Shown: positions 1-64,000 of the stretch, in pieces
How positions within the stretch are numbered: the stretch's first letter is position 1
Layout of the letters: each line of letters opens with the position of its first letter
Source of the DNA: Pantoea deleyi
Lineage (GTDB): Bacteria > Pseudomonadota > Gammaproteobacteria > Enterobacterales > Enterobacteriaceae
NCBI RefSeq assembly: GCF_022647325.1
Contig: NZ_CP071407.1
Span: 1-64,000 of the forward strand
Length of the DNA: 64,000 bases
Direction: 5' to 3'
Program-made: the position numbers and the translations under genes
Notes under the pieces: generated by a model
Databases searched by the model: none
What the model was told of the DNA's origin: nothing
The model's input: only the letters and a program-made list of their open reading frames with translations

Positions 1-930
1 ATGGCAGATAAAGACAACGAAAACAAAGCGTTACTAGAACCTTTTCTGTCAGTGACCAAAAACAGTGGTGAAGTTATCCAGCTTCATCCTAACAAGAATA
101 ATACCGTTCAGCCGGTGGCCTTAATGCGTCTGGGACTGTTCGTGCCAACGCTGAAATCGACGGCACGCGGTAAATCCGGTGCGATGGCCTCGACGGATGC
201 CACCAAAGAGCTGAAGAACCTGACGCTGGTAAAAGCCGAGGGCTACGAAAAGATTACCATCACCGGCGCGCGGCTGGATATGGATAACGATTTCAAAACC
301 TGGGCGGGCATCATTCAGTCTTTCTCGCGCTATCCCACCAAAGGCGACACGGTGACGCTGCCGTTTATCGACTTTGTGAAGATGTGTGGTATTCCCTCTG
401 CTAACTCTTCCGCAGCGCTGCGTAAGCGTCTGGATGCCTCTCTGCGCCGGATTGCGACCAATACCCTCTCCTTTGAAGGCAATGGCAAGGCGTATCATAC
501 CCACCTCGTGCAGTCTGCTTATTACGATCGTGAAAAAGATATCGTGCGTATTCAGGCCGATCCCAAGCTGTTTGAGCTCTACAATTTCGATCACAAGGTG
601 CTGCTTCAGCTTCGCGCGATATCCCGTCTTAAGCGCAAAGAGTCTGCACAGGCGCTCTACACCTTCCTGGAGAGCCTGCCGACCAACCCTGCACCCATCT
701 CGCTGGCCCGTCTGCGGATGCGCCTGAATCTCGGCTCCAAGACCACGACGCAGAACCATGTGGTGCGCCGCGCCATGGAGCAGCTTAAAGAGATTGGCTA
801 TCTGGATTACTCGGAAGTAAAGCGCGGGCGTTCTGTCTTCTTCATCATCCACAGCCGGACGCCTAAGCTCGATGGCATCGGGAATCTGGAAAGCATTGAG
901 TCGCTGGATGACATTGAGTTTGATGACTGA
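1..930 (+). CDS. repA: RepFIB-type plasmid replication initiator RepA
   Basis: Initiator of plasmid replication, 309 aa, Rep_3 family: two winged-helix domains that bind iterons and open the origin. The N-terminal 40 residues are polar; the first winged-helix domain spans roughly residues 40-175 and the second 180-290, where a run rich in Lys/Arg (around [14 protein letters not shown]) and the helix-turn-helix near residues 232-275 should contact DNA. Length fits RepFIB initiators. Numbering begins exactly at its ATG, as when a circular plasmid is linearised at repA. Arrays of the 15-bp repeat ACTGATTACAGTGAA lie directly downstream (inverted, 940-1066, and direct, 1188-2294), which supports the role. 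Family assignment is by recall; the iterons are seen directly. Confidence 0.95.
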
Positions 931-939
931 CTCCGCACA

Positions 940-1066
940 TTCACTGTAATCAGTCAGACCCGTGGCAGTGTCACGTTCGCTACCACCGCTGCAGTGGGAT
1001 CGGCGTCTTATCATTCACTGTAATCAGCTACATTCACTGTAATCAGCACCGTTCACTGTAATCAGT
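940..1066 (-). repeat. Iterons in inverted orientation downstream of repA
   Basis: Four copies of TTCACTGTAATCAGY, the reverse complement of the main iteron, at 940-954, 1014-1028, 1033-1047 and 1052-1066. The last three are spaced 19 bp centre to centre, so they lie nearly on the same helix side. They are probably RepA binding sites for copy-number control or handcuffing with the direct array. The role is inferred; the repeats are exact in the sequence. Confidence 0.9.
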
Positions 1067-1187
1067 ACGCAACGGCTCACGGGCAGTCCAGCCTTCAATC
1101 CCCTTTTCTTTGCCTGCGGTGGCATAAGCCTTTAAAGGTAAGTGTGTGCTTACATACATTCTCTGTCTGGCAGGTGACAACGCCACT

Positions 1188-2294
1188 GCTGATTACAGTG
1201 AATGCCCGCACGCTCGCTGAGAGCGAGGGCTTACTGATTACAGTGAACGTTACTGAATACAGTGAAGGGTGGCGGCCCGCCCTGCCGTTCAGGCTGGCAA
1301 CACAGGCTCAGCCTGCATAAAGGCCTGCTCATTATGATCTGCGGCGTGACACTGTTACTGATTACAGTGAATCATCGCGGACAGATCACCTCCCTTAACT
1401 CGTCCTGTGCAGGCTTACTGATTACAGTGAACGTCAGCTGCTGGTGTGATTCTGTGTGCCCGACAGATGCCTGACCGGGAACCGCTGCTGATTGCAGTGA
1501 ATGCTTACTGATTACAGTGAATGCTGGCGAGCGGAGGAGTGAACGCGTCGTCCTGTTTACTGATTACAGTGAATACCAGATCTAAAGCCCGCAGCGTAAA
1601 GCCTGTTTACCGCCATACAGCCAGAACAGCGTCTCGTTTAGCCCTTCCCGTTCATTCTGGTTGGTTAATGGCAGCATCTGCACGCACCCCTTCGTGCCAT
1701 CAGGCTGCGCGGTTATCACCTTATGCTCGCAGCGACGCTCGCCGACCTCTTCAGCCACCTGCCTCACTGCTGATTACAGTGAATGTTTGCGGGCTGGCTC
1801 TGTTTTTCTTCTGACTATAGTCAACGTTTCGCTGCTTGGCGGTTACTGATTACAGTGAATATAGGGTGGTGGATTGTTTTGTGATAAAGGTCACAGTTAA
1901 TTTTGAATAATTTCTGTTCTTCACCGCCGGTTTTTTGATCATCCAGAGGATATTGCGCAACGCTTTACTGATTACAGTGAACGTCGGGCAGACACATCGC
2001 TGCCGGGCATGACGGAAGCAGTGCTGATTACAGTGAACGTCAGGCAGACGATCCCAGGCAGCGGACTACTGATTACAGTGAATGTCTGAAGCGATACGTC
2101 CGCCCTCTTCCGCAGACAGGCAGGGCAAACAGGGTGACCCGCCCTTTCAGGGCGTCAGGCGACGATTACTGATTACAGTGAACGTTTACTGCTTTCTGAA
2201 CGCTTTTTACTCATCTGCCCGTCCGGTGCCTCCTGCATCCGTCAATAAGCCTTCCATAACTGATTACAGTGAACGTTCTGCTGATTACAGTGAA
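1188..2294 (+). repeat. Direct iteron array, probable replication origin
   Basis: About 17 direct copies of RCTGATTACAGTGAA begin at 1188, 1233, 1252 (degenerate), 1357, 1417, 1487 (one mismatch), 1507, 1559, 1769, 1810 (degenerate), 1845, 1967, 2023, 2068, 2168, 2259 and 2280. Spacing is irregular, from 20 to about 200 bp. A TA-rich stretch at about 1865-1925 sits inside the array and could be the unwinding region. No credible gene lies between repA and parA; short open frames here simply read through repeats. This is most likely oriV plus incompatibility control. Confidence 0.88.
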
Positions 2295-2416
2295 TCTTTT
2301 CAGGCCGGAAGCGCGGTCATTCTGGCAGGACAGTTACAATAATGTGATGTAGCTCACCAGAACCCGTGCAGTTGCATACAATCGCAGATTACGTTGAGAA
2401 GATAATTTATTGCCTC

Positions 2417-2450
2417 ATGTGCAGGATTTATGTATAAAGTCGTAAATCCT
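2417..2450 (+). promoter_or_regulatory. Probable parAB operator (inverted repeat)
   Basis: AGGATTTA at 2423-2430 and TAAATCCT at 2443-2450 form a perfect inverted repeat just upstream of the parA ribosome site; flanking ATGT/ACAT extends it imperfectly. P1-type ParA represses its own promoter from an inverted repeat in this position, so this is the likely parOP. The function is inferred from position and family. Confidence 0.65.
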
Positions 2451-2467
2451 ACATGTTTGGAGCAACG

Positions 2468-3667
2468 ATGGCTAACGATGACAAGCAGGTGATGAAGGTT
2501 GCGCAGCGTTCAGAACGCATGCTGCTGAGCCTCACCGAACAAATCCAGGCGCAGAAGCAGGAGTTGCACGAAAACACCTATTATCAGGTCTATGCCAAAG
2601 CGGCACTGGCGAAGTTGCCAAAACTGACCCGGGCCAGTGTGGATTATGCTGTCAACGAGATGGAAGAGAGCGGTTATCAGTTCGATAAACGTGCGGCGGG
2701 TTCTTCCGTTAAATATGCCATGTCGATTCAGAACATTATCGATATCTACCATCATCGTGGCGTGCCGAAGTACCGGGATCGTCACGATGAGGCCTACACC
2801 CTGTTTGTTGGCAACCTGAAGGGCGGGGTCTCTAAAACGGTCTCCACCGTTTCTCTGGCGCATGCGCTGCGCGCCCACCCTCACCTCTTATATGAAGATC
2901 TGCGGATTCTGGTCATCGACCTCGATCCACAATCCTCTGCAACGATGTTTCTGAATCATGAGCGCTCCGTCGGGCTGGTGGAAGCGACCGCCGCGCAGGC
3001 GATGCTGCAGAACGTGTCGCGTGATGAGCTGATCAGCGAATTTATTGTGCCGTCGATCATTCCGGGAGTCGATGTGCTGCCGGCGTCGATCGATGACGCC
3101 TTTATCGCCTCACGCTGGGACGAGCTGTGCGCGGAACACCTGCCCGAACAAAATGTGCATGCCGTGCTGTATGACAACGTCATTGCCAAACTGAAGAAAG
3201 ATTATGACTTTATCTTTATCGACAGCGGGCCGCACCTGGATGCGTTTCTGAAAAATGCGATTGCGGCATCCGATCTGCTGATGACGCCTGTTCCTCCCGC
3301 TCAGGTTGATTTCCACTCGACGCTGAAATACCTGACGCGCCTGCCGGAGCTGATTGCGATTATTGAAGATTCCGGGGCAACCTGCCGTCTGCAGGGCAAC
3401 ATCGGCTTTATGTCCAAGCTTTCCAACAAAGCCGATCACAAACTTTGCCATAGTCTGGCAAAAGAGATTTTTGGGGGCGACATGCTCGATGCCGCCCTTC
3501 CCCGCCTCGATGGCTTCGAACGCTGCGGGGAATCATTTGATACGGTCATCTCCGCCAATCCGTCGACCTACGTCGGCAGCAGCGAAGCGCTGAAAAATGC
3601 GCGCTCAGCCGCTGAGGATTTTGCAAAAGCCGTGTTCGATCGTATCGAATTTATTCGCCTGAACTGA
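2468..3667 (+). CDS. parA: P1-type partition ATPase ParA
   Basis: Type Ia partition ATPase, 399 aa from ATG 2468. That start is preferred over ATG 2453 because TTTGGAGC lies 7 nt upstream, and it gives the length of P1 ParA (398 aa). An N-terminal DNA-binding region (about 1-110) carries out operator binding, followed by a deviant Walker A, KGGVSKT (about residues 117-123), a Walker A' motif ending DLDPQSSAT, and a Walker B region with FIFIDSGPHL. The whole chain matches remembered P1 ParA almost segment by segment, including GFMSKLSNKADHK and the C-terminus FDRIEFIR. It is co-transcribed with parB 7 nt downstream and probably autorepresses from the inverted repeat at 2423-2450. Confidence 0.95.
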   Translation: MANDDKQVMKVAQRSERMLLSLTEQIQAQKQELHENTYYQVYAKAALAKLPKLTRASVDYAVNEMEESGYQFDKRAAGSSVKYAMSIQNIIDIYHHRGVPKYRDRHDEAYTLFVGNLKGGVSKTVSTVSLAHALRAHPHLLYEDLRILVIDLDPQSSATMFLNHERSVGLVEATAAQAMLQNVSRDELISEFIVPSIIPGVDVLPASIDDAFIASRWDELCAEHLPEQNVHAVLYDNVIAKLKKDYDFIFIDSGPHLDAFLKNAIAASDLLMTPVPPAQVDFHSTLKYLTRLPELIAIIEDSGATCRLQGNIGFMSKLSNKADHKLCHSLAKEIFGGDMLDAALPRLDGFERCGESFDTVISANPSTYVGSSEALKNARSAAEDFAKAVFDRIEFIRLN

Positions 3668-3674
3668 GGTTTGT

Positions 3675-4646
3675 ATGAGCGCAAAGAGAATTACGATTGG
3701 CAGAACCTTCAGCCAGACTCCCCTGGAAAATGAGGCGCCTGACAGCCAGTATAATCAGACTTTCGTACTGGCCACGGGCAAGCGCGCCCTGTTTCGCTTT
3801 GAACGTATTGCCGCTGCTGAGGTTGAGAGTAAAACGTTTGTCACGATGGAAACCAACGGACGCGATCAGGCTGGCCTGACGCCCGATTCACTGCGTGACA
3901 TCATCCGCACGATCAAGCTGCAGCAGTTCTTCCCGGCCATTGGCGTGATGCGTGACGAGCGTATCGAGATCCTCGACGGCTCACGCCGCCGTGCGGCCGC
4001 GCTGCACTGCAAAACCGGCCTTGACGTGCTGGTCACGGATGCCGCCATTACTGCGGATGAAGCGCGCAGGCTGGCGCAGGATATTCAGACGGCGCGTGAA
4101 CATAATCTGCGTGAAGTGGGGATGCGCCTGCTGACGCTGAAAGATGGCGGCCTGTCGCAGAAAGAGATTGCTGAGAATCAGGGACTCTCCCAGGCGAAAG
4201 TTACCCGTGCCCTGCAGGCGGCCAGCGTGCCAGCCGACCTGATCACACTTTTTCCGAATCATGCCGAGCTGACTTATCCTGACTACAAGGCACTGTTACA
4301 GGCCACGGACAGGTTAAGCGAATCCGGACAAAGCATCGACACGTTAATCAATGCTATTTCGCGGGAAATTGATGTTGTCCGTGCCCGTGAAGGCCTGGCT
4401 GAGGATGAGCTGAAGAATCACATCCTGCGTCTGATCCGTCAGGGCAGCCAGACGCTGGTGAAGGAGCCGGAGAAAGATAAAACCCAGGCGACAACGCTCT
4501 GGTCGTTTGCGGACAAAGATCGCTTCGCCCGTAAAAAGGTGCGTGGCCGGATGTTCAGTTATGAGTTTAACCGTCAGTCGAAAGAGCTGCAGGAAGAGCT
4601 GGATAAAGTGATCGCAGAGACGCTGAAAAAGTATCTGAACCGGTAA
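3675..4646 (+). CDS. parB: P1-type centromere-binding protein ParB
   Basis: Centromere-binding protein, 323 aa, close in length to P1 ParB (333 aa). The order is: an N-terminal ParA-interacting segment, a ParB/sulfiredoxin-like region with LDGSRRRAA near residues 98-106, a helix-turn-helix at about 161-183 (QKEIAENQGLSQAKVTRALQ), and a C-terminal dimerisation domain, which in P1 also reads the short B boxes. Box A/box B motifs of the P1 kind lie downstream at 4727-4842 and again at 5141-5160 and 12556-12580, so a matching binding site is present. ATG 3675 follows TGAGGTTTGT. A hairpin terminator follows directly. Confidence 0.94.
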   Translation: MSAKRITIGRTFSQTPLENEAPDSQYNQTFVLATGKRALFRFERIAAAEVESKTFVTMETNGRDQAGLTPDSLRDIIRTIKLQQFFPAIGVMRDERIEILDGSRRRAAALHCKTGLDVLVTDAAITADEARRLAQDIQTAREHNLREVGMRLLTLKDGGLSQKEIAENQGLSQAKVTRALQAASVPADLITLFPNHAELTYPDYKALLQATDRLSESGQSIDTLINAISREIDVVRAREGLAEDELKNHILRLIRQGSQTLVKEPEKDKTQATTLWSFADKDRFARKKVRGRMFSYEFNRQSKELQEELDKVIAETLKKYLNR

Positions 4647-4662
4647 CGGTCCCTTCCAGAAG

Positions 4663-4691
4663 AAACCGGTGCGCTGGACCGGTTTTTTTTT
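4663..4691 (+). terminator. Rho-independent terminator after parB
   Basis: AAACCGGT (4663-4670), a 7-nt loop, ACCGGTTT (4678-4685), then an uninterrupted T run. It lies 17 nt after the parB stop and separates the parAB transcript from parS. Confidence 0.9.
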
Positions 4692-4726
4692 GCCTGCTCA
4701 TCACTGTTTCATCCGGGATGCAGCCA

Positions 4727-4842
4727 ATTTCAGGCTGAAATCGCCACGCTTTATCACGGTAGTTCAAGGTTAATTAATTGATATTATTATTCTTTTTTAA
4801 TTATTACCAGCCTGAAATCGCCAGGCTTTTGTGAAATTTCAG
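4727..4842. other. P1-like parS centromere
   Basis: The left arm has A-type boxes ATTTCAG (4727-4733) and CTGAAAT (4735-4741) running into B-box TCGCCA (4741-4746). The right arm has CTGAAAT (4812-4818) with TCGCCA (4818-4823), then GTGAAAT (4831-4837) and ATTTCAG (4836-4842). P1 parS has the same plan: heptamer A boxes of the ATTTCAA/C kind next to hexamer TCGCCA B boxes, in two arms around an IHF bend. The element is longer than P1 parS because the arms are about 65 bp apart. It sits right after parB, as in P1. Confidence 0.85.
4771..4783 (-). promoter_or_regulatory. IHF binding site inside parS
   Basis: TAATTAATTGATA matches the reverse complement of the IHF consensus WATCAANNNNTTR at every fixed position. 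It lies in the AT-rich stretch between the two parS arms, where P1 parS is bent by IHF. Confidence 0.75.
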
Positions 4843-5140
4843 GTGAGGTCAGATTCTGCTCCGTACCTTTGCGCAATTAATCACAGCCCATGATGAGTCT
4901 GCGCTAAGAGATTGGCTGGCAGGCAGCTGTGTCCTGAGCACAGGCTGGCTCATCACGATATTGCAAGAGAAGAATTTCCGGCACTGATTCATTTGTGACC
5001 AACCTTATTCCCCCCAGTGCCCTGAACACCTGACTGCCCCCGGATGCACACGCATCCCCCGATCAACCCGTTTACAGCGGAACCCTCCGCCAGCCTAAAT
5101 TCATCCTTAACCTTTTGTTTATATTGCATTTTACAGAGAA

Positions 5141-5160
5141 ATTTCAGGCTGAAATCGCCA
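5141..5160. other. Extra parS half-element
   Basis: ATTTCAG (5141-5147), CTGAAAT (5149-5155) and TCGCCA (5155-5160) repeat the left arm of the main parS exactly, 414 bp further on. It is probably an additional ParB site. The rest of 4843-5707 holds the DnaA-box repeat and stray iterons described separately, and no convincing gene. Confidence 0.7.
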
Positions 5161-5290
5161 GAAAAGCTGGCGGAAAGGTCCAGCCTGTTATCGGTCAGCC
5201 TGAAAAAGAACGTCGAAAAAGGGAGTGTGACAGGTTGACAGCTAACACCTGATTCCGGCACGAAAAAAGATACCCAGAAAATATCCCTCA

Positions 5291-5325
5291 GTTATCCACA
5301 GAAAAAGTGGATAACTTTTTCTGTG
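5291..5325. repeat. Nested inverted repeat with two opposed DnaA boxes
   Basis: GTTATCCAC (5291-5299) and GTGGATAAC (5307-5315) form a perfect inverted repeat with a 7-nt spacer. The first reads on as TTATCCACA, the DnaA-box consensus (5292-5300). A second perfect repeat overlaps it: CACAGAAAAAG (5297-5307) against CTTTTTCTGTG (5315-5325). This is likely a DnaA loading site that helps the RepA origin, though it lies 3 kb from the iterons. Confidence 0.65.
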
Positions 5326-5521
5326 CAGTAAAATTATTTTTTCATGGACAGTGAAAGACGTTCATGCTGACTGAACACAACAACGACTTCTGGGGTAAAA
5401 CTCTCTTCAGTGTTGACCCGCGCCGCGCTCATTCAGCGGCTGTGCAGCGTCACGGGATTAGCCTGAATCTCACAGGATGGTTGAAGCGCCTGCCAGACGC
5501 CTGCGATGGTCAGATAAGCGT

Positions 5522-5641
5522 GCTGTTTACAGTGAATCGGCACCGGCCGGTGCTTCTGGATCCTGCATCCGCCCGTCTGCCCCGTTTTCAGGGATTGTGG
5601 CGTGGCAAACAGAGAGAAAGGCGTGGCCCACTGCAATCAGT
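5522..5641. repeat. Stray iteron-like copies
   Basis: GCTGTTTACAGTGAA at 5522-5536 differs from the iteron by one base, and CCCACTGCAATCAGT at 5627-5641 is a degenerate inverted copy. They sit just past the DnaA-box repeat, so origin-type sequence may extend to this point. The open frame across 5364-5765 has no family features and is not called. Confidence 0.5.
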
Positions 5642-5707
5642 AAAACTGACGATATTCTGTGAAGCAGCCAGGCGGAAAACCGGGCCGGTGGCCCGGTTAA
5701 GTTCCCT

Positions 5708-6718
5708 TCAGCCTTCCAGCCAGGCGGTGATCTGCTTCACCACCGCCTCGGTTGAGAGGCCATAGCGGTCATGCAGCGTGGGTAACGCGCCAGCAGCCAG
5801 GAAGGCATCCGGCAGCGCAATCTGTCTGAAGCGTGGCGTCACGCCCTGCCGCATTAACAGCCCTGCGATCGCTTCGCCCAGCCCGCCGGTGACTGAATGG
5901 TTCTCAGCAGTGATCACCAGCTGATTGTGGTGCAGCGCCTCCCCGGCTTCACGCAGGATCGTCTCTTCATCCAGCGGCTTGATCACGGGCGAATGTACGA
6001 CGCCAACCTCAATGCCCCGGCTCTCCAGCACCTCAGCCGCCTCCAGGGCGCGCATGGTCATCAGGCCACTGCTGATGATGACGGCATGTTTACCGCTGCG
6101 CAGACGCTGAGCTTTTCCGTGCTGATAGCGGTACGCATACTTATCCAGCACCAGCGGCACCTTGCCGCGCAGCAGCCGCAGATACACCGGACCCCGATGG
6201 TCGGCAATAGCCGGAACGACCTGACTGATTTCAAGCGCATCGCAGGGATCGATGATGGTCAGGTTAGGCATTCCCCTGAAGATGGCGAGATCGTCGGTAG
6301 CCTGATGACTCGGCCCATAGCCGGTCGTCAGGCCGGGCAGCGCGCAGGCAATCCTGACATTCAGGTTCTCTTCGGCGATCGCCATGCAGATAAAGTCATA
6401 GGCGCGACGGGACGCAAATACGGCATAGGTGGTGACAAAGGGCATGAATCCTTCACGCGCCATGCCCGCCGCGGCGCTCATCAGTAACTGCTCCGCCATG
6501 CCCATCTGATAAAAGCGCGCAGGAAAGGCATCTGCAAACAGATGCAAATCGGTGTATTTGCTCAGATCCGCCGTCAGGCCGACTATATCAGGACGCTGCT
6601 GCGCCAGCGAAACCAGAGCATGACCAAAGGGGGCAGACACCGTCGGCTGGCCTTCTGCGGCGATAGACGCAATCATGGCCGAGGTGGTCAGCCGTTTTTT
6701 CTGTGGTTGTAGGTTCAT
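5708..6718 (-). CDS. Split transketolase, C-terminal subunit
   Basis: Half-transketolase of 336 aa with the Pyr (PP-binding partner) and C-terminal domains. It should pair with the N-terminal half encoded immediately upstream to form a TPP enzyme moving two-carbon ketol units. Typical features are a GMAEQ-type segment (YQMGMAEQLLMS, about residues 90-101) with the catalytic Glu that activates TPP, an aromatic FVTTYAVFASRRAYD segment, and a C-terminal domain with TAENHSVTGGLGEA. Only one base separates the N-subunit stop from this start, so the two are translationally coupled. The real substrate is unknown; neighbours are an MFS carrier, an SDR and a LysR, and no kinase is present. Confidence 0.88.
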   Translation of the reverse strand: MNLQPQKKRLTTSAMIASIAAEGQPTVSAPFGHALVSLAQQRPDIVGLTADLSKYTDLHLFADAFPARFYQMGMAEQLLMSAAAGMAREGFMPFVTTYAVFASRRAYDFICMAIAEENLNVRIACALPGLTTGYGPSHQATDDLAIFRGMPNLTIIDPCDALEISQVVPAIADHRGPVYLRLLRGKVPLVLDKYAYRYQHGKAQRLRSGKHAVIISSGLMTMRALEAAEVLESRGIEVGVVHSPVIKPLDEETILREAGEALHHNQLVITAENHSVTGGLGEAIAGLLMRQGVTPRFRQIALPDAFLAAGALPTLHDRYGLSTEAVVKQITAWLEG

Positions 6719-6719
6719 C

Positions 6720-7562
6720 TCAGACTCCCTGTTCCAGTGCGGTCAGTGCTTTGTCCCACTCATCGGCGTCGACGCGGATAAAGTGGGTCTTTTCACGGCT
6801 TTCCAGAAACGGTACGCCCTTGCCCATCCGGGTGTCGCAGATAATGACGCGCGGCTGCGGCCCCACCCGGTTACGTGCGGCGTCAAACGCGGCCTGCAGT
6901 GCAGGAATATCGTTGCCGTCGACCCGCTGAACAAACCAGCCAAACGCCTGCCAGCGCTCCACGATCGGCTCAAAAGCCAGAATCTCACTGCTGTGGCCGT
7001 CAGCCTGCTGATTATTGACATCGACGATGGCGATCAGGTTATCGAGCTGCCAGTGTGACGCGGACATCACGGCTTCCCAGGTTGAACCTTCATTCAGTTC
7101 GCCATCTGAAAGCAGGTTATAGACCCGGGCCGTTGAGCCTTTCTGCTTCAGCCCCAGACAGGCGCCTACGGCAATGCCCAGCCCGTGGCCCAGCGAGCCG
7201 CCGGTGATCTCCATACCGGGGGTGTAAGCCGCCATGCCCGACATCGGCAACCGGCTCTCATCGGTGCCGTAGGTTTCCCGCTCCTCTTCGGGAATGACGC
7301 CTGCTTCCAGCAGAGCGGCATAGAGCGCGATTGCGTAGTGGCCGATCGAGAGATAAAAGCGGTCACGCCCTTCCCATTCAGGTTCACCGGGCCGGTAGTT
7401 CAGGGCATGAAAATAGCTGACCGCGAGGAGGTCGGCTGCGCCTAATGCCTGCCCGATATAGCCCTGGCCCTGCACCTGCCCCATCAGTAAGGCATGGCGA
7501 CGGATGCGTGTGGCGCGTTGCTGTAAGGAGAGCGTGTCGGCTCTGTATTGAGGGTCTGTCAT
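6720..7562 (-). CDS. Split transketolase, N-terminal TPP-binding subunit
   Basis: TPP-binding half of a two-subunit transketolase, 280 aa. The PP domain shows GGSLGHGLGIAVG (about residues 122-134) and the TPP/Mg motif SDGELNEGSTWE, continuing to the Asn-containing IVDVNN about 30 residues on. It ends before the Pyr domain, which is supplied by the next gene. Conserved histidines of the active site (SIGHYAIA; GGSLGHG) are present. The gene follows the MFS carrier by 12 nt in a four-gene minus-strand operon (SDR, MFS, N subunit, C subunit). Split transketolases occur in apiose, sulfosugar and other unusual pentose or hexose routes; which applies here cannot be told from sequence. Confidence 0.88.
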   Translation of the reverse strand: MTDPQYRADTLSLQQRATRIRRHALLMGQVQGQGYIGQALGAADLLAVSYFHALNYRPGEPEWEGRDRFYLSIGHYAIALYAALLEAGVIPEEERETYGTDESRLPMSGMAAYTPGMEITGGSLGHGLGIAVGACLGLKQKGSTARVYNLLSDGELNEGSTWEAVMSASHWQLDNLIAIVDVNNQQADGHSSEILAFEPIVERWQAFGWFVQRVDGNDIPALQAAFDAARNRVGPQPRVIICDTRMGKGVPFLESREKTHFIRVDADEWDKALTALEQGV

Positions 7563-7574
7563 GTGGCCTCCTGA

Positions 7575-8873
7575 TTAACGATTAACATCCGCCGCCCGGA
7601 TGCGCAGCACGCAGAGCGCACCACCCAGCAGGACTGCAGCAATAAAGTACATGCCGGATGAGGGGGTGCCGGTTGCCGTGGTGATGGCACCGATCAGCCA
7701 CGGCGAGAAAAAGCCGGCGAGATTGGCAAAGCAGTTCACCGCGGCGATGCCCGCGGCCGCAGAGACGCCGCCCAGCAGATTGGTCGGCAGCATCCAGAAC
7801 AGTGATGAGGCGGAAAGGATGCCTGCCGCAGCGAGACAGAGGCAGAGCAGGGAGAAAGCGGTGCTGTGACTCAGCAGCGTCGCCAGCGTCAGACCCGTCA
7901 GACCGGCCACCATCGGCACGATGAGATGCCAGCGGCGTTCACGGCAGCGGTCACCGCTGCGTCCGGCGAGCAGCATCACGACGATGGCACAGAGGTAGGG
8001 CAGACTGGTCAGCAGACCGATATGCAGCGGCTCGCTCACGCCTGAGTTTCTCACCAGCGTCGGCAGCCAGAACGTCAGGGCATACTGACCCATCACGACA
8101 CAGAAGTAGATCAGCGCCAGCAGCCACAGACGACGGTCGGCGACAAATGCCCGCAACGTGCCGTGGCAGGCCTTCTGCTGATTATCCTCATCCAGGTCGG
8201 CACGCACCCGGCGCTTCTCGTCGTCGTCCAGCCACTCCGCCTGCTCGACCCGATCCCTGAGCACCAGCAGCACCACACAGCCCATCACGATGGTCGGTAT
8301 GGCTTCCAGCAAAAACATCCACTGCCAGCCCGCCCAGCCGTGGAAGCCGGCAAAGGTGGCCATGATCCAGCCGGAAAGAGGGCCGCCCAGCATCCCGGAA
8401 AGCGGAATGGCCACAAACCAGAGCACCGTCATACGTGCGCGACGGTGCGCGGGAAACCAGTAGGTGAGGTAGAGCAGCAGGCCGGGCGCCAGACCAGCTT
8501 CCGCCACGCCCAGCAGAAAACGCAGCAGGTAGAACTGCCAGGCGGTCTCCACAAAGGCGAAGAGCGCCGAGATGAGGCCCCAGCTAATCATGATGCGGGC
8601 AATCCAGCGGCGCGCGCCGACCCGGTGCAGGATCAGGTTGCTGGGTACCTCAAAGAAGAAGTAGCCGATAAAAAAGATGCCAGCACCCAGCCCGTAAACC
8701 GTTTCGCTCAGCGACAGATCGTCCATCATCTGCAGCTTCGCAAAACCCACATTGACGCGGTCAAGATAAGCACAGAGATAACAGAGCATCAGCCAGGGCA
8801 TCAGCCGCCAGGCAATTTTGCGATAGGTGATATCGCGCGCAGCCGCGGCTGCGCTCAGATTAAGCGTGGTCAT
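7575..8873 (-). CDS. MFS carrier, anion:cation symporter family
   Basis: Inner-membrane major-facilitator carrier, 432 aa from ATG 8873 (GGGAG 8 nt upstream; GTG 8882 is too close to that site). About 12 membrane segments are visible. The first loop carries YLDRVNVGFAK, the hallmark of the anion:cation symporter branch (glucarate, galactonate, 4-hydroxyphenylacetate and phthalate carriers), and the second half has the matching GRSGDRCRERRW loop. It probably imports an anionic sugar or aromatic acid for the SDR and split transketolase encoded around it. The gap before it (8874-8927) contains a GC-rich hairpin that may adjust expression within the operon. Confidence 0.85.
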   Translation of the reverse strand: MTTLNLSAAAAARDITYRKIAWRLMPWLMLCYLCAYLDRVNVGFAKLQMMDDLSLSETVYGLGAGIFFIGYFFFEVPSNLILHRVGARRWIARIMISWGLISALFAFVETAWQFYLLRFLLGVAEAGLAPGLLLYLTYWFPAHRRARMTVLWFVAIPLSGMLGGPLSGWIMATFAGFHGWAGWQWMFLLEAIPTIVMGCVVLLVLRDRVEQAEWLDDDEKRRVRADLDEDNQQKACHGTLRAFVADRRLWLLALIYFCVVMGQYALTFWLPTLVRNSGVSEPLHIGLLTSLPYLCAIVVMLLAGRSGDRCRERRWHLIVPMVAGLTGLTLATLLSHSTAFSLLCLCLAAAGILSASSLFWMLPTNLLGGVSAAAGIAAVNCFANLAGFFSPWLIGAITTATGTPSSGMYFIAAVLLGGALCVLRIRAADVNR

Positions 8874-8927
8874 GATGTTCACTCCCGAAGGGCGCCCGCC
8901 GGACGGGCGGGCAGGGAAGGGCGTTGC

Positions 8928-9677
8928 TTAGTGGATCAGCATGCCGCCATTTACATCCAGCGTGATGCCGGTGAGATAGCCGGAGAGATCGCTGGCAAGA
9001 AACAGCGCCGCGCTGGCGACGTCGCTGGCCGTGCCCAGGCGGCCGAGCGGTATACCGTCGATGATGGCGTGACGACGCTCATCCTGAAGCAATCCGCCCG
9101 TAATGTCCGTCTGGATGAGACCGGGCGTCAGGGCGTTGATGCGGATCTGGTCCGGACCAAACTCGCGCGCCATCGCTTTAGTCAGGCCGAGTACGCCCGC
9201 TTTCGCTGCGCTGTAGTGCGGGCCACCGAAAATTCCGCCGCCGCGCTGAGCCGATACCGACGAGAGACAGATGATGCTGCCGCTTTGCTGCTGCTGCATG
9301 GTCGGGATCACCGCCTGGGACATCAGCAGCGTGCCGCGCAGATTGACGTCGAGGATCCGGTTGTAGTCGCTGAGGCCAATCTCCAGCGTCTTCACCGGCT
9401 GCGTGATGCCCGCGTTGTTGACCAGTACATCAATGCGCCCGTAATGCGCAAGGATCTGGTCGACGGCCCGGCGGATGGAGAGGGGATCGGTTACATCGGC
9501 CGCCAGGCCGAGATGTCCTTCGCCGCACGACAGGGCGCTGGCCTGCGCGGCCTCAGGATCTAAATCGAGCACCACGACGCGCGCGCCATGCTGAGCAAAA
9601 CAGGCCGCCGTTGCCCGGCCAATACCGCGCTGAGAGGCGGCGCCGGTAATAATCGCAACTTTATTTTCAAGTAACAT
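8928..9677 (-). CDS. Short-chain dehydrogenase/reductase
   Basis: Classical SDR of 249 aa; ATG 9677 is chosen because TCTGGAG lies just upstream and the Rossmann strand starts at once (KVAIITGAASQRGIGRAT, with the TGxxxxxGIG cofactor motif). NNAG (NNAGITQP), the catalytic Ser (LSSVSAQ) and YSAAK (active-site Tyr and Lys) are all present. A DLD at the end of strand two suggests NAD preference. Similar to FabG-like sugar-alcohol dehydrogenases. First gene of the operon with MFS and split transketolase, so it probably makes the ketose used by the transketolase. Transcribed divergently from the LysR gene at 9875. Confidence 0.87.
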   Translation of the reverse strand: MLLENKVAIITGAASQRGIGRATAACFAQHGARVVVLDLDPEAAQASALSCGEGHLGLAADVTDPLSIRRAVDQILAHYGRIDVLVNNAGITQPVKTLEIGLSDYNRILDVNLRGTLLMSQAVIPTMQQQQSGSIICLSSVSAQRGGGIFGGPHYSAAKAGVLGLTKAMAREFGPDQIRINALTPGLIQTDITGGLLQDERRHAIIDGIPLGRLGTASDVASAALFLASDLSGYLTGITLDVNGGMLIH

Positions 9678-9874
9678 GGTCCACTCCAGAAGAATAATTA
9701 TCAGTGGTTCGGTATCGCTACCGGCAGGGTCACGATCAGAATTGATAACGCGGCGAAAATTGGCAATGCAAAAAAATTCATTTGATGCTGAATGAATTTG
9801 TTGGTTTGATGCAGTTAACAGTTCTGCAACAGAGAAACGGGCACCTGTCACAAAATCGCGGCGCGGAGAGGCGG

Positions 9875-10777
9875 ATGGAAAAGCAGTCTGATCACTTACC
9901 TTCAATTAAAGCGCTGCGGGTGTTTGAGCAGGTCGCCCATTTCGGTAATGTGGCGCGCGCGGCGGAGACACTCAGTATTACCCCTTCGGCGGCCAGCCAT
10001 CAGCTGGCTAAACTGGAGCGGGAACTGGGCTGTATTCTGTTCAATCGCTCTGCCAGAGGGGTCACGCTGACGCTCTCGGGTGAGCATTATCTGCGGGAGA
10101 TCGGTCCGATCCTGCTGGGGCTGGCGCAGGCGACGGCACGCATCAGTAATGAGAACGTCCGCAGCAATCTGCGGATACACTGCGCGCCCAGCTTCGGGCT
10201 GCTCTGGCTGTTGCCACGCATCCATAAGTTCCGGGAGAGCTATCCGGAGTTTCAGCTTACCCTCTCCTGTTCGTATGAAAATCTCTCCTTCAGCCGGGAT
10301 AATATCGATCTGGCGATACGGCACGGCTTCCCGGACTGGAAGGCGTTTGAAATCAGAACAATCCGCCACGAGCGCATGTCGGTTCTGGCGTCACCGGCCT
10401 ATCTGGCACAGCATCCGGTTCAGCAGGCGGCCGATCTGCGTCATCATGCGCTGATCTTATCGGAGTCGCCGCTGATACAGTGGCCGCAGTGGTTTGCTTC
10501 CCGGCAGCTGCCTCAACCGGATAAAGAGTGGCTGTTTCGCTTTGATCGCTCCTATATGAGCCTTGAAGCGGCCATGCTGGGCCACGGGCTGATTTTTGAG
10601 AGTGAACTGCTGGCGGAAGCGTATCTGCGCAGCGGGAAACTTGTCAGGGTATTCTCTGAACAGGAGAGCCTGCCCGTCAGCGCGCATCATCTGGTCTTTC
10701 CGCGCGGATTTGCCCGGTTTCCCCGCGTGGCTCATTTTCTTAACTGGATCCAGGATGAGCTGGAAGGGATGCCCTGA
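9875..10777 (+). CDS. LysR-family regulator, GcvA-like
   Basis: LysR-type activator of 300 aa. ATG 9875 is preferred over upstream codons since CGGAGAGG lies 6 nt before it and the winged helix-turn-helix then starts near residue 10 (SIKALRVFEQVAHFGNVARA... SAASHQLAKLERELG). The effector domain follows from about residue 90. The opening SIKALRVFE resembles the GcvA/AmpR branch. It is divergent from the SDR-MFS-transketolase operon with a 197-bp gap, so it most likely controls that operon. Confidence 0.87.
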   Translation: MEKQSDHLPSIKALRVFEQVAHFGNVARAAETLSITPSAASHQLAKLERELGCILFNRSARGVTLTLSGEHYLREIGPILLGLAQATARISNENVRSNLRIHCAPSFGLLWLLPRIHKFRESYPEFQLTLSCSYENLSFSRDNIDLAIRHGFPDWKAFEIRTIRHERMSVLASPAYLAQHPVQQAADLRHHALILSESPLIQWPQWFASRQLPQPDKEWLFRFDRSYMSLEAAMLGHGLIFESELLAEAYLRSGKLVRVFSEQESLPVSAHHLVFPRGFARFPRVAHFLNWIQDELEGMP

Positions 10778-10970
10778 AATAACTTTCTTTCAGTCACTGT
10801 TTCGCCGGTTTATTTCTTCTTTTCCCTCTCCCGCTTATTAACTGCGTATTGCCCATGCCAGTTTAAAAATAGCGTCTACACTTCCTTACCCAATCGGTAA
10901 ATATGTTTCATTTCTATTCCGTATGAAATTTAACCATGCGGATGTTTAACTTATTAATGGCAGGAATATT

Positions 10971-12422
10971 ATGAGTGCAAATACACCAGATTCTGGTGAT
11001 GCAGGCGATCACGCGCCTGCGGATACGGTACGCCAGCGTATTTTTTTAGTGGTGCTGGTAGCGACGATGGGGGCGCTGGCCTTTGGTTATGACACCGGGA
11101 TCATTTCGGGCGCACTGCCCTATATGAACTCACCGCCGGATCAGGGCGGGCTGGGACTGAACGCCTTTACGGAAGGACTTGTCGCCTCTTCGCTGGTGTT
11201 CGGCGCCGCCATTGGCTCCTTCCTGAGTGGGTTCTTCTCTGACCGTTTTGGCCGCCGTATTACGCTGCGCAGCCTGGCGGTGATCTTTGTGCTGGGTTCA
11301 CTGGGTACGGCGCTGGCACCCTCGGTTAACGTGATGGTGGCGATGCGCTTCCTGCTGGGTATCGCGGTGGGCGGTGGCTCGTCAACCGTGCCGGTGTTTA
11401 TCGCTGAAATTGCCGGGCCGCGATTGCGCGCGCCGCTGGTCAGTCGCAACGAACTGATGATCGTCACCGGCCAGCTGGTGGCGTATGTCGCCAGTACGCT
11501 GCTGAGCTATCTGCTGCACGATGAGCACCTGTGGCGTTACATGCTGGCGATTGCGATGGTGCCGGGCCTGCTGCTGTTTATCGGCACCTTCTTCGTACCG
11601 GCGTCGCCGCACTGGCTGGTGGCGGAAGGACGTCTGCGCGAGGCGAAAAAAATCCTGAAGTATCTGCGTGAAACGCCACGCGAAGTCCGTCATGAGATGG
11701 CACAGATGAAGAAGCAGGCCAGGGCAGCCGAGCGCGGCCCGGATGCGAAAACCCTGATCCGCGAGAAATGGGTGATTCGTCTGATGATCATTGGTGTCGG
11801 TCTTGGCTTTGTCGCGCAGTTTACCGGGGTCAACGGCTTCATGTACTACACGCCCATTATCCTGAAGTCCACCGGACTGGGCACCAGCGCCTCGATCGCC
11901 GCCACCATCGGCAACGGCGTGGTCTCCGTGATGGCGACCTTTGTCGGCATCTGGGCCATCAGCCGCTTCCCGCGCCGCACGATGCTGATTACCGGTCTGT
12001 GTCTGGTGATCACCGCGCAGATCCTGCTGGGCGGCGTGCTGACCTTTATGAGTTCCAGCCTGATGCAGAGCTATCTGGCTCTGGCCTGTATTCTGCTGTT
12101 CCTGTTCTGCATGCAGATGTGTATTTCACCGGTCTACTGGCTGATGATGTCGGAGCTGTTCCCGATGCAGCTGCGCGGTGTGCTGACCGGCGGGGCCGTT
12201 TCGCTGCAGTGGATATTCAACGCCGTGGTCGCCTTTGGTTTCCCCCCGGTTATGGCCTATGCGGGCAGCACGACCTTCTTTATCTTCGCCGCCATCAATG
12301 TCGGTTCACTGATCTTCGTGATGGCGATGGTCCCTGAAACGCGGGGCAAGAGTCTGGAAGAGATCGAGACGCACATGAAAGAGAAGTTTGGTGAAAAGCC
12401 GAAAGAGGCTGAAGCCGTCTGA
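10971..12422 (+). CDS. Sugar porter family MFS transporter
   Basis: Inner-membrane sugar:proton symporter, 483 aa with 12 predicted membrane segments. Sugar-porter signatures are clear: FGYDTGIISGALPY in segment 1, RFGRR in the 2-3 loop, PASPHWLVAEGR before the central loop, FTGVNGFMYYTP in segment 7, and PETRGKSLEEIE at the C-terminus. The central loop (about 225-265) is basic. These motifs place it with XylE, GalP, AraE and inositol carriers; the substrate cannot be fixed. GGCAGGAATATT precedes the ATG. It stands alone on the plus strand with a strong terminator, next to but not in the transketolase operon. Confidence 0.9.
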   Translation: MSANTPDSGDAGDHAPADTVRQRIFLVVLVATMGALAFGYDTGIISGALPYMNSPPDQGGLGLNAFTEGLVASSLVFGAAIGSFLSGFFSDRFGRRITLRSLAVIFVLGSLGTALAPSVNVMVAMRFLLGIAVGGGSSTVPVFIAEIAGPRLRAPLVSRNELMIVTGQLVAYVASTLLSYLLHDEHLWRYMLAIAMVPGLLLFIGTFFVPASPHWLVAEGRLREAKKILKYLRETPREVRHEMAQMKKQARAAERGPDAKTLIREKWVIRLMIIGVGLGFVAQFTGVNGFMYYTPIILKSTGLGTSASIAATIGNGVVSVMATFVGIWAISRFPRRTMLITGLCLVITAQILLGGVLTFMSSSLMQSYLALACILLFLFCMQMCISPVYWLMMSELFPMQLRGVLTGGAVSLQWIFNAVVAFGFPPVMAYAGSTTFFIFAAINVGSLIFVMAMVPETRGKSLEEIETHMKEKFGEKPKEAEAV

Positions 12423-12429
12423 CCCATCA

Positions 12430-12464
12430 CCGGATTCAGCCCGACGCTGAATCCGGTTTTTTTT
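12430..12464 (+). terminator. Rho-independent terminator after the sugar porter
   Basis: CCGGATTCAG (12430-12439), a 7-nt loop, CTGAATCCGG (12447-12456), then eight T residues. The arms are perfect. Confidence 0.92.
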
Positions 12465-12555
12465 ATCCGCTTTCTGCGACGTGCCTGTCTTCCTTCTCGC
12501 CTCATGCAAACTGTCAGCGTTCACTGTAAAGGGCAGGTGAGTGCGGGTGCAACGC

Positions 12556-12580
12556 TGGCGATTTCAGCCTGAAATCGCCA
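12556..12580. other. Satellite parS palindrome
   Basis: B-box TGGCGA (12556-12561), A-box ATTTCAG (12561-12567), one spacer base, A-box CTGAAAT (12569-12575), B-box TCGCCA (12575-12580): a perfect 25-bp palindrome with both box types of the main parS on each side. It lies 7.7 kb from the main centromere in a gene-free stretch (12465-12762) that also holds an iteron-like TTCACTGTAA near 12527. No gene was found in this stretch. Confidence 0.7.
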
Positions 12581-12762
12581 GAACCGGGCAGTGAAATTCT
12601 GGCCGGTTATCGCCGCGAACGCCCGTGAGCCGGGCATATCATCCGCTACAGACTGATCGTCATCCGTTTTCTTTCGCCAAAAGCCTGCTGGCAGAAACAG
12701 GCCACTGTCTGTGGGTGACAGACGTGACGGCATCACATCCTGGTGACCTCGCCTGTTGAAGG

Positions 12763-13617
12763 TTACAGAGCATTCAGCGTCGCCATCACCTCATCCGACA
12801 ACGCCAGATTGCCGCTGGCCAGGTTCTCCCGCAGATGTTCGGGTGAGGAGGTGCCGGGGATGAGCAGGATATTGGGTGAGCGGCGCAGCAGCCACGCCAG
12901 CGCGACCTGCATCGGTGTGGCATCCAGCGAGGCCGCTACGTCATTCAGCTGCGCCAGCTTCAGCGGCGCAAAGCCGCCCAGCGGGAAAAAGGGCACCCAG
13001 GCAATGCCCTGCTGCGCCAGACTGTCCACCAGCTCATCATCCTGGCGGTGTGCGAGGTTATACATATTCTGCACGCAGGCAATCGGCGTCATCGCCTGGG
13101 CTTCAGCGATCTGGGTGGCCGTGACGTTACTCAGTCCAATGTGCCGGATGAGTCCGCGATCCTTTAAGGCCAGCAGCGCTTCCAGCTGCGGGGCAAGCGA
13201 GCCCTCTTTGGGTCTGGCCGGATGCAGCATACTGCGCAGATTCACCACTTCAATCACGTCCAGCCCCAGGTGACGCAGATTATCTTCCACGGCCTGCGTC
13301 AGCGCCTCCGGCTCCATCGCCGCATGCCAGCCCCCTTTGGCATCCCGCCGGGCGCCCACTTTGGTTACAATGCACAGGTCCTGCGGATAGGGATAGAGGC
13401 TCTTTTTGATTAACAGGTTCGTTTCGTGCGGGCCATAAAAATCGCTGGTGTCGATATGATTGACGCCTGCTTCAATCGCGTCGCGCAGAACCTGCATGGC
13501 ACGGGCTTCATCTTTCACCGGCCCGAACACGCCCGGCCCGGCGAGCTGCATTGCGCCAAAACCGATACGGTTAACGTCACGATCGCCTAACTGAAAAGTC
13601 ATGGTGCTGTCTGACAT
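12763..13617 (-). CDS. pdxI: Aldo/keto reductase, YdbC/PdxI-like
   Basis: NADPH-dependent aldo/keto reductase of 284 aa. Active-site Asp and Tyr fall in HIDTSDFYGPHE (about residues 52-63), Lys in IVTKVGARR, and the cofactor-binding end in LIPGTSSPEHLRENLAS. It agrees along its length with remembered E. coli YdbC (286 aa), including GAMQLAGPGVFGP and FFPLGGF, which is a pyridoxal reductase of vitamin B6 salvage. A perfect AGGAGG lies 5 nt before the ATG. It stands alone. Function is by family resemblance; other carbonyl substrates are possible. Confidence 0.85.
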   Translation of the reverse strand: MSDSTMTFQLGDRDVNRIGFGAMQLAGPGVFGPVKDEARAMQVLRDAIEAGVNHIDTSDFYGPHETNLLIKKSLYPYPQDLCIVTKVGARRDAKGGWHAAMEPEALTQAVEDNLRHLGLDVIEVVNLRSMLHPARPKEGSLAPQLEALLALKDRGLIRHIGLSNVTATQIAEAQAMTPIACVQNMYNLAHRQDDELVDSLAQQGIAWVPFFPLGGFAPLKLAQLNDVAASLDATPMQVALAWLLRRSPNILLIPGTSSPEHLRENLASGNLALSDEVMATLNAL

Positions 13618-13804
13618 GAGAACCTCCTGCGTGGGTGTAAATCAAGTGTAATAGTGATTCAGCAGGGCAACTATCTGGTGGCGTCAGGAGAACAAAATAA
13701 AGCGGCATTCTTTGAGGAAAGAGTGTGCGGAAGAGGGCGGCATTCAGCCTGCGGGCCGATCCAGGATGACCGCGCAGGCCTTCGCCGATGTGCTGAAACC
13801 TGCG

Positions 13805-16800
13805 CTAGCGGTACCAGCTGAACCCCTGCGGTACCCGGGAAAAACCGGCGTGGCGCAGCGCATTAAACAGGGGTGAGTGCGACACCGGTTCACCCGCCAC
13901 CGTTTCCAGCGTAAAGCTCGCGGGTTTTTCACGTTTCAGCGACGCACCCAGCGCGGCAACCGCGGCTTCCAGCCGTGTGACATCGTCACTGAACGTCAGT
14001 AACTCTTTGCCACCCGGCGTCAGGTAGAGCATCAGGGCACCGTCCGCGATGACCACCCGCGCGCCCTGACGGCGGACAGGCCGGGTTGCGCTGGCGTGTG
14101 GCGGCCAGCTGAGCATCGCGCCAAACGGATTCGCCGGATCAGAGGCCGCCAGCACGACCGCCTCCGCCGCGGCCCCGGAGTCTTCTGCCAGCTGCCGCAG
14201 CCGCTCAATGGTCTGATGATCGGCAAACTGCGCGCCGCCTGCTCCGGCGACAAACCGGCCGCGCAGCAGCCGCCCGGCATCTTCCATGCCGCGCAATACC
14301 GGCTGCAGGGCCGGAAAGCCGCCGGGGATCTGTTCTGAAACCACACAGCCGCGCGTGATGACGCCATAGCGGTCCAGCAGGTTCTCCGCCAGCGACAGGG
14401 CCAGCCGGGCAGGCGCAACCGCCTGTCGCACTATCCGTGACCAGCGTCCGGGCAGTGGGCTGACCATTGGCCGCCGTGCGGGCAGTGCGCCTGGCGTAAA
14501 GCGGTGGCCAAAACGGGTGCGCAGCGTCCGCGCCGGACGTGAACGTGTCACGCCTGGCGCGCTGAGGCGGCTGCGCACGGCAACCCAGCTGTCGGCGGTG
14601 ACGCAGCCCTGCCACACCCCTTGCCACAGCGCGTCATTGATATCCGCCATTTCCGGCGCACTCTCTTCCATCTTTGCCATCAGCTCATGGACAAACCATG
14701 CGCCTCCCTGGCTTAGTGCGTCGGAAAGGGCCGGCTGTAACGGCGGCAGAGCAGGCGAGGCATCCTGCACCGGCAGCGTTTCTGCCGCGAACTCAGCGAG
14801 GTGAAAAGAGATCAGCCCATCATTCTGGCCCAGCGCTTTATGTCCGCACCAGATCACCTCGCCACGGGCTAACAGCGCGTCGAGCATCGCGGGCTGATAG
14901 TCGGCGATACGGGCCGGCAGGATCTGCGATTCCCACAGCGAGGCCGGAAGCGGCACGCCAGCGAGCTGCTCAATTACCCGCAGCAGCCCGCTGGCACCCT
15001 GGTGTTCTTCCCGCTGCAGATCATGTAAACCGTGCCGCTCCAGCAGCAGGCGAACCCATGCGGAAGGGGGGACCGGGCGGGTTGCCTCGCGAGCTGATTG
15101 CAGTGAACGTAAGCGCAGGCGTCTGAAGTTCTCCGCTGTGACCCACTCTGTTTCTGCGGCCTCTGTGCCCGCGCCAATATTCATCAGGCTGCCCTGTGAA
15201 TGCAGGGCGCGCAGCCGCTCGTCTGCCACGGCAGTGCCCAGCCCGAAGTGGGTGGCGAGCTGTCGGGTTGTGAACAGTGCATGCGTGCGGGCGTAGCGGC
15301 TGATCAGATCGCCCAAAGGATCGGCCACCGATGCCAGAAAGGTTGCAGGCAGATCATCAGGCAGCACGCAGGCCAGCGCATCGCGCAGGCGGCCTGCATC
15401 TTCGATCACCGCCCAGCGGGCTTCGCCGGCGAGAGTGACCGGAATGATCCGGCGGGCCGCTGCGAACTGCATGATGGCTGGCGAGATCGCGTCAGGGTTG
15501 CCGGAAAAGCGGGCCGCGATGCCTGCCGCAGAGAGCGGGCCGAGGTCGCGCAGCAGATCGATGATGCCTTCGGTATGTGAGGCCTGATAGCGGGGATCGC
15601 AGCGTTGCAGTTCCTGTTCCGCCCGCTTAATGGCACCCGCGTTGAGCAGATCGCGTTCCGGTGTCTGGCCAAGCAGCTCACCCAGCAGGCTGCTGTCGAG
15701 CGTCAGCAGGGAGGCCTGCCGTTCCGCCTGCGGAGCATCGCTGGCGTAGATAAACTCCAAGACGTAACCAAATAAGAGCGGCGCGGCGAAGGGGGAGGGC
15801 TGAGCGGTCGTCACCTCAACCACGCTGACGCGATCCTCCGCCACCTGATTCATCAGCGCATGCAGCGCAGGCAGGTCATAGACATCCTGCAGACATTCGC
15901 GGGCGGTTTCGATCAGGATGGGGAAATCATCATACTGCTGCGCGACGGCCAGCAGATGACCGGCACGCAGTCGCTGCTGCCAGAGCGGCGACCGTTTGCC
16001 CGGATTGCGCCTCGGCAGCAGCAGCGCCCGTGAGGCGCACTCCCGGAAACGGGCGGCAAACAGCGCCGACTGGCCGACGCTCTCCGTCACCAGCCGCGAG
16101 AGCGTATCCGCGTCAAAGAGAAACAGGTCAGCCGCGGGCAAATCGTCTTCGCTGGCGGGAAAGTGGGCGACGATGCCGTCATCGCTGGCGGCGATGGCGG
16201 CATCGACACCCCAGCGTTGCCGGATGCGGGCGCCGATCGCCAGCGCCCAGGGGGCATTGACCCGTTTTCCCCACGGCGAATGCAGGATCACCCGCCAGTC
16301 GCCAGTTTCGTCCCGGCAGCGTTCAATCAGCAACGTCTGGTCGTCCGGCACGACGCCGGTGGCAGCGCGCTGTTCGGCGACCAGCGCCAGCAGATTACTG
16401 ACCGCCTGACGATTCAGCCCCAGCGTGCTGAGTCGGGCTGTGGCCACCTCTGCTGTGTCCCGGTTCAGCATACGCAGAAATCTGCCGAGGCGGGCGCCCG
16501 AGTCGGCGCTGCGGCCCACCCCTTCACCGCGCCAGAACGGCAGGCGGGCGGGACGGCCCGGAGCAGGCACCACCACCACCTGATCATGGGTGATCTGCTG
16601 GATGCGCCACGACGTCGCGCCCAGGGTTACGATATCGTTGATCCGTGACTCATAAACCATCTCCTCATCCAGCTCGCCCACGCGTCTGGAGCCTGCCTGC
16701 TCTTCGCCTTCCGGCAGGATGACGCTGAATGTGCCCCGATCGGGGATGGTCCCGCCGCTGGTCACGGCCAGCTTCTGCGCGCCGGGGCGTGCTGTCAGCA

Positions 16801-18343
16801 GACCACGCTCGCGGTCCCACACCAGCTGCGGCCTGAGCTGAGCAAACGCATCTGAGGGAAATTTTCCAGCCAGCATGTCGAGCGTCGCGTTAAATAACCG
16901 GCGGGGCAGCGTGCGAAACGGGTCGGCCTGGCGCACCCGTGCAAACCAGCTGTCGGCCTGCAGGCTGTCCATGGCAACGGCCGCCAGCGTCTGCTGCGCC
17001 AGAATATCGAGCGGATTACGCGGCGGGGTCAGCGCCTCCAGCTGGCCGGTCTGCATCAGTTCGAGCGTGACGGCCGCATCCAGCAGATCGCGCCGGGTGC
17101 GCGGAAACAGGATCCCGGTCGATACGCCACCGACCTGATGCCCGGCCCGTCCCACCCGCTGTAGCGCGCTGGCGACCGACAGCGGCGCGCCAACCTGAAT
17201 CACCAGATCCACCGGACCCATATCGATGCCCAGCTCCAGGCTTGAGGTCGCCACCACGCAGCGCACGCTACCCTGTTTAAGCGCGGCTTCAATCTCGCTT
17301 CGCTGCTCTCTGGACACGGATCCATGATGCGAGCGCGCGATGAGGGTGTCGTCCGCCTCGCAATCGCTGTCACTGTCGTCAGACGGACCGCGCCCGGCAA
17401 GATAGCGTGCGTTCAGCCGCGCCGTCAGTTTTTCCGCCAGCCCTCGCGAATTGACAAAGACGAGCGTGGCGCGATGCGCCATAACCTGCTGCAGAATGCG
17501 CGCCTCAATATGTGGCCAGATCGAACCGCCAGTCGCGGCGGATTTTGCGACCGGATCTTCGCTATCGGCGATGTCGGTCATATCGTCGACCGGCACCTCG
17601 ATTGTCAGGTGCAATGTACGACTGGCGGCGGGATTGACAACCTGAACAGGCTGACAGCCGCCCAGAAAGGCCGCGACCCGTTCGACGGGCTGTACCGTGG
17701 CGGAGAGCCCGATGCGCTGGGCGGGCTGGGGCAGCAGTGCATCCAGCCGCTCCAGGCTCAGCGCCAGCTGCGATCCCCGTTTTGATCCCGCCACCGCATG
17801 CACCTCATCAACGATCACCGTCGTTACACCCTGCAGCGTGGTGCGGGCTTTTGAGGTCAGCATCAGAAACAGCGACTCCGGGGTGGTGATGAGAATATCG
17901 GGCGGGCGACGCAGCAGCCGGGCGCGCTCTGCGCCGGAGGTATCTCCGGAACGCATGCCAACATTCAGGGTGATGGCGGGCGCGTTCAGTGCCTCACGGC
18001 GGGCGCTGACCCCGGCCAGCGGCAGCGTCAGGTTACGCTGCACGTCAGCCGCCAGCGCCTTCACAGGCGAAATATAGAGAATGCGGGTGGTGTTTTCACG
18101 CGCGGGTGCGGGATCGTCCGTTCTGGCTCTGAACAGGGTGTCGATGGCGGTAAGAAAGGCCGCCAGCGTTTTCCCGGAACCGGTAGGGGCGATCACCAGT
18201 GCATGATCGCCGCGGGCGATGGCCTCCCAGGCCGCCAGCTGCACCGGCGTTGGGGCGGCGAACGCGGCAGAGAACCACTGCCGCGTGGCGGCTGAAAAAC
18301 GGGCTAAGATCGCCTCTGACTGGGATGCTGGCATCATACTCAT
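13805..18343 (-). CDS. lhr: Large ATP-dependent helicase Lhr
   Basis: Superfamily 2 helicase of 1512 aa, near the length of E. coli Lhr (1538 aa). Walker A APTGSGKT is at residues 52-59 and the DEVH box at about 178; motif III-like LSATV follows, then helicase motifs V and VI (ATSSLELGIDMG; QRVGRAGHQ) near residues 370-410. Past the Lhr core (about 1-860) it has the long C-terminal half with tandem winged-helix folds, seen in the full-length bacterial branch only. Lhr proteins translocate 3'-5' on single-stranded DNA and unwind RNA:DNA hybrids in DNA repair. An iteron-like GCTGATTGCAGTGAA lies inside the gene (15093-15107). No partner gene lies beside it. Confidence 0.92.
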   Translation of the reverse strand: MSMMPASQSEAILARFSAATRQWFSAAFAAPTPVQLAAWEAIARGDHALVIAPTGSGKTLAAFLTAIDTLFRARTDDPAPARENTTRILYISPVKALAADVQRNLTLPLAGVSARREALNAPAITLNVGMRSGDTSGAERARLLRRPPDILITTPESLFLMLTSKARTTLQGVTTVIVDEVHAVAGSKRGSQLALSLERLDALLPQPAQRIGLSATVQPVERVAAFLGGCQPVQVVNPAASRTLHLTIEVPVDDMTDIADSEDPVAKSAATGGSIWPHIEARILQQVMAHRATLVFVNSRGLAEKLTARLNARYLAGRGPSDDSDSDCEADDTLIARSHHGSVSREQRSEIEAALKQGSVRCVVATSSLELGIDMGPVDLVIQVGAPLSVASALQRVGRAGHQVGGVSTGILFPRTRRDLLDAAVTLELMQTGQLEALTPPRNPLDILAQQTLAAVAMDSLQADSWFARVRQADPFRTLPRRLFNATLDMLAGKFPSDAFAQLRPQLVWDRERGLLTARPGAQKLAVTSGGTIPDRGTFSVILPEGEEQAGSRRVGELDEEMVYESRINDIVTLGATSWRIQQITHDQVVVVPAPGRPARLPFWRGEGVGRSADSGARLGRFLRMLNRDTAEVATARLSTLGLNRQAVSNLLALVAEQRAATGVVPDDQTLLIERCRDETGDWRVILHSPWGKRVNAPWALAIGARIRQRWGVDAAIAASDDGIVAHFPASEDDLPAADLFLFDADTLSRLVTESVGQSALFAARFRECASRALLLPRRNPGKRSPLWQQRLRAGHLLAVAQQYDDFPILIETARECLQDVYDLPALHALMNQVAEDRVSVVEVTTAQPSPFAAPLLFGYVLEFIYASDAPQAERQASLLTLDSSLLGELLGQTPERDLLNAGAIKRAEQELQRCDPRYQASHTEGIIDLLRDLGPLSAAGIAARFSGNPDAISPAIMQFAAARRIIPVTLAGEARWAVIEDAGRLRDALACVLPDDLPATFLASVADPLGDLISRYARTHALFTTRQLATHFGLGTAVADERLRALHSQGSLMNIGAGTEAAETEWVTAENFRRLRLRSLQSAREATRPVPPSAWVRLLLERHGLHDLQREEHQGASGLLRVIEQLAGVPLPASLWESQILPARIADYQPAMLDALLARGEVIWCGHKALGQNDGLISFHLAEFAAETLPVQDASPALPPLQPALSDALSQGGAWFVHELMAKMEESAPEMADINDALWQGVWQGCVTADSWVAVRSRLSAPGVTRSRPARTLRTRFGHRFTPGALPARRPMVSPLPGRWSRIVRQAVAPARLALSLAENLLDRYGVITRGCVVSEQIPGGFPALQPVLRGMEDAGRLLRGRFVAGAGGAQFADHQTIERLRQLAEDSGAAAEAVVLAASDPANPFGAMLSWPPHASATRPVRRQGARVVIADGALMLYLTPGGKELLTFSDDVTRLEAAVAALGASLKREKPASFTLETVAGEPVSHSPLFNALRHAGFSRVPQGFSWYR

Positions 18344-18442
18344 GGCATTGTGCGTCCACTGCGCCTGAAATCAATCCGTTGAGTGTATGTGAAAATTCCG
18401 CTTCAGGGGCGATGCCAGCGCCATCGGGTGCGCTACACGATG

Positions 18443-19636
18443 TCAGGAACCGGGCGCACCGGCGAATGCACGCCCTCTGACGGCCAGCAGCGACATCAGC
18501 GCCAGCACAATCAGCGTCATGCCGTAATACCAGGCGGTCTGGTTCAGCCCGATATGGGGCGCAGCGATGCCGGCGGCAATCGCGGGCAGGGCAAAGGCGA
18601 GGTAACTTTTTACTAAAAAGGCGGCAAACAGACCGGCGCGCTCATGTCCTTCGGCGAGCGGCAAAATGATTTTCAGCACGCTGGAGAAAATCGATCCAAA
18701 CCCCTGACCCGCTATCGCCGTGCCGACATAGAGCCAGGCCACGCTGTGCAGTGAGAGGCCGGTCAGGGTAACCGTGACGCCGGTGATCAGCATCAGCGTC
18801 CCGATAACCAGTGCGCGTGCGGGTGGAAGCAGACGAAAGAGGAGCACCGCCGCCGTTGCGCTCAGCATCAGCGTGGCGACAACGGATCCGCCGATAAGTG
18901 GTGACGTCAGCCCCGTGGCACTGGCGACCATGCCGGGCATCAGGGAAAGATAGAAGCCGCCCAGCATCCAGGTGGCAATATTGACCGGCGTCACTTTCAG
19001 CAGAGGGCCCAGTGCGCGGCGCGGAATGCTGACCTGAGGACGCAGTGCGGCCAGAACGCCGGGCTGAGGCGCGATGGTTTCCGGTATCAGGGGTAAGAGC
19101 GCCATGGCCGCCAGCATCATCAGCAGTAAGAGCGCGTAGAGCGTGACGGTAGGAAAGGGGGCGAAGCTCACCAGAAATCCGCCTGCCAGCGTGCCCAGGG
19201 TCATCCCCAGGAATGCCGTAAAGGAGTTCAGCAGCGGCCCGCGGGTTTTGCTGGCGTCGATCAGGCTGGCACCAAAGGTTGGCAGGGCGATGCCGGTCGC
19301 AAACCCCTGCACCAGCCGGGCAGTTATCAGCGTCGCCGCCGAGCTGGCCAGCATGAATACCACCAGCGCAAGCGCATTGAGCGCCAGGGCCAGCAGCATC
19401 AGCGGTCGCCGCCCGGTGAAGTCCGACACTTTTCCTACCGTCAGCAGCGCGGCCAGCAGGGCAAAAGCGTAAGCGCCAAAGACCAGCGTCAGCATGGGCG
19501 GCGACAGATGGAACAGCGTGCGATAGAGCGGATAAAGCGGCGTGGGTGCGCTGCTGGTCGCTGAAATCAGTACTGCGCCGGTAAAGCTGAATAGCGTGGT
19601 GCGGGTGGCCGCCGCAGGCGTCAGGGCAGGGTTCAT
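18443..19636 (-). CDS. MFS transporter, probable exporter
   Basis: Inner-membrane MFS protein of 397 aa from ATG 19636 (AAGGTG 6 nt upstream) with about 12 membrane segments; the first loop has GKVSDFTGRRPLML, an MFS motif A. It resembles drug/metabolite exporters of the DHA1 kind rather than sugar carriers. Two near-identical 23-bp palindromes overlap its promoter (19647-19669 and 19690-19712), and the same palindrome occurs before the TetR gene at 22047, so the pump is very probably under that repressor. Substrate unknown. Confidence 0.82.
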   Translation of the reverse strand: MNPALTPAAATRTTLFSFTGAVLISATSSAPTPLYPLYRTLFHLSPPMLTLVFGAYAFALLAALLTVGKVSDFTGRRPLMLLALALNALALVVFMLASSAATLITARLVQGFATGIALPTFGASLIDASKTRGPLLNSFTAFLGMTLGTLAGGFLVSFAPFPTVTLYALLLLMMLAAMALLPLIPETIAPQPGVLAALRPQVSIPRRALGPLLKVTPVNIATWMLGGFYLSLMPGMVASATGLTSPLIGGSVVATLMLSATAAVLLFRLLPPARALVIGTLMLITGVTVTLTGLSLHSVAWLYVGTAIAGQGFGSIFSSVLKIILPLAEGHERAGLFAAFLVKSYLAFALPAIAAGIAAPHIGLNQTAWYYGMTLIVLALMSLLAVRGRAFAGAPGS

Positions 19637-19646
19637 AAAGATCACC

Positions 19647-19712
19647 TTAATGCAAAATATTAGCTTTAAGATATACGGCGAACGGTGTCTTAATGCAATA
19701 TCTTTGCTTTAA
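19647..19712 (-). promoter_or_regulatory. Two operator palindromes before the MFS exporter
   Basis: TTAATGCAA, 5 nt, TTGCTTTAA at 19690-19712, and a close copy (TTAATGCAA, 5 nt, TAGCTTTAA) at 19647-19669, 43 bp apart. The extended 24-bp copies agree at 21 positions. The element recurs at 21992-22014 in front of a TetR gene. The remaining intergenic sequence to 19923 shows nothing further. Confidence 0.75.
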
Positions 19713-19923
19713 CAAATCCTGCTGCGGCAATGAAGGTGTGCAGGAACGCTAAAATCCACAGAGGCTTTTATGGCAGAGCCTTACTCAGGAGGTGAGTGAA
19801 ACAATCAGATCGCTTTCTGCACGCCAGAAGACCGGGTTATGTTTCGTGTTCCTGTGTGCTCATCAGATTGTTAATCAGAAGTAACCTGGCGAAGATGGCT
19901 GACAACTAACAGGAGACAGGAAA

Positions 19924-20316
19924 ATGAAAATAGACGAGATTGACCATATTCATCTGTACGTTGAAAACATTGAGCTTGCCGAGCGGTGGTACCAGACCAT
20001 CCTGGGCTTTTCTCGCGACGAGTCCCTTTTATTCTGGTTCGAGCAGGGCGGCCCGCTGGTGATTCGTAACCACGGGGCATCCCTCTCTCTTTTTCTCCGG
20101 CGATCGCAGCATCCGGGTCATACGGTGGCTTTCAGGGTCGCAGCCCGGTCATTCAGCGAACTGATTCCGGTCCTGAAGCAACATAATATTCCCTTCAGCG
20201 TCAGTGACCATGACGTCTCCATGTCCGTTTATTTCAGCGATCTCAGTGATAACAAAATTGAAGTCACCTCTTACGATTACCTGAATGCGAAGCAACGGCT
20301 AGAGAGCCTCGCGTAA
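19924..20316 (+). CDS. VOC-family (glyoxalase/bleomycin-resistance fold) protein
   Basis: Single vicinal-oxygen-chelate domain protein of 130 aa. It begins IDEIDHIHLYVENIELAERWY, with the His metal ligand typical of the first beta-alpha-beta module, and carries ELIPVLKQHNIPFSV and YFSDLSDNKIEVTSYD, where the Glu is the usual second-half ligand. Members include glyoxalase I, fosfomycin and bleomycin resistance proteins and dioxygenases; this one cannot be placed more closely. A good site, AGGAGACAGG, precedes the ATG. It is monocistronic. Confidence 0.8.
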   Translation: MKIDEIDHIHLYVENIELAERWYQTILGFSRDESLLFWFEQGGPLVIRNHGASLSLFLRRSQHPGHTVAFRVAARSFSELIPVLKQHNIPFSVSDHDVSMSVYFSDLSDNKIEVTSYDYLNAKQRLESLA

Positions 20317-20433
20317 CGCCCTGTTTCGGTTATCTGATCCTCTCTGCCGGGCACTCAGGGCTTGCGGCGGAATGTCACCGTAGTGGCCCTCGGGTTTTCC
20401 GCAGGCCCTGAGATTGCCTGAACAGAAAAGGAC

Positions 20434-21051
20434 TCAATACAGTGAATTTTTCAGCCTTTCCGGCAGCGCTTTGTCATAGGCATCCCCGTCGATCTCTGCA
20501 ATCTGTTTCAGAATCGAACCGGTGCTCGGCAGGGCCTGGCGGGATATCTGTGTATCCGCATCCCATAATCCGGCGCGGATAATGGCGCGGCTGCACTGAA
20601 AGAAGACGCGCTCCACGCTGATGCGCAGTACGGTTCTGGGCTGCTGGTGGTTGACGGAAAACCGCTCCAGCAACGCCGGATCGGTGCTGATCGCCGCCGT
20701 GCCGTTCACCCGTAACGTCTCACCAATGCCGGGGATAAGAAACAGCAGCGCAACCCGGTTGTCATGCAGAATATTTCGCAGGCTGTCGATACGGTTATTT
20801 CCCCGTCTGTCAGGCAGCAGCAGCGTTTTCTCATCCTGAATGTCAATAAATCCAGCCGGATCGCCGCGCGGGGAGACATCCAGTCCGTCCGGCCCCGAGG
20901 TCGCCAGCGCCACAAAAGGCGAGGCTTCGATAAACGGACGATACGCGGGATGAATATAAGCGGTGACCTTCGCAATAGACGGGGGGGCGACGCTGCCATA
21001 GAGACTGTCGAGTTCGTCCGGTTCGGTGATGATGTTGCGCTGTTCAGCCAT
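20434..21051 (-). CDS. Pyridoxamine 5'-phosphate oxidase-family flavoprotein
   Basis: FMN-binding split-barrel protein of 205 aa from ATG 21051, chosen for AGAGGAT 5 nt upstream. Features are SPFVALATSGPDGLDVSPRGDPAGF (first strands of the barrel with the FMN contact), LLLPDRRGNNRIDSL and FLIPGIGETLRVNG. This pattern belongs to the MSMEG_1061-type PPOX group, thought to reduce or bind small organics with FMN or F420. The plasmid gene is probably a general reductase. An iteron-like ACTCAATACAGTGAA overlaps its stop (20432-20446). Confidence 0.78.
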   Translation of the reverse strand: MAEQRNIITEPDELDSLYGSVAPPSIAKVTAYIHPAYRPFIEASPFVALATSGPDGLDVSPRGDPAGFIDIQDEKTLLLPDRRGNNRIDSLRNILHDNRVALLFLIPGIGETLRVNGTAAISTDPALLERFSVNHQQPRTVLRISVERVFFQCSRAIIRAGLWDADTQISRQALPSTGSILKQIAEIDGDAYDKALPERLKNSLY

Positions 21052-21333
21052 ACATATCCTCTCTGCTGATGAATCCACGTTTCAGGCGCCGGCGATGAGA
21101 GACGAAACCTGGCGTCTGGCTTTAACAGAACATTAACATCAATGGCATCACTGCCGGAACTGTGGCACTGTGTTTTATAAACTTTGTTCAGCCTGAGCCT
21201 GGTAAAAACGCGGAAAACCAGCCGATTACCGGATGAACTGTTTTTCCGGTTGCCTGCTGCTGTCTTAACACCGCCGGGTGGCAGAACAGGTCGCTGACAT
21301 AGCGTGAATTTCAGTACCCACAAGGAGCAGTCG

Positions 21334-21888
21334 ATGTATTGGGAGTCAGAGCGTTTGCTTTACCGCTATACCCTTCGTGAAGACCTGGACGATCTCTTCA
21401 GAATCTATGGCGACCCTGAGACACACAGATTTAACCCGATGGGGCCGTGGCCTGACAGGTCACACGCGGTCCATTCTATGGAACTCAGATTACAGAGCTA
21501 TAAGGATGACGGCTTCGGCGACTGGACCATTTTTGAGAAAGCACGCCCGGAGAAAATCATCGGTTTTGGGGGTGTTTTCAGAAGCCGGTTTGATGGTCAT
21601 CCCACCAATAACCTCGGCTACCGGTTTGAACCGGACGCCTGGGGAAAAGGCTACGCGACCGAGCTATCGCAAAGAGCCATCCGTTACGGATTTGAAGAGG
21701 CCGGGCTGAGTATCATTACGGGTGTGGTGCGGGAAAATCATCTGGCGTCACGCCGGGTGCTGGAAAAAGCAGGCTTAACCTTTCTGAAAAAGGTAAAGGA
21801 TCTGAAAGACCTGCCGCCGAGCCTGATGTACACCCTGACCCGCCGTGACTGGCTGGCGGTGCAAAAGGGTGATGCGACGTCCGGCTGA
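21334..21888 (+). CDS. GNAT-family N-acetyltransferase
   Basis: GCN5-related acetyltransferase of 184 aa (RimJ/RimL-like) from ATG 21334, with AAGGAG 6 nt upstream. The start ESERLLYRYTLREDLDDLFR is typical, and the acetyl-CoA loop is seen at EPDAWGKGYATELSQ (about residues 98-112, motif A), followed by NHLASRRVLEKAGL (motif B). These enzymes acetylate N-termini, antibiotics or small amines. The target is unknown and it has no operon partner. Confidence 0.83.
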   Translation: MYWESERLLYRYTLREDLDDLFRIYGDPETHRFNPMGPWPDRSHAVHSMELRLQSYKDDGFGDWTIFEKARPEKIIGFGGVFRSRFDGHPTNNLGYRFEPDAWGKGYATELSQRAIRYGFEEAGLSIITGVVRENHLASRRVLEKAGLTFLKKVKDLKDLPPSLMYTLTRRDWLAVQKGDATSG

Positions 21889-21991
21889 TCCCTTCCCACT
21901 TTACCTGAGATGCGGCTGAAGCCGCGCCCGACTTCGTTTAGCACACTTTACCGCCTGCTTAGCCTGAGATGCGGTACACTGCCGCTATCTG

Positions 21992-22014
21992 TTAATGCAA
22001 CTTCGTTGCTTTAA
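21992..22014 (+). promoter_or_regulatory. TetR operator shared with the MFS exporter
   Basis: TTAATGCAA, CTTCG, TTGCTTTAA lies 32 bp before the TetR start codon. The arms are those of the two palindromes at 19647-19712, with only the 5-nt centre differing. It is presumably the autoregulatory operator of the TetR protein. Confidence 0.78.
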
Positions 22015-22046
22015 AATGATTCGGATAGCGAAAGCAGGAGAAAGAG

Positions 22047-22592
22047 ATGGCGAAGGAGATGATTCGTCAGGGTGGACGCAGCGCACGTATCCAGGCGGAG
22101 GTGCATGCGACGGTAAACCGGTTACTGGAAACGCACGATCGTTCTGCCATTACGGTGCCGATGATCGCAGATCAGGCCGGCGTTACGCCCTCCACGATTT
22201 ATCGGCGCTGGGGCGATCTGACGCAGCTGCTGGCGGACGTGGCCCTGGCGCGGATGCGGCCAATCGCGGAACCGGAAGATACCGGTTCAATGACGGGCGA
22301 CCTTAACGTTTTTATTCAGCAATATGTTGAGGAGATGTCGTCGAAGGTCGGCCGTGAACTGCTGGCTGATGTGATCGGCAGTCATGCAGAACAGGCCAGC
22401 CAGCGATGCTGCCACTTCACCTATCAGCATCTGGAAACGCTCAACAGCCGTGCGCTGGCACGCGGAGAGGCGGGATTTGACGTTAATCGTGCGGTCGATG
22501 CGGTCGTGGCACCCGTGATGTTCCATATTCTGTTCGGGGATCGCGAGCTTTCTGCGGAGTATTGCGCGTCGCTGATCCAGCGGGCTTTGTGA
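22047..22592 (+). CDS. TetR-family repressor
   Basis: TetR regulator of 181 aa. The N-terminal helix-turn-helix (about residues 25-60) reads TVPMIADQAGVTPSTIYRRWGD, and the rest is a helical ligand and dimer domain ending YCASLIQRAL. GCAGGAGAAAGAG precedes the ATG. Its promoter carries the palindrome also found twice before the MFS exporter at 18443-19636, so that exporter is its most likely target. Ligand unknown. Confidence 0.87.
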   Translation: MAKEMIRQGGRSARIQAEVHATVNRLLETHDRSAITVPMIADQAGVTPSTIYRRWGDLTQLLADVALARMRPIAEPEDTGSMTGDLNVFIQQYVEEMSSKVGRELLADVIGSHAEQASQRCCHFTYQHLETLNSRALARGEAGFDVNRAVDAVVAPVMFHILFGDRELSAEYCASLIQRAL

Positions 22593-22614
22593 CCCGCCGT
22601 CAGCGGGCCACAAA
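22586..22614. terminator. Hairpin between convergent genes
   Basis: TTTGTG, one base, CCCGC, a 5-nt loop, GCGGG, one base, CACAAA: a long two-part stem at the meeting point of the TetR gene and the convergent LysR gene. It lacks a proper T run, so it may be a weak bidirectional terminator. Confidence 0.45.
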
Positions 22615-23481
22615 GGGCAGGGCGGCTTCTGCGATCAGATGCTGCAACAGCGCACGCGCCGGATCGTTTTCCTGATCGGCGCAGGCCAGCGCGATACCCA
22701 GGGTGCCGGGCGCGGGCAGCCGCCGGGATTCCACCCCGAGCGTCTCCGGCAACCCGGCGCGGGTGCGCAGCGTTATCCCCAGCCCGGCCTGCAGTGCGGC
22801 CCAGATCCCGCTCAGGCTGTGGCTGGTAAACACCACGCGCCACGGAATACCGGCCCGATCCAGTGCCTCCGTGGCGCGGGATCGCATCACGCAGGGTGCA
22901 TCGAAAACCACCAGCGGCAGCGGCTCACCGCGCTGCAAAAAGCCCGCCAGATCAAAAGCCGGATGCTGTATCCAGGCTAACGGACAGTGTCCAATCAGTT
23001 GCGTGCCACGCTGCCGTTCAGACTGCCAGAGCAGCGCCAGGTCCAGTTCATGACGCGCCAGCGCCGTGAGCAGCGCCTGATTGCGGTCAACCCTGGCTGT
23101 CAGCATTACATCCGGATGCTGGCGGTTAAAAGCGCCGAGAATGGCGGGCATCAGGGCTTCGCCAAAATCCTCCTGCATGCCGATACGGATCTCCCCCTGT
23201 AATCCTTCGCCTTTTACCGCCCGCAGCGCCTCGTCGTTCAGCGTCAGCAGTCGTCGGGCATAGCTCATCAGCTGTTCTCCGCTGCGGGTCAGTTGCAGAT
23301 GTCGCCCTTTTTTCATTACCAGTGGCGTACCGCATTGCTGCTCGAGTTTTTTGAGCTGCGCGCTGACGGCTGAAGCGGACCGGCAGAGATGCTGCGCGGC
23401 CAGGGCGAAGCTCCCCGCATCTATTCCCGCCACAAAACTGCGCAGCGCATCCATATCCAGAGATTCCGGTAACCTGTCCAT
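22600..23481 (-). CDS. LysR-family regulator
   Basis: LysR-type protein of 293 aa. The helix-turn-helix reads SFALAAQHLCRSASAVSAQLKKLEQQ (about residues 21-46) and is followed by MKKGRHLQLTRSGEQLM. The effector-binding part starts near residue 90 and retains two lobes. It is divergent from the decarboxylase-tautomerase-DUF4865 operon with a 96-bp gap, and is its probable regulator. It runs convergent to the TetR gene at its other end. Confidence 0.86.
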   Translation of the reverse strand: MDRLPESLDMDALRSFVAGIDAGSFALAAQHLCRSASAVSAQLKKLEQQCGTPLVMKKGRHLQLTRSGEQLMSYARRLLTLNDEALRAVKGEGLQGEIRIGMQEDFGEALMPAILGAFNRQHPDVMLTARVDRNQALLTALARHELDLALLWQSERQRGTQLIGHCPLAWIQHPAFDLAGFLQRGEPLPLVVFDAPCVMRSRATEALDRAGIPWRVVFTSHSLSGIWAALQAGLGITLRTRAGLPETLGVESRRLPAPGTLGIALACADQENDPARALLQHLIAEAALPFVAR

Positions 23482-23577
23482 TATCGTCCTGTAAAGGTGA
23501 AGGGTAGGTACTGATTAATTTGATTTTCAGGATGATCATCCCGGGAGACACTCTGTCTGACCCCTAAGGAGTGTGCA

Positions 23578-23898
23578 ATGAAAACTTCACTGAACAGAGA
23601 AACACTGGCGCAGCAGGCACCAAAACTGGCAGAACTGACCCGTGAGGTGCTGTTTGACGATATCTGGCAGCGCGACCAGCTGTCAGCACGGGAGCGCAGC
23701 CTGCTGACGCTGGCAACCCTGACGGCGCTGGGACGGGTTGAGCAGCTCCCCTGGCATATCCGGTTTGCCCGGCAAAACGGACTGAGCCGGGATGAGCTGG
23801 TGGAAAGTTTCACGCATCTGGCGTTTTACGCGGGCTGGCCTGCTGCGGTTACCGCGCTGAACTATCTGGAGGACAACACATGCCCGTCACACGAATAA
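23578..23898 (+). CDS. Carboxymuconolactone decarboxylase-family protein
   Basis: Small all-helical protein of 106 aa of the CMD/AhpD superfamily. The core runs LSARERSLLTLATLTALGR and LSRDELVESFTHLAFYAGWPAA, with the Glu-His-Tyr pattern and GWP turn of the decarboxylase branch; there is no CxxC, so it is not an AhpD-type peroxidase. AAGGAGTGTGCA precedes the ATG. It overlaps the next gene by 19 nt, so the two are coupled. Likely part of breakdown of an aromatic or lactone compound. Confidence 0.85.
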   Translation: MKTSLNRETLAQQAPKLAELTREVLFDDIWQRDQLSARERSLLTLATLTALGRVEQLPWHIRFARQNGLSRDELVESFTHLAFYAGWPAAVTALNYLEDNTCPSHE

Positions 23899-24269
23899 CC
23901 CTGCTTCAGGGCTACAGCGATGCGGCGCTGCGTCAGCTCTCCGGGCTGCTTCAGCAGGCGCTGGTGGCGGAGTTCTCCGTCCCCCGGCAGGACTGCTTTC
24001 AGATCATTGAGATGCTGCCTGTCGCTCAGCGGGTATTCGATCGTCATTATCTGAGCGACGGCCGCAGCGATGATTTTGTGCTGTTTCAGATAACGGCAGG
24101 CAGGCCGCGATCCCGGCAGCAGAAGCAGCAGTTTTATCATGCGCTCTGCTCGGCGCTGCAGAGGGAGATGGGAATTGCGCCTGAGGATGTAATGATCGTT
24201 ATCCAGTTTAACACCACCGAAGAGTGGAGCTTCAGCGGCGGCCGGATGCTGGCTCAGGAGGCGTTATGA
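23880..24269 (+). CDS. Tautomerase-superfamily protein (malonate semialdehyde decarboxylase-like)
   Basis: 129 aa. Pro2 becomes the N-terminal catalytic proline after Met removal (MPVTRITLLQG), and the paired Arg of the decarboxylase branch appears in TAGRPRSRQQK (about residues 72-82), where malonate semialdehyde decarboxylase has its essential Arg pair. The C-terminal part (GIAPEDVMIVIQFNT) fits the second beta-alpha-beta unit. It lies between a CMD protein and a DUF4865 protein with short overlaps on both sides, so all three should be made together. The exact substrate is unknown. Confidence 0.83.
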   Translation: MPVTRITLLQGYSDAALRQLSGLLQQALVAEFSVPRQDCFQIIEMLPVAQRVFDRHYLSDGRSDDFVLFQITAGRPRSRQQKQQFYHALCSALQREMGIAPEDVMIVIQFNTTEEWSFSGGRMLAQEAL

Positions 24270-24793
24270 TTGTGATGCACTACCGTTTTACTCTGCCCGC
24301 CGACTACGATATGGGCATTATCGAACAACGGATCAGAGAGAATGGCGCCAGGCTGAATGGCTTTCCGGGGCTGATAGCCAAAGCGTATCTCTGTGCCCGC
24401 CGTGAGGAGGGGGGCTTAGGGGAAAACCGCTATGCGCCGATCTATTTCTGGCAGGAGGCACGAGCGATGCAGCGTTTCCTGCAGACGCCCGGCTTCGCCG
24501 CGCTGGTCCGCGATTTTGGCTGGCCGACTCCCGAATGCTGGCTGGCTTCTGAGGACCAGGCTCCGATACCGGATTTAGCCGAAGCCCGCTTTATGACGCT
24601 GGAGCGCTGGACGATCCCGCCTCATACGGTTCTTACCGCGCTGCCGGAAAGGTCCGGCTTGAGCGCCTGGGATGTGAGCCGCTGGCAGGGGATCACTCTC
24701 CGTGCCTCCTCTCAGCGGCCCGCGGGTGAGCAGGAGGTCTATCGCATCGGCTATCTGGCGCGCGGCGCGGCCGCGTCAGCATGGCTGCTCTGA
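24266..24793 (+). CDS. DUF4865-family protein
   Basis: 175 aa from ATG 24266, which overlaps the tautomerase stop as ATGA; GCTCAGGAGGCGTT gives a strong ribosome site. It starts MIVMHYRFTLPADYDMGII and has NRYAPIYFWQ and FAALVRDFGWP, the pattern remembered for DUF4865. No function is established for this family; its repeated partnership with CMD and tautomerase proteins under a LysR regulator suggests a role in small-molecule breakdown or sensing. The fold may be a ferredoxin-like dimeric barrel (inference). Confidence 0.78.
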   Translation: MIVMHYRFTLPADYDMGIIEQRIRENGARLNGFPGLIAKAYLCARREEGGLGENRYAPIYFWQEARAMQRFLQTPGFAALVRDFGWPTPECWLASEDQAPIPDLAEARFMTLERWTIPPHTVLTALPERSGLSAWDVSRWQGITLRASSQRPAGEQEVYRIGYLARGAAASAWLL

Positions 24794-24803
24794 GGCCCGT
24801 CAT

Positions 24804-25181
24804 TCAGAGCGCGAATATGGCCTCAATCTCAATGCGCAGATCCGGCGAGAACAGCCCGCTGACCTGCACCAGCGAGCTGGCGGGCAGATGATCACCGTAA
24901 TAGCGATAGAGGACCTGGCGCAGGGCATTTATTTCGGTGAACGAGGTCACGAATATCGTGACCTTCAGTAGTGCGGCGAGTGAGGTCTGCTCGGCCTCTG
25001 CAACAAGGCGGAGCTGGTCAAAAATGGCTTCCGCCTGCTCAGCTATCTCTCCCTGCTGCGCTGCCGTGCCAAACGCCGTCAGCCCGGAAACATAGAGTGT
25101 GCTGCCATGTTTCACTGCATGCACATAGGGCGCTTTGACGTCCCCCAGTTGCGGATAGTTTTTACGTTCTGGCTGGGTCAT
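24804..25181 (-). CDS. RidA-family enamine/imine deaminase
   Basis: 125 aa with the YjgF/YER057c/UK114 fold: VKHGSTLYVSGLTAFG (strand with Gly-rich turn), ALLKVTIFVTSFTEI, and SSLVQVSGLFSPDLRIEIEAIFAL at the C-terminus. Canonical RidA has Arg105 in its substrate pocket; here an Arg occurs in PDLRIEIEA at the matching place, so deaminase activity is plausible. GACGGAGTCACC precedes the ATG. The segment containing its first codons is duplicated at 27519, marking the edge of an accessory insert. Confidence 0.84.
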   Translation of the reverse strand: MTQPERKNYPQLGDVKAPYVHAVKHGSTLYVSGLTAFGTAAQQGEIAEQAEAIFDQLRLVAEAEQTSLAALLKVTIFVTSFTEINALRQVLYRYYGDHLPASSLVQVSGLFSPDLRIEIEAIFAL

Positions 25182-25305
25182 GGTGACTCCGTCATCATTG
25201 AAGTGAACAGCCTGCTCCCTGTGTCACGGATTAGCGATTCAGTCACTGCTGACAGGCAGAATTATCCTGCGTGAGTTCCTGCCACTGGCTGATCGGTCGC
25301 GGGTT
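25128..25305. repeat. Duplicated ridA-upstream junction, copy A
   Basis: From GGGCGCTTTGACGTCCCCC through the ridA start and on to ATTATCCTGCGTG this matches 27519-27665 with few changes; homology continues to about 25305 after a 20-nt deletion relative to copy B. The part beyond ridA is a decayed 3' end of the small gene that is intact at 27623-27943; in this copy a Leu codon became TGA. Confidence 0.85.
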
Positions 25306-25440
25306 AACAGCCCGTATGTGATTGCCGACGTCAAGGCATAGCCTTTACCCTCAACGCATTGTTGTAACAGGTTTACCCGGCAGTGATACATCAGCTGACA
25401 ATAAAAAAATCGCTGAGTGTGGGCTAAAACTATGCAGCAA

Positions 25441-26328
25441 CTAACGTTTGATAAAGTCACTAAACCGGGCCTGATTATGCACCAGCCAGACAGGCATAAA
25501 TTCATGCGTGACTGGCCTGATCACCATTTTCCGGGGCCGGTTCCAGATATCAATATTCTGCTCAACACAGCGACGGATATGATCCGGATTGTTGAACTCC
25601 GGAAGATTATGTTCCGTATGGGAAATCGTCGCCATCTTCTCGCTGATGCGGGCGTCTGTCATGACCCATGAGAAGTGCCAGCCAGCATCCCGGACCGTAC
25701 GGGTGCGAAGCTTAAGCAGCTTCCAGCGCCACCAGCTCTCCCTGATGGGCGTACCTTTGCGCTTCACGTTGCGCAGCAATTCCGGCTGCCCGAGGAAGAA
25801 GCGTTTCAGATTCTTCATGGTGGTCATCTTTGGCAGGCGGCACAGGCGCGCAGAGCCATCATCGTTGAGTACCTGAACATTGAATTTAAAGTTATAAAAA
25901 TTCTGGTACAGCGTCGTGCAGAGATGGCGCGAGCTGAACTGTTTCAGGGCCTCCGGGCGGGGGATCTCGTCAACGTCCGAGACCATAATAATGTCGCTAT
26001 CCTGGGCGAAGTCGAGGCCGCGCATAATAGCATTACGGGCAATTGTCTCGTTTTCCCAGGGATCGGTTTCGCCTGCTTTTACGACTGAACTGCCGGAGAC
26101 AAACTCATGCTGATAAATGGTCGGTATGGCGTCATTAACGACATAAATAATCTTGTCACGAAAAGCCGAAAATTTCTGGATATCGAAATTCAGCCTGTCA
26201 CGGCGCTTGCCGGTAAACGTGTAAAGGGACTCCACGATGACAAACCGGTCAACATGTTCATAAAGCGTATTCAGGCGCAGCTCTAATAGCATGTCTTCAT
26301 CGTAATACAGGAAACAATCGTAAATCAT
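25441..26328 (-). CDS. Glycosyltransferase family 17 protein
   Basis: 295 aa, soluble, start MIYDCFLYYDEDMLLELRL. GT17 hallmarks include RLNTLYEHVDRFVIVES, WENETIARNAIMRGL and the metal-binding MVSDVDEIPRP (about residues 120-130), like a DxD. In eukaryotes the family holds the bisecting beta-1,4-N-acetylglucosaminyltransferase; bacterial members probably decorate surface glycans. The gene lies alone inside a 2.2-kb insert between the two copies of the ridA junction, with lower GC content than its neighbours, so it was probably acquired. Confidence 0.82.
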   Translation of the reverse strand: MIYDCFLYYDEDMLLELRLNTLYEHVDRFVIVESLYTFTGKRRDRLNFDIQKFSAFRDKIIYVVNDAIPTIYQHEFVSGSSVVKAGETDPWENETIARNAIMRGLDFAQDSDIIMVSDVDEIPRPEALKQFSSRHLCTTLYQNFYNFKFNVQVLNDDGSARLCRLPKMTTMKNLKRFFLGQPELLRNVKRKGTPIRESWWRWKLLKLRTRTVRDAGWHFSWVMTDARISEKMATISHTEHNLPEFNNPDHIRRCVEQNIDIWNRPRKMVIRPVTHEFMPVWLVHNQARFSDFIKR

Positions 26329-26339
26329 CAGAGGGAATA

Positions 26340-26782
26340 CCTTCCTGGCATATATTAATAAAGCAATTTGCCGGAATTGTACCGCATCTTTTTGCCAGGC
26401 TTTACAAATTCCTTACGATTTTCTTGCATATATAAAAAAAGGCCATGCAGGTCAAAATTATAGTCACGCGGAGATTCTTCGCATTTGCGAAAAGGATGCC
26501 GCAGGGGCTTTGAGGGCTGATTAAAAAGGGGAAAAGGGTCAATTTCGACTGAGTGCGTCCGGATGCTACAGCATCGCTCTTTATCGGGGCGGTGACGCGC
26601 CAGCAAGTGAAGCAGATGCTGCCAGCGGTGACAACGGTAAAGCTGACGGCTATTACCTGTAGCGGTATGAAGAAATTGTCTAATCACACCATCGAGGAAA
26701 AGAGGTAAGGATGCTGCGCGGCATAAAGAAAGTTCACTCGCAGGGGGATCAGATCAGAGCGTCACTCTCATTAACTGACTCA
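26340..26782. other. Gene-free stretch
   Basis: AT-rich sequence upstream of the GT17 gene. The minus-strand frame at 26355-26687 has no domain, no good start and odd composition, so it is not called. Nothing else is recognised. Confidence 0.4.
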
Positions 26783-26786
26783 TTAA

Positions 26787-26993
26787 TCATGCAGCCATGC
26801 TCAGCGTTTTTTGCACAAACCTTTCAGCAACCATAAAAAACGCAGCAGACGTGATTACTGAAAGAATGAAACTGGCTACCAGTATGAAGTCGATGGCCGC
26901 TTCATCGCCATTGATATGAAAAGCAGCGGCCAAGGCATAAAAGAAACCGACGGGTACGACGATAGCTATCGCTTTGAAATTGCTATTGCGCAA
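26787..26993 (-). CDS. Small membrane protein, possible immunity protein
   Basis: 68 aa with two hydrophobic segments (about residues 8-26 and 36-55), separated by the short charged HINGDEAAID loop. The only in-frame start is TTG 26993, overlapping the stop of the L,D-transpeptidase-like remnant upstream by 11 nt. A second frame starting at a GTG near 27031 encodes about 20 hydrophobic residues before a stop, so the original gene may have started there and been frameshifted. Position right after a toxin-like frame and the membrane nature fit an immunity protein; this is inference. Confidence 0.45.
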   Translation of the reverse strand: MRNSNFKAIAIVVPVGFFYALAAAFHINGDEAAIDFILVASFILSVITSAAFFMVAERFVQKTLSMAA

Positions 26994-27258
26994 AGAACAA
27001 ACAGCAGGCCGGGTAAAATAATTCGCACCGTGAATATACCTTTATTGTGCCATAGGCTTTGAGCTGTCTAACGAAAGTGTTCAGCGTCGGATTGGATTGA
27101 AGTAATATTTCGCGCAGATAGTTGAGCGAAATCGGGTGCTGAAGAGCGATACAGCCTTCGCTCAGGCCTGATGGCGTAACCGGGGGAGGGCATAAATTGT
27201 CTCGTCTGACGCCCTGAACATCTATGGAGTCATCAATTTTCTTTTGTCCCGAAAAATT
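26983..27258 (-). pseudogene. Remnant of an L,D-transpeptidase-like (SxGC) protein
   Basis: An open frame without start codon encodes 91 residues, with PPPVTPSGLSEGCIALQHP followed by a helical tail (SLNYLREILLQS... FVRQLKAYGTIKVYSR). The Ser-x-Gly-Cys turn is the nucleophile motif of YkuD-type L,D-transpeptidases and of Tlde1-like type VI effectors. An in-frame TGA at 27259-27261 cuts off the N-terminal half, including the expected catalytic His. A small membrane protein follows with overlap, as immunity genes do. Confidence 0.5.
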
Positions 27259-27518
27259 TCAGACGAAGTTGAGCGATCTGTTCCACAACTATCTTTCAAT
27301 CGGCATTCTTTAAATGGCCGCAGTCGTCTACCTGTCTGTCGCTCATCCGGGAAAATCCGTCAGAATAGAGGTCAGGCCTGCCGGGCGAAAACAGGCAAAA
27401 AAACAGCCGGGCGACGGTTTCTGATGTTGCGCAAAATAATGCTGCCATGTGGATATCGTCTGTTGCTGCTCTGTAGCTAAGGGGCAACTCATGTGGTGCC
27501 CTGCTTTACATCATGTAC

Positions 27519-27715
27519 AGGGCGCTTTGACGTCCCCCGGTTGCGGATAGTTTTTACGTTCTGGCTGGGTCATGGTGACTCCTTCATTATTGAAGTGAAC
27601 AGCCTGCTCCCTGTCTCACGGATTAGCGATTCAGTAACTGCTGACAGGCAGAATTATCCTGCGTGGCGCGCTGCTGCTCATCCGGCGTGAGATCCTGCCA
27701 GTGACTGATGACGCG
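27519..27715. repeat. Duplicated ridA-upstream junction, copy B
   Basis: Matches 25128-25305. Here the ridA end is only a fragment (about the first 20 codons, up to GGGCGCTTTGACG), while the adjoining small gene is intact. The two copies are direct repeats bordering the GT17/transpeptidase-remnant insert. The span 27259-27518 before it holds no recognised gene. Confidence 0.85.
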
Positions 27716-27943
27716 GCGACCCAGCGACGATTTATAATGAATTTTTTGCAGAGCGTAGTCGGAATTGCCGCCCTCGATCACATTGCGCATCTGCTCGTCA
27801 GCCGTCTGGCTATCCTGATGATCAATCGCGCAGAACACCGCCACGTAATACGCCTTATCTTCTTCGCTGTCATGGGGGATAAACCACCAGGCGGCGAGGG
27901 CGAGGATCAGCAGCAGAGGAAGGAGGATTTTGAGTTTAGCCAT
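27623..27943 (-). CDS. Hypothetical membrane-anchored protein
   Basis: 106 aa from ATG 27943 (a GTG three codons upstream is an alternative). A single hydrophobic segment at residues 5-22 (ILLPLLLILALAAWWF) anchors it, and the remainder is a polar domain with two Cys (VFCAIDHQ; NSACQQLLNR) that could form a disulphide if periplasmic. Family not recognised. It lies upstream of ridA in the ancestral order, judged from the duplicated junction. Confidence 0.6.
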   Translation of the reverse strand: MAKLKILLPLLLILALAAWWFIPHDSEEDKAYYVAVFCAIDHQDSQTADEQMRNVIEGGNSDYALQKIHYKSSLGRRVISHWQDLTPDEQQRATQDNSACQQLLNR

Positions 27944-28246
27944 TTGAGTCACCGGTTATGTGCAGTTAAGTCAGCCGGGTATGGCCAGACGCAGGGCGCG
28001 TATCCTGCCACAGATTCTGCCTGCCGTTAACCCCGTTTAGCCGCTGTTGAGACAACGTTCAGGTTGATCGCCGCCAGTCCAGGCGGTGGTGCCCGTAGTA
28101 GCCTGTGAAGGGAACTCGCCCGGCGAACGGCCTGTTGCCTCTGTGGTGTGCTTCTGTGCAGTCAACGACAGCACCGGAAGAAACGCATTGCCGATGGATG
28201 GCAATCTGGCATGCTGAGAACTCAACCCCTGAACCCGGAGTCAGTT

Positions 28247-28939
28247 GTGAAAGTGATTGGTCTGTTAGGCGGCATGTCATGGGAATCCACCGCCCTCTAT
28301 TACCGTATTCTGAATCAGCAGGTTAAACAGCAGCTGGGCGGGCTTCACTCGGCGGAGCTGGTGCTCTACAGCGTGGATTTTCAGCGTATCGAACAGCTTC
28401 AGGCTGCGGGCGAATGGCAGCAGGCGGGTGAGATCCTGGCGGAAGCAGCACGTAATCTGGAACGGGCTGGCGCGCAGTTTATCGTGCTCTGTACCAACAC
28501 CATGCACAAAGTGGCCGGGCAAATCAGCGCCGCGACGGCGATCCCGCTGTTGCACATCGCCGACGCCACCGGACGGCGCATCCGGCAGGCCGGGGTGCGT
28601 AAAGCCGGGCTGCTGGCGACGCGCTTTACCATGGAACAGGATTTCTATCGCGGACGGCTGCGCGATCGGTTTGACCTTGAGATCATTACCCCGGATGAAG
28701 CCGATCGGACATTTGTCCATGAGGTGATTTATCACGAGCTCTGCCTGGGTGAGATCAATCCCGCGTCGCGTCTGCGCTACCGGGAGATCATGCAGAAGCT
28801 GGTGGCGCAGGGGGCCGAGGCCATTATTCTGGGCTGTACCGAAATTACCCTGCTGGTTGACGCCACGGATGCCAGCGTACCGCTGTTCGATACCACTCTG
28901 ATTCACGCGGAAGACGCGGTGACGCAGGCTCTGGCGTAA
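28247..28939 (+). CDS. Aspartate/glutamate racemase-family protein (YgeA-like)
   Basis: 230 aa from GTG 28247, chosen because CCGGAGT lies 7 nt upstream and the protein then starts VKVIGLLGGMSWEST, the standard N-terminus of this family; upstream in-frame codons lack family sequence. The two catalytic cysteines are in VLCTNTMHK (about residue 82) and ILGCTEITLL (about 196), each before Thr, as in PLP-independent racemases. E. coli YgeA, a broad-range amino-acid racemase, has the same length. A cupin gene follows 31 nt downstream and may be co-transcribed. Confidence 0.88.
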   Translation: MKVIGLLGGMSWESTALYYRILNQQVKQQLGGLHSAELVLYSVDFQRIEQLQAAGEWQQAGEILAEAARNLERAGAQFIVLCTNTMHKVAGQISAATAIPLLHIADATGRRIRQAGVRKAGLLATRFTMEQDFYRGRLRDRFDLEIITPDEADRTFVHEVIYHELCLGEINPASRLRYREIMQKLVAQGAEAIILGCTEITLLVDATDASVPLFDTTLIHAEDAVTQALA

Positions 28940-28970
28940 CGGACTCTTTCAGCCTGTCTGCGAGGAAAGT

Positions 28971-29300
28971 ATGAAAATTGAAAATCTGCCGTTCGGCCTG
29001 ACCCACTGGGATCAGGTTGAAGAGACAATCCATCCCGGCGACCAGGGGCAGGCGACCTGGCGGACGGTCATGTTTAACGCTATCCGGGTGCGGATGGTTG
29101 ATTATTCCCCCGGCTATGTCGCCGATCACTGGTGCACCAAAGGGCATATCCTGCTCTGTATGGCGGGTGAACTGCACACGGACCTGGCCGATGGCCGTCA
29201 GTTTGTGCTGACGCCCGGCGTCAGTTATCAGGTGGCGGATGATGCCGAACCGCATCGCTCATCGACCACCACTGGCGCCACCCTCTTCGTGGTTGACTGA
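28971..29300 (+). CDS. DHCW-motif cupin protein
   Basis: 109-aa single-domain cupin. The metal site is read as ADHWCTKGHILLCMAGEL (about residues 47-64), whose His-Trp-Cys cluster defines the DHCW-motif cupins, followed by VADDAEPHRSST with the second-motif His. No enzymatic role is firmly known. GCGAGGAAAGT gives a good ribosome site. It follows the racemase by 31 nt. Confidence 0.8.
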   Translation: MKIENLPFGLTHWDQVEETIHPGDQGQATWRTVMFNAIRVRMVDYSPGYVADHWCTKGHILLCMAGELHTDLADGRQFVLTPGVSYQVADDAEPHRSSTTTGATLFVVD

Positions 29301-29459
29301 GGCCGGGATCGGCTCTGCCGCTGCGCTTATGTAAGTGAATTATCACGTCGTTGACACTTTTAAAAGTAAACTGAAACTGCTTTATAAAAATCAGCAAAAT
29401 TAATGGCTTATTTCGTCAGAGTATTCTGGTTCTGACAGGAATTATCGCTATCAGGTTGT

Positions 29460-30251
29460 ATGCTTGAAAGTTTGAAGGACGTTAAGCATTCATCTGATGT
29501 GGGGAAGCCTGTGCTGATAAAAAAGAAGAAAGTTCGTTCGCATACCGAAGATCGTCTGCTGGCGCTGGTGCTGGCCACCACGGCCGGTATTCTTAACGCG
29601 ATGGCGCTGGGTGCCTTTGGATTTTTTCCATCGCACATGAGCGGCAATACGTCGCAGATTTCGGAGGAAGTGACCACCAGCGACCTGCATACCATGCTGT
29701 TTCTGATGGCGCTGATTGGGGCGTTCGTACTGGGCTGCACCGTTGCCCGGCTGGCGGTTGTGGTGGGGCACAAATACAAACTGCGCACCATTTTCTGTCT
29801 GATTATTCTGGCGGAAGGCGCGGCGCTGACGGCGGCGTCAGTGTTTGAACTGATGTTCTACCGGCCGAGCTTTAATGGTGAAGTGCTGGTGATGCTGGGC
29901 TTTTTAATGGGGATACATAATGCGACGTCGACGCAGCTCTCCAACGGCCGCGTCAGATCGACCCACATCACCGGTACACTGACCGATGCCGGTATTGCGC
30001 TGGGCTCCTGGATCTTTGCGCATACGTCTCACGCCGTGCACCTTGAAACCGACGACCGTCGCTTCTTCCAGAAGGTGCTGCACACGCATCTGACCACGGT
30101 GTTCTCATTCCTGAGCGGCTGTATTGCCGGGCTGCTGCTGTTTAAGGCGTATGGGTTTAACGCGATGGTGGGGCTGGGAATATTCCTGATGCTGGTGGCG
30201 CTGACGGCAATTGCCATTACCATACAGCGAACCCGCAAAATCCTGTACTGA
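29460..30251 (+). CDS. DUF1275 (YoaK-like) membrane protein
   Basis: 263 aa with a basic N-terminal tail (KKKKVRSHTEDR) and about six membrane segments. Family motifs GFFPSHMSGNTSQIS near residue 57 and RSTHITGTLTDAGIALG near residue 167 are clear. These proteins are common inner-membrane proteins without an assigned substrate. Monocistronic, with a terminator right after. Confidence 0.85.
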   Translation: MLESLKDVKHSSDVGKPVLIKKKKVRSHTEDRLLALVLATTAGILNAMALGAFGFFPSHMSGNTSQISEEVTTSDLHTMLFLMALIGAFVLGCTVARLAVVVGHKYKLRTIFCLIILAEGAALTAASVFELMFYRPSFNGEVLVMLGFLMGIHNATSTQLSNGRVRSTHITGTLTDAGIALGSWIFAHTSHAVHLETDDRRFFQKVLHTHLTTVFSFLSGCIAGLLLFKAYGFNAMVGLGIFLMLVALTAIAITIQRTRKILY

Positions 30252-30255
30252 TGAT

Positions 30256-30289
30256 ATGGCCCGATGCCCGCGCACCGGGCCATTTTTTT
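30256..30289. terminator. Terminator between convergent DUF1275 and SDR genes
   Basis: ATGGCCCG (30256-30263), a 12-nt loop, CGGGCCAT (30276-30283), then seven T. It terminates the plus-strand transcript; the stop codon of the convergent SDR gene touches it. Confidence 0.85.
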
Positions 30290-31013
30290 ACTGTCGGGTC
30301 CGGGTTGGCCGCACCACGATTTCGTTTACATCCACCTCCTCGGGCTGTTCGATGGCGTAGCGCACGGCGCGGCCAATGGCGTCCGGCTGCAGCGCGATGG
30401 CGCGATAGTGCTGCATCGCTTCGGCGGCGGCGGGATCGGTAATGGTTGATGCCAGCTCACTCTCAACCACGCCCGGATGCACACAGGTGATCCGCAGCTG
30501 GCTGTTCTCCTGACGCAGTCCGTCGGAAATCGCCCGCACCGCAAATTTGGTGGCACAGTAGACGGCTGCCGTCGGCGACACGGCGAGCGCACCTATAGAG
30601 GCGATATTGATGATGTGTCCGCACTGGCGGGCCAGCATGCCGGGCAGCACGGCCGCGACGCCATAGAGCACGCCCCTGATGTTCACGTCGATCATCTGAT
30701 CCCACTCTTCAACCCGCAGCGACGCCATCGGCGAGAGCGGCATGATACCGGCATTGTTGATCATCACATCGACCCGGCCCCATTTCGCCTGTGCATAGTC
30801 TGCAAACTGAGCCACCTCTTCACGGCGCGTCACGTCTACCGCTTTGATTGCGACCTCCGCGCCGTTGAACCGCAGCTCGTCGGCCAGCGCCGCCAGGCGA
30901 TCTTCCCGCCGTGCGCCCAGCAGCAGAATGGCTCCGGTTTTCGCCAGTTCACGCGCGATGCCTGCGCCGATGCCGCTGGATGCGCCGGTAATTAAAATCA
31001 CTTTCTGAGACAT
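30288..31013 (-). CDS. Short-chain dehydrogenase/reductase
   Basis: Classical SDR of 241 aa: TGASSGIGAGIA (cofactor motif, residues 10-21), NNAGIMPLSPM, active-site Ser in NIASIGALA and the YCATKFAV Tyr/Lys pair. It resembles YdfG/clavulanate-dehydrogenase-like NADP enzymes; ARREDR at the end of strand two supports NADP. ACGGGAGAACCACT precedes the ATG. It is divergent from a LysR gene 99 bp away, its probable regulator. Confidence 0.87.
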   Translation of the reverse strand: MSQKVILITGASSGIGAGIARELAKTGAILLLGARREDRLAALADELRFNGAEVAIKAVDVTRREEVAQFADYAQAKWGRVDVMINNAGIMPLSPMASLRVEEWDQMIDVNIRGVLYGVAAVLPGMLARQCGHIINIASIGALAVSPTAAVYCATKFAVRAISDGLRQENSQLRITCVHPGVVESELASTITDPAAAEAMQHYRAIALQPDAIGRAVRYAIEQPEEVDVNEIVVRPTRTRQ

Positions 31014-31112
31014 AGTGGTTCTCCCGTTGAGTTGTCACTGGCAATCATACGGCGGCTGGATTATAAAGATAATCCACGCATTAGTTCCCACACTGGTAAC
31101 TCAGGCTAACCA

Positions 31113-32033
31113 ATGATGACCGATAAAAATGCCCTCGAGATTTTTGTGATAGTGGCGCAGACGCAGAATTTCCGGCTGGCGGCTGAGCAGCTGGGCGTCA
31201 CCCGTCCGGCGATCAGCCAGAGTCTGCGGCGTCTGGAAGACCGGCTGAACATCACGCTGCTGCAGCGCACCACCCGCTCGGTTACGCTGACGGAGGCCGG
31301 GCAGCGGCTCTATGCCGACGTCGCGCCAGCGATTAGCCAGCTCAACCGCGCCGTAACGGATATCGCTGAACTGGCGGCCGAGCCGCGCGGTCAGCTGCGG
31401 CTGGCGATCTCCTCAATAGCGGAGCGGATGCTGGGCGGCGAGCTGCTGGCAGGTTTTATCACCGCCTATCCGCGCATTGAGCTGGACATCACCGTCACCG
31501 ACGAGGAGTTTGATATTGTCGGGCAGGGCTATGACGCAGGGGTCAGGCTGGGGGAGGTGATCGCACAGGATATGATCGCCGTGCCGGTATCCCGGCCGCA
31601 GCGTCAGGTAGCGGTCGCGTCACCCGACTATCTGGCGCGGGCGGGGACGCCGCACCATCCCCAGGATCTGGTGCATCATCGCTGCATCGGCTGGCGAAAA
31701 GGGCCTGGGGTGGCGCCCTATCGCTGGGAGTTTGCTGAGCAGGGCCGGGAATTTGATGTCGCCGTCAATCCGCAGCTCACTACCAATGATATGGGGATCA
31801 TGATCCGCACCGCCTGTGCGGGCGGCGGCATCAGCTTCGGTATGGAGGAGACGTTTCAGCCCTACATTGCGCGCGGTGAGCTGGTGACGTTGCTTGACGC
31901 ATGGTTGCCCGCGTTTGACGGCTTCTACCTCTACTTTCCCAGCCGTAAAAACCTGGCACCCAAGATGCGCGCGCTAATCGATCACGTCAGGATCTCATCA
32001 GCGCCGGTCAGCGATGATAGTGCGCGTCGCTGA
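31113..32033 (+). CDS. LysR-family regulator
   Basis: LysR-type protein of 306 aa. The DNA-binding part reads [26 protein letters not shown] (about 20-45), then [15 protein letters not shown]. The effector part includes [12 protein letters not shown], common in the branch that regulates neighbouring SDR or quinone genes. The start may be at 31113 or the next ATG (31116). It overlaps the convergent cupin gene by 26 nt at the 3' end. Confidence 0.87.
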
Positions 32034-32403
32034 CCGGCTCCAGCCACGTCACCGGTGAGCCATTCAGGGATTCAGCAATCGCGATATGGGTCATCGCGTT
32101 ATCCGGCGTGGCGCCGTGCCAGTGCTTCACATTCTCCGGGATCCAGACGATATCGCCGCAGTTTATGACCTGAACCGCTTCTCCCTCACACTGGATCCAG
32201 CCCTGGCCGTGCGTGACGATCAGCGTCTGGCCGAGGGGATGGGTATGCCATGCCGTTCGCGCACCCGGTTCGAAGGTCACCGTCGCGCCGCCCACACGGG
32301 CAGGTTCGCTTGCCTGGAAGGGGGCATCAATCCGGACGCTGCCGGTAAAATAGTCGGCGGGGCCGGGACGGGAAGGCTGCGCACCGCTGGTGATAATTTT
32401 CAT
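32008..32403 (-). CDS. Cupin-domain protein
   Basis: 131 aa from the second of two ATGs (32403), since AGGAGCGAATG puts GGAG 6 nt before it. The two cupin motifs are [21 protein letters not shown] with two His and an acidic-free loop, and [15 protein letters not shown] with the third His. This matches cupins near SDRs, related to mandelonitrile-lyase-like and YhhW-like proteins. It is probably part of the same physiological unit as the SDR at 30288. Confidence 0.82.
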
Positions 32404-32515
32404 CATTCGCTCCTGTCGTTAAGGTTAATGCATAGTGTAATTGATGAGCCGGATCGCGATTAGCCCGCCTGTTCTGCAAGCGGCTATGAGCGCTGCTCAT
32501 GAATGGCCCGATGAG

Positions 32516-33532
32516 TCAGGTCGTCATGTTGTAGCGGGTGATAATATTAATTTTAGAGTAGGGCGCGGGCGGAGCGGTCGCGGGCAGAAATCCATGAAAT
32601 TCAAGCAGCGTCCGGAAGGCGTGCAGCGCATCGAGCTGTAAATTATGTTCGATCAGCGCATCGATTTTTCCCGCCTGGAGCAGCGCGCAGTTTTCCTTGT
32701 CGAGATCGTGTCCGATTACGGCGTTGATCTGGCGCTTCTGTTCTGCAAAGGCACGCAGGATGCCGGGATTACCGCCGCCAACCGTATAAACGGCATCCGC
32801 GTCCGGATGCTGCTGCAGGAACTGCGAAACCGACTGGTGCATCCGCGCATCGATCCCAAAGCCGCCCGCCACCACGCTGACCCGATGCTGAGGCGAAAAT
32901 GTCTGCATTGCCCGCTGAAATCCCTGGATGCGTTCCTGCTCGCCAATAAAGTCTTGGCTGCCGGTAACCGCAACGATATGTGAACGACTGACCCGCAGCC
33001 AGCGGGACATCAGAAACGCCGCCACCTTACCGGCATCGAAGTTATCCATGCCGATATAGCGCAGACGCGCGCTGCCAGGCAAATCGCTCATCATGGTTAC
33101 CACCGGCACACGCTGGCGGAGCAGGGCTTCAAGCGTGGGGTGAAGCTCGCCGGAGCAGGCCGCTTTCAGGATGATGCCGTGGCTGTGCAGGCCCTTTTTG
33201 TTCAGCAGTTGATTAATCGTCTCTGCCGTGAGGTTCGCGCCAAAATGAAAGCGAAGCTGGAGTCGGAAGGCCGCAAAGCTGGCGATCTGGCGGGTAAACG
33301 CCTCGCGGATCAGGGGCTGAAAACGGTCTGGGGTATGCATGATCACGTCAAAATAGAGGGTTCTTCCTCGGGCCAGCCCTGCTTTCTGCATCAGCTCCAG
33401 ATCCGCTATCGCCTGCTGGATACGATGCTGGGTACGCGGATGAACATTACCACGCTGATGCAGCGCTCGATCGACCGTGGCCAGGCTCAGTCCTGACTGG
33501 GCGGCAATCTGTTTGTGGGTGAATCGGGCCAT
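32516..33532 (-). CDS. LacI-family regulator
   Basis: 338 aa. ATG 33532 is chosen because the helix-turn-helix starts directly after it (FTHKQIAAQSGLSLATVDRAL) and the 28 residues coded further upstream are unrelated to the family. A hinge and a periplasmic-binding-like sugar domain follow (VTMMSDLPGSARLRYIGMDN; AVTGSQDFIGEQERIQGF). The ATVDRAL recognition helix belongs to the same sub-branch as the LacI at 46182. No sugar operon lies beside it, so its target is elsewhere or lost. Confidence 0.86.
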   Translation of the reverse strand: MARFTHKQIAAQSGLSLATVDRALHQRGNVHPRTQHRIQQAIADLELMQKAGLARGRTLYFDVIMHTPDRFQPLIREAFTRQIASFAAFRLQLRFHFGANLTAETINQLLNKKGLHSHGIILKAACSGELHPTLEALLRQRVPVVTMMSDLPGSARLRYIGMDNFDAGKVAAFLMSRWLRVSRSHIVAVTGSQDFIGEQERIQGFQRAMQTFSPQHRVSVVAGGFGIDARMHQSVSQFLQQHPDADAVYTVGGGNPGILRAFAEQKRQINAVIGHDLDKENCALLQAGKIDALIEHNLQLDALHAFRTLLEFHGFLPATAPPAPYSKINIITRYNMTT

Positions 33533-33934
33533 GCGCTGCTCACGACTGCGGAAGATAAATCCCGTTTTACCACAGTGCGGGCCATCTGTTGCTGAGGGAC
33601 TGCGATCTTTGTTCATAACCGGGCAGGCCGCACACTCTGCTGTAAAGAGGACAGCGGGCTGATGTGGCAGGGGAGGGCAGTGGGGCGTCGGCGCACGTTA
33701 AATGGTGGCGGTTAACATTTATAAACAGAAAATTAATCTGGCAAGGATTCCGACACTCTTCTATTTATTAATCAGCGGCAGGTTATGCGGGCATAAATAA
33801 CGTCAGAAAACAGCCTGTAATCGGTTAATTAATAACCTTTCTGCCGCTTCGCTTATATTTCAGCGGCGCTGGCTTTTTGGTTTTTAGCTTCTGCTGATGT
33901 TAGACTGGATATTCATACACCGTCGGGAGGTCGT
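33533..33934. other. Intergenic stretch before the small ymg-like genes
   Basis: AT-rich from about 33700. It carries CGCTTATATTTCAGC (33850-33864), found again at 34263-34277, and GCCGCTTCGCTTAT (33843-33856), found again at 34888-34901. These are possible regulatory repeats of the ymg-like cluster. No gene seen. Confidence 0.4.
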
Positions 33935-34129
33935 GTGAAGTACGATAATGATAATGAAATCCGTGCGCTTGTCGGCGCGGTGGTCAGTGATTTGATCAAG
34001 GCGGGAGAGCCGGTTCATTTTCACGACATTACGGACGCGCTGTTTCGCCTGAGCGAAGAGACGCGCGACAGCAGGCTAAAAGCATTGTGCCAGGAAGCGA
34101 TAAGCTTTTTCAGCCGCAAGATGCATTAA
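33935..34129 (+). CDS. AriR/YmgB-like small regulatory protein
   Basis: 64 aa. The start is an ATG following GTCGGGAGGTCGTGTGA. Its DNEIRALVGAVVSDLIKAGEPVHFHDITDALFRLSEETRD has the arrangement of the YmgB/AriR family (a pair of helices for coiled-coil dimers, with a beta turn between). It lies on the opposite strand to the ycgZ-ymgA-ariR operon, and is an extra paralogue. In E. coli the family links blue light and cold signals to the Rcs system. Confidence 0.68.
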   Translation: MKYDNDNEIRALVGAVVSDLIKAGEPVHFHDITDALFRLSEETRDSRLKALCQEAISFFSRKMH

Positions 34130-34520
34130 GGCCGGTGGCGTCAACGACAGGCGCCATCCTGAAGCTCCCCTCTCATCTCCCCTGCAGCCTTTTCTTTTCT
34201 GCGTTGATAATAAGTCGCAATAAACAGCGATCGGGCATCAGGGGCTTTATTCACCCGGCCGCCGCTTATATTTCAGCCAGGATATCAGCCGGCTTTCTGC
34301 TCATAAAATAACCGGTAAAACCGAACTTCTGTTTTATCACTGTCTGCGGAAGCGATATATCCGCAGAGATAAAATTGCTTTCGAATTTCATTCCCTCTGA
34401 CAGGGTATGAGGCATAAATATCAGAACGTTATGTAAGAATTTTCTTAAGGAATCCGGGTTTTCGCAAGCCGGAATAAACGGGAGAAACCTGCGCCGTCAG
34501 AGACAGCGCAGGAAAGGGGA
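34130..34520. other. Gene-free stretch
   Basis: Holds the second CGCTTATATTTCAGC (34263-34277) and the inverted pair ATATCCGCAGAGATAAA / complementary sequence near 34345-34375. No gene or terminator of the usual kind is recognised. Confidence 0.35.
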
Positions 34521-34775
34521 TCAGATGCCGGTATCGTCAGGCGTACGTCCTACCACAATTTCCAGCGTTTTACGCAGCACATCCAGCCGGACCACATCTG
34601 ACGTACATTCCAGCTCCGCAATCAGATAGAGAATAATGGCTTTATTGGTGACGCGGCCCTGATCGGCCACGATGTCACGGATCAGCGCGCCGAGCAGTTC
34701 GGTTTCCTGAGCCAGCAGATCACCTTCGCCACGAAAGTAGTCAATGATGGAAGAATCTGATGAAGAGTGTTGCAT
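34521..34775 (-). CDS. ariR: Biofilm/acid-resistance regulator AriR (YmgB)
   Basis: 84 aa, near the 88 aa of E. coli AriR. Shared features are IDYFRGEGDLLAQE at the start and VLRKTLEIVVGRTPDD at the end, which match remembered AriR closely (NNKNIILSLI corresponds to TNKAIILYLI). All-helical dimer that modulates biofilm and acid stress through Rcs. It is third in the minus-strand series ycgZ, ymgA, ariR, the same order as in E. coli. Confidence 0.85.
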   Translation of the reverse strand: MQHSSSDSSIIDYFRGEGDLLAQETELLGALIRDIVADQGRVTNKAIILYLIAELECTSDVVRLDVLRKTLEIVVGRTPDDTGI

Positions 34776-34937
34776 GATTTTTTCGTTCTCTGAAGAAAAT
34801 TAGTCAGACGCAATGGTTAAGGTCAAAACGAGTGTAGATGCTGTTTTCGTTTTGCCCAGCCTGCATAAAAACATCTTCTGCTGCTTTGCCGCTTCGCTTA
34901 TTGCCAGCCGCGCGCAACAGGTAAGCAATACCTTCAA

Positions 34938-35231
34938 TCAGTGCTTTTTGGACCCCTCAGGCGGGCCATCACTGGTCATGCGATGGGCCGTCTTATCGCG
35001 TTCCGCACCGTCGTTCTGGACACGTTTACGCGCAGCAACCATGCCGTTCCGCACCTCGGTGATGGCTCTGCGGATGATCGACACTTTCGCGTCGCTTTCC
35101 GCATTCGCTGCCATCAGCTCGAGCTGCGCGATCAGGGCGTTACTGGACACCGGTTTGTCTGACTTCAGCAATGTAAGAACGGCTTCACCGATCATCACAT
35201 CTGTCAGTTTCTCATCTTCACTTCTGTACAT
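34938..35231 (-). CDS. ymgA: YmgA-like small regulatory protein
   Basis: 97 aa. The N-terminal 55 residues (DVMIGEAVLTLLKSDKPVSSNALIAQLELM) match the YmgA pattern, where E. coli YmgA has 90 aa, and the C-terminal tail is basic and polar, as in YmgA. It acts with YcgZ and AriR as a connector to the Rcs phosphorelay in E. coli. Middle gene of the operon. Confidence 0.78.
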   Translation of the reverse strand: MYRSEDEKLTDVMIGEAVLTLLKSDKPVSSNALIAQLELMAANAESDAKVSIIRRAITEVRNGMVAARKRVQNDGAERDKTAHRMTSDGPPEGSKKH

Positions 35232-35397
35232 ACTGGCTTCTCTGATTACGAATCAATGGCCATGCTGCGGGTCCGTATGCGTCATCGGGTGCGGTCGGGC
35301 GCACCGGATACGGGAAAGCAGTACTGGGCTTTTACTACGTTAAACCGTCCTGGACTGGCTGAAATCGGGCATCCTGAATCTGCTGCCGGAAAGGGGA

Positions 35398-35643
35398 TTA
35401 ATCTTCGCGGCGGAAAAGCATCGAAATTAATTCGTGCAGGTGCTGCTCTTCTTCCGGCGTTGACGCCTGTTCCAGGCGACGCAGAAGCTTACTGCAAATC
35501 GCTTTGCGGCTGAGGCTATTGCCTGCGCGCAGAATTTCTACCACAACAGAACCCAGCGTTTCCTGTTGAGAAGGGGAGCTGGCCTGATTGAAGTAACGGG
35601 CAATGTCGCTGAACGTTTCCGGGGATTGTCCGTTCTGACGCAT
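35398..35643 (-). CDS. ycgZ: Two-component connector protein YcgZ
   Basis: 81 aa. IARYFNQASSPSQQETLG and LSRKAICSKLLRRLEQAS correspond closely to E. coli YcgZ (78 aa). In E. coli it is the first gene of the BluR/BluF blue-light operon and modulates Rcs signalling. GAGGAAATTAAC precedes the ATG. The upstream region has repeated AAGTTRTAY motifs that could bind a MerR-type repressor such as BluR. No bluR or bluF gene lies in this window. Confidence 0.86.
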   Translation of the reverse strand: MRQNGQSPETFSDIARYFNQASSPSQQETLGSVVVEILRAGNSLSRKAICSKLLRRLEQASTPEEEQHLHELISMLFRRED

Positions 35644-35681
35644 GTTAATTTCCTCAGGTGATTTAAATCAATCGCACAGCA

Positions 35682-35740
35682 ATGTACAAGTTATACATCA
35701 CCAAATGCGTAAGTTATACGTTTTTACAAAAAAGTTGTAC
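35682..35740 (-). promoter_or_regulatory. Repeated AAGTTRTAC sites before ycgZ
   Basis: AAGTTATAC at 35688-35696 and 35711-35719, and AAGTTGTAC at 35732-35740; a fourth relative, AAGTTGTAT, is at 35844-35852. The first lies in a palindrome ATGTA, 7 nt, TACAT (35682-35698). They are 21-23 bp apart, about two helical turns. Likely operator of ycgZ; regulator inferred to be BluR-like. Confidence 0.55.
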
Positions 35741-35912
35741 AAGATTTTGAGTTTTCAAAATTATTATTTTTGTGCAAAAAGTGCTAAACCTTGTAAAACA
35801 GGGTGTTGCGGGGGTGTTATCGCGAGGGGTAAATTGTACCAGAAAGTTGTATCGTTTCAATCCCGACCTGCTCCGACCCGCTGTACAGGTCGGAAGAAAT
35901 CAGGCACTGAGG

Positions 35913-36206
35913 TCAGTGCCTGAAATAGATGTCATCAGCAGATTCAGAAACAGCAGGGTCTGTCGCGGTAGTTCCGGACAGCCAGTTTGCCGCGCCGGTA
36001 CGGCGGGAACCAATTGTTTTAAATCCTGATAACCATTGACGCGCATCCTGCATCTGCTCAAGGCGGGACTCGTTGACCTCTGAGCCCGCCATGATCAGCA
36101 GCTCTTTAATCAGCAGTTCAACGTTCACTTCCTGACCGGCATTAAACAGGTTCATTGCGGCTTCGCCAATGATGACATTCGCTTTTTCGTCGCTGGAAAA
36201 AAACAA
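35913..36206 (-). CDS. YmgA-like paralogue with TTG start
   Basis: 97 aa from TTG 36206. That codon is chosen since AGGAGG lies 5 nt before it; a TTG 15 codons upstream has no such site. From this start the protein reads FFSSDEKANVIIGEAAMNLFNAGQEVNVELLIKELLIM, which aligns in spacing with the ymgA product at 34938-35231. The C-terminal half is polar and variable. It is a second ymgA-type gene upstream of the ycgZ operon on the same strand. Confidence 0.72.
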   Translation of the reverse strand: MFFSSDEKANVIIGEAAMNLFNAGQEVNVELLIKELLIMAGSEVNESRLEQMQDARQWLSGFKTIGSRRTGAANWLSGTTATDPAVSESADDIYFRH

Positions 36207-36584
36207 AATATCCTCCTGGGTGATTGCGGTAAGTAACTTTAACTCTAGCAAAAAAAATTACCAGATTTAATCAATTCAGCCTATCAATAAGATTATTTTA
36301 ATTGTCTGGTTTACAGACTGAGCACCTTCTGACGCGCGGCGATCAGGTTTCTGGCGGGTAGCCGGGCGGACTGCTTTTCATCTGACGTAAGGCGGATGAT
36401 GACACGCTCTGCCAGCGACAGTGCGCGGCAACCGTACCGCTCAGTCGAAATCCGTGCGATACAAACTTCGTGGGTTACAAACGCGAACTCACGCGATATC
36501 AACAGGATAATCCCATCATTGACAAAACTTCACATCCAGCCTCCCACGCTTAAGAAACTTCACATCCGGGCGCTGTCAAAAATT

Positions 36585-36619
36585 TATAGCCTGTGCTATA
36601 AAAATTAGCACGGGCTAAT
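36585..36619 (+). promoter_or_regulatory. Tandem MntR-like operators before sitABCD
   Basis: TATAGC, 4 nt, GCTATA at 36585-36600 and ATTAGC, 4 nt, GCTAAT at 36604-36619: two perfect 6-bp-arm palindromes, 19 bp apart centre to centre. The pattern ATAGCnnnnGCTAT is that of the enterobacterial MntR box. The gene starts 36 nt on. Expected effect: repression by MntR with manganese. Confidence 0.75.
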
Positions 36620-36655
36620 AATGTCTGATTTTTCATCATCTCTGGAGAGCGCCTC

Positions 36656-37570
36656 ATGGTCCCGACAAAAAAGATCGGCGTGTTTTTAACCGGCGTGCTG
36701 CTGAGCGCGCTGATGACCACCAGCAGCTATGCAACAGAAAAACTTAAGGTCGTAACAACCTTCACCGTTATCGCGGACATGGTCAGTAACGTCGCGGGGG
36801 AGGCGGCAGAGGTCGTTTCCATTATCCGGCCGGGCGCGGAGATACATGACTATCAGCCCACACCGGGCGACATCAAACGGGCTCAGGGTGCGCGGTTAAT
36901 CATGGCGAACGGGCTTAATCTGGAGCGCTGGTTTGAACGTTTCTATCAGCACCTCGACGGCGTGCCGGAAGTGGTAGTTTCGGCTGGCATTCAGCCAATC
37001 GGCATCGGCGAAGGCCCTTACAACGGAAAACCCAACCCTCACGCCTGGATGTCACCCGACAATGCGCTGATTTATGTCGATAACATCCGTGATGCCCTAA
37101 TCCGGCATGATCCGGCCCATGCAGAAATCTATCGCCAGAATGCGGCGGCCTATAAACAGAGAATCACTGCGACGCTGGCGCCGCTTCGGCAGCAGATTGC
37201 CCGCCTCCCGGAGGATAAACGCTGGATAGTGACCAGCGAGGGCGCGTTTTCCTATCTGGCCCGTGATCTGGGCATGAAAGAGCTCTATCTCTGGCCGATT
37301 AATGCCGACCAGCAGGGTTCGCCGCAGCAGGTGAGAAAGGTCATTGATCAGGTCAGGAAGCAGGCGATCCCGGCGGTATTCAGTGAAAGCACCGTCTCAG
37401 ACAAACCTGCCCGTCAGGTCGCGCGTGAAACCGGCGCACATTACGGCGGCGTGCTCTACGTCGATTCGCTGAGTGCGGCCGACGGCCCCGTACCGACCTA
37501 TCTCGACCTCCTTCATGTCACCACCCGCACGCTGGTGCAGGGCATTACCGCAGGAGAAAAATCAGAATGA
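36656..37570 (+). CDS. sitA: Mn/Fe ABC importer, periplasmic binding protein SitA
   Basis: 304 aa of the cluster A-I metal-binding family. A signal peptide (residues 1-26, ending SSYA) precedes the mature domain. The four metal ligands are visible: His64 (EIHDYQP), His129 (NPHAWMS), Glu195 (SEGAFSY) and Asp270 (LYVDSLS). Captures Mn(II) or Fe(II) in the periplasm for SitBCD. Operon head, with ATGA overlap into sitB, and MntR-like sites upstream. Confidence 0.94.
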
Positions 37571-38364
37571 GTGACACTATCGTGGCTTCCGGCGTCACCG
37601 TGATTTATCGCAATGGCCATACCGCCCTGCGGGATGCCAGTTTCAGCATACCGGGCGGGTCGATTGCGGCGCTGGTGGGCGTGAACGGTTCCGGTAAATC
37701 GACGCTATTTAAGGCGCTGATGGGGTTTGTCCGGCTCGCCAGCGGCACCATCTCTGTTCTGGGGAGGCCGACCCGCGAGGCGCTGCGTCAGAGTCTGGTG
37801 GCTTATGTGCCGCAGTCGGAAGAGGTGGACTGGTCCTTTCCGGTGCTGGTGGATGATGTGGTCATGATGGGGCGCTACGGTCACATGGGCCTGCTGCGCC
37901 GTCCGACAGCGCACGACCAGCAGATTGTCAGTGAGGCGCTGGCGCGGGTTGATATGCTGGACTTCCGGCATCGCCAGATTGGCGAACTCTCTGGCGGGCA
38001 GAAGAAAAGGGTCTTTCTGGCGCGCGCCATCGCCCAGCAGGGCCGCGTGATCCTGCTGGACGAACCTTTTACCGGCGTGGATGTACAGACCGAGGCGCGG
38101 ATCATCGCTCTGCTGGGCGAACTGCGCGATGAAGGTAAGACCCTGCTGGTTTCAACCCATAATCTGGATTCCGTCACTGCCTTCTGCGATTACACCGTGA
38201 TGGTGAAAGGCACGGTTCTCGCCAGCGGCCCGACCCGGACCACCTTTACAGCGGCCAACCTTGAACGCGCCTTCGGCGGTGCGCTGCGTCATGCCGTGGT
38301 TGACGGGCCTGTGACTGACGCACAGCCTCTGTCCCGGCCTTCGCAGGCAGGGGAGGCCAGATGA
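37567..38364 (+). CDS. sitB: Mn/Fe ABC importer ATPase SitB
   Basis: 265-aa ABC ATPase: Walker [10 protein letters not shown] (residues 38-46), Q-loop in [10 protein letters not shown], signature ELSGGQKKR and Walker B VILLDEPF, then the H-loop STHN. Couples ATP use to metal import with SitC and SitD. Starts inside the sitA stop (ATGA) and ends overlapping sitC. Confidence 0.94.
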
Positions 38365-39236
38365 TGGCGTGGCTGCTGGAACCTTTCAGTTATCACTACA
38401 TGCTCAACGCGATGTGGGTCTCTGCAATGGTTGGCGCGCTCTGCGCGTTTCTCTCCTGCTATCTGATGCTCAAAGGCTGGTCGCTGATAGGCGATGCGCT
38501 TTCACACTCGATAGTACCGGGCGTCGCAGGCGCTTACATGCTGGGTCTGCCGTTTGCGCTGGGCGCGTTTCTCTCCGGCGGCCTGGCGGCGGGCAGCATG
38601 CTGCTACTGAACCAGCGCACCCGCCTGAAGGAGGATGCAATTATCGGCCTGATCTTCTCCTCCTTCTTTGGTCTCGGCCTGTTTATGGTGTCGCTCAATC
38701 CGACGGCGGTGAACATTCAGACCATCGTGCTGGGCAATATTCTGGCGATCGACCCCGCTGACATTTTTCAGCTGGGCCTGATTGGGGGAGTGTCGGCCCT
38801 GATTCTGCTGTTTAAATGGAAAGATCTGATGGTCACCTTCTTTGACGAGAACCACGCGCGCGCCGTCGGGCTGCACCCCGAACGGCTGAAAATCCTGTTT
38901 TTTACGCTGCTGGCCGCGTCGACGGTGGCAGCTCTGCAGACCGTCGGGGCATTTCTGGTGATCTCTCTGGTGGTGACGCCGGGCGCTACGGCCTGGCTGC
39001 TCACCGACCGCTTTCCGCGTCTGCTGACGATCGCGGTGGCTATCGGCAGCGTCACCAGTTTTCTGGGTGCCTGGGCAAGCTACTACCTGGATGGCGCAAC
39101 GGGCGGCATCATCGTGGTGGCGCAGACCTTGCTGTTCCTGCTGGCGTTTCTCTTTGCCCCGAAACAGGGTTTACTGGCTCAACGCCGTCGCAGTCGCTAT
39201 CAGAGTGAGAAGGAGCTGGCTGATGTGGATCCTTGA
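38361..39236 (+). CDS. sitC: Mn/Fe ABC importer permease SitC
   Basis: 291-aa inner-membrane permease of the ABC-3 family with about eight membrane segments; the ATPase-coupling region includes [16 protein letters not shown] and [17 protein letters not shown]. Pairs with SitD to form the channel. Overlaps sitB at its start and sitD by 14 nt at its end. Confidence 0.93.
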
Positions 39237-40065
39237 ACCTTTCCGGTTTGCTTTTATGAACAGCGCCCTGCTGACGGCGCTGATGGTGGCGATCCCCTGT
39301 GCCATCCTGTCAGTGTTTCTGGTGCTGAAAGGGTGGGCGCTGATGGGCGATGCCATGAGCCATGCGGTTTTCCCCGGCATTGTGCTCGCCTGGATGGCGG
39401 GCCTGCCGCTGGCGGCAGGCGCCTTTGTCGCGGGCGTGTTCTGCGCCGTTGCCAGTGGATTTTTGCAGGACAACAGCCGCATCAAACAGGATACGGTGCT
39501 GGGGATCGTCTTCTCAGGCATGTTTGCGGCGGGGCTGATCCTTTATATCGCGGTTAAACCTGACGTGCATCTCGATCATATCCTGTTTGGTAATATGCTC
39601 GGCATCACCGGCGCGGACATGCTCCAGACCGCGATCATCGCCGTAGTGATCGTGGCCGTGATGGCGCTGAAGTGGCGGGACTTTATGCTGTTCAGCTTCG
39701 ATGCACAGCAGGCGCAGGTTTCGGGGTTACCCACACGCTGGCTGCATTATGGGCTGCTCTGCATGGTCTCGCTGACGATTGTGGCGACGCTGAAAGCGGT
39801 CGGGATTATCCTGTCGATCTCCCTGCTGATCGCACCGGGCGCGATTGCGGTGCTGCTTACCCGCCGGTTTTCCCAGGCGCTACTGGTGGCCGTCATCGTG
39901 TCCGTGCTGGTGTCACTGAGCGGAGTCTATCTCTCGTTCTTTATCGACAGCGCGCCCGCTCCAACCATCGTCGTACTGTTCGCGCTGGTGTTTGTCGTGG
40001 CGATGGTCATAGCCGGACGTCAGGCCCGGCAGGCTCAGCTTCAGATACGGGATGTCCGCCGATAG
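39223..40065 (+). CDS. sitD: Mn/Fe ABC importer permease SitD
   Basis: 280 aa from ATG 39223, chosen by AGGAG 7 nt upstream and by the match of [12 protein letters not shown] to SitD/ABC-3 permeases. Eight or so membrane segments; family motif SHAVFPGIVLAWM and ILSISLLIAPGAIAVLL, paralogous to SitC. It overlaps sitC by 14 nt. Last gene of the operon; a LysR gene converges on it 13 nt away. Confidence 0.93.
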   Translation: MWILEPFRFAFMNSALLTALMVAIPCAILSVFLVLKGWALMGDAMSHAVFPGIVLAWMAGLPLAAGAFVAGVFCAVASGFLQDNSRIKQDTVLGIVFSGMFAAGLILYIAVKPDVHLDHILFGNMLGITGADMLQTAIIAVVIVAVMALKWRDFMLFSFDAQQAQVSGLPTRWLHYGLLCMVSLTIVATLKAVGIILSISLLIAPGAIAVLLTRRFSQALLVAVIVSVLVSLSGVYLSFFIDSAPAPTIVVLFALVFVVAMVIAGRQARQAQLQIRDVRR

Positions 40066-40078
40066 CTTTTTCAGCGTA

Positions 40079-41424
<1,346 letters not shown>

Positions 41425-41522
41425 TTATTTCTGAAATAGAAAAGGGTCTTAATGACATGAAAAAACTTTTATTTCTGAAATAGAAAAGGGTCTTAATGAC
41501 ATGAAAAAACTTTTATTTCTGA
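41425..41522 (+). repeat. 44-bp tandem duplication across a gene start
   Basis: Units 41425-41468 and 41469-41512 are identical and continue for 10 further bases. Each contains the ribosome site AAAAGGGTC, an ATG (41457, 41501) and the first codons MKKLLF. The first copy runs into TAG and makes an 8-codon leader (MKKLLFLK); the second opens the real gene. Confidence 0.92.
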
Positions 41523-41875
41523 TTCCGCTAATTTTTACTGCGCCGGTAGAGGCTGCTGATGTCACGGTAGGCCAGGCCTGTAAGGCGGCTTCTGCTGCAA
41601 TGTTTGGCCGCGATTATAAAATCATGCAGCTCGATAAAGTCGAATCAGGTATTGCCTATGTACATTACATTCGGCAGGATGATGACACCCGCTGGGCCAT
41701 CAAATGCAAGCTTACAGGTGATCAGATTATGTGGGCATCTGACAATCCCGACAGCATTGGTCGCTGGCGGGATGATCCCGCAGACAGTACGGTAAGATAT
41801 GCTGTTAAAGGTAAAAAAATTATTATTACCGAGCGCTACAGCGATGTTTCAGCACCACTAACGCTTATCCTCTGA
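41501..41875 (+). CDS. Hypothetical secreted protein
   Basis: 124 aa with a clear signal peptide (residues 1-18, LLFLIPLIFTAPVEA then ADVT). The mature part of about 106 residues has two Cys (GQACKAAS; AIKCKLTG) likely to be disulphide-bonded in the periplasm. Not recognised as a named family; similar exported proteins with such KAASAAMFGRD start patterns are found in Pantoea and phage-associated regions. The start region is a tandem duplication, so a short leader frame precedes it. Confidence 0.65.
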   Translation: MKKLLFLIPLIFTAPVEAADVTVGQACKAASAAMFGRDYKIMQLDKVESGIAYVHYIRQDDDTRWAIKCKLTGDQIMWASDNPDSIGRWRDDPADSTVRYAVKGKKIIITERYSDVSAPLTLIL

Positions 41876-42067
41876 ATCAGCTGAAGTGACTCTAGCCTCC
41901 TCCCTGTCATAAAGATAACTCTTATCATCATTAAGTTGTGGGCGTTGGTGTCGTCTGCGCGTCGCTCATAGCATAAATCTAGCTGCCATAGTCTGCTTTG
42001 TGCCAGAAGCGGACTTTGGTTTTAGCTAAACGCTCTATTGATTTCCTGCCGGCAGCAAGCTTAAAAA

Positions 42068-42496
42068 TCAGAAGCTGATCCGGTTTCCGTGTTCATCAAT
42101 GACTTTTGCGCCGTCCTCTTTCGTAAATGCTCCCTGCTGCGGGTCAGGAAGAATCTCAAGAACAGCTTCCGAAGGGCGACAGAGTCTTGTGCCGAGCGGC
42201 GTCACAACCACTGGTCGGTTGATGAGGATGGGGTGAGCCAGCATCGCATTCAGCAGTTCATCATCGCTGAACCGGTCTTCTGCCAGCCCCAGATGCTCAT
42301 ACGGCTCTGTGTTTCTGCGCAGCAGGGCGCGTGCGCTGATACCCATACCGGCTATCAGCTTCTTCAACTCGTCGCGGGATGGTGGCGTCTCCAGATACAA
42401 AATCACTGCTGGCTCCACCCCGCTGTTACGGATAAGAGCCAGGGTATTGCGCGACGTCCCGCAGGCCGGGTTGTGGTAAATAGTAATGTCAGTCAT
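42068..42496 (-). CDS. arsC: Arsenate reductase ArsC
   Basis: 142 aa, glutaredoxin-dependent arsenate reductase of the E. coli R773 class (141 aa there). Catalytic Cys12 is in IYHNPACGTSRN, with the later Arg residues present (ALLRRNTEP; TRLCRPSE). Reduces As(V) to As(III) for export by ArsB. Last gene of the minus-strand arsRBC operon. Confidence 0.94.
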   Translation of the reverse strand: MTDITIYHNPACGTSRNTLALIRNSGVEPAVILYLETPPSRDELKKLIAGMGISARALLRRNTEPYEHLGLAEDRFSDDELLNAMLAHPILINRPVVVTPLGTRLCRPSEAVLEILPDPQQGAFTKEDGAKVIDEHGNRISF

Positions 42497-42545
42497 AAAC
42501 GGTACTCCTTTATGGTGCTGCGCAGACGCAGCCCCGGGGTTAAGG

Positions 42546-43829
42546 TTAAACAGACAGGCGCAGGGCCAGCGCCGCCAGCGTCACAAAAAGCACCGGCAGG
42601 GTCATCACAATGCCAACTCGGAAGTAATATCCCCAGCTGACGGTGATTTTTTTCTGCGCCAGTACGTGCAGCCACAGCAGGGTCGCCAGGCTGCCGATGG
42701 GGGTGATTTTCGGGCCGAGATCGCAGCCGATGATGTTGGCGTAAACCATCGCCTCCTTCGCCGCGCCCTGAGCCGTACTGCCATCGATGGACAGGGCACC
42801 GACCAGGACGGTAGGCATGTTGTTCATCACCGATGACAGAAAGGCCGTCAGAAAACCGGTACCGAGCGTGGCGCCCCAGACGCCGTGCTCGGCAAACCGG
42901 TTCAGCACGGCTGAGAGATAATCCGTCAGTCCTGCATTGCGCAGGCCATACACAACGAGATACATACCCAGCGAGAATATGACAATCTGCCAGGGCGCGC
43001 CTTTCAGCACTTTACGGGTGTTAATGACGTGCCCTTTCCGGGCAACAAGCCACAGAATAAATGCCGCCACCGCTGCCACCAGACTGACCGGAACGCCGAG
43101 CGGCTCCAGGGCAAAAAAACCGGCCAGCAGCAGGAGCAGAACCAGCCATCCGGCTTTAAAGGTTCGCATGTCCCGAATGGCTTCCCGTGGCACTTTGAGT
43201 TTCGCCATGTCATAAGTGACCGGGAGGTCTTTACGGAAAAAGAGGTGAAGCATAACCAGCGTGGCCGTCACGGACACGATATTGACCGGCACCATGACAG
43301 ACGCATATTCGCTGAACCCCAGCTTAAAAAAGTCCGCCGTCACGATGTTGACTAAATTCGATACGATGAGCGGCAGGCTGGATGTGTCCGCGATAAAGCC
43401 CGCAGCCATTACAAACGCCAGCGTGGCGCCGGGGCTGAAGCCCAGCGCCAGCAGCATGGCAATGACAATAGGTGTCAGGATAAGTGCCGCCCCGTCATTG
43501 GCAAACAGGGCAGCTACTGCTGAACCCAGCAGAACAATAAACGTGAACAGCAGCCTGCCTTTACCGCCTCCCCAGCGGGAAACGTGCAGTGCTGCCCACT
43601 CAAAAAAGCCAGACTCATCAAGCAGCAGGCTGATGATAATAACCGCGATAAACGTGGCCGTGGCATTCCAGACAATCTGCCAGACGGCCGGAATATCACC
43701 GATATGTACCACGCCGGTCAGCAACGCCAGCGCGGCTCCGATAGCTGCACTCCAGCCAATGCTGAGTCCCTTTGGCTGCCAGATAACCAGCACCAGTGTC
43801 AGGACGAATATAGCGGCCGCCAGAAACAT
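42546..43829 (-). CDS. arsB: Arsenite efflux pump ArsB
   Basis: 427 aa from ATG 43829, chosen by AGGAG 6 nt upstream and by the match of [15 protein letters not shown] to the E. coli ArsB N-terminus (429 aa). Twelve membrane segments; landmarks include [34 protein letters not shown] and [16 protein letters not shown]. Exports As(III)/Sb(III). Confidence 0.95.
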
Positions 43830-43917
43830 ACTTTCTCCTATGGATATAAAACCAGTCAACGGAACTAAAAACAGCCCGAAAACAAGTATGAAAAATCATA
43901 TATGTTAAGGTAAATTT

Positions 43918-44271
43918 TTAAAGACAGACAGGCTTGCCGTTGGTAGTCGCGTTTCTCATTTCAGCCTGCTGACTGAGTTGCAGAATGTCATCGCGCAGAC
44001 ACAGGTAAACCTGCTCAATCACAGCAGCAGCCCAGGCGGGCATGTGTGGTGACAACCGGTAATAAATCCACTTGCCGTCACGCCTGTCGATAAGCAGACC
44101 GGTATCTCTGAGTAATGCCAGATGCCGGGAAATTTTAGGCTGACTTTCTTTCAGCATTGACGTGAGTTCACAGACGCAAAGCTCTCCTTTTTCGCGCAAC
44201 AGCAGCACCAGATTGAGTCGTGTTTCATCAGAGAGATTTTTGAAAAGCTGAAGAGGCTGAAACTGAGGCAT
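43918..44271 (-). CDS. arsR: Arsenite-responsive repressor ArsR
   Basis: 117 aa from ATG 44271 (AGGAG upstream), equal in length to E. coli ArsR. The arsenite-binding pair is Cys32 and Cys34 in GELCVCEL, within the first helix of the winged HTH; the recognition part reads KESQPKISRHLALLR. First gene of arsRBC; an 88-bp gap precedes arsB. Confidence 0.94.
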   Translation of the reverse strand: MPQFQPLQLFKNLSDETRLNLVLLLREKGELCVCELTSMLKESQPKISRHLALLRDTGLLIDRRDGKWIYYRLSPHMPAWAAAVIEQVYLCLRDDILQLSQQAEMRNATTNGKPVCL

Positions 44272-44328
44272 GATGACTCCTGAGTCCGGAAGTGAAGACA
44301 TTGTCACTGTCTTCAGTAATTGAGTCAA

Positions 44329-44356
44329 TTACACATTCTTTAAATCAGATATGATT
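44329..44356 (-). promoter_or_regulatory. Probable ArsR operator
   Basis: ATTACACATTC, T, TTAAATCA, then GATATG resembles the E. coli ars operator (ATTACACATTC, TTAAGTCA, TATATG) in order and spacing, recalled from memory. It lies about 60 bp before arsR. Confidence 0.5.
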
Positions 44357-44472
44357 TCTAGCAATAGCTCATTTTTTTAACAATGTGCTTAGAGCTGCCT
44401 GTAAATGTAAACAGAATGATGTAACCATTCTTTGAGTACTTCACGTCCGCTTTTCGCTCATAAGGGACAACA

Positions 44473-44509
44473 ATACTCAAATCTCCCACATTGCAGGAGA
44501 TTTGAGTAT
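44473..44509 (+). promoter_or_regulatory. Perfect inverted repeat covering the recombinase start
   Basis: ATACTCAAATCTCC (44473-44486), a 9-nt loop, GGAGATTTGAGTAT (44496-44509). The right arm contains the GGAG ribosome site and part of the ATG of the tyrosine recombinase. Either the recombinase's own core site or a translation-blocking stem. Confidence 0.8.
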
Positions 44510-45110
44510 GAACACGTCACCGTGGAATAAAGACCGTATCATAGGCCAAAAAAGACCACTTCAGATATCTCATATCTGGGGGATTCGAATCCGGCTTGAA
44601 CTGGAAGGTGAAACGCGTGATTTAGCTCTGTTCAATATGGCCTTAGACAGTAAGCTACGAGGCTGCGATCTGGTGAGCCTCAAAGTATCTGATGTTGTAT
44701 ATGGTAGCTCGGTTTCAAGCAGAGCTACGGTATTGCAACAGAAAACCGGTAGCCCTGTACAGTTTGAGATAACCAAAGGGACAAGAGAAGCTGTTGCTGC
44801 ATTGATAAAGCTTGGCAATTTGCTCAGTAAAGACTTCTTGTTTCGGTCTCGGATCGGAACTAACCGGCACATATCAACCCGACAATACAGCCGAATTTTT
44901 CATGAGTGGGTAGAAAAGCTTGGTCTCGAAGCTTCGCTTTACAGCACACATTCCATGAGAAGAACAAAACCTTACTTGATATACAAGAAAACCAAGAACC
45001 TCCGGGTGATCCTACTTCTGTTGGGCCATAAGAAACTGGAAAGCACAGTCCGTTATCTGGGCATCGAAGTCGATGATGCGTTAGAGATATCTGAATCGAT
45101 TGAAGTCTAA
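44508..45110 (+). CDS. Core-only tyrosine recombinase
   Basis: 200 aa: the catalytic domain of a tyrosine recombinase without a core-binding arm domain. All active-site residues are seen: Arg51 (SKLRGCDL), Lys79 (QQKTGSP), His148-x-x-Arg151 (HSMRRTKP), His174 (LLGHKKL) and Tyr183 (VRYLG). Small solo integrases of this kind occur on enterobacterial plasmids. Its ribosome site is inside a 14-bp-arm inverted repeat. GC content is lower than its neighbours and dispersed repeats flank it, so it looks acquired. Confidence 0.85.
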   Translation: MNTSPWNKDRIIGQKRPLQISHIWGIRIRLELEGETRDLALFNMALDSKLRGCDLVSLKVSDVVYGSSVSSRATVLQQKTGSPVQFEITKGTREAVAALIKLGNLLSKDFLFRSRIGTNRHISTRQYSRIFHEWVEKLGLEASLYSTHSMRRTKPYLIYKKTKNLRVILLLLGHKKLESTVRYLGIEVDDALEISESIEV

Positions 45111-45189
45111 GGTTGTCAGGGCCGCAACAGCAGCCCTGTGCCAGAAGCGGACGTCAGTGTCAGTTACCGGAAAAGGACATTCCGGCGTT

Positions 45190-45372
45190 TTAAGTAAGAG
45201 GCCAAAAGTTTGAGAAAGGCACACATGTCTTTAACTGAGACAATGGAAAGAGTCTTTTGAAAAACTTTCCCTTGTCGACCCAACCACATAAAGCCATGCC
45301 ATTTTCACATTCGAGCACAACCATTGTATTTCTTCTTTTTCGACGCCGAACAATTGTGCCCACCTCCATCAT
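45190..45372 (-). CDS. DUF2158 (YodC-like) small protein
   Basis: 60 aa. VGTIVRRRKRRNTMVVL, then CGWVDKGKFFKRLFPLSQL follows the YodC pattern (VGDVV..., CQWFD..., FP). Its ATG overlaps the TetR stop as ATGA, so the two are translationally coupled and it is likely real. Small beta-barrel-like fold; function unknown. Confidence 0.65.
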   Translation of the reverse strand: MMEVGTIVRRRKRRNTMVVLECENGMALCGWVDKGKFFKRLFPLSQLKTCVPFSNFWPLT

Positions 45373-46007
45373 CTTGATGCCTGTATGGAGGAGCCTTTCA
45401 CATCTTCATTTCTGTTTAAGAGCACCGATCTGACAATAAATTCGTTACACCTTTGGAGTTCGTCAATTTCGGGCTGAATTTTCCCGTATACTCGCATACC
45501 TTCCAGCATCATAAAAATGCTTATTGCCATTGTTCGTGGGCTTTCATCGCACCGAAAAAGCTGCTGCGTCTGACCTCTGCATAGTATTTTTTCCAACTGA
45601 TTGATTATTGAATTAAATTTATGATGAACCTTACTTTTTATCTCTGCATCACCCGGTATAAGTTCACTGGCCGCGGCAATCGTAAAACAACCTTTTTCTC
45701 CATCAGGAGAAGATGATAAAAGCGCTACAAATTTTAACGTTTCGCGCAATGCCTTTTCTGGAGATGACTCCTCATCGCGTTCTGCTGCTCTGGAAAAACC
45801 TTCATCCATGTATTGCTGTAAGGCCGCGAGATAGATTGTGCGTTTGTCAGGGTAAAGCTTGTAGATGCTGGCGCTTGCAAGACCAGAGGCTTTCATGAGG
45901 TCTGACATTGATGTTGCCCGATATCCTTTTTGCCAGAAGCATTCTAGCGCGGTATTGAGAAATGTTTCAGGGTCAAATTCCCGGGGTCTGCCAACAGAAG
46001 CTTTCAT
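45369..46007 (-). CDS. TetR-family repressor
   Basis: 212 aa. The HTH is in SMSDLMKASGLASASIYKLYPDKRTIY (about residues 33-59); the C-terminal part with GCFTIAAASELIP resembles the AcrR/NemR-like TetR_C_6 group. A perfect 12-bp-arm palindrome lies 21 bp upstream, certainly its operator. The only gene coupled to it is the DUF2158 gene; no pump or enzyme lies beside the palindrome on the other side. GC content is low for this window. Confidence 0.86.
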   Translation of the reverse strand: MKASVGRPREFDPETFLNTALECFWQKGYRATSMSDLMKASGLASASIYKLYPDKRTIYLAALQQYMDEGFSRAAERDEESSPEKALRETLKFVALLSSSPDGEKGCFTIAAASELIPGDAEIKSKVHHKFNSIINQLEKILCRGQTQQLFRCDESPRTMAISIFMMLEGMRVYGKIQPEIDELQRCNEFIVRSVLLNRNEDVKGSSIQASR

Positions 46008-46028
46008 TTTATCCTCCAGAAGTGAGAA

Positions 46029-46058
46029 TTAATTGTAGATCGTTCAATCTACAATTAA
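46029..46058 (-). promoter_or_regulatory. TetR operator with 12-bp arms
   Basis: TTAATTGTAGAT (46029-46040), a 6-nt centre, ATCTACAATTAA (46047-46058), perfectly symmetric. Position just upstream of the TetR start fits autorepression. Confidence 0.85.
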
Positions 46059-46181
46059 AAGCACCTTCTCAGATTTACCTGACAAACTTGTACAAGCTGA
46101 AAAGCTTGATGAGAAAACGTCTGCTCCTCGCTCATGGCGGACAATAAACTCCAATTTCTTTACTTTCAAAAAAACTGATTT

Positions 46182-47201
46182 CTAATAAAAATTCTCCTGC
46201 GTATAAAGCATAAAGGTAACTTTTCCGCTGTTGTATTCCTCAGGTATTTGACCGTGTTCGAGATAACTCAGCAGGATGTCTACCGACAGCTGCGCATGGC
46301 GAGCCGTGTTCTGATCCAGCGTAAGGGCCAGAGCGTTTCTGCTAAACAGTGCTTTCGTGGTGGAATACAATTCGTGAGTAATGAGTGTGCAGGCCTGCGT
46401 CAGACGATGCCTCGCCAGAGCCTCGCTGATTTCGGTATTACCCAGGCCGGTGTTGTAAAGTCCCACCACCTCAGCCGACCGCACCAGCTCTTTTTCGAGC
46501 AGTCTGCTAATGGTTATGCGGCTTTCCTGACCCGCCAGTACCTCCCGTAATGTCACGTCAGGAAAGCGCTTTTCAAGGACATCGCGAAAGCCCTGAATAC
46601 GCTGCTGATGGGCGCGGTATTCACTGCGTCCACTCACCACAATCACATCGCCCTGTTGTCTGATCAGGTTGCCCATCATCAGCCCGGCTGTGCGGCCTGC
46701 CTGCAGCTGGTCAATGCCAACATGACACAGCCTGTGCGCGCCAGGCAGATCCGTGACGAGGGTCACCACCGGCACTCCGCGTTGTCTGCAGCACTGCAGT
46801 GCCTGATAAATAGCAGGATGTTCATGGGCAAAGATAATCAGGGCGTCACGTATCTTGCTGCGTTCTTCAATGAGTACAGCCAGTCTGTCCGGACAGGACT
46901 CCGGCACAAAAGTGCGGTGCAGCACTAAGCGGCGATAACCCAGAGCAGTCGCGATGGCGGAAAAATCGCTTGCAAGCTGTCTGAAAAAAAATGAGTCGTC
47001 GCCACTAAGTAATACCTCAATCTGCCAGGCATGACGGTGCTCTTCAGGCAGGATGCGCTTCAGGCCAGCCTCACGCGCGGCTTCGAGTACTTTCTGCACG
47101 GTCCCTGGAGAGACGCCGCCCCGCTCATTCATTACGCGGTCGACCGTCGCCAGGCTGACACCTGCCCGTTCTGCCAGCATTTCAAGAGTCATTGTCTTCA
47201 T
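46182..47201 (-). CDS. LacI-family regulator of the inositol-like cluster
   Basis: 339 aa. The HTH is LEMLAERAGVSLATVDRVMNERGGV (about residues 5-29). The effector part has a periplasmic-binding-protein fold (VTLVTDLPGAHRLCHVGIDQLQ; VSGRSEYRAHQQRIQGF). CAGGAAATCTG lies before ATG 47201, and a hairpin TGAGG, 6 nt, CCTCA sits in the leader. A decayed second copy lies at 48656-48976. Likely represses the divergent TIM-barrel gene and its neighbours. Confidence 0.88.
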   Translation of the reverse strand: MKTMTLEMLAERAGVSLATVDRVMNERGGVSPGTVQKVLEAAREAGLKRILPEEHRHAWQIEVLLSGDDSFFFRQLASDFSAIATALGYRRLVLHRTFVPESCPDRLAVLIEERSKIRDALIIFAHEHPAIYQALQCCRQRGVPVVTLVTDLPGAHRLCHVGIDQLQAGRTAGLMMGNLIRQQGDVIVVSGRSEYRAHQQRIQGFRDVLEKRFPDVTLREVLAGQESRITISRLLEKELVRSAEVVGLYNTGLGNTEISEALARHRLTQACTLITHELYSTTKALFSRNALALTLDQNTARHAQLSVDILLSYLEHGQIPEEYNSGKVTFMLYTQENFY

Positions 47202-47308
47202 CAGATTTCCTGCTGAGGTATTTCCCTCAAAATATCTGTTTCTCAGGGTATGCCGACAGGCTAATTTGGCAACATCTTTATCGCTGAACTTTGACCTTCA
47301 GACAGATA
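47199..47308. repeat. lacI leader/promoter duplication, copy 1
   Basis: Sequence upstream of the intact lacI, including TGAGG...CCTCA and CAGGCTAATTTGGCAA, recurs at 48971-49082 upstream of the decayed lacI and iolG with about 85 percent agreement by eye. From 47310 to 47700 no gene is seen; the short frame at 47510-47707 has no features. Confidence 0.8.
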
Positions 47309-47703
47309 ATCCCCCTGGAGTACAACATTTTTTGCTCTGCCTTTACGTAACTTTGCAGGACACATGCGCAACATACTGCTCAAATGATGGTGAAAGACAT
47401 TAAAACCTGACAGCTGTTTGTCCGCGCCAGAGTTGTTTAAAAAATCAGATCCACATGTAAACAATGCATCTTTTTTCAGGTAATACGCTGATGGAGCATC
47501 CGGCAGCTAATGAAGTTAACCATACGTGACTGTGCATACGGGTCAGGCCAGCGTCAAAGGGATGTAAAACGATGCTCGTTCAGCCAGGGCGTACACGGTG
47601 TGGTCAAAGTGCTGATATTCGCTATCAAAAAAATATTGAGATTATCCGGGTTGTGCCGAAGTCAGATAATCTCTGGATTAATCTGTGTAATAACTTTCGT
47701 TAT

Positions 47704-47719
47704 CTGAACGCGGGTTCAG
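47704..47719 (+). promoter_or_regulatory. LacI-type operator candidate
   Basis: CTGAACGC/GGGTTCAG, a 16-bp near-palindrome centred on a CG step, sits 30 bp before the TIM-barrel gene. The form suits a LacI-family repressor. Probable target of the LacI at 46182. Confidence 0.5.
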
Positions 47720-47747
47720 CTATCACAAAAAATGGGAAGATAACTTT

Positions 47748-48638
47748 ATGAAAATTGCATTCGACGTAGATGTAATCAGGGATCTCGGTATTCCCGGCAT
47801 GGTCAGGCAGGTTTCAGAATGGGGATACAAGTATATTGAGCAGTCTCCACATCCGGAAATAAACCCGTTCTATAAACATCCCCGTGCGGGTCACGAGATT
47901 ATCGATAAGTACAAAAGAGCATTGAGGGAAACTGGCGTTGAAATATCATCATTCATCTGTGTTTACCGGTGGTCTGGTCCGGATGAACTGCGCAGACAGG
48001 CGGCCGTAAAAAACTGGAAACGCATGGTTGAAATAGCCGTTGAAATGGGAGTACAGGTCATAAATACAGAGTTAGCGGGCGATCCGAACCAAGCCGAAGT
48101 ATGCGATGAGATGTTTTATCGTTCAATGGAAACCCTGCTTCCACTGTTTGAACGCGAAGGAATCCGTGTAGAAATTCAGGCTCATCCATGGGACTTTTGT
48201 GAAGAAAGTGATGAAACCGTCAACATCGTCAGATCATTCAGGAGTGATAACATCAAGTACGTCTACAGTGTGCCTCATACCTTTTTTTACGATAAAGGTA
48301 AAGGCGACGTACAGAATATGATACGCCATGCCGGACGGGATCTGTCTCACGTTTTAATTGCTGATACCATGAACCATACAAAACATTGCCGTTACATTGT
48401 AAATCCGCCGGGTGTGGATGCGACTATTCATCAGCATGTTGGCATTGGTGAGGGCGAGGTCAACTTTGACTCACTTTTTAATGCATTGCGCGAAGTTAAA
48501 TTTGCTGAACAGTCTTTCAGGGTTGGAGGCGAACCTATTATCGCCGCTTCACTATTTGGTTATCCGGAAAAGATGAAGTATCAGGCCGTTGAAACCCGTG
48601 AGCGCATAGAACGCGAGTTGCTCTCACCGGAAAACTGA
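47748..48638 (+). CDS. Sugar phosphate isomerase/epimerase-family TIM barrel
   Basis: 296 aa, xylose-isomerase-like barrel. It has NTELAGDPNQ, IQAHPWDFCE, and IADTMNHTK; metal ligands Glu, Asp and His follow the AP-endonuclease-2-like pattern (VEIQAHP; VGIGEGEVNF). GGGAAGATAACTT precedes the ATG. Probably an inosose isomerase or dehydratase acting with the nearby Gfo/Idh/MocA enzymes. GC content is lower than its neighbours. Confidence 0.8.
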   Translation: MKIAFDVDVIRDLGIPGMVRQVSEWGYKYIEQSPHPEINPFYKHPRAGHEIIDKYKRALRETGVEISSFICVYRWSGPDELRRQAAVKNWKRMVEIAVEMGVQVINTELAGDPNQAEVCDEMFYRSMETLLPLFEREGIRVEIQAHPWDFCEESDETVNIVRSFRSDNIKYVYSVPHTFFYDKGKGDVQNMIRHAGRDLSHVLIADTMNHTKHCRYIVNPPGVDATIHQHVGIGEGEVNFDSLFNALREVKFAEQSFRVGGEPIIAASLFGYPEKMKYQAVETRERIERELLSPEN

Positions 48639-48655
48639 ATCACCTGCCGGAATAT

Positions 48656-48976
48656 GCAGAAACTTACTTGTCCCGGGTCTTCCGGATGCGGTCTTATTAG
48701 CCCGTCTGCGCGACCTGCCTGCAGCTGGTGAATGCCAGAATAATACAGTCACAGATCCGTGACGAGTGCGACCAGAGTAACGCTGTAGCGCCTGATAAAC
48801 AGCGGGATGTTCATGGGCAAAGTCAAGAAGTGCGTCATGCGTTTTACTGCACTCTTCCATGCTCACAGCCTGTCTGTTCGGGAAAAGACGGCGCCTGGCT
48901 TATTCAGCACGCGGTCGGCCGCAGCGATGCTCACTCCTGCCCGCTCAGCCAGTATTTCAGGCGTAAATGTTTTCAT
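48656..48976 (-). pseudogene. Decayed duplicate of the LacI regulator
   Basis: From ATG 48976 the frame reads MKTFTPEILAERAGVSIAA then ADRVLNKPGAVF before a stop, matching the intact LacI N-terminus. A second frame (48624-48866) retains DALLDFAHEHPAVYQALQRY, matching DALIIFAHEHPAIYQALQCC. The part between them and the whole C-terminal half are deleted or frameshifted. Confidence 0.85.
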
Positions 48977-49082
48977 TAGTGTTCCTGCTGAGGTAATTCC
49001 CTCAAAACTTACATTTCTCAGGGTATGACGGCAGGCTAATTTGGCAATGTCTTTATCGCTGAAATTTGAACTTCAGACAGGA
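48971..49082. repeat. lacI leader/promoter duplication, copy 2
   Basis: Second copy of the region at 47199-47308. Here it runs directly into the ribosome site of iolG (CAGACAGGAAATCATC ATG), so this copy is probably the ancestral divergent promoter. Confidence 0.8.
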
Positions 49083-49089
49083 AATCATC

Positions 49090-50100
49090 ATGACGCAGAA
49101 AAAACGTTTTGCCCTGATCGGCTGTGGTTTTATCGGACAGGTACATGCTGCAAACCTTGCGACGCACCCGGGTGTTGAGCTTGCGATGCTGGCCGACCTG
49201 GACACGGCCCGTGCCGCCGCACTGGCCGGACAGATGAAGTGCGCGGCGGGCGAAGTCAGCGCCGCCGTTAACAGTGACAATATAGATGCAGTGCTGATAG
49301 CCAGCGCAACGCCGTCACATGCTGAACTACTTGAAGCGGCGGCAAGGGCAGGTAAGGCCGTCTATTGTGAAAAACCGATCGATTTGTCACTGGCAAGAGC
49401 GACCCGAGTTGCTGAAAACGTGCTGCCCCTGAAGACAAAAATAACGATCGGCTTCAATCGCCGTTTTGACAGCAGTCATCAGCAATTAAAGCGTCAGCTG
49501 GAACAGGGAACTTCCGGGCGTCCTGAGTTAATCCAGATGGTCTGCCGTGCGTCGGAACTTCCGCCGCTCAGTTACCTTAAATCTTCCGGCGGCCAGATGC
49601 GTGACCAGGCGATCCATTTTTTCGACCTGCTGCGCTGGCTGACAGCCGATGACGTTATTTCAGTGGGCGCTATGGGTGCCGCACTGGCAATGCCTGCCAT
49701 CAGCGAGTTTGGCGATGTGGATACGTCGGTGCTGATTATGCAGATGCAGCAGGGCGCGTTTGCGCAGCTCGATAACACGCGTCGTACGGGCTATGGCTAT
49801 GATGAAAGGATCAGTGTGATGGGAGAAAAAGGGCTGGCAGAGTCAGGTTCCCAGAGCCCGCAGGGGATGACGCTTTACCAGGGAAAAGCCATTGTAAAGC
49901 AGGGTCTTTATGCGGACTGGTTCAGCCGTGTCCAGGGCACGTACTATCAGCATCTTGACGCGTTTGTCCGCTCTCTGAACGGGGAGGATGTGGCTGATTT
50001 ACCCGGACTGCTGGATGGGATTCAGGCGCAGGCGATCGCAGAAGCCGCGACGAAATCCCTGACAACCGGAATGTTCTGCCCGGTCGACAGGGTGTTCTGA
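49090..50100 (+). CDS. iolG: Inositol 2-dehydrogenase-like protein (Gfo/Idh/MocA)
   Basis: 336 aa from ATG 49090 (CAGGAAA 6 nt upstream), the usual length of IolG. Rossmann motif ALIGCGFIGQVHAANL at residues 8-23, EKPIDLS (active-site Lys of EKP), and GFNRRFDSSHQQL, an IolG signature; catalytic Asp/His are in RDQAIHFFDLLRW. Oxidises myo-inositol or a relative with NAD. Downstream of the duplicated lacI promoter. Confidence 0.87.
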   Translation: MTQKKRFALIGCGFIGQVHAANLATHPGVELAMLADLDTARAAALAGQMKCAAGEVSAAVNSDNIDAVLIASATPSHAELLEAAARAGKAVYCEKPIDLSLARATRVAENVLPLKTKITIGFNRRFDSSHQQLKRQLEQGTSGRPELIQMVCRASELPPLSYLKSSGGQMRDQAIHFFDLLRWLTADDVISVGAMGAALAMPAISEFGDVDTSVLIMQMQQGAFAQLDNTRRTGYGYDERISVMGEKGLAESGSQSPQGMTLYQGKAIVKQGLYADWFSRVQGTYYQHLDAFVRSLNGEDVADLPGLLDGIQAQAIAEAATKSLTTGMFCPVDRVF

Positions 50101-50174
50101 TAAATGTCCGGGGCCGGTCCTGTCAGGATATGGCCCCGGAAGCTACGGATACTCAGCCCTGGCTGCTGCAGATT

Positions 50175-51206
50175 TCAGCGCTCTTCGTTGAATACTATCC
50201 CGAGCTGTCCCCTCACCGTATCCATAGCTGTCAGAGTACTGAGTACGGCGGACAACGGGCGAACGGGCGAGTCGTTTAATGCCTGCCCCACGCACCATGA
50301 AAAATGCCGGATTTCATGACAGAGCTGCGCGTAACGGCTGGCGGTTTCTTCCCAGCACAGCGTGTGGCCACCCTGGCTTGAGGTCAGCACAAATCCGCCG
50401 GGTGCATAAAACTGTCCCGCCAGAACCAGAGTGGCATCGCGTCCCGCAATCACCGCACTTCCGGGCGTATTACTGAACAGGGTCGTGTTCAGCACCGAAT
50501 GCATGCCACAGGCATGTTCGAATAGCATAGAAGCCTGCCCATTAACATTCCGTTCTGCCGGTTGTCCGCTGGACTGGATGCGGACCGGTGCACCTGCCAC
50601 CATCACGCTCAGCGAAACCAGATAACTGCCTAAATCCAGCATCGGACCTCCGGCCAGATCGGCATTAAAGATGCGGTGATCCTGCGTAAAAAACTCGCCG
50701 TGATCGGCAATCAGGGTATGAAGATCACCCAATACCCCGTCGTTTAAAAGCTGACGCAGCACATCGTATTTTGGCGCGAAATCACACCACATGCCTTCCA
50801 TACACAACAGGTCTTTCTGACGGGCCTTCGCCTGCAGGGCCTCCGCCTCCCTGACATTCAGCGCCAGAGGTTTCTCAATCAGCACATGTTTACCCGCATT
50901 CAGTGCTTTCATGCCATCCGGAAAATGATGGTTATGCGGTGTGGCGATGTAGATTGCGTCCAGATCCTTCATTGCCAGCATTTCATCTGTACTGCTGCAG
51001 GCCGCCGGAATTGCCCAGCGCTCGGCGAATGCCTGTGCTTTTACTTTGTTTCTTGCTGATACTGCAACCAGCTGCTGTCCGGTGTGCGCTTTCAGTGCGC
51101 GGGCAAAGTGTTCGGCGATCCAGCCGGGGCCGATAATTCCCCAGCGCAGTACGGGTATCGACTTTTCAGAGGGCAGTCGCGGGACGGGCAGGGATGAGGG
51201 AAACAT
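50175..51206 (-). CDS. Gfo/Idh/MocA-family dehydrogenase
   Basis: 343 aa from ATG 51206 (AAGGAA upstream). Rossmann GIIGPGWIAEHFA, then IATPHNHHFPDG, IEKPLALN (active Lys) and WCDFAPKYDVLR; the C-terminal substrate domain has DLGSYLVSL. Closer to trans-dihydrodiol/xylose dehydrogenase-like proteins than to IolG. Third gene of a minus-strand operon after iolE and another Gfo/Idh gene (12-nt gap). Confidence 0.85.
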   Translation of the reverse strand: MFPSSLPVPRLPSEKSIPVLRWGIIGPGWIAEHFARALKAHTGQQLVAVSARNKVKAQAFAERWAIPAACSSTDEMLAMKDLDAIYIATPHNHHFPDGMKALNAGKHVLIEKPLALNVREAEALQAKARQKDLLCMEGMWCDFAPKYDVLRQLLNDGVLGDLHTLIADHGEFFTQDHRIFNADLAGGPMLDLGSYLVSLSVMVAGAPVRIQSSGQPAERNVNGQASMLFEHACGMHSVLNTTLFSNTPGSAVIAGRDATLVLAGQFYAPGGFVLTSSQGGHTLCWEETASRYAQLCHEIRHFSWCVGQALNDSPVRPLSAVLSTLTAMDTVRGQLGIVFNEER

Positions 51207-51217
51207 AGTGATTCCTT

Positions 51218-52405
51218 TTAAGCATTGTTCTGGCGGTTGCCTGCAACTGCAACCCACTGACGGGATATAATGGACTGCTCGATGGCGGTCAGGATTTGCT
51301 GGTTCTGCAGGCCAAATGCAAAGTCCGGATAACAGTCGCTATCGCTGCAGATCCCCTGAACCAGGTCATGAACTTCGATGACTTTGACATCAAAATACCC
51401 GAGTCCGCCGCCGCCAAAATCGAATCCGAAGAAGCCGGAATAGGCCGGGATCTGGCTGCCTGCATACAGGGTCTTGAAGCCCCGATCGTGTCTGTCATCA
51501 CTGAAGCGATAAACCTGCAGCTCATTGAAACGTTCGCCGTCCATATAAAGGGTGCCCTCGGTACCGGAAACCTCCCAGAACACACCGAAAATGCGACCGG
51601 CAGCCAGGCGTGAGGCTTCAATCACGCCGCTGGCCCCGCTTTCAAAGCTGACAAGACACTGTACCTGGTCGTCGTTTTCAACCTCACGCCATTCTGCCTG
51701 GTCATCAATCCGGCTGGCATAACCGGCGTCCACCTGAGGAACAGGGCGCTGCCGGAGGTAGGTCTGCGCGCTGGCCGTTACCTCGCTGATCTCACCCATG
51801 AGAAACTGCGCGACGGAAAGGGTGTGAGCCCCCAGGTCGCCCAGAGATCCGCTACCGCCCAGGCTTCTGGAGCAGCGCCATGACCAGGGCAGCTCCGGGT
51901 CATTGTAAAAACCCTGGTCAAAGGTGCCGCGAAAGCGGATTGGCGTACCGATATCGCCGCGCTCAATAATCTGTTTTGCCAGCAACGCTGCGGGCGTTTT
52001 GATGTTATTAAAGGCCACCATCGTTTTGACGCCGGCCTGCTCTGCTGCCAGCGTCATCTGCAGTGCCTCCTGCGAACTGACGGCCAGTGGTTTTTCACAG
52101 TACACGTGCTTGCCTGCTGCAATCGCTGCCAGCGCCATTTCAAAGTGCAGATGGTTGGGTGAGGTGATATCCACTACGTCAACCTGCGGATCGTTAATCA
52201 GATCACGCCAGTCCCCGTAGGCCTTATCAGCCCCGAAGCGCACCGCATTCTCGTCCGCTAAGGCCTGATTCTGATCGGCCAGTGCATAGAGACGAGGACG
52301 CTTCGGCAGGTCCGGATAAATCATTGCTGCGCGGCGGTAGGCATCAGCATGTGCCTGCCCCATGAATCCCGAGCCGATTAAACCAATATTGAGGTTGTCT
52401 TTCAT
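51218..52405 (-). CDS. Gfo/Idh/MocA-family dehydrogenase
   Basis: 395 aa from ATG 52405, which overlaps the iolE stop as ATGA; AAGGAAACCGTCCA gives a ribosome site. GLIGSGFMGQAHADAYRRA is the NAD motif, EKPLAVSSQEA the active site, and DLGAHTLSVAQFL the second catalytic segment. The length and FWEVSGTEGTLYMDGERFNEL resemble levoglucosan and inositol-type dehydrogenases. Probably oxidises a cyclitol or sugar feeding IolE. Confidence 0.86.
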   Translation of the reverse strand: MKDNLNIGLIGSGFMGQAHADAYRRAAMIYPDLPKRPRLYALADQNQALADENAVRFGADKAYGDWRDLINDPQVDVVDITSPNHLHFEMALAAIAAGKHVYCEKPLAVSSQEALQMTLAAEQAGVKTMVAFNNIKTPAALLAKQIIERGDIGTPIRFRGTFDQGFYNDPELPWSWRCSRSLGGSGSLGDLGAHTLSVAQFLMGEISEVTASAQTYLRQRPVPQVDAGYASRIDDQAEWREVENDDQVQCLVSFESGASGVIEASRLAAGRIFGVFWEVSGTEGTLYMDGERFNELQVYRFSDDRHDRGFKTLYAGSQIPAYSGFFGFDFGGGGLGYFDVKVIEVHDLVQGICSDSDCYPDFAFGLQNQQILTAIEQSIISRQWVAVAGNRQNNA

Positions 52406-53319
52406 TGGACGGTTTCCTTTGCAGAAAGAGACGGTGAAAAAGTGTTTTTTACCCATTGAAACGCCCGGGACACGGCAGCAGACGGCTCTTCTTTTTGCGG
52501 GTCCTGCTCCGCCTCGACTATCAGCCAGCCCTGATAGTCTGCGTGCGCAATGAAGTCAGTCAGCGGAGAATAATCAATACAGCCCTCTCCCGGCACAGTG
52601 AAGAGTCCCGCGCGTACCGCATCGTTAAAGCTCAGGTCGTTTTCCAGAACCTGATGCAGGACATCGGCACGGACGTCTTTCAGATGAATGTGCACGATAC
52701 GGTGTCCAAACTTTTCAGTTATCTCAGCCAGGTTAACACCAGCGGCAAAAGCGTGTCCGGAGTCCAGAACCAGTCCCACACTGTCGGAGGTTTTAATCAG
52801 AAATTCTTCCAGTTCATGATGCTGCTCAACCAGCATCATCAGATGATGATGGTAGGCTAGTTTCAGGCCGAACCTGTCCAGCAGAATATCAGCGAACCCG
52901 CTGACTTTACGGGCATATTCATCCGCATCCAGGCAGCTCAGAGGCGGAGAAAGAGAGAGAGGCTCGTCCAGCGGATGACTGCCAGGCATGCAGCCGCATT
53001 CGCCGTAAACCATAACTTCTGCCCCTGATGCTCTGAGAAGTGCGGCGTGTGATTCCACGGCCGCGATTTCATCGGCAACGCCGCGTTCGGCAAGGAAACC
53101 GCTATGCCAGCCGGAAGCAAGCTGGAGTCCGGCCTTATGCAACACCGGGGCTAACTCCGCATGGGTACGGGGAAATTTTCTGCCCAGCTCAATTCCCTGA
53201 TAACCGGCAGATGCAGCCTGTGTCAGACAGGTTTCAAGTGAAATACTCTCGCCCAGATCGGGCAAAACATCATTGGTCCAGCTCAGCGGGCTTACACCTA
53301 ATCGAATATGTGGACTCAT
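52402..53319 (-). CDS. iolE: Inosose dehydratase IolE-like protein
   Basis: 305 aa TIM barrel. It begins RLGVSPLSWTNDVLPDLG and has the metal-site segments FGLKLAYHHHLMML, VGLVLDSGHAF and VHIHLKDVR, then FTVPGEGCIDYSPLTDF and WLIVEAEQDP; each corresponds to remembered IolE. Removes water from scyllo-inosose. AAGGAGG lies 9 nt upstream. First gene of a three-gene minus-strand operon. Confidence 0.86.
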   Translation of the reverse strand: MSPHIRLGVSPLSWTNDVLPDLGESISLETCLTQAASAGYQGIELGRKFPRTHAELAPVLHKAGLQLASGWHSGFLAERGVADEIAAVESHAALLRASGAEVMVYGECGCMPGSHPLDEPLSLSPPLSCLDADEYARKVSGFADILLDRFGLKLAYHHHLMMLVEQHHELEEFLIKTSDSVGLVLDSGHAFAAGVNLAEITEKFGHRIVHIHLKDVRADVLHQVLENDLSFNDAVRAGLFTVPGEGCIDYSPLTDFIAHADYQGWLIVEAEQDPQKEEPSAAVSRAFQWVKNTFSPSLSAKETVQ

Positions 53320-53631
53320 CAGGACATACCTCCTTACAGGTCAGTCTGAGAGCACTATATGGATGGTGTAACTGGAATTGTTACCGGTTCAATGAGGTAA
53401 AACCCTCATCCGGAGAAAATATAATGCCTGCCTGTTTCATATTGTTATTGATTGGAAGAAACGCAAATATTAACCCGCTCGTCGGGTTAATAAGTCGCCT
53501 CGCTCTGGTCCTTTTACCACTTACCGTCCTGCGGCTGGAAATCATCAGTGTTAAACAGCAGGGCACCCATGCGATGCCGGGCGAAGAAATAAGGGGCTGG
53601 AATTTATCTGCCCTGTAATAATAAGGAATAA
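53320..53631. other. Gene-free stretch
   Basis: Promoter region of the iolE operon followed by sequence with no recognised gene. Frames over 53381-53618 have no domain. Confidence 0.35.
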
Positions 53632-53775
53632 CGTCTGGATGGAGCTGGGGTCTCTGTTCTTCCCTGCGTCACCATTGGCTCGGATAGTATTATCAATGCC
53701 GGTGCGGTTGTCCTCAGGGGTGTACCTCAAGGCGTACTGGTAGCAGGTAACCCCGCGACATTGTCAGGTAAATAA
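53632..53775 (+). pseudogene. 3' remnant of a hexapeptide-repeat acyltransferase
   Basis: The open frame after a TAA at 53629-53631 encodes DGAGVSVLPCVTIGSDSIIN, then AGAVVLRGVPQGVLVAGNPA and a stop. These are the last left-handed beta-helix turns and the V.GNPA end of sugar or serine O-acetyltransferases. The N-terminal two-thirds is missing and there is no start codon. Confidence 0.75.
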
Positions 53776-53865
53776 CTGAAGAATATAAACGACGATAATT
53801 CTGAACAGCTCTTCCCTTAACTTCAATAGCGGATGCGAAGACCCTTATATGTGTTTATGTCCTAA

Positions 53866-53891
53866 TGTCCGCTTTTCGCTCATGGCGGACA
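53866..53891. repeat. Dispersed repeat: TGTCCGC hairpin
   Basis: TGTCCGC, 12 nt including TTTTCGCTCAT, GCGGACA. Relatives lie at 44445-44461 (GTCCGCTTTTCGCTCAT), 46119-46142 (GTCTGCTCCTCGCTCATGG then CGGAC) and, as GTGCCAGAAGCGGAC, at 42000-42014 and 45138-45152; a degenerate AGTGCCAGAAACAGACGT follows near 53925. They mark module borders. Confidence 0.75.
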
Positions 53892-54046
53892 TTGGCCTGA
53901 GCGTCAGTTCGCTTAGTGCCAGAAACAGACGTTCAGGCTATAGAAAACGATCAGACTAAACAGGAATGAAGGTCTTCTGGCGAGGTAAGTAGTCCTGTGT
54001 TTAGTATGGAATAGTGGGTAATGTCCAGAGGGTATCAGGAGCAATT

Positions 54047-54444
54047 ATGAAGGGAAGCTGTCTGTGTAAGAAAATCCAAAATGAATGTGATGAGCTGAAA
54101 GGTGTAACAGTCAATTGCCACTGTCACACCTGCAGAAAAGCACACGCCGCCCCATATGCGCCAACAGCTGCTGTTAAACGCAAAAATTCAGATGGTTAAA
54201 AGGCAGTGAATACCTGAGCTCTTATACTTCTTCTCCAGATAAACTTCGTCATTTCTGTTCAGTGTGCGGCTCTCAGCTGATAGCAGAAAGGCCTCATTAA
54301 AGCCATGCAATAGTACATGTTGCAACACTGGATGAGCCACCTTCTTCTACGGCAATTGCACATATATGGTGCTGTCATGACGTTCCATGGTTCAATGAAA
54401 ATCATGACACACCATATTACGATGAATGGCAGAAAGGCCGCTGA
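54047..54444 (+). pseudogene. GFA-family (glutathione-dependent formaldehyde-activating type) gene, disrupted
   Basis: ATG 54047 after CAGGAG. The first part reads MKGSCLCKKIQ and VNCHCHTCRKAH (zinc-ligand CxC and CxxC); a frameshift near 54182 follows, after which the frame continues FRWLKGSEYLSS and HFCSVCGSQLIAERPH (CxxC). A TAA then interrupts before SHAIVHVATLDE and the end YDEWQKGR. Two lesions mean no functional product. Confidence 0.88.
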
Positions 54445-54508
54445 TCATAACCGACGTTAAATTAACAGCGAGGCACGCCTTTCGCTCTTAACTGACGTCC
54501 TCACCATT

Positions 54509-55768
54509 TCAGTATTGGTATTTTCCATCAAGAATGCGGCAGGTGAGATAGGAGCCTGCCGTGCATAACAGCACCGGAACAAAATAACTGTGCTCCATCT
54601 GGGTAAACTCCATCACAAGGACGACTGCGGTAAGGGGCATCTGCATGGATGCCGCCAGAAATGCCGCGCCTCCAACAAGTGCAAAACTGGGGGCATTACC
54701 GCCAGGAAAAATAATCTGCCATCCGACACAAAGCAGAAGACTCAAGAGCCCGCCGACCGCCAGGGCTGGCGTCAGCAGGCCTCCCTCCGCGCCGCCCCGC
54801 AGAACGGCCAGGATTACCAGAAGTTTCAGTCCCAGCAAAACAGCAGCGTGGCGATAATCAAGTTCATCACTGATGGCCATCTGCATTGGTCCCTTACCAT
54901 TACCCGGTAACTGAGGATAATAAAGACTCAGGAGTGCGAGCATGGTAAAGGCAATCAGACAGATAACGGGCATCTGCCAGTTACTTTTGACCCCGGCGCG
55001 GGCTTTCCCTGTGATAATCCGGAATCCCCATGCCGCCAGGCCCAGCAGCGGGCCAGCAAGACAGGCCCAGAGTATGAAAGTATGAGGAAGCGCAACGGAC
55101 AGAAAATGATACTGCGATTCATTCCCCAGGCCGAGTGTCGCGATCCAGGCGGCGAGTGCAGAGGTGACGACGGCGGCGAAGGCTTTTTCCCAGCTAAAAG
55201 CGATCAGCAGAACTTCCAGACTAAACAAGGCGCCTGCCAATGGCACATTATAGACAGCCGCCAGGCCAGCACCTGCACCACAGGCAATCAGAATCCGCAC
55301 CTCATCTTCGATTAAACCTAAGCGGCGCGCGATGACGCCTCCGGCAAGCGCCCCCATTTCACGTGGGGCAACCTCTCGTCCCAGTGGGGAACCCAGCGCA
55401 ACAGTCACGATCTGGAGCAGCGCATGAAGGGTCGTGGTGCCCGGTGGCATTGCCCGGGAGGGCACAGAAACGGCGTCCTTGATCGAGACGCGAGGTTGAC
55501 CATAACGACCCAGCAACCACCATCCGAAGCCCGCGATAACACCGCCAGTCACAATGGCTGCAATGCGCCGCACGAAAGAAGAATCACTGACGCCCTGAAG
55601 AAAAGAGACCGTCCCGATGACATGCGTCAGGCTGTAGCCGAATGCGTAATGCTGCACTGCGTGTAAAATCAGCCCCAGCGCCATCCCTGCCAGACCTGCC
55701 GCTAAGCCTGTTGTGATAACAGCAACTAGCCTGATGAGATAACTGACGTTTCCTGCCAAATATTTCAT
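54509..55768 (-). CDS. ClC-family chloride channel/transporter
   Basis: 419 aa, about 10-12 helices. The anion-path motifs are GSPLGREVAPREMG (in place of the usual GREGP, with the gating Glu kept), GAGLAAVYNVPLAGALFSLEVL, and GGLLTPALAVGG. It is near prokaryotic ClC length but the filter is variant, so whether it is a channel or an H+/anion antiporter (possibly fluoride or chloride) is open. Monocistronic; 55769-56060 downstream-to-upstream holds no gene. Confidence 0.85.
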   Translation of the reverse strand: MKYLAGNVSYLIRLVAVITTGLAAGLAGMALGLILHAVQHYAFGYSLTHVIGTVSFLQGVSDSSFVRRIAAIVTGGVIAGFGWWLLGRYGQPRVSIKDAVSVPSRAMPPGTTTLHALLQIVTVALGSPLGREVAPREMGALAGGVIARRLGLIEDEVRILIACGAGAGLAAVYNVPLAGALFSLEVLLIAFSWEKAFAAVVTSALAAWIATLGLGNESQYHFLSVALPHTFILWACLAGPLLGLAAWGFRIITGKARAGVKSNWQMPVICLIAFTMLALLSLYYPQLPGNGKGPMQMAISDELDYRHAAVLLGLKLLVILAVLRGGAEGGLLTPALAVGGLLSLLLCVGWQIIFPGGNAPSFALVGGAAFLAASMQMPLTAVVLVMEFTQMEHSYFVPVLLCTAGSYLTCRILDGKYQY

Positions 55769-56060
55769 TTTTTCTGAATCCCTGATTTTTCATCTCGGTA
55801 TAGTAACGAACGTCACCTCAATAGCGCTTCACTGACGAGCCAGGCTGGGGCCAGGCCCCCCGGAGCTGATACAACATCAGTCAGTAATGTCGGTTGGTTT
55901 TTCCTGGTATTTCCCGTTTCTGCAGTCCGCTGATAATTCTGGCAGCAGAACAACTCTATCGTCATCTTCAGACGTCCGCTTTTCCCTCAACGCTGACCTT
56001 CTACAATTTACGATTAAACAGCCGTCTGCTCAGCCTCAACGAGCAATCCAGCATCGCTGA

Positions 56061-56588
56061 CTATTTACTGACTCTGTTCCATGGCATTTTTGACAGTAAA
56101 TTCGCCATGCCACAGATACCGCTGACGCCTGCAAAAAGTAATCCCGCGCCTGTAAAGCCAGCGAGTAAAAACAGACGGCTGTCTATGCTGTATCCCAGAA
56201 TAACCCCGGTAAGAATCAGTGTGCCTGCAGCAATCTGAACCTGCCTCATTATCGGCAATGGTTGCTTCCTGTCTTCAGCAACCGGGAGGCTGGCGCGCTT
56301 CCAGGCATTAATGCCACCAGCCAGTATCCAGACTGGCACCGGGCCTGCTGCTGCTGCAAGAGCACAGGCGTTCTGAGCCGTCCGACCGCCTGACAGACAG
56401 TGAAAAATAACAGGCCGCCCCTCCGGATTGTCTATCTCCTGACCGGCCTGGATAGCGGCCAGAGGAAATGAACGTGCTCCGGGAATATGTTCTCGCCGAT
56501 ATTCTGAGGTATCGCGAATATCAATAAGCAACGCCCCCTGTTCAATCAACGTTTTAGCGTTTTCAGGTGTGACAGATGCCGGACTCAT
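56061..56588 (-). CDS. ygaP: Membrane-bound rhodanese YgaP-like
   Basis: 175 aa, close to E. coli YgaP (174). Rhodanese domain at 1-105 with catalytic Cys64 in FHCLSGGRT, then two membrane segments (about 115-165; IAAGTLILTGVILGYS and LLAGFTGAGLLFAG, GFCGM-like GICGMANLL). Sulfur transferase for sulfide or cyanide detoxification at the inner membrane. ATGA-overlaps the ArsR-type gene upstream, as in the E. coli ygaVP operon. Confidence 0.9.
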   Translation of the reverse strand: MSPASVTPENAKTLIEQGALLIDIRDTSEYRREHIPGARSFPLAAIQAGQEIDNPEGRPVIFHCLSGGRTAQNACALAAAAGPVPVWILAGGINAWKRASLPVAEDRKQPLPIMRQVQIAAGTLILTGVILGYSIDSRLFLLAGFTGAGLLFAGVSGICGMANLLSKMPWNRVSK

Positions 56589-56896
56589 TTGAATTCCTCT
56601 GGACAGTAGATCTCTTTAAGCGTGGCGATGACTTTTTTCACCGCCTCATCTTTGATGAAGTAGTGCATGCTTTGCGCCACTCTTTCCGACTCAATTACGC
56701 CATCCTCTTTCATTTTTGCCAGGTGCTGAGAAGTTGCCGAGGGTGAAAGGCCGGTCAGCTCACTCAGCTCACCTGAAGAGGTGCCAGGCTTTTCGATAAG
56801 CACGCAGAGGATCAGCAGCCGACGGGTGTGACTCATCGACTTAAGCAGGGTGGTTGCACGCGACGCGCTTTCCTGTAACTGCAACGTATTGTTCAT
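56585..56896 (-). CDS. ygaV: ArsR-family repressor YgaV-like
   Basis: 103 aa winged HTH. It follows E. coli YgaV (99 aa): ATTLLKSMSHTRRLLILCVL and LTGLSPSATSQHLAKMKEDG, ending ATLKEIYCP. YgaV responds to sulfide (heme or Cys based) and controls ygaVP; Cys residues in LLILCVL and IYCPEE could sense. A 40-bp palindrome-rich operator lies upstream. Confidence 0.9.
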   Translation of the reverse strand: MNNTLQLQESASRATTLLKSMSHTRRLLILCVLIEKPGTSSGELSELTGLSPSATSQHLAKMKEDGVIESERVAQSMHYFIKDEAVKKVIATLKEIYCPEEFK

Positions 56897-56900
56897 CTCT

Positions 56901-56940
56901 TTATTTTAGTAAAATCTAAATTTAGTAAACACTAAAATAA
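56901..56940 (-). promoter_or_regulatory. YgaV operator candidate
   Basis: TTATTTTAGT (56901-56910) and ACTAAAATAA (56931-56940) form a perfect 10-bp inverted repeat; TTTAGTAAA occurs twice inside at 56905 and 56921. It overlaps the expected ygaV promoter. Confidence 0.75.
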
Positions 56941-57314
56941 ACCGCGCGGTCACGCAAGCAAAAAAAGGTCAAAAGCCAGCGCGTTCGTTACTCATTCACA
57001 CCAGATAATCTCCACCGCGTTCTGTTCTCTCGACCCCCCTGTTTGCAGCCCAGCCCGCGCCCCGGATTCAGCTTCGCGGATAGATCGTCATCCGGCCCGG
57101 AAGCGGGGCGCTGGCGCGCTTCCATACCACTTTCCGCTTCGGATAACGCTGACTTTTATCAACCTTCCCACCAGATTGCTAAAAAGCTGCTAAACCTTAT
57201 GACAGAGATACGCGCGTAAAGATTAGGGTTATCACCATTTCCCCGATTTCACTCCCGTCAGAGACACACTAATAAGAATTACATCTTTTAGCCCCCAACA
57301 ATGGGAAGCAGACA
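56941..57314. other. Promoter region of the molybdenum hydroxylase
   Basis: 374 bp between ygaV and the 2Fe-2S subunit gene. No gene was seen. It should hold the divergent promoters; AAGATTAGGGTTATCACC and an AT-rich stretch near 57270 are the only notable parts. Confidence 0.35.
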
Positions 57315-57803
57315 ATGTCGGAAAAAATATCGCTAACAATGCAGGTTAATGGCCAGCCGCACCCGATGCAGGTCGATCCCCGGGTCACCTTGCTCGATGC
57401 GCTGCGTGAGCATCTCAATCTGACCGGCACCAAAAAAGGGTGCGATCAGGGGCAGTGCGGTGCCTGCACCGTGCTGGTTAACGGCCAGCGGGTGCTGAGC
57501 TGCCTGACGCTGGCGGTGCAGGCCGAGGGCGCTGAAGTGACCAGTATCGAAGGGCTGGCCTCCGCAGAGGGTGAACTGCACCCGGTGCAGCGCTGCTTTA
57601 TGGAAAACGACGCTTTCCAGTGCGGCTACTGCACACCCGGCCAGATCATGTCCGCCGTTGCCTGCATCAAAGAGGGACATGCCGGTTCGGACGATGAGAT
57701 CCGCGAATATATGAGCGGCAACCTCTGCCGCTGTGGGGCCTATCCGCATATCGTGGATGCCATCAGACAGGCTGCGGCTGAAATGGCGAAGGAGTCCGTA
57801 TGA
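57315..57803 (+). CDS. Molybdenum hydroxylase, 2Fe-2S subunit (YagT/PaoA-like)
   Basis: 162 aa with two [2Fe-2S] clusters: plant-ferredoxin-like Cys43, 48, 51, 63 (GCDQGQCGACTVLV) and the helical cluster Cys103, 106, 138, 140 (CGYCTPGQ; CRCGAYPH). It carries electrons from the Mo subunit to FAD. Unlike E. coli PaoA (229 aa with Tat signal), this one lacks a Tat leader, so the enzyme is probably cytoplasmic. Coupled by ATGA overlap to the FAD subunit. Confidence 0.93.
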   Translation: MSEKISLTMQVNGQPHPMQVDPRVTLLDALREHLNLTGTKKGCDQGQCGACTVLVNGQRVLSCLTLAVQAEGAEVTSIEGLASAEGELHPVQRCFMENDAFQCGYCTPGQIMSAVACIKEGHAGSDDEIREYMSGNLCRCGAYPHIVDAIRQAAAEMAKESV

Positions 57804-58792
57804 ATGAGTTCAGCTGGAAGACCGCGCACTCGCCTGAAGAGGCGGCCACTCTGAAGCAGCAGCCAGGCAGTCATCTGCTGGCGGGCGGCACCACACAGCT
57901 CGATCTGATGAAGTGCGGCGTCTTTACGCCTCCGCAGTTGATCGGCATTACCGAATTAAGTGCCCTTAAGAGCCTGCAGTTTGATAACCAGAAGATCACC
58001 GCCGGTGCGCTGGTCACCATGAGCCAGCTGGCCGAACACCCTGACTGCCAGAAGCTTGCGCCCGCCATTTACGGCAGCCTCTGGCAGGCGGCATCGCCAC
58101 AGATCCGTAATATGGCGACGCTGGGCGGCAACCTGCGCCAGCGTACCCGCTGTAATTACTACCGCGATCCGGCGACCTTCTCAGCCTGCAACAAACGTCA
58201 GCCCGGCTCCGGCTGCGCTGCCCTGGATGGCGTCAACAGCAATCATGCCATTCTGGGTGCCAGCGACAGCTGCATCGCCGTCTATCCCGGCGATCTGGCC
58301 GTTGCGCTGGTGGCATTTGACGCCATTGTGGTGCTGCAGAATGGTCAGGGCGACACGCGCCGGGTTGCGATTGAGGATTTCTTCCTGCTGCCGGGCGACA
58401 CGCCGGATCGCGAACACGATCTGCGCGAGGATGAGATCATCATCGCCATCGAAGTGCCCCAGACGGATGCGCTGCGCCACTCTCATTACCTCAAGGTTCG
58501 CGATCGCAGCTCTTATGAGTTTGCGGCAGCCAGTGCGGCTGCGGGCTTCACGCTGGAAAATGGCGTGATGCGTCAGGTGCACATCGCCCTGGGCGGTGTG
58601 GCAACCAGACCCTGGCGGGTCAGGTCGGTCGAGCAGGCGCTGGAGGGCCAGCCGTTCAATGAAGAGACGGTGTTCCAGGCCTCAGAGCTGATTACGCAGG
58701 AAACGCAGGCGCTGACGCACAACGCTTACAAAGTAAAACTGGCGCCGCGTGTGATTGCACGCGCGCTGATGGCAGCAGGAGAAACGGCATGA
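57800..58792 (+). CDS. Molybdenum hydroxylase, FAD subunit (YagS/PaoB-like)
   Basis: 330 aa, near PaoB (318). FAD-binding N-terminus: HLLAGGTTQLDLMKCGV and MATLGGNLRQRTRCNYYRD (GGN FAD loop). The Cys in QRTRCNYY, FSACNKRQ, SGCAALD and SDSCIAV form the extra [4Fe-4S] site that is special to PaoB-type subunits. The ATGA overlaps on both sides show coupled translation. Confidence 0.92.
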   Translation: MNEFSWKTAHSPEEAATLKQQPGSHLLAGGTTQLDLMKCGVFTPPQLIGITELSALKSLQFDNQKITAGALVTMSQLAEHPDCQKLAPAIYGSLWQAASPQIRNMATLGGNLRQRTRCNYYRDPATFSACNKRQPGSGCAALDGVNSNHAILGASDSCIAVYPGDLAVALVAFDAIVVLQNGQGDTRRVAIEDFFLLPGDTPDREHDLREDEIIIAIEVPQTDALRHSHYLKVRDRSSYEFAAASAAAGFTLENGVMRQVHIALGGVATRPWRVRSVEQALEGQPFNEETVFQASELITQETQALTHNAYKVKLAPRVIARALMAAGETA

Positions 58793-61083
58793 GTGACCTG
58801 AACGAGACATCACGTCAGGCGTTAACGGAGCCGGCCAGCGCCGTTCAGGGGCTGGGCGCGGCACGCTCGCGCGGTGACGGTAAAGTTAAAGTAACCGGTG
58901 AGGCACGCTATGCGGTCGAACATCAGCCGGACAATCCGCTGTATGGCGTGGTGATCCAGTCCACCGTCGCCAGCGGCCGCATCAGCCGCCTGTCCACGGA
59001 CAGAGCGCAGCAGGCTGCGGGCGTGGTGGCGATCTATACCCATCTCAATCCGCTGAAAATCATCAAACCCACCGCCATTGCGGATGGCGGCGCGGCGCAG
59101 TCAACCTACACTCCGATTCAGGACGACAAGATCATTCACAACGGCCAGAACATCGGTCTGGTGGTGGCGGAGACCTTTGAGCAGGCCACCTGGGCCGCCT
59201 CGCTGGTGGAGATTGAGTATGAAACCGATGCCGCGCTGATCTTCGCCACCGACGAGGGCGTTGAGCCGAAACCGGTATCGAAGCAGGATATCGACATGGG
59301 TGATGCGCAGCAGGCCATGCAGCAGGCCGATGTGCGCCTCAGCGAGCGCTATACCACGCCGCGTGAGTACAACATGCCGATGGAGCCGCACGCCTGCGTG
59401 GCGCAGTGGCAGGATGGCCGCATGACCGTCTGGGAACCCAGCCAGTGGGTCGCCGGTGCCCAGGTGGAAATCGCCGAATGGATGGGCATTGATGTCGAAA
59501 GCGTGCGGATTATCTCGCCGTATGTCGGTGGCGGATTTGGCTCCAAGCCGGTGCCCTATACGCACGTCGCCCTGGCCAGCGTCGCGTCGCGCGCGCTGAA
59601 CCGCCCGATCAAAGTGTCGCTGACCCGTCCACAGACCTTTACCGGTCTCGGCGGTCGTCCCGCCACCTCGCAGCAACTGGAGCTGGGCGCCTCGCGTGAC
59701 GGTAAGATTCAGGCGATCATCCAGCGCAGTTTCAGCGAAACCTCATTAATTGATGTCTTTGCCGAAAACTGCAGCAAGGTCACCGCCCGCATGTATGCGG
59801 TGGAAAACGTCTCCGCGCAGCATGAGGTCCGGCCGATTAACACCGTCACGCCAGGCTGGATGCGTGCGCCGGGCGAAAACCCGAGCGCCTTTGGTCTGGA
59901 GGTGGCGATGGATGAGATGGCCTATGCGCTCGACATCGATCCGCTGGAACTGCGTCTGCGCAACTGGGCGGACAAAGATTATCAGCTCGACCTGCCGTGG
60001 AGTTCACGACGCCTGAAAGAAGCCTACCAGAAAGGGGCTGAGGCCTTTGGCTGGGACCAGCGGATCATGGCGCCGCGCTCGATGCGCGAAGGGCGTGAGC
60101 TGATTGGCTGGGGCATGGCTTCGGGCACCTATCCGGTCAACAAGCTGCCGGCTGAGGCAAAAATCATCCTGACGGCCGGGGGCAGATTTATTGTGCAGTG
60201 CGCTGGCGCAGATATCGGCACCGGAACCTACACCATTCTGGCGCAGACCGCGGCCGACATCCTGAACGTGGCGTCGACCGCTATCGCGGTGGAGCTGGGG
60301 GATACCACGCTGCCGCGCGCGGGTGTGGCCGGGGGATCGCAGCTGGCGGGCAACGTAACTGCCGCCGTGGATGATACCGCCAGACGCATGCGCGACCAGC
60401 TGCTGAAGCTGGCCAGCGAACTGCCGCACTCCCCGCTTAAAGGCACGCCGGTTTCAGCGCTGACCTTAGAGCGTGACGGTGTACAGGGGCAGGGCAGTGA
60501 CGCCCGCCTCACGTTCGCGCAACTGGCCGCCCTGGCGCCAGCGGAAAGTCTCACCGTTAAAGGCGGTACCTTCCCGGAGGAGATGTCGCAGGAAGAACGC
60601 GACAAAATGGTGCGTAATCTGAATGACATGAGCCGCCCGGAAAAATTCTCTGCCCACAGCTGGAGCGCGCATTTTGTGGAAGTGCGGGTCGATGAAGATT
60701 TCGGCACGATTCGGGTAAAACGGATGGTGGCAGCGCTGGACAGCGGCCGTCTCTATAACCCGAAACTGGCGCGCAGCCAGTGGATTGGCGGGATGATCAT
60801 GGGCGTCGGCCAGGCGCTGATGGAAGAGGGCATTGTCGATCCGCGTAACGGCCGGGTGATTAACAACAATCTGGCAGATTATCTGGTGCCAGTGAACGGC
60901 GATATTCCGGAGATCATCACGATCAACGTCGGTGAGCCGGACTTTGAGGCGACCACGCTGGGCGGCAAACCGGTGGGTGAGCTGGGCATTGTGGGCGTGG
61001 CGGCCGCGATCAGTAATGCGGTATTCCATGCAACCGGTAAGCGGGTCCGCGATCTGCCGATTACCCTCGATAAGCTGATCTGA
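58789..61083 (+). CDS. Molybdenum hydroxylase, molybdopterin subunit (YagR/PaoC-like)
   Basis: 764 aa, near PaoC (732). Mo-cofactor loops include YVGGGFGSKP, AGADIGTGTYT, and the base-catalyst Glu in VGELGIVGVAAAI near the end; Arg in TPGWMRAPGENP lies in the substrate pocket. An N-terminal extension of about 30 residues is present. Hydroxylates an aldehyde or aromatic heterocycle with water as oxygen source; substrate not determined. Confidence 0.92.
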   Translation: MSDLNETSRQALTEPASAVQGLGAARSRGDGKVKVTGEARYAVEHQPDNPLYGVVIQSTVASGRISRLSTDRAQQAAGVVAIYTHLNPLKIIKPTAIADGGAAQSTYTPIQDDKIIHNGQNIGLVVAETFEQATWAASLVEIEYETDAALIFATDEGVEPKPVSKQDIDMGDAQQAMQQADVRLSERYTTPREYNMPMEPHACVAQWQDGRMTVWEPSQWVAGAQVEIAEWMGIDVESVRIISPYVGGGFGSKPVPYTHVALASVASRALNRPIKVSLTRPQTFTGLGGRPATSQQLELGASRDGKIQAIIQRSFSETSLIDVFAENCSKVTARMYAVENVSAQHEVRPINTVTPGWMRAPGENPSAFGLEVAMDEMAYALDIDPLELRLRNWADKDYQLDLPWSSRRLKEAYQKGAEAFGWDQRIMAPRSMREGRELIGWGMASGTYPVNKLPAEAKIILTAGGRFIVQCAGADIGTGTYTILAQTAADILNVASTAIAVELGDTTLPRAGVAGGSQLAGNVTAAVDDTARRMRDQLLKLASELPHSPLKGTPVSALTLERDGVQGQGSDARLTFAQLAALAPAESLTVKGGTFPEEMSQEERDKMVRNLNDMSRPEKFSAHSWSAHFVEVRVDEDFGTIRVKRMVAALDSGRLYNPKLARSQWIGGMIMGVGQALMEEGIVDPRNGRVINNNLADYLVPVNGDIPEIITINVGEPDFEATTLGGKPVGELGIVGVAAAISNAVFHATGKRVRDLPITLDKLI

Positions 61084-61125
61084 TCGGGGGGCTGACCCGT
61101 GATGGCGGGTCAGCCTCAGGGGATG

Positions 61126-61157
61126 CGGGCGCGGACAGGAGTCTGCGCCCGTTTTTT
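61126..61157 (+). terminator. Terminator after the Mo subunit
   Basis: CGGGCGCGGAC (61126-61136), AGGA, GTCTGCGCCCG (61141-61151), then six T; one wobble pair only. A second stem without T run (GGCTGACCCG/CGGGTCAGCC, 61090-61115) precedes it. It splits the maturation genes from the structural genes. Confidence 0.85.
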
Positions 61158-61177
61158 ACGCCAGCCGGAGCGAAACA

Positions 61178-61744
61178 GTGAAGATAGCGTTAATTGTGCT
61201 GGCCGCTGGCCTGAGCCGCCGCTTTCAGCAGCAGGGGGGCGGGCATAAACTGCTGGCCGACCTGGACGGCAAACCGGTGCTGCAGCGTACCCTGGAACAG
61301 GCCGCCGCAAGCGGACTGGATACCTTTATGGTCACCCGGCCCGATGCCCCGGCGCTGCAGGTGCTCTGCACCCAGGCCACGCTGGTCGTGTGCGACAGCG
61401 GCGGGCTGGGTGAGTCCATCGCCGCTGGCGTGCGTGCCAGCCGCCACTATGATGGCTGGCTGATAGCGCTGGGGGATATGCCGTTTGTGGCGCCGGAAAG
61501 TTACCGCGCCGTTGGCCGTGCGCTGGCGGAGGCGTCGATAGTCAGGCCGTGGATTGAAGGCAGGCCGGGTCATCCGGTAGGCTTTCAGCGCCACTGCTAT
61601 CCGACGCTGAGCACCTTACAGGGCGATGCCGGCCCGCAGGCGAAAGTCCGTGCCGCCGCCGTGCGATTACCCCTTCAGGATCGTGGCTGTCTGTGTGACA
61701 TCGATCTGCTCGCCGATCTGCACTTAATCAAGGAATTTTCATGA
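61178..61744 (+). CDS. MocA-like molybdopterin nucleotidyltransferase
   Basis: 188 aa, MobA/MocA NTP-transferase fold: LAAGLSRRF then GGGHKLLADLDGKPV (nucleotide loop), ALGDMPFVAPESY (metal Asp) and RPGHPVGF near residue 130. Attaches CMP to molybdopterin to give MCD, or a related step, for this hydroxylase. ATGA overlaps with the XdhC-like gene. Confidence 0.88.
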   Translation: MKIALIVLAAGLSRRFQQQGGGHKLLADLDGKPVLQRTLEQAAASGLDTFMVTRPDAPALQVLCTQATLVVCDSGGLGESIAAGVRASRHYDGWLIALGDMPFVAPESYRAVGRALAEASIVRPWIEGRPGHPVGFQRHCYPTLSTLQGDAGPQAKVRAAAVRLPLQDRGCLCDIDLLADLHLIKEFS

Positions 61745-62724
61745 TAACGCTGGATCAACGTGTCATTAATGCGGCACTCAGCAGTTGTCAGGCAGGCCAG
61801 ACAGTCTGGCTCTGCACGGTGCTGCGCACCTATGGCTCTTCGCCGCGTGCGCCCGGCACCCTGATGACGGTCAACGAGAGCGGGGAGTATTGCGGTTCGC
61901 TGTCGGGCGGCTGCATCGAAGAGGATTTTCTGACGCAGCTGGCGGCGGGTGCCTATCGCGCCAGCAGTCAGCAGGTACGCTATGGCGAAGGCGGGATCCG
62001 CCCGGACGTCCGGCTGCCGTGCGGCGGAAGTCTGGAAATTGTCATTGAGTGTCTGCCACCCGACGACGCCACGCGGGCGCTGCTGACGGCGATGCAGGCC
62101 GCGCTGCGGGGCGACCAGCCCGTGGTCCGGATTATCCGGCCTGGCGAGCGCGCGCAGTGGGAAGTGATTGCAACCGACAGGCGACTCCCTGCGCTGGAGG
62201 TCAGCGAGGAGCAGCTGCTTCTGCCGGTCGGGGCGATCCCGGAATTGCTCATCGCGGGCTACTCTACCGTAGCGCATGAGTGTATCCGGCTCGGGCAGAT
62301 GCTGGGCTTTCATGTGCGGGTCTGTGAACACCGGCCGGAGAAGCTGGCGGAGCTGGAGACGCATTTCAGCGCGGCGGACAACGTGACGCTGGTTTCACAG
62401 CATCCGGCGCGCTGGCTGGAGCTGAACGGGGCGCACGCTGCAGTAGCGATTGTGGCGCTGACGCACGATCCGCGCATCGACGATCTGACGATGATGGAAG
62501 CGATCGCCACCCCCGCGTTTTACATCGGCATTATGGGCTCGGCGAAAAACAGCGAGAAACGGCGGGCGCGGCTGCAACAGATCGCCGGTATGGAGAGCCG
62601 CGAACTGGACCGCATCCATGCGCCCATCGGCCTGCCTATTGGCAGCAAAACCCCGGCGGAAATTGCGCTGTCGGTGATGGCCGATATTGTCCGGGTGAAA
62701 AATGCGGGCCCGTCAGCCGCCTGA
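61741..62724 (+). CDS. XdhC/CoxI-family maturation factor (YagQ/PaoD-like)
   Basis: 327 aa, near PaoD (318). CoxI domain: VLRTYGSSPRAPGTLM and SLSGGCIEEDFL (about residues 17-62). The C-terminal Rossmann part includes EHRPEKLAEL and GIMGSAKNSEKRRARLQQ. XdhC-type factors sulfurate and insert the molybdenum cofactor. Ends convergent with and 12 nt overlapping the binding-protein gene. Confidence 0.9.
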   Translation: MITLDQRVINAALSSCQAGQTVWLCTVLRTYGSSPRAPGTLMTVNESGEYCGSLSGGCIEEDFLTQLAAGAYRASSQQVRYGEGGIRPDVRLPCGGSLEIVIECLPPDDATRALLTAMQAALRGDQPVVRIIRPGERAQWEVIATDRRLPALEVSEEQLLLPVGAIPELLIAGYSTVAHECIRLGQMLGFHVRVCEHRPEKLAELETHFSAADNVTLVSQHPARWLELNGAHAAVAIVALTHDPRIDDLTMMEAIATPAFYIGIMGSAKNSEKRRARLQQIAGMESRELDRIHAPIGLPIGSKTPAEIALSVMADIVRVKNAGPSAA

Positions 62725-63849
62725 TGCGACAGTGGAGGGCGGCAGCCGGTAGAGGTAGCTGCCTGACAACGGAATCGGCAGGAATTCACGGAACATCTGC
62801 CGCAGGGTCTGCTCAGGATCAACGTCACGGAACAGCTGCGGGTAGAGCGTGGTGGCAAAGAACTCCGTCGCCACGACGTGCCAGGGGCTGAGATAGAAGT
62901 TATGCCAGAGGGCAGCGGCGTGGCCGTTGCTGAGCGCCGTCAGCTGCTTCAGCGCGTTCTGCTGTCCCGTCAGCGTCAGCAGGCTCTGCCGGGTCTGCGC
63001 CGGGGTAACGGCCGGGCCGAGCTTCAGCGCCCCGGTTTCGTCGGCGCTGCCAGTGCCGGTTGCGAAGTAGAAGTCCGGCTGCGCGGCAATCACGCTCTCC
63101 TCACTCAGCCGGCCAAATACCCCTTTAACCTGCTGGCTGGCGATATTCTCCCCACCGGCAAAACGCAGCAGCTCGCCCAGATTTCCGTTCACTGAGGTCA
63201 CGCAGCATTCGCTGCGTCGCCCCAGATGCAGCTGCAACAGCACGGTGGGTTTCGGGCCGTGATAATGCGCGAGACGTTCACCGATGCGCTGCATATGCGT
63301 GCGATAAAACCGGTTAAAGTCAGCGGCCCGCCGGGGCTGGTTGAGTATCTCGCCCAGCAGCGCCATGCTGCGCTCGGTATTTTTCAGCAGCGCGACCCGC
63401 AGATCGATCTTCACCACCGGAATGCTGGCCGCCGCGAGCATCTTCTCCAGCAGGAGACTGTTTTCACTGCCGCGCGCCAGCTGGGGCAGGATCACCAGAT
63501 CGGGTTTCAGGGCGATGACCTTTTCCGGGTTCATGTCGTTGACCCCGTCCAGACCCAGCGCCGGGATCCGGCTGATTTCCGGAAACTGGCGGGCAAAAAT
63601 ATCCCAGGTCTGGGGATCATACTTTTTCAGATCCAGCGGCCAGCCCGCAATGTGCTGCAGCGGATTGCCCGGCGTCAGCAGCGCGACGCTGTAGAGCATC
63701 CGGCTCTCACCCAGCACAATGCGCTGCGGATGTTCGGGGATCGTCACCTGGCGACCGGTGATGTCGGTCAGCGTGCGGGCATTCACGCCTGAGGCGATCA
63801 CCAGGCTGCACAGCAGCAGCGCACGACGCAGCGATTTAAAATTCAACAC
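62713..63849 (-). CDS. Iron-siderophore-type ABC binding protein
   Basis: 378 aa with a leader (about 1-23, LLLCSLVIASGVNA) and the FecB/BtuF fold: DITGRQVTIPEHPQRIVLGE, PDLVILPQLA, and AAQPDFYFATGTGS. It starts with GTG 63849, 14 nt inside the end of a TonB-dependent receptor gene, so it is translated with it. Delivers a ferric siderophore or heme-like ligand to an inner-membrane ABC permease that is not in this window. Confidence 0.88.
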   Translation of the reverse strand: MLNFKSLRRALLLCSLVIASGVNARTLTDITGRQVTIPEHPQRIVLGESRMLYSVALLTPGNPLQHIAGWPLDLKKYDPQTWDIFARQFPEISRIPALGLDGVNDMNPEKVIALKPDLVILPQLARGSENSLLLEKMLAAASIPVVKIDLRVALLKNTERSMALLGEILNQPRRAADFNRFYRTHMQRIGERLAHYHGPKPTVLLQLHLGRRSECCVTSVNGNLGELLRFAGGENIASQQVKGVFGRLSEESVIAAQPDFYFATGTGSADETGALKLGPAVTPAQTRQSLLTLTGQQNALKQLTALSNGHAAALWHNFYLSPWHVVATEFFATTLYPQLFRDVDPEQTLRQMFREFLPIPLSGSYLYRLPPSTVASGG

Positions 63850-64000
63850 GGGCCTGTACCATCAGGTTGCGGGTTTCACCTTCACGGACGCGCAGATTGC
63901 CGCCGCTTGAACTGTAGTAGTGCTGGTTAAACAGGTTATTGATGTTCAGACGCAGCTGGGTCTTTTCACCGAACAGGCGATTATTCCACGCTACGAAGCT
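63836..64000 (-). CDS. TonB-dependent receptor, C-terminal end (partial)
   Basis: The last 54 codons are seen: RLNINNLFNQHYY and the C-terminal VQARVEF, an aromatic-ended final beta strand typical of outer-membrane barrels. The rest lies beyond 64000. Overlaps the binding-protein gene by 14 nt, so both serve one siderophore or similar uptake system. Confidence 0.88.
   Translation of the reverse strand, partial: SFVAWNNRLFGEKTQLRLNINNLFNQHYYSSSGGNLRVREGETRNLMVQARVEF

Follow-up and report, generated by a model that had tools for sequence, protein, structure and literature searches.

The window, by which we mean the whole stretch of 64,000 nucleotides that was analysed, corresponds to the initial 64 kb of contig C3 (450,383 bp) in a genome of 4.68 Mb assembled in 4 contigs, and from its start the genes run in the order repA, iteron array, parA, parB. 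The repA gene (1..930, + strand; PF01051, PF21205) belongs to the Rep3 family, and the array of RepA iterons beside it (939..2295, no strand assigned) has the consensus CTGATTACAGTGAA in 18 exact copies. The parA gene (2453..3667, + strand; PF18607, PF13614) is of type Ia and parB (3675..4646, + strand; PF08775) of the P1 type. The feature considered here, a predicted satellite ParB-type site at 12556..12580 (no strand assigned), lies between the 3′ ends of two convergent genes: a sugar-porter MFS gene (10971..12422, + strand; PF00083), whose 3′ end borders it, and an aldo/keto reductase gene (12763..13617, − strand; PF00248). An intrinsic terminator of the sugar-porter gene, distinct from the palindrome of the satellite, occupies 12429..12457 (+ strand), and relatives have a hairpin at its place. 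The satellite stands 7.9 kb from the end of parB, near enough to the 7.7 kb given in the sequence-only reading of this DNA that we followed up.

The nearest named records are Pantoea megaplasmids of 235–634 kb, with a ParB identity of 90–94%, on which basis we classify the window replicon as a plasmid of the LPP-1 type. In its DNA-binding half, the window ParB shares 103 of 187 residues with the P1 ParB chains 2ntz/1zx4, and in the helix-turn-helix core 17 of 21; both the Pfam match and the comparison with the P1 chains identify it as a ParB with a P1-like helix-turn-helix and dimer domain. The accessible text of PMC10999674 describes a comparable Pantoea agglomerans plasmid, which has a P1-like parS after parB and whose loss is scored there by pigment and thiamine requirement. 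The second plasmid of the same genome, C2, encodes a P1-like ParB of its own (G000:C2:154405-155343, L066), which is 41% identical to that of the window. C2 holds zero palindrome or core sites, and no A/B-box parS is recognisable in the stretch inspected near its ParB, for which reason this plasmid, intended as a positive control, is usable as a negative control only.

The sequence at 12556–12580, TGGCGATTTCAGCCTGAAATCGCCA, can be written as TGGCGATTTCAG-C-CTGAAATCGCCA and is, as the sequence-only reading had it, a perfect 25-bp palindrome about one centre base, extendable to 27 bp (12555–12581) by one outer C..G pair. Its claim that both box types are present in symmetric form is equally borne out by the B-A-N-A-B architecture, in which two minimal A-A-B sites overlap. 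These are two copies of ATTTCAG-N-CTGAAAT-CGCCA, the repeat unit of the main parS 3′ of parB, and the boxes, an inverted A pair and then a B, come in the order of that cognate parS. The main parS consists of a first A-A-B unit (4727..4746, + strand), a right-hand degenerate unit with 3 mismatches after an AT-rich spacer (4804..4823, + strand) and a second A-A-B unit (5141..5160, + strand). The satellite 20-mer equals the first of these units except for the free centre base. Over its full length, the palindrome is cleaner than the main parS arms, as had been noticed, since 3 bases differ in the left arm and the right arm keeps only one complete A box. The element at 5141–5160 had been taken for a stray half-element; it is better described as the second unit of a two-unit parS, the usual layout in relatives, most of which have parS units about 0.1 kb and about 0.3–0.5 kb after parB. 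The satellite itself is a single palindrome with no second arm nearby, so that it does not form a full two-arm parS around an IHF site, and inspection by eye finds that its location has nothing but the boxes in common with parS; we therefore reject the duplication of a parS block.

Within the 64-kb window, with up to 3 mismatches allowed, the core ATTTCAGNCTGAAAT is matched 9 times, three of the matches being perfect (4727, 5141 and 12561); 100 shuffles gave 2.06 matches on average and at most 6. Without mismatch, the 15-mer core occurs at only these three positions in the whole 4.68 Mb genome, all of them on C3. The 25-mer is present in a single copy genome-wide at up to 2 mismatches; at 3 mismatches the sole addition is the main parS arm at 4722–4746, and the chromosome of this genome, where the motif might have been scattered at random frequency, holds zero 25-mers at that threshold. 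The 20-mer A-A-B sequence is found at 8 places genome-wide at up to 3 mismatches, 7 of them on the window replicon. A weaker match to it with 2 mismatches, TTTTCAGCCTGAAATCGCCC (G000:C3:350424-350443), lies on the same replicon and is possibly another ParB site. The reversed-query control was 0 in every genome in most searches (25-mer, genus, pair, iteron and family draw). It was nonzero for the 15-mer at 1 mismatch (2+2), for the 20-mer at 3 mismatches (1) and in two genomes outside the genus (1 each), so weak matches in those searches can be due to chance. For the palindrome itself, a chance origin is rejected on the grounds of the shuffles, its genome-wide uniqueness and its link to a related ParB in the family draw described below. 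Among phage records, a 45-bp query retrieved 11 entries (best E 0.8), with the palindrome in none; among plasmid records it retrieved 163, of which 95 are from Pantoea, many of the 163 being weak at the E limit of 10. One plasmid that carries the site is pPagL15_1 (NZ_CP034149) of the Pantoea agglomerans biocontrol strain L15, with the satellite at 527465–527494.

Fifteen genomes could be aligned at the place that the satellite occupies in the window, on the 3′ side of the sugar-porter gene. Of the first 20 palindrome columns, 19 are invariant, the centre base being free; in the flanks, terminator and iteron left out, the same 15 genomes agree in only 6 columns out of 234. The B-A-A part has thus remained unchanged in 15/15 while the surrounding DNA diverged, which indicates that the satellite is under selection. 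The second B box is kept in 11 of the 15, and the other four keep only one B box.

The genus survey covered 61 genomes, 53 of which have an orthologous parB (71–100% identical). One of these copies is in two pieces: in G060 (G060:C5:69192-70159) the parB match consists of two overlapping parts, the second with two internal TGA codons, so that this gene is either broken or misassembled, though sites remain on its contig. At up to 1 mismatch, the 20-mer is present in 53/61 genomes and in 0/8 of those without orthologous parB, one of the eight being only 74% complete. A further A-A-B site more than 2.5 kb from parB on the parB contig is found in 48/53 genomes with orthologous parB, or in 46/53 when G003 and G032, whose only distant site is coding, are dropped; G029 and G041, both from small-genome species, have no distant sites. 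Altogether, 209 sites were tabulated (palindromes merged). Of these, 104 are within 2.5 kb of parB and belong to parS, another 80 share the parB contig at a greater distance, and the remaining 25 are found on different contigs. All but one of these 25 are in draft assemblies, where the replicon is not assignable, and two of them are the parS of G019, whose contig is broken there; dropping these two leaves 103 distant sites. In the 17 genomes of at most 6 contigs there are 29 non-coding distant sites on the parB replicon and 0 elsewhere, so that the non-coding sites are confined to replicons with the cognate ParB. The same 17 genomes contain two coding distant sites, one on the parB replicon (G032) and one chromosomal (G004, 1 mismatch).

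Coding distant sites number 6 of 103: four in one gene of 552–553 aa, one in a 729-aa frame of G032, and the chromosomal one. They may be coincidences. Not counted as coding were two sites in 297- and 125-aa frames with apparently over-extended starts (L118, L153), and any in frames below 100 aa. Three genomes have the 20-mer, at one mismatch, inside the conserved 552–553-aa frame (twice in G003, once each in G005 and G053; L009, L112, L117, L175), by chance or as a site embedded in the gene.

The distant sites occupy more than 10 distinct gene neighbourhoods, several of them common to related species; examples are the 3′ side of an alcohol dehydrogenase gene and the very end of a DJ-1/PfpI gene. 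Many satellites are half-sites, with a non-palindromic outer part and up to 6 mismatches on the other side. The number of satellites correlates with replicon size (Spearman 0.66, p 0.004, n=17), a figure of little weight as the species are related. Seven genomes (G012, G013, G017, G028, G040, G055, G056) have sites 20–70 kb from parB and one 227–308 kb away, which on these large LPP-1 plasmids, their contigs taken as circular, lies towards the far side of the replicon.

Neighbouring genes could be counted for 95 sites: they are convergent at 50, run in the same direction at 38 and diverge at 7, and 13 of the 95 sites overlap a stop codon. To judge from this context, the placement is that of a protein-binding site away from promoters and not that of a gene regulator. 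Silencing near parS by ParB is known (PMC6238139, accessible part), and the sequence-only reading had suggested silencing of nearby genes, which at this locus would mean that ParB represses or insulates the adjoining metabolic genes. With most sites at gene 3′ ends and about half between convergent genes, with neighbours that differ between locations, and with no promoter-like match in a scan of 12350–12800, we regard such local regulation as very improbable. A transcription terminator or a hairpin element unrelated to ParB would agree with the intergenic position and with the strong fold of the palindrome as RNA (−20.3 kcal/mol, z −4.35). Yet no T-run follows the palindrome hairpin, which does not qualify as an intrinsic terminator, and the terminator scan finds only the separate element at 12429–12457. 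Since many satellites are moreover half-sites, and it is the letters rather than the pairing that are kept, we reject this reading as scarcely credible.

Outside the genus, the palindrome was searched at up to 2 mismatches in a family draw of 392 genomes, a related ParB being defined as a match at E 1e-90 (32 genomes); the palindrome count and the ParB count are taken as coming from one and the same draw. It is present in 7/32 genomes with a related ParB and in 0/360 of the others (Fisher p 1e-8). For the 27 of the 32 that lie outside the genus, the general motif is matched in 27/27. Extra sites are found in some genomes beyond Pantoea, such as four of genus g109, G269, G156 and G186, but others lack them. 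Notable among the latter are six sources with the parS core ATTTCAAGGTGAAATCGCC (G122, G204, G228, G318, G419, G437), each of which has one perfect site; this implies that satellites are not needed for P1-type partition; in three of the six, further 1-mismatch matches lie on other contigs.

Covariation of the boxes between parS and satellite is weak, Pantoea having one consensus throughout. In genus g109, two of four plasmids carry the A box ATTTCAC in both parS and satellite, and the other two have ATTTCAT in the satellite. Two P1-type plasmids (G179:C2:42205-42357 and G415:C2:7624) have a B box that begins with TCTCC, not TCGCC, and represent a natural specificity variant; neither G179 nor G415 carries a satellite, and hence they allow no comparison of B-box covariation. 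A cluster of seven ParB-type sites is located about 8–11 kb upstream of parB in G186:C2 (L195:2738-6102). Four of these are perfect, one of them being a perfect 25-mer palindrome, and three have 1 mismatch; four are spaced exactly 265 bp apart, in the manner of a tandem array.

Taken together, we consider that 12556–12580 is probably an auxiliary ParB-binding site, or satellite parS, of the P1-type ParABS system of an LPP-1-type megaplasmid. Extra sites are a genus-wide feature of related Pantoea megaplasmids and are kept on most of them. At the level of sequence, the proposal of a secondary ParB-type site made by the sequence-only reading has held up: the satellite has the box architecture of parS, is conserved against its flanks, lies on the parB replicon, and is restricted to genomes with this parB or a related one; that ParB would also nucleate or spread from there, as that reading suggested, is a prediction. 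From these observations, and from the recurrence of such sites at many places, we infer ParB binding, loading and an effect on partition. Of the boxes in P1 parS, ParB needs no more than A2-A3 and B2 in order to bind, and its specificity is determined by the B box (PMC10999674, in its accessible text). The two half-sites of the satellite, sharing one A-A inverted repeat, would accordingly be suited to take a ParB helix-turn-helix pair, with the B box on either side receiving the dimerisation domain of the protein. ParB, which gathers at the main parS as well (7.9 kb off), would then load at the satellite and be held in the same cluster, and the ParB so loaded could enlarge or anchor the partition complex on this 0.45 Mb replicon; in larger relatives, sites at 20–300 kb would need looping in order to join the complex. 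In systems studied, ParB reaches more than 10 kb from parS (PMC6238139, accessible part). By analogy, a satellite at 7.9 kb may lie in DNA to which ParB extends from parS anyway, and add little; since it would be within that reach, it may strengthen or anchor one complex.

The second element of this locus is a RepA iteron. In 14/15 genomes at the window's location, the satellite has a perfect iteron, TTCACTGTAATCAG, 21–32 bp away in the direction of parB. The corresponding element of the window plasmid (12519..12533, − strand), 22 bp from the palindrome, has decayed to TTCACTGTAAAGGG, with 3 mismatches to CTGATTACAGTGAAC, which is perfect in the 14 other genomes. The exact iteron 14-mer was searched in five whole genomes (G000, G007, G015, G050, G057). 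In G015, G050 and G057 it is confined to the origin region and one copy elsewhere, which adjoins the satellite, and G007 has one further exact 14-mer on the chromosome. The window's own genome, G000, has 18 exact 14-mers in the array, one more at 0.1 kb from the end of the contig, next to repA if the contig is circular, and none at the satellite. Across the genus, an iteron with at most 1 mismatch is found within 100 bp of 20/103 distant sites, as compared with 2/617 background windows; beside the remaining 83/103, degenerate iterons are about as frequent as background. The pair TTCACTGTAATCAG-(10-40)-TGGCGATTTCAG is present in 17/61 genus genomes (reversed control 0), and at other locations in G004, G014, G021 and G033, and twice each in G003, G005 (less exact) and G053. 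The gaps between iteron and site fall into classes of 30–32, 20–21 and 10–16 bp, which is suggestive of helical phasing.

Comparable arrangements occur elsewhere. In six plasmids from three other genera, an extra ParB site lies 46–104 bp beyond the iterons 3′ of repA; the iteron sequence in these is different, and repA is confirmed by Pfam in 2/6. Four loci of genus g109 (L189:7160-7332, L190:1422-1495, L191:2227-2300, L192:2191-2263) have an iteron-like copy with 0–2 mismatches about 40 bp from a main parS unit. In G080:C2 (L197:10575-10587), a lone RepA iteron that has no adjoining ParB site stands between convergent frames, 4.2 kb beyond parB, and is in this respect the mirror image of the window's satellite. 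In G003, G005 and G053 (L198:3973-4620, L199:4369-5000, L200:3417-4010), a ParB site is followed by an iteron and an inverted iteron downstream of parB; this module is present twice, 518–567 bp apart, with exact iterons in G003 and less exact ones in the others.

It could be, then, that the satellite belongs to a paired RepA-iteron/ParB site which couples replication and segregation, and of which only the ParB half is left in the window plasmid. RepA bound to the lone iteron could serve as a roadblock or handcuff the origin, and ParB loaded 21–32 bp away could relieve or limit this action, so that replication is licensed after segregation. The perfect iteron in 14/15 genomes, its enrichment beside distant sites, the exact 14-mers found outside the origin region only beside the satellite in G015, G050 and G057, and the recurrence of the pair at other locations and with different iterons in three other genera all speak for such coupling. 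So do two precedents, each from the accessible part of its source: on Vibrio cholerae chromosome II, where coupling of this sort has been proposed, ParB2 reaches one initiator-binding 39-mer by spreading and binds another (PMC3688505), and on P1 and F replication initiator complexes keep ParB from spreading (PMC6238139). However, 83/103 distant sites have no iteron above background, which means that ParB sites are kept independently of the iteron. One iteron would presumably make a weak handcuff, and RepA binding to it is a prediction. As the iteron half is broken in the window plasmid, coupling is unlikely as a present function there, and we hold this explanation of the locus to be possible, in a tentative sense. 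A wider version, which we regard as speculative, would posit a dispersed network of ParB sites on P1-type megaplasmids, which in several lineages combines an off-origin iteron with an off-centromere ParB site, such that ParB loading gates RepA handcuffing or copy control, the pairing having arisen or been kept with different iterons.

The modules of G003, G005 and G053 lie within about 3 kb after parB, and the species compared at the window's location have between 2.8 and 8.5 kb of DNA separating satellite and parB. Both would fit a displaced relic, that is, part of a longer parS/iteron cluster that was carried off by gene insertions and persists by inertia, a displacement of the kind proposed for the 3parS locus of pAMI4 (accessible text of PMC9040568). 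Against this, the invariance of the site amid diverged flanks argues for selection, and other sites lie 20–300 kb away in other neighbourhoods. Displacement accounts for origin and not for maintenance, and as an explanation of the satellite we find it improbable.

If the satellite is an auxiliary ParB site, its wider meaning lies in the kind of replicon that carries it. Conserved, scattered ParB sites on a genus-wide family of plasmids of 0.2–1 Mb, an intermediate between plasmid and chromosome, would reveal how partition is adapted to the size of the replicon. The lone iteron with its ParB palindrome would make the replication-segregation cross-talk of low-copy replicons, a long-standing question, testable by small deletions, and the decayed iteron of the window offers a natural variant for comparison.

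The linear phage-plasmid N15 has its partition sites IR1-4 scattered over the genome, and on Vibrio cholerae chromosome II the 39-mer is distinct from the ordinary iterons. N15 resembles the Pantoea plasmids in having several ParB-type sites (PMC7205306, accessible part), with a different ParB (SopB) and a different motif. In Vibrio cholerae chromosome II, ParB acts on an initiator-binding site by spreading or by direct binding (parS2-B and 39-mer; accessible text of PMC3688505), whereas the coupling suggested here is read from adjacency alone. With the P1-type parS of phage-plasmid P1 and of Pantoea agglomerans pPagL15_1 (PMC10999674), the satellite has in common the A and B boxes, the ParB family and the A-A-B core. 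It differs in its symmetric B-A-A-B form, in having by eye no second arm or IHF spacer, and in lying kilobases from parB. The accessible text of that paper describes only a parS after parB and no distant sites, and that of the LPP-1 paper (PMC3505739) contains no occurrence of parS or iteron; we found no report of distant Pantoea ParB sites in the literature accessible to search, which is only part of the whole. Plasmids typically have one parS near parAB, and some have more (accessible part of PMC5002424). What makes the present case of interest is that sites are scattered in this way across the genus and, most of all, that some are paired with iterons. The nearest known case is the 3parS locus of pAMI4, a 438-kb megaplasmid of Paracoccus aminophilus, where, according to the accessible text of PMC9040568, extra centromere sites lie 11.5 kb from rep/par and are essential for proper partition. 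There, three sites are gathered in a 2-kb locus of a repABC/RepB replicon and are not found in its closest relatives, whereas the Pantoea megaplasmids have single sites, a P1-type ParB and a genus-wide distribution.
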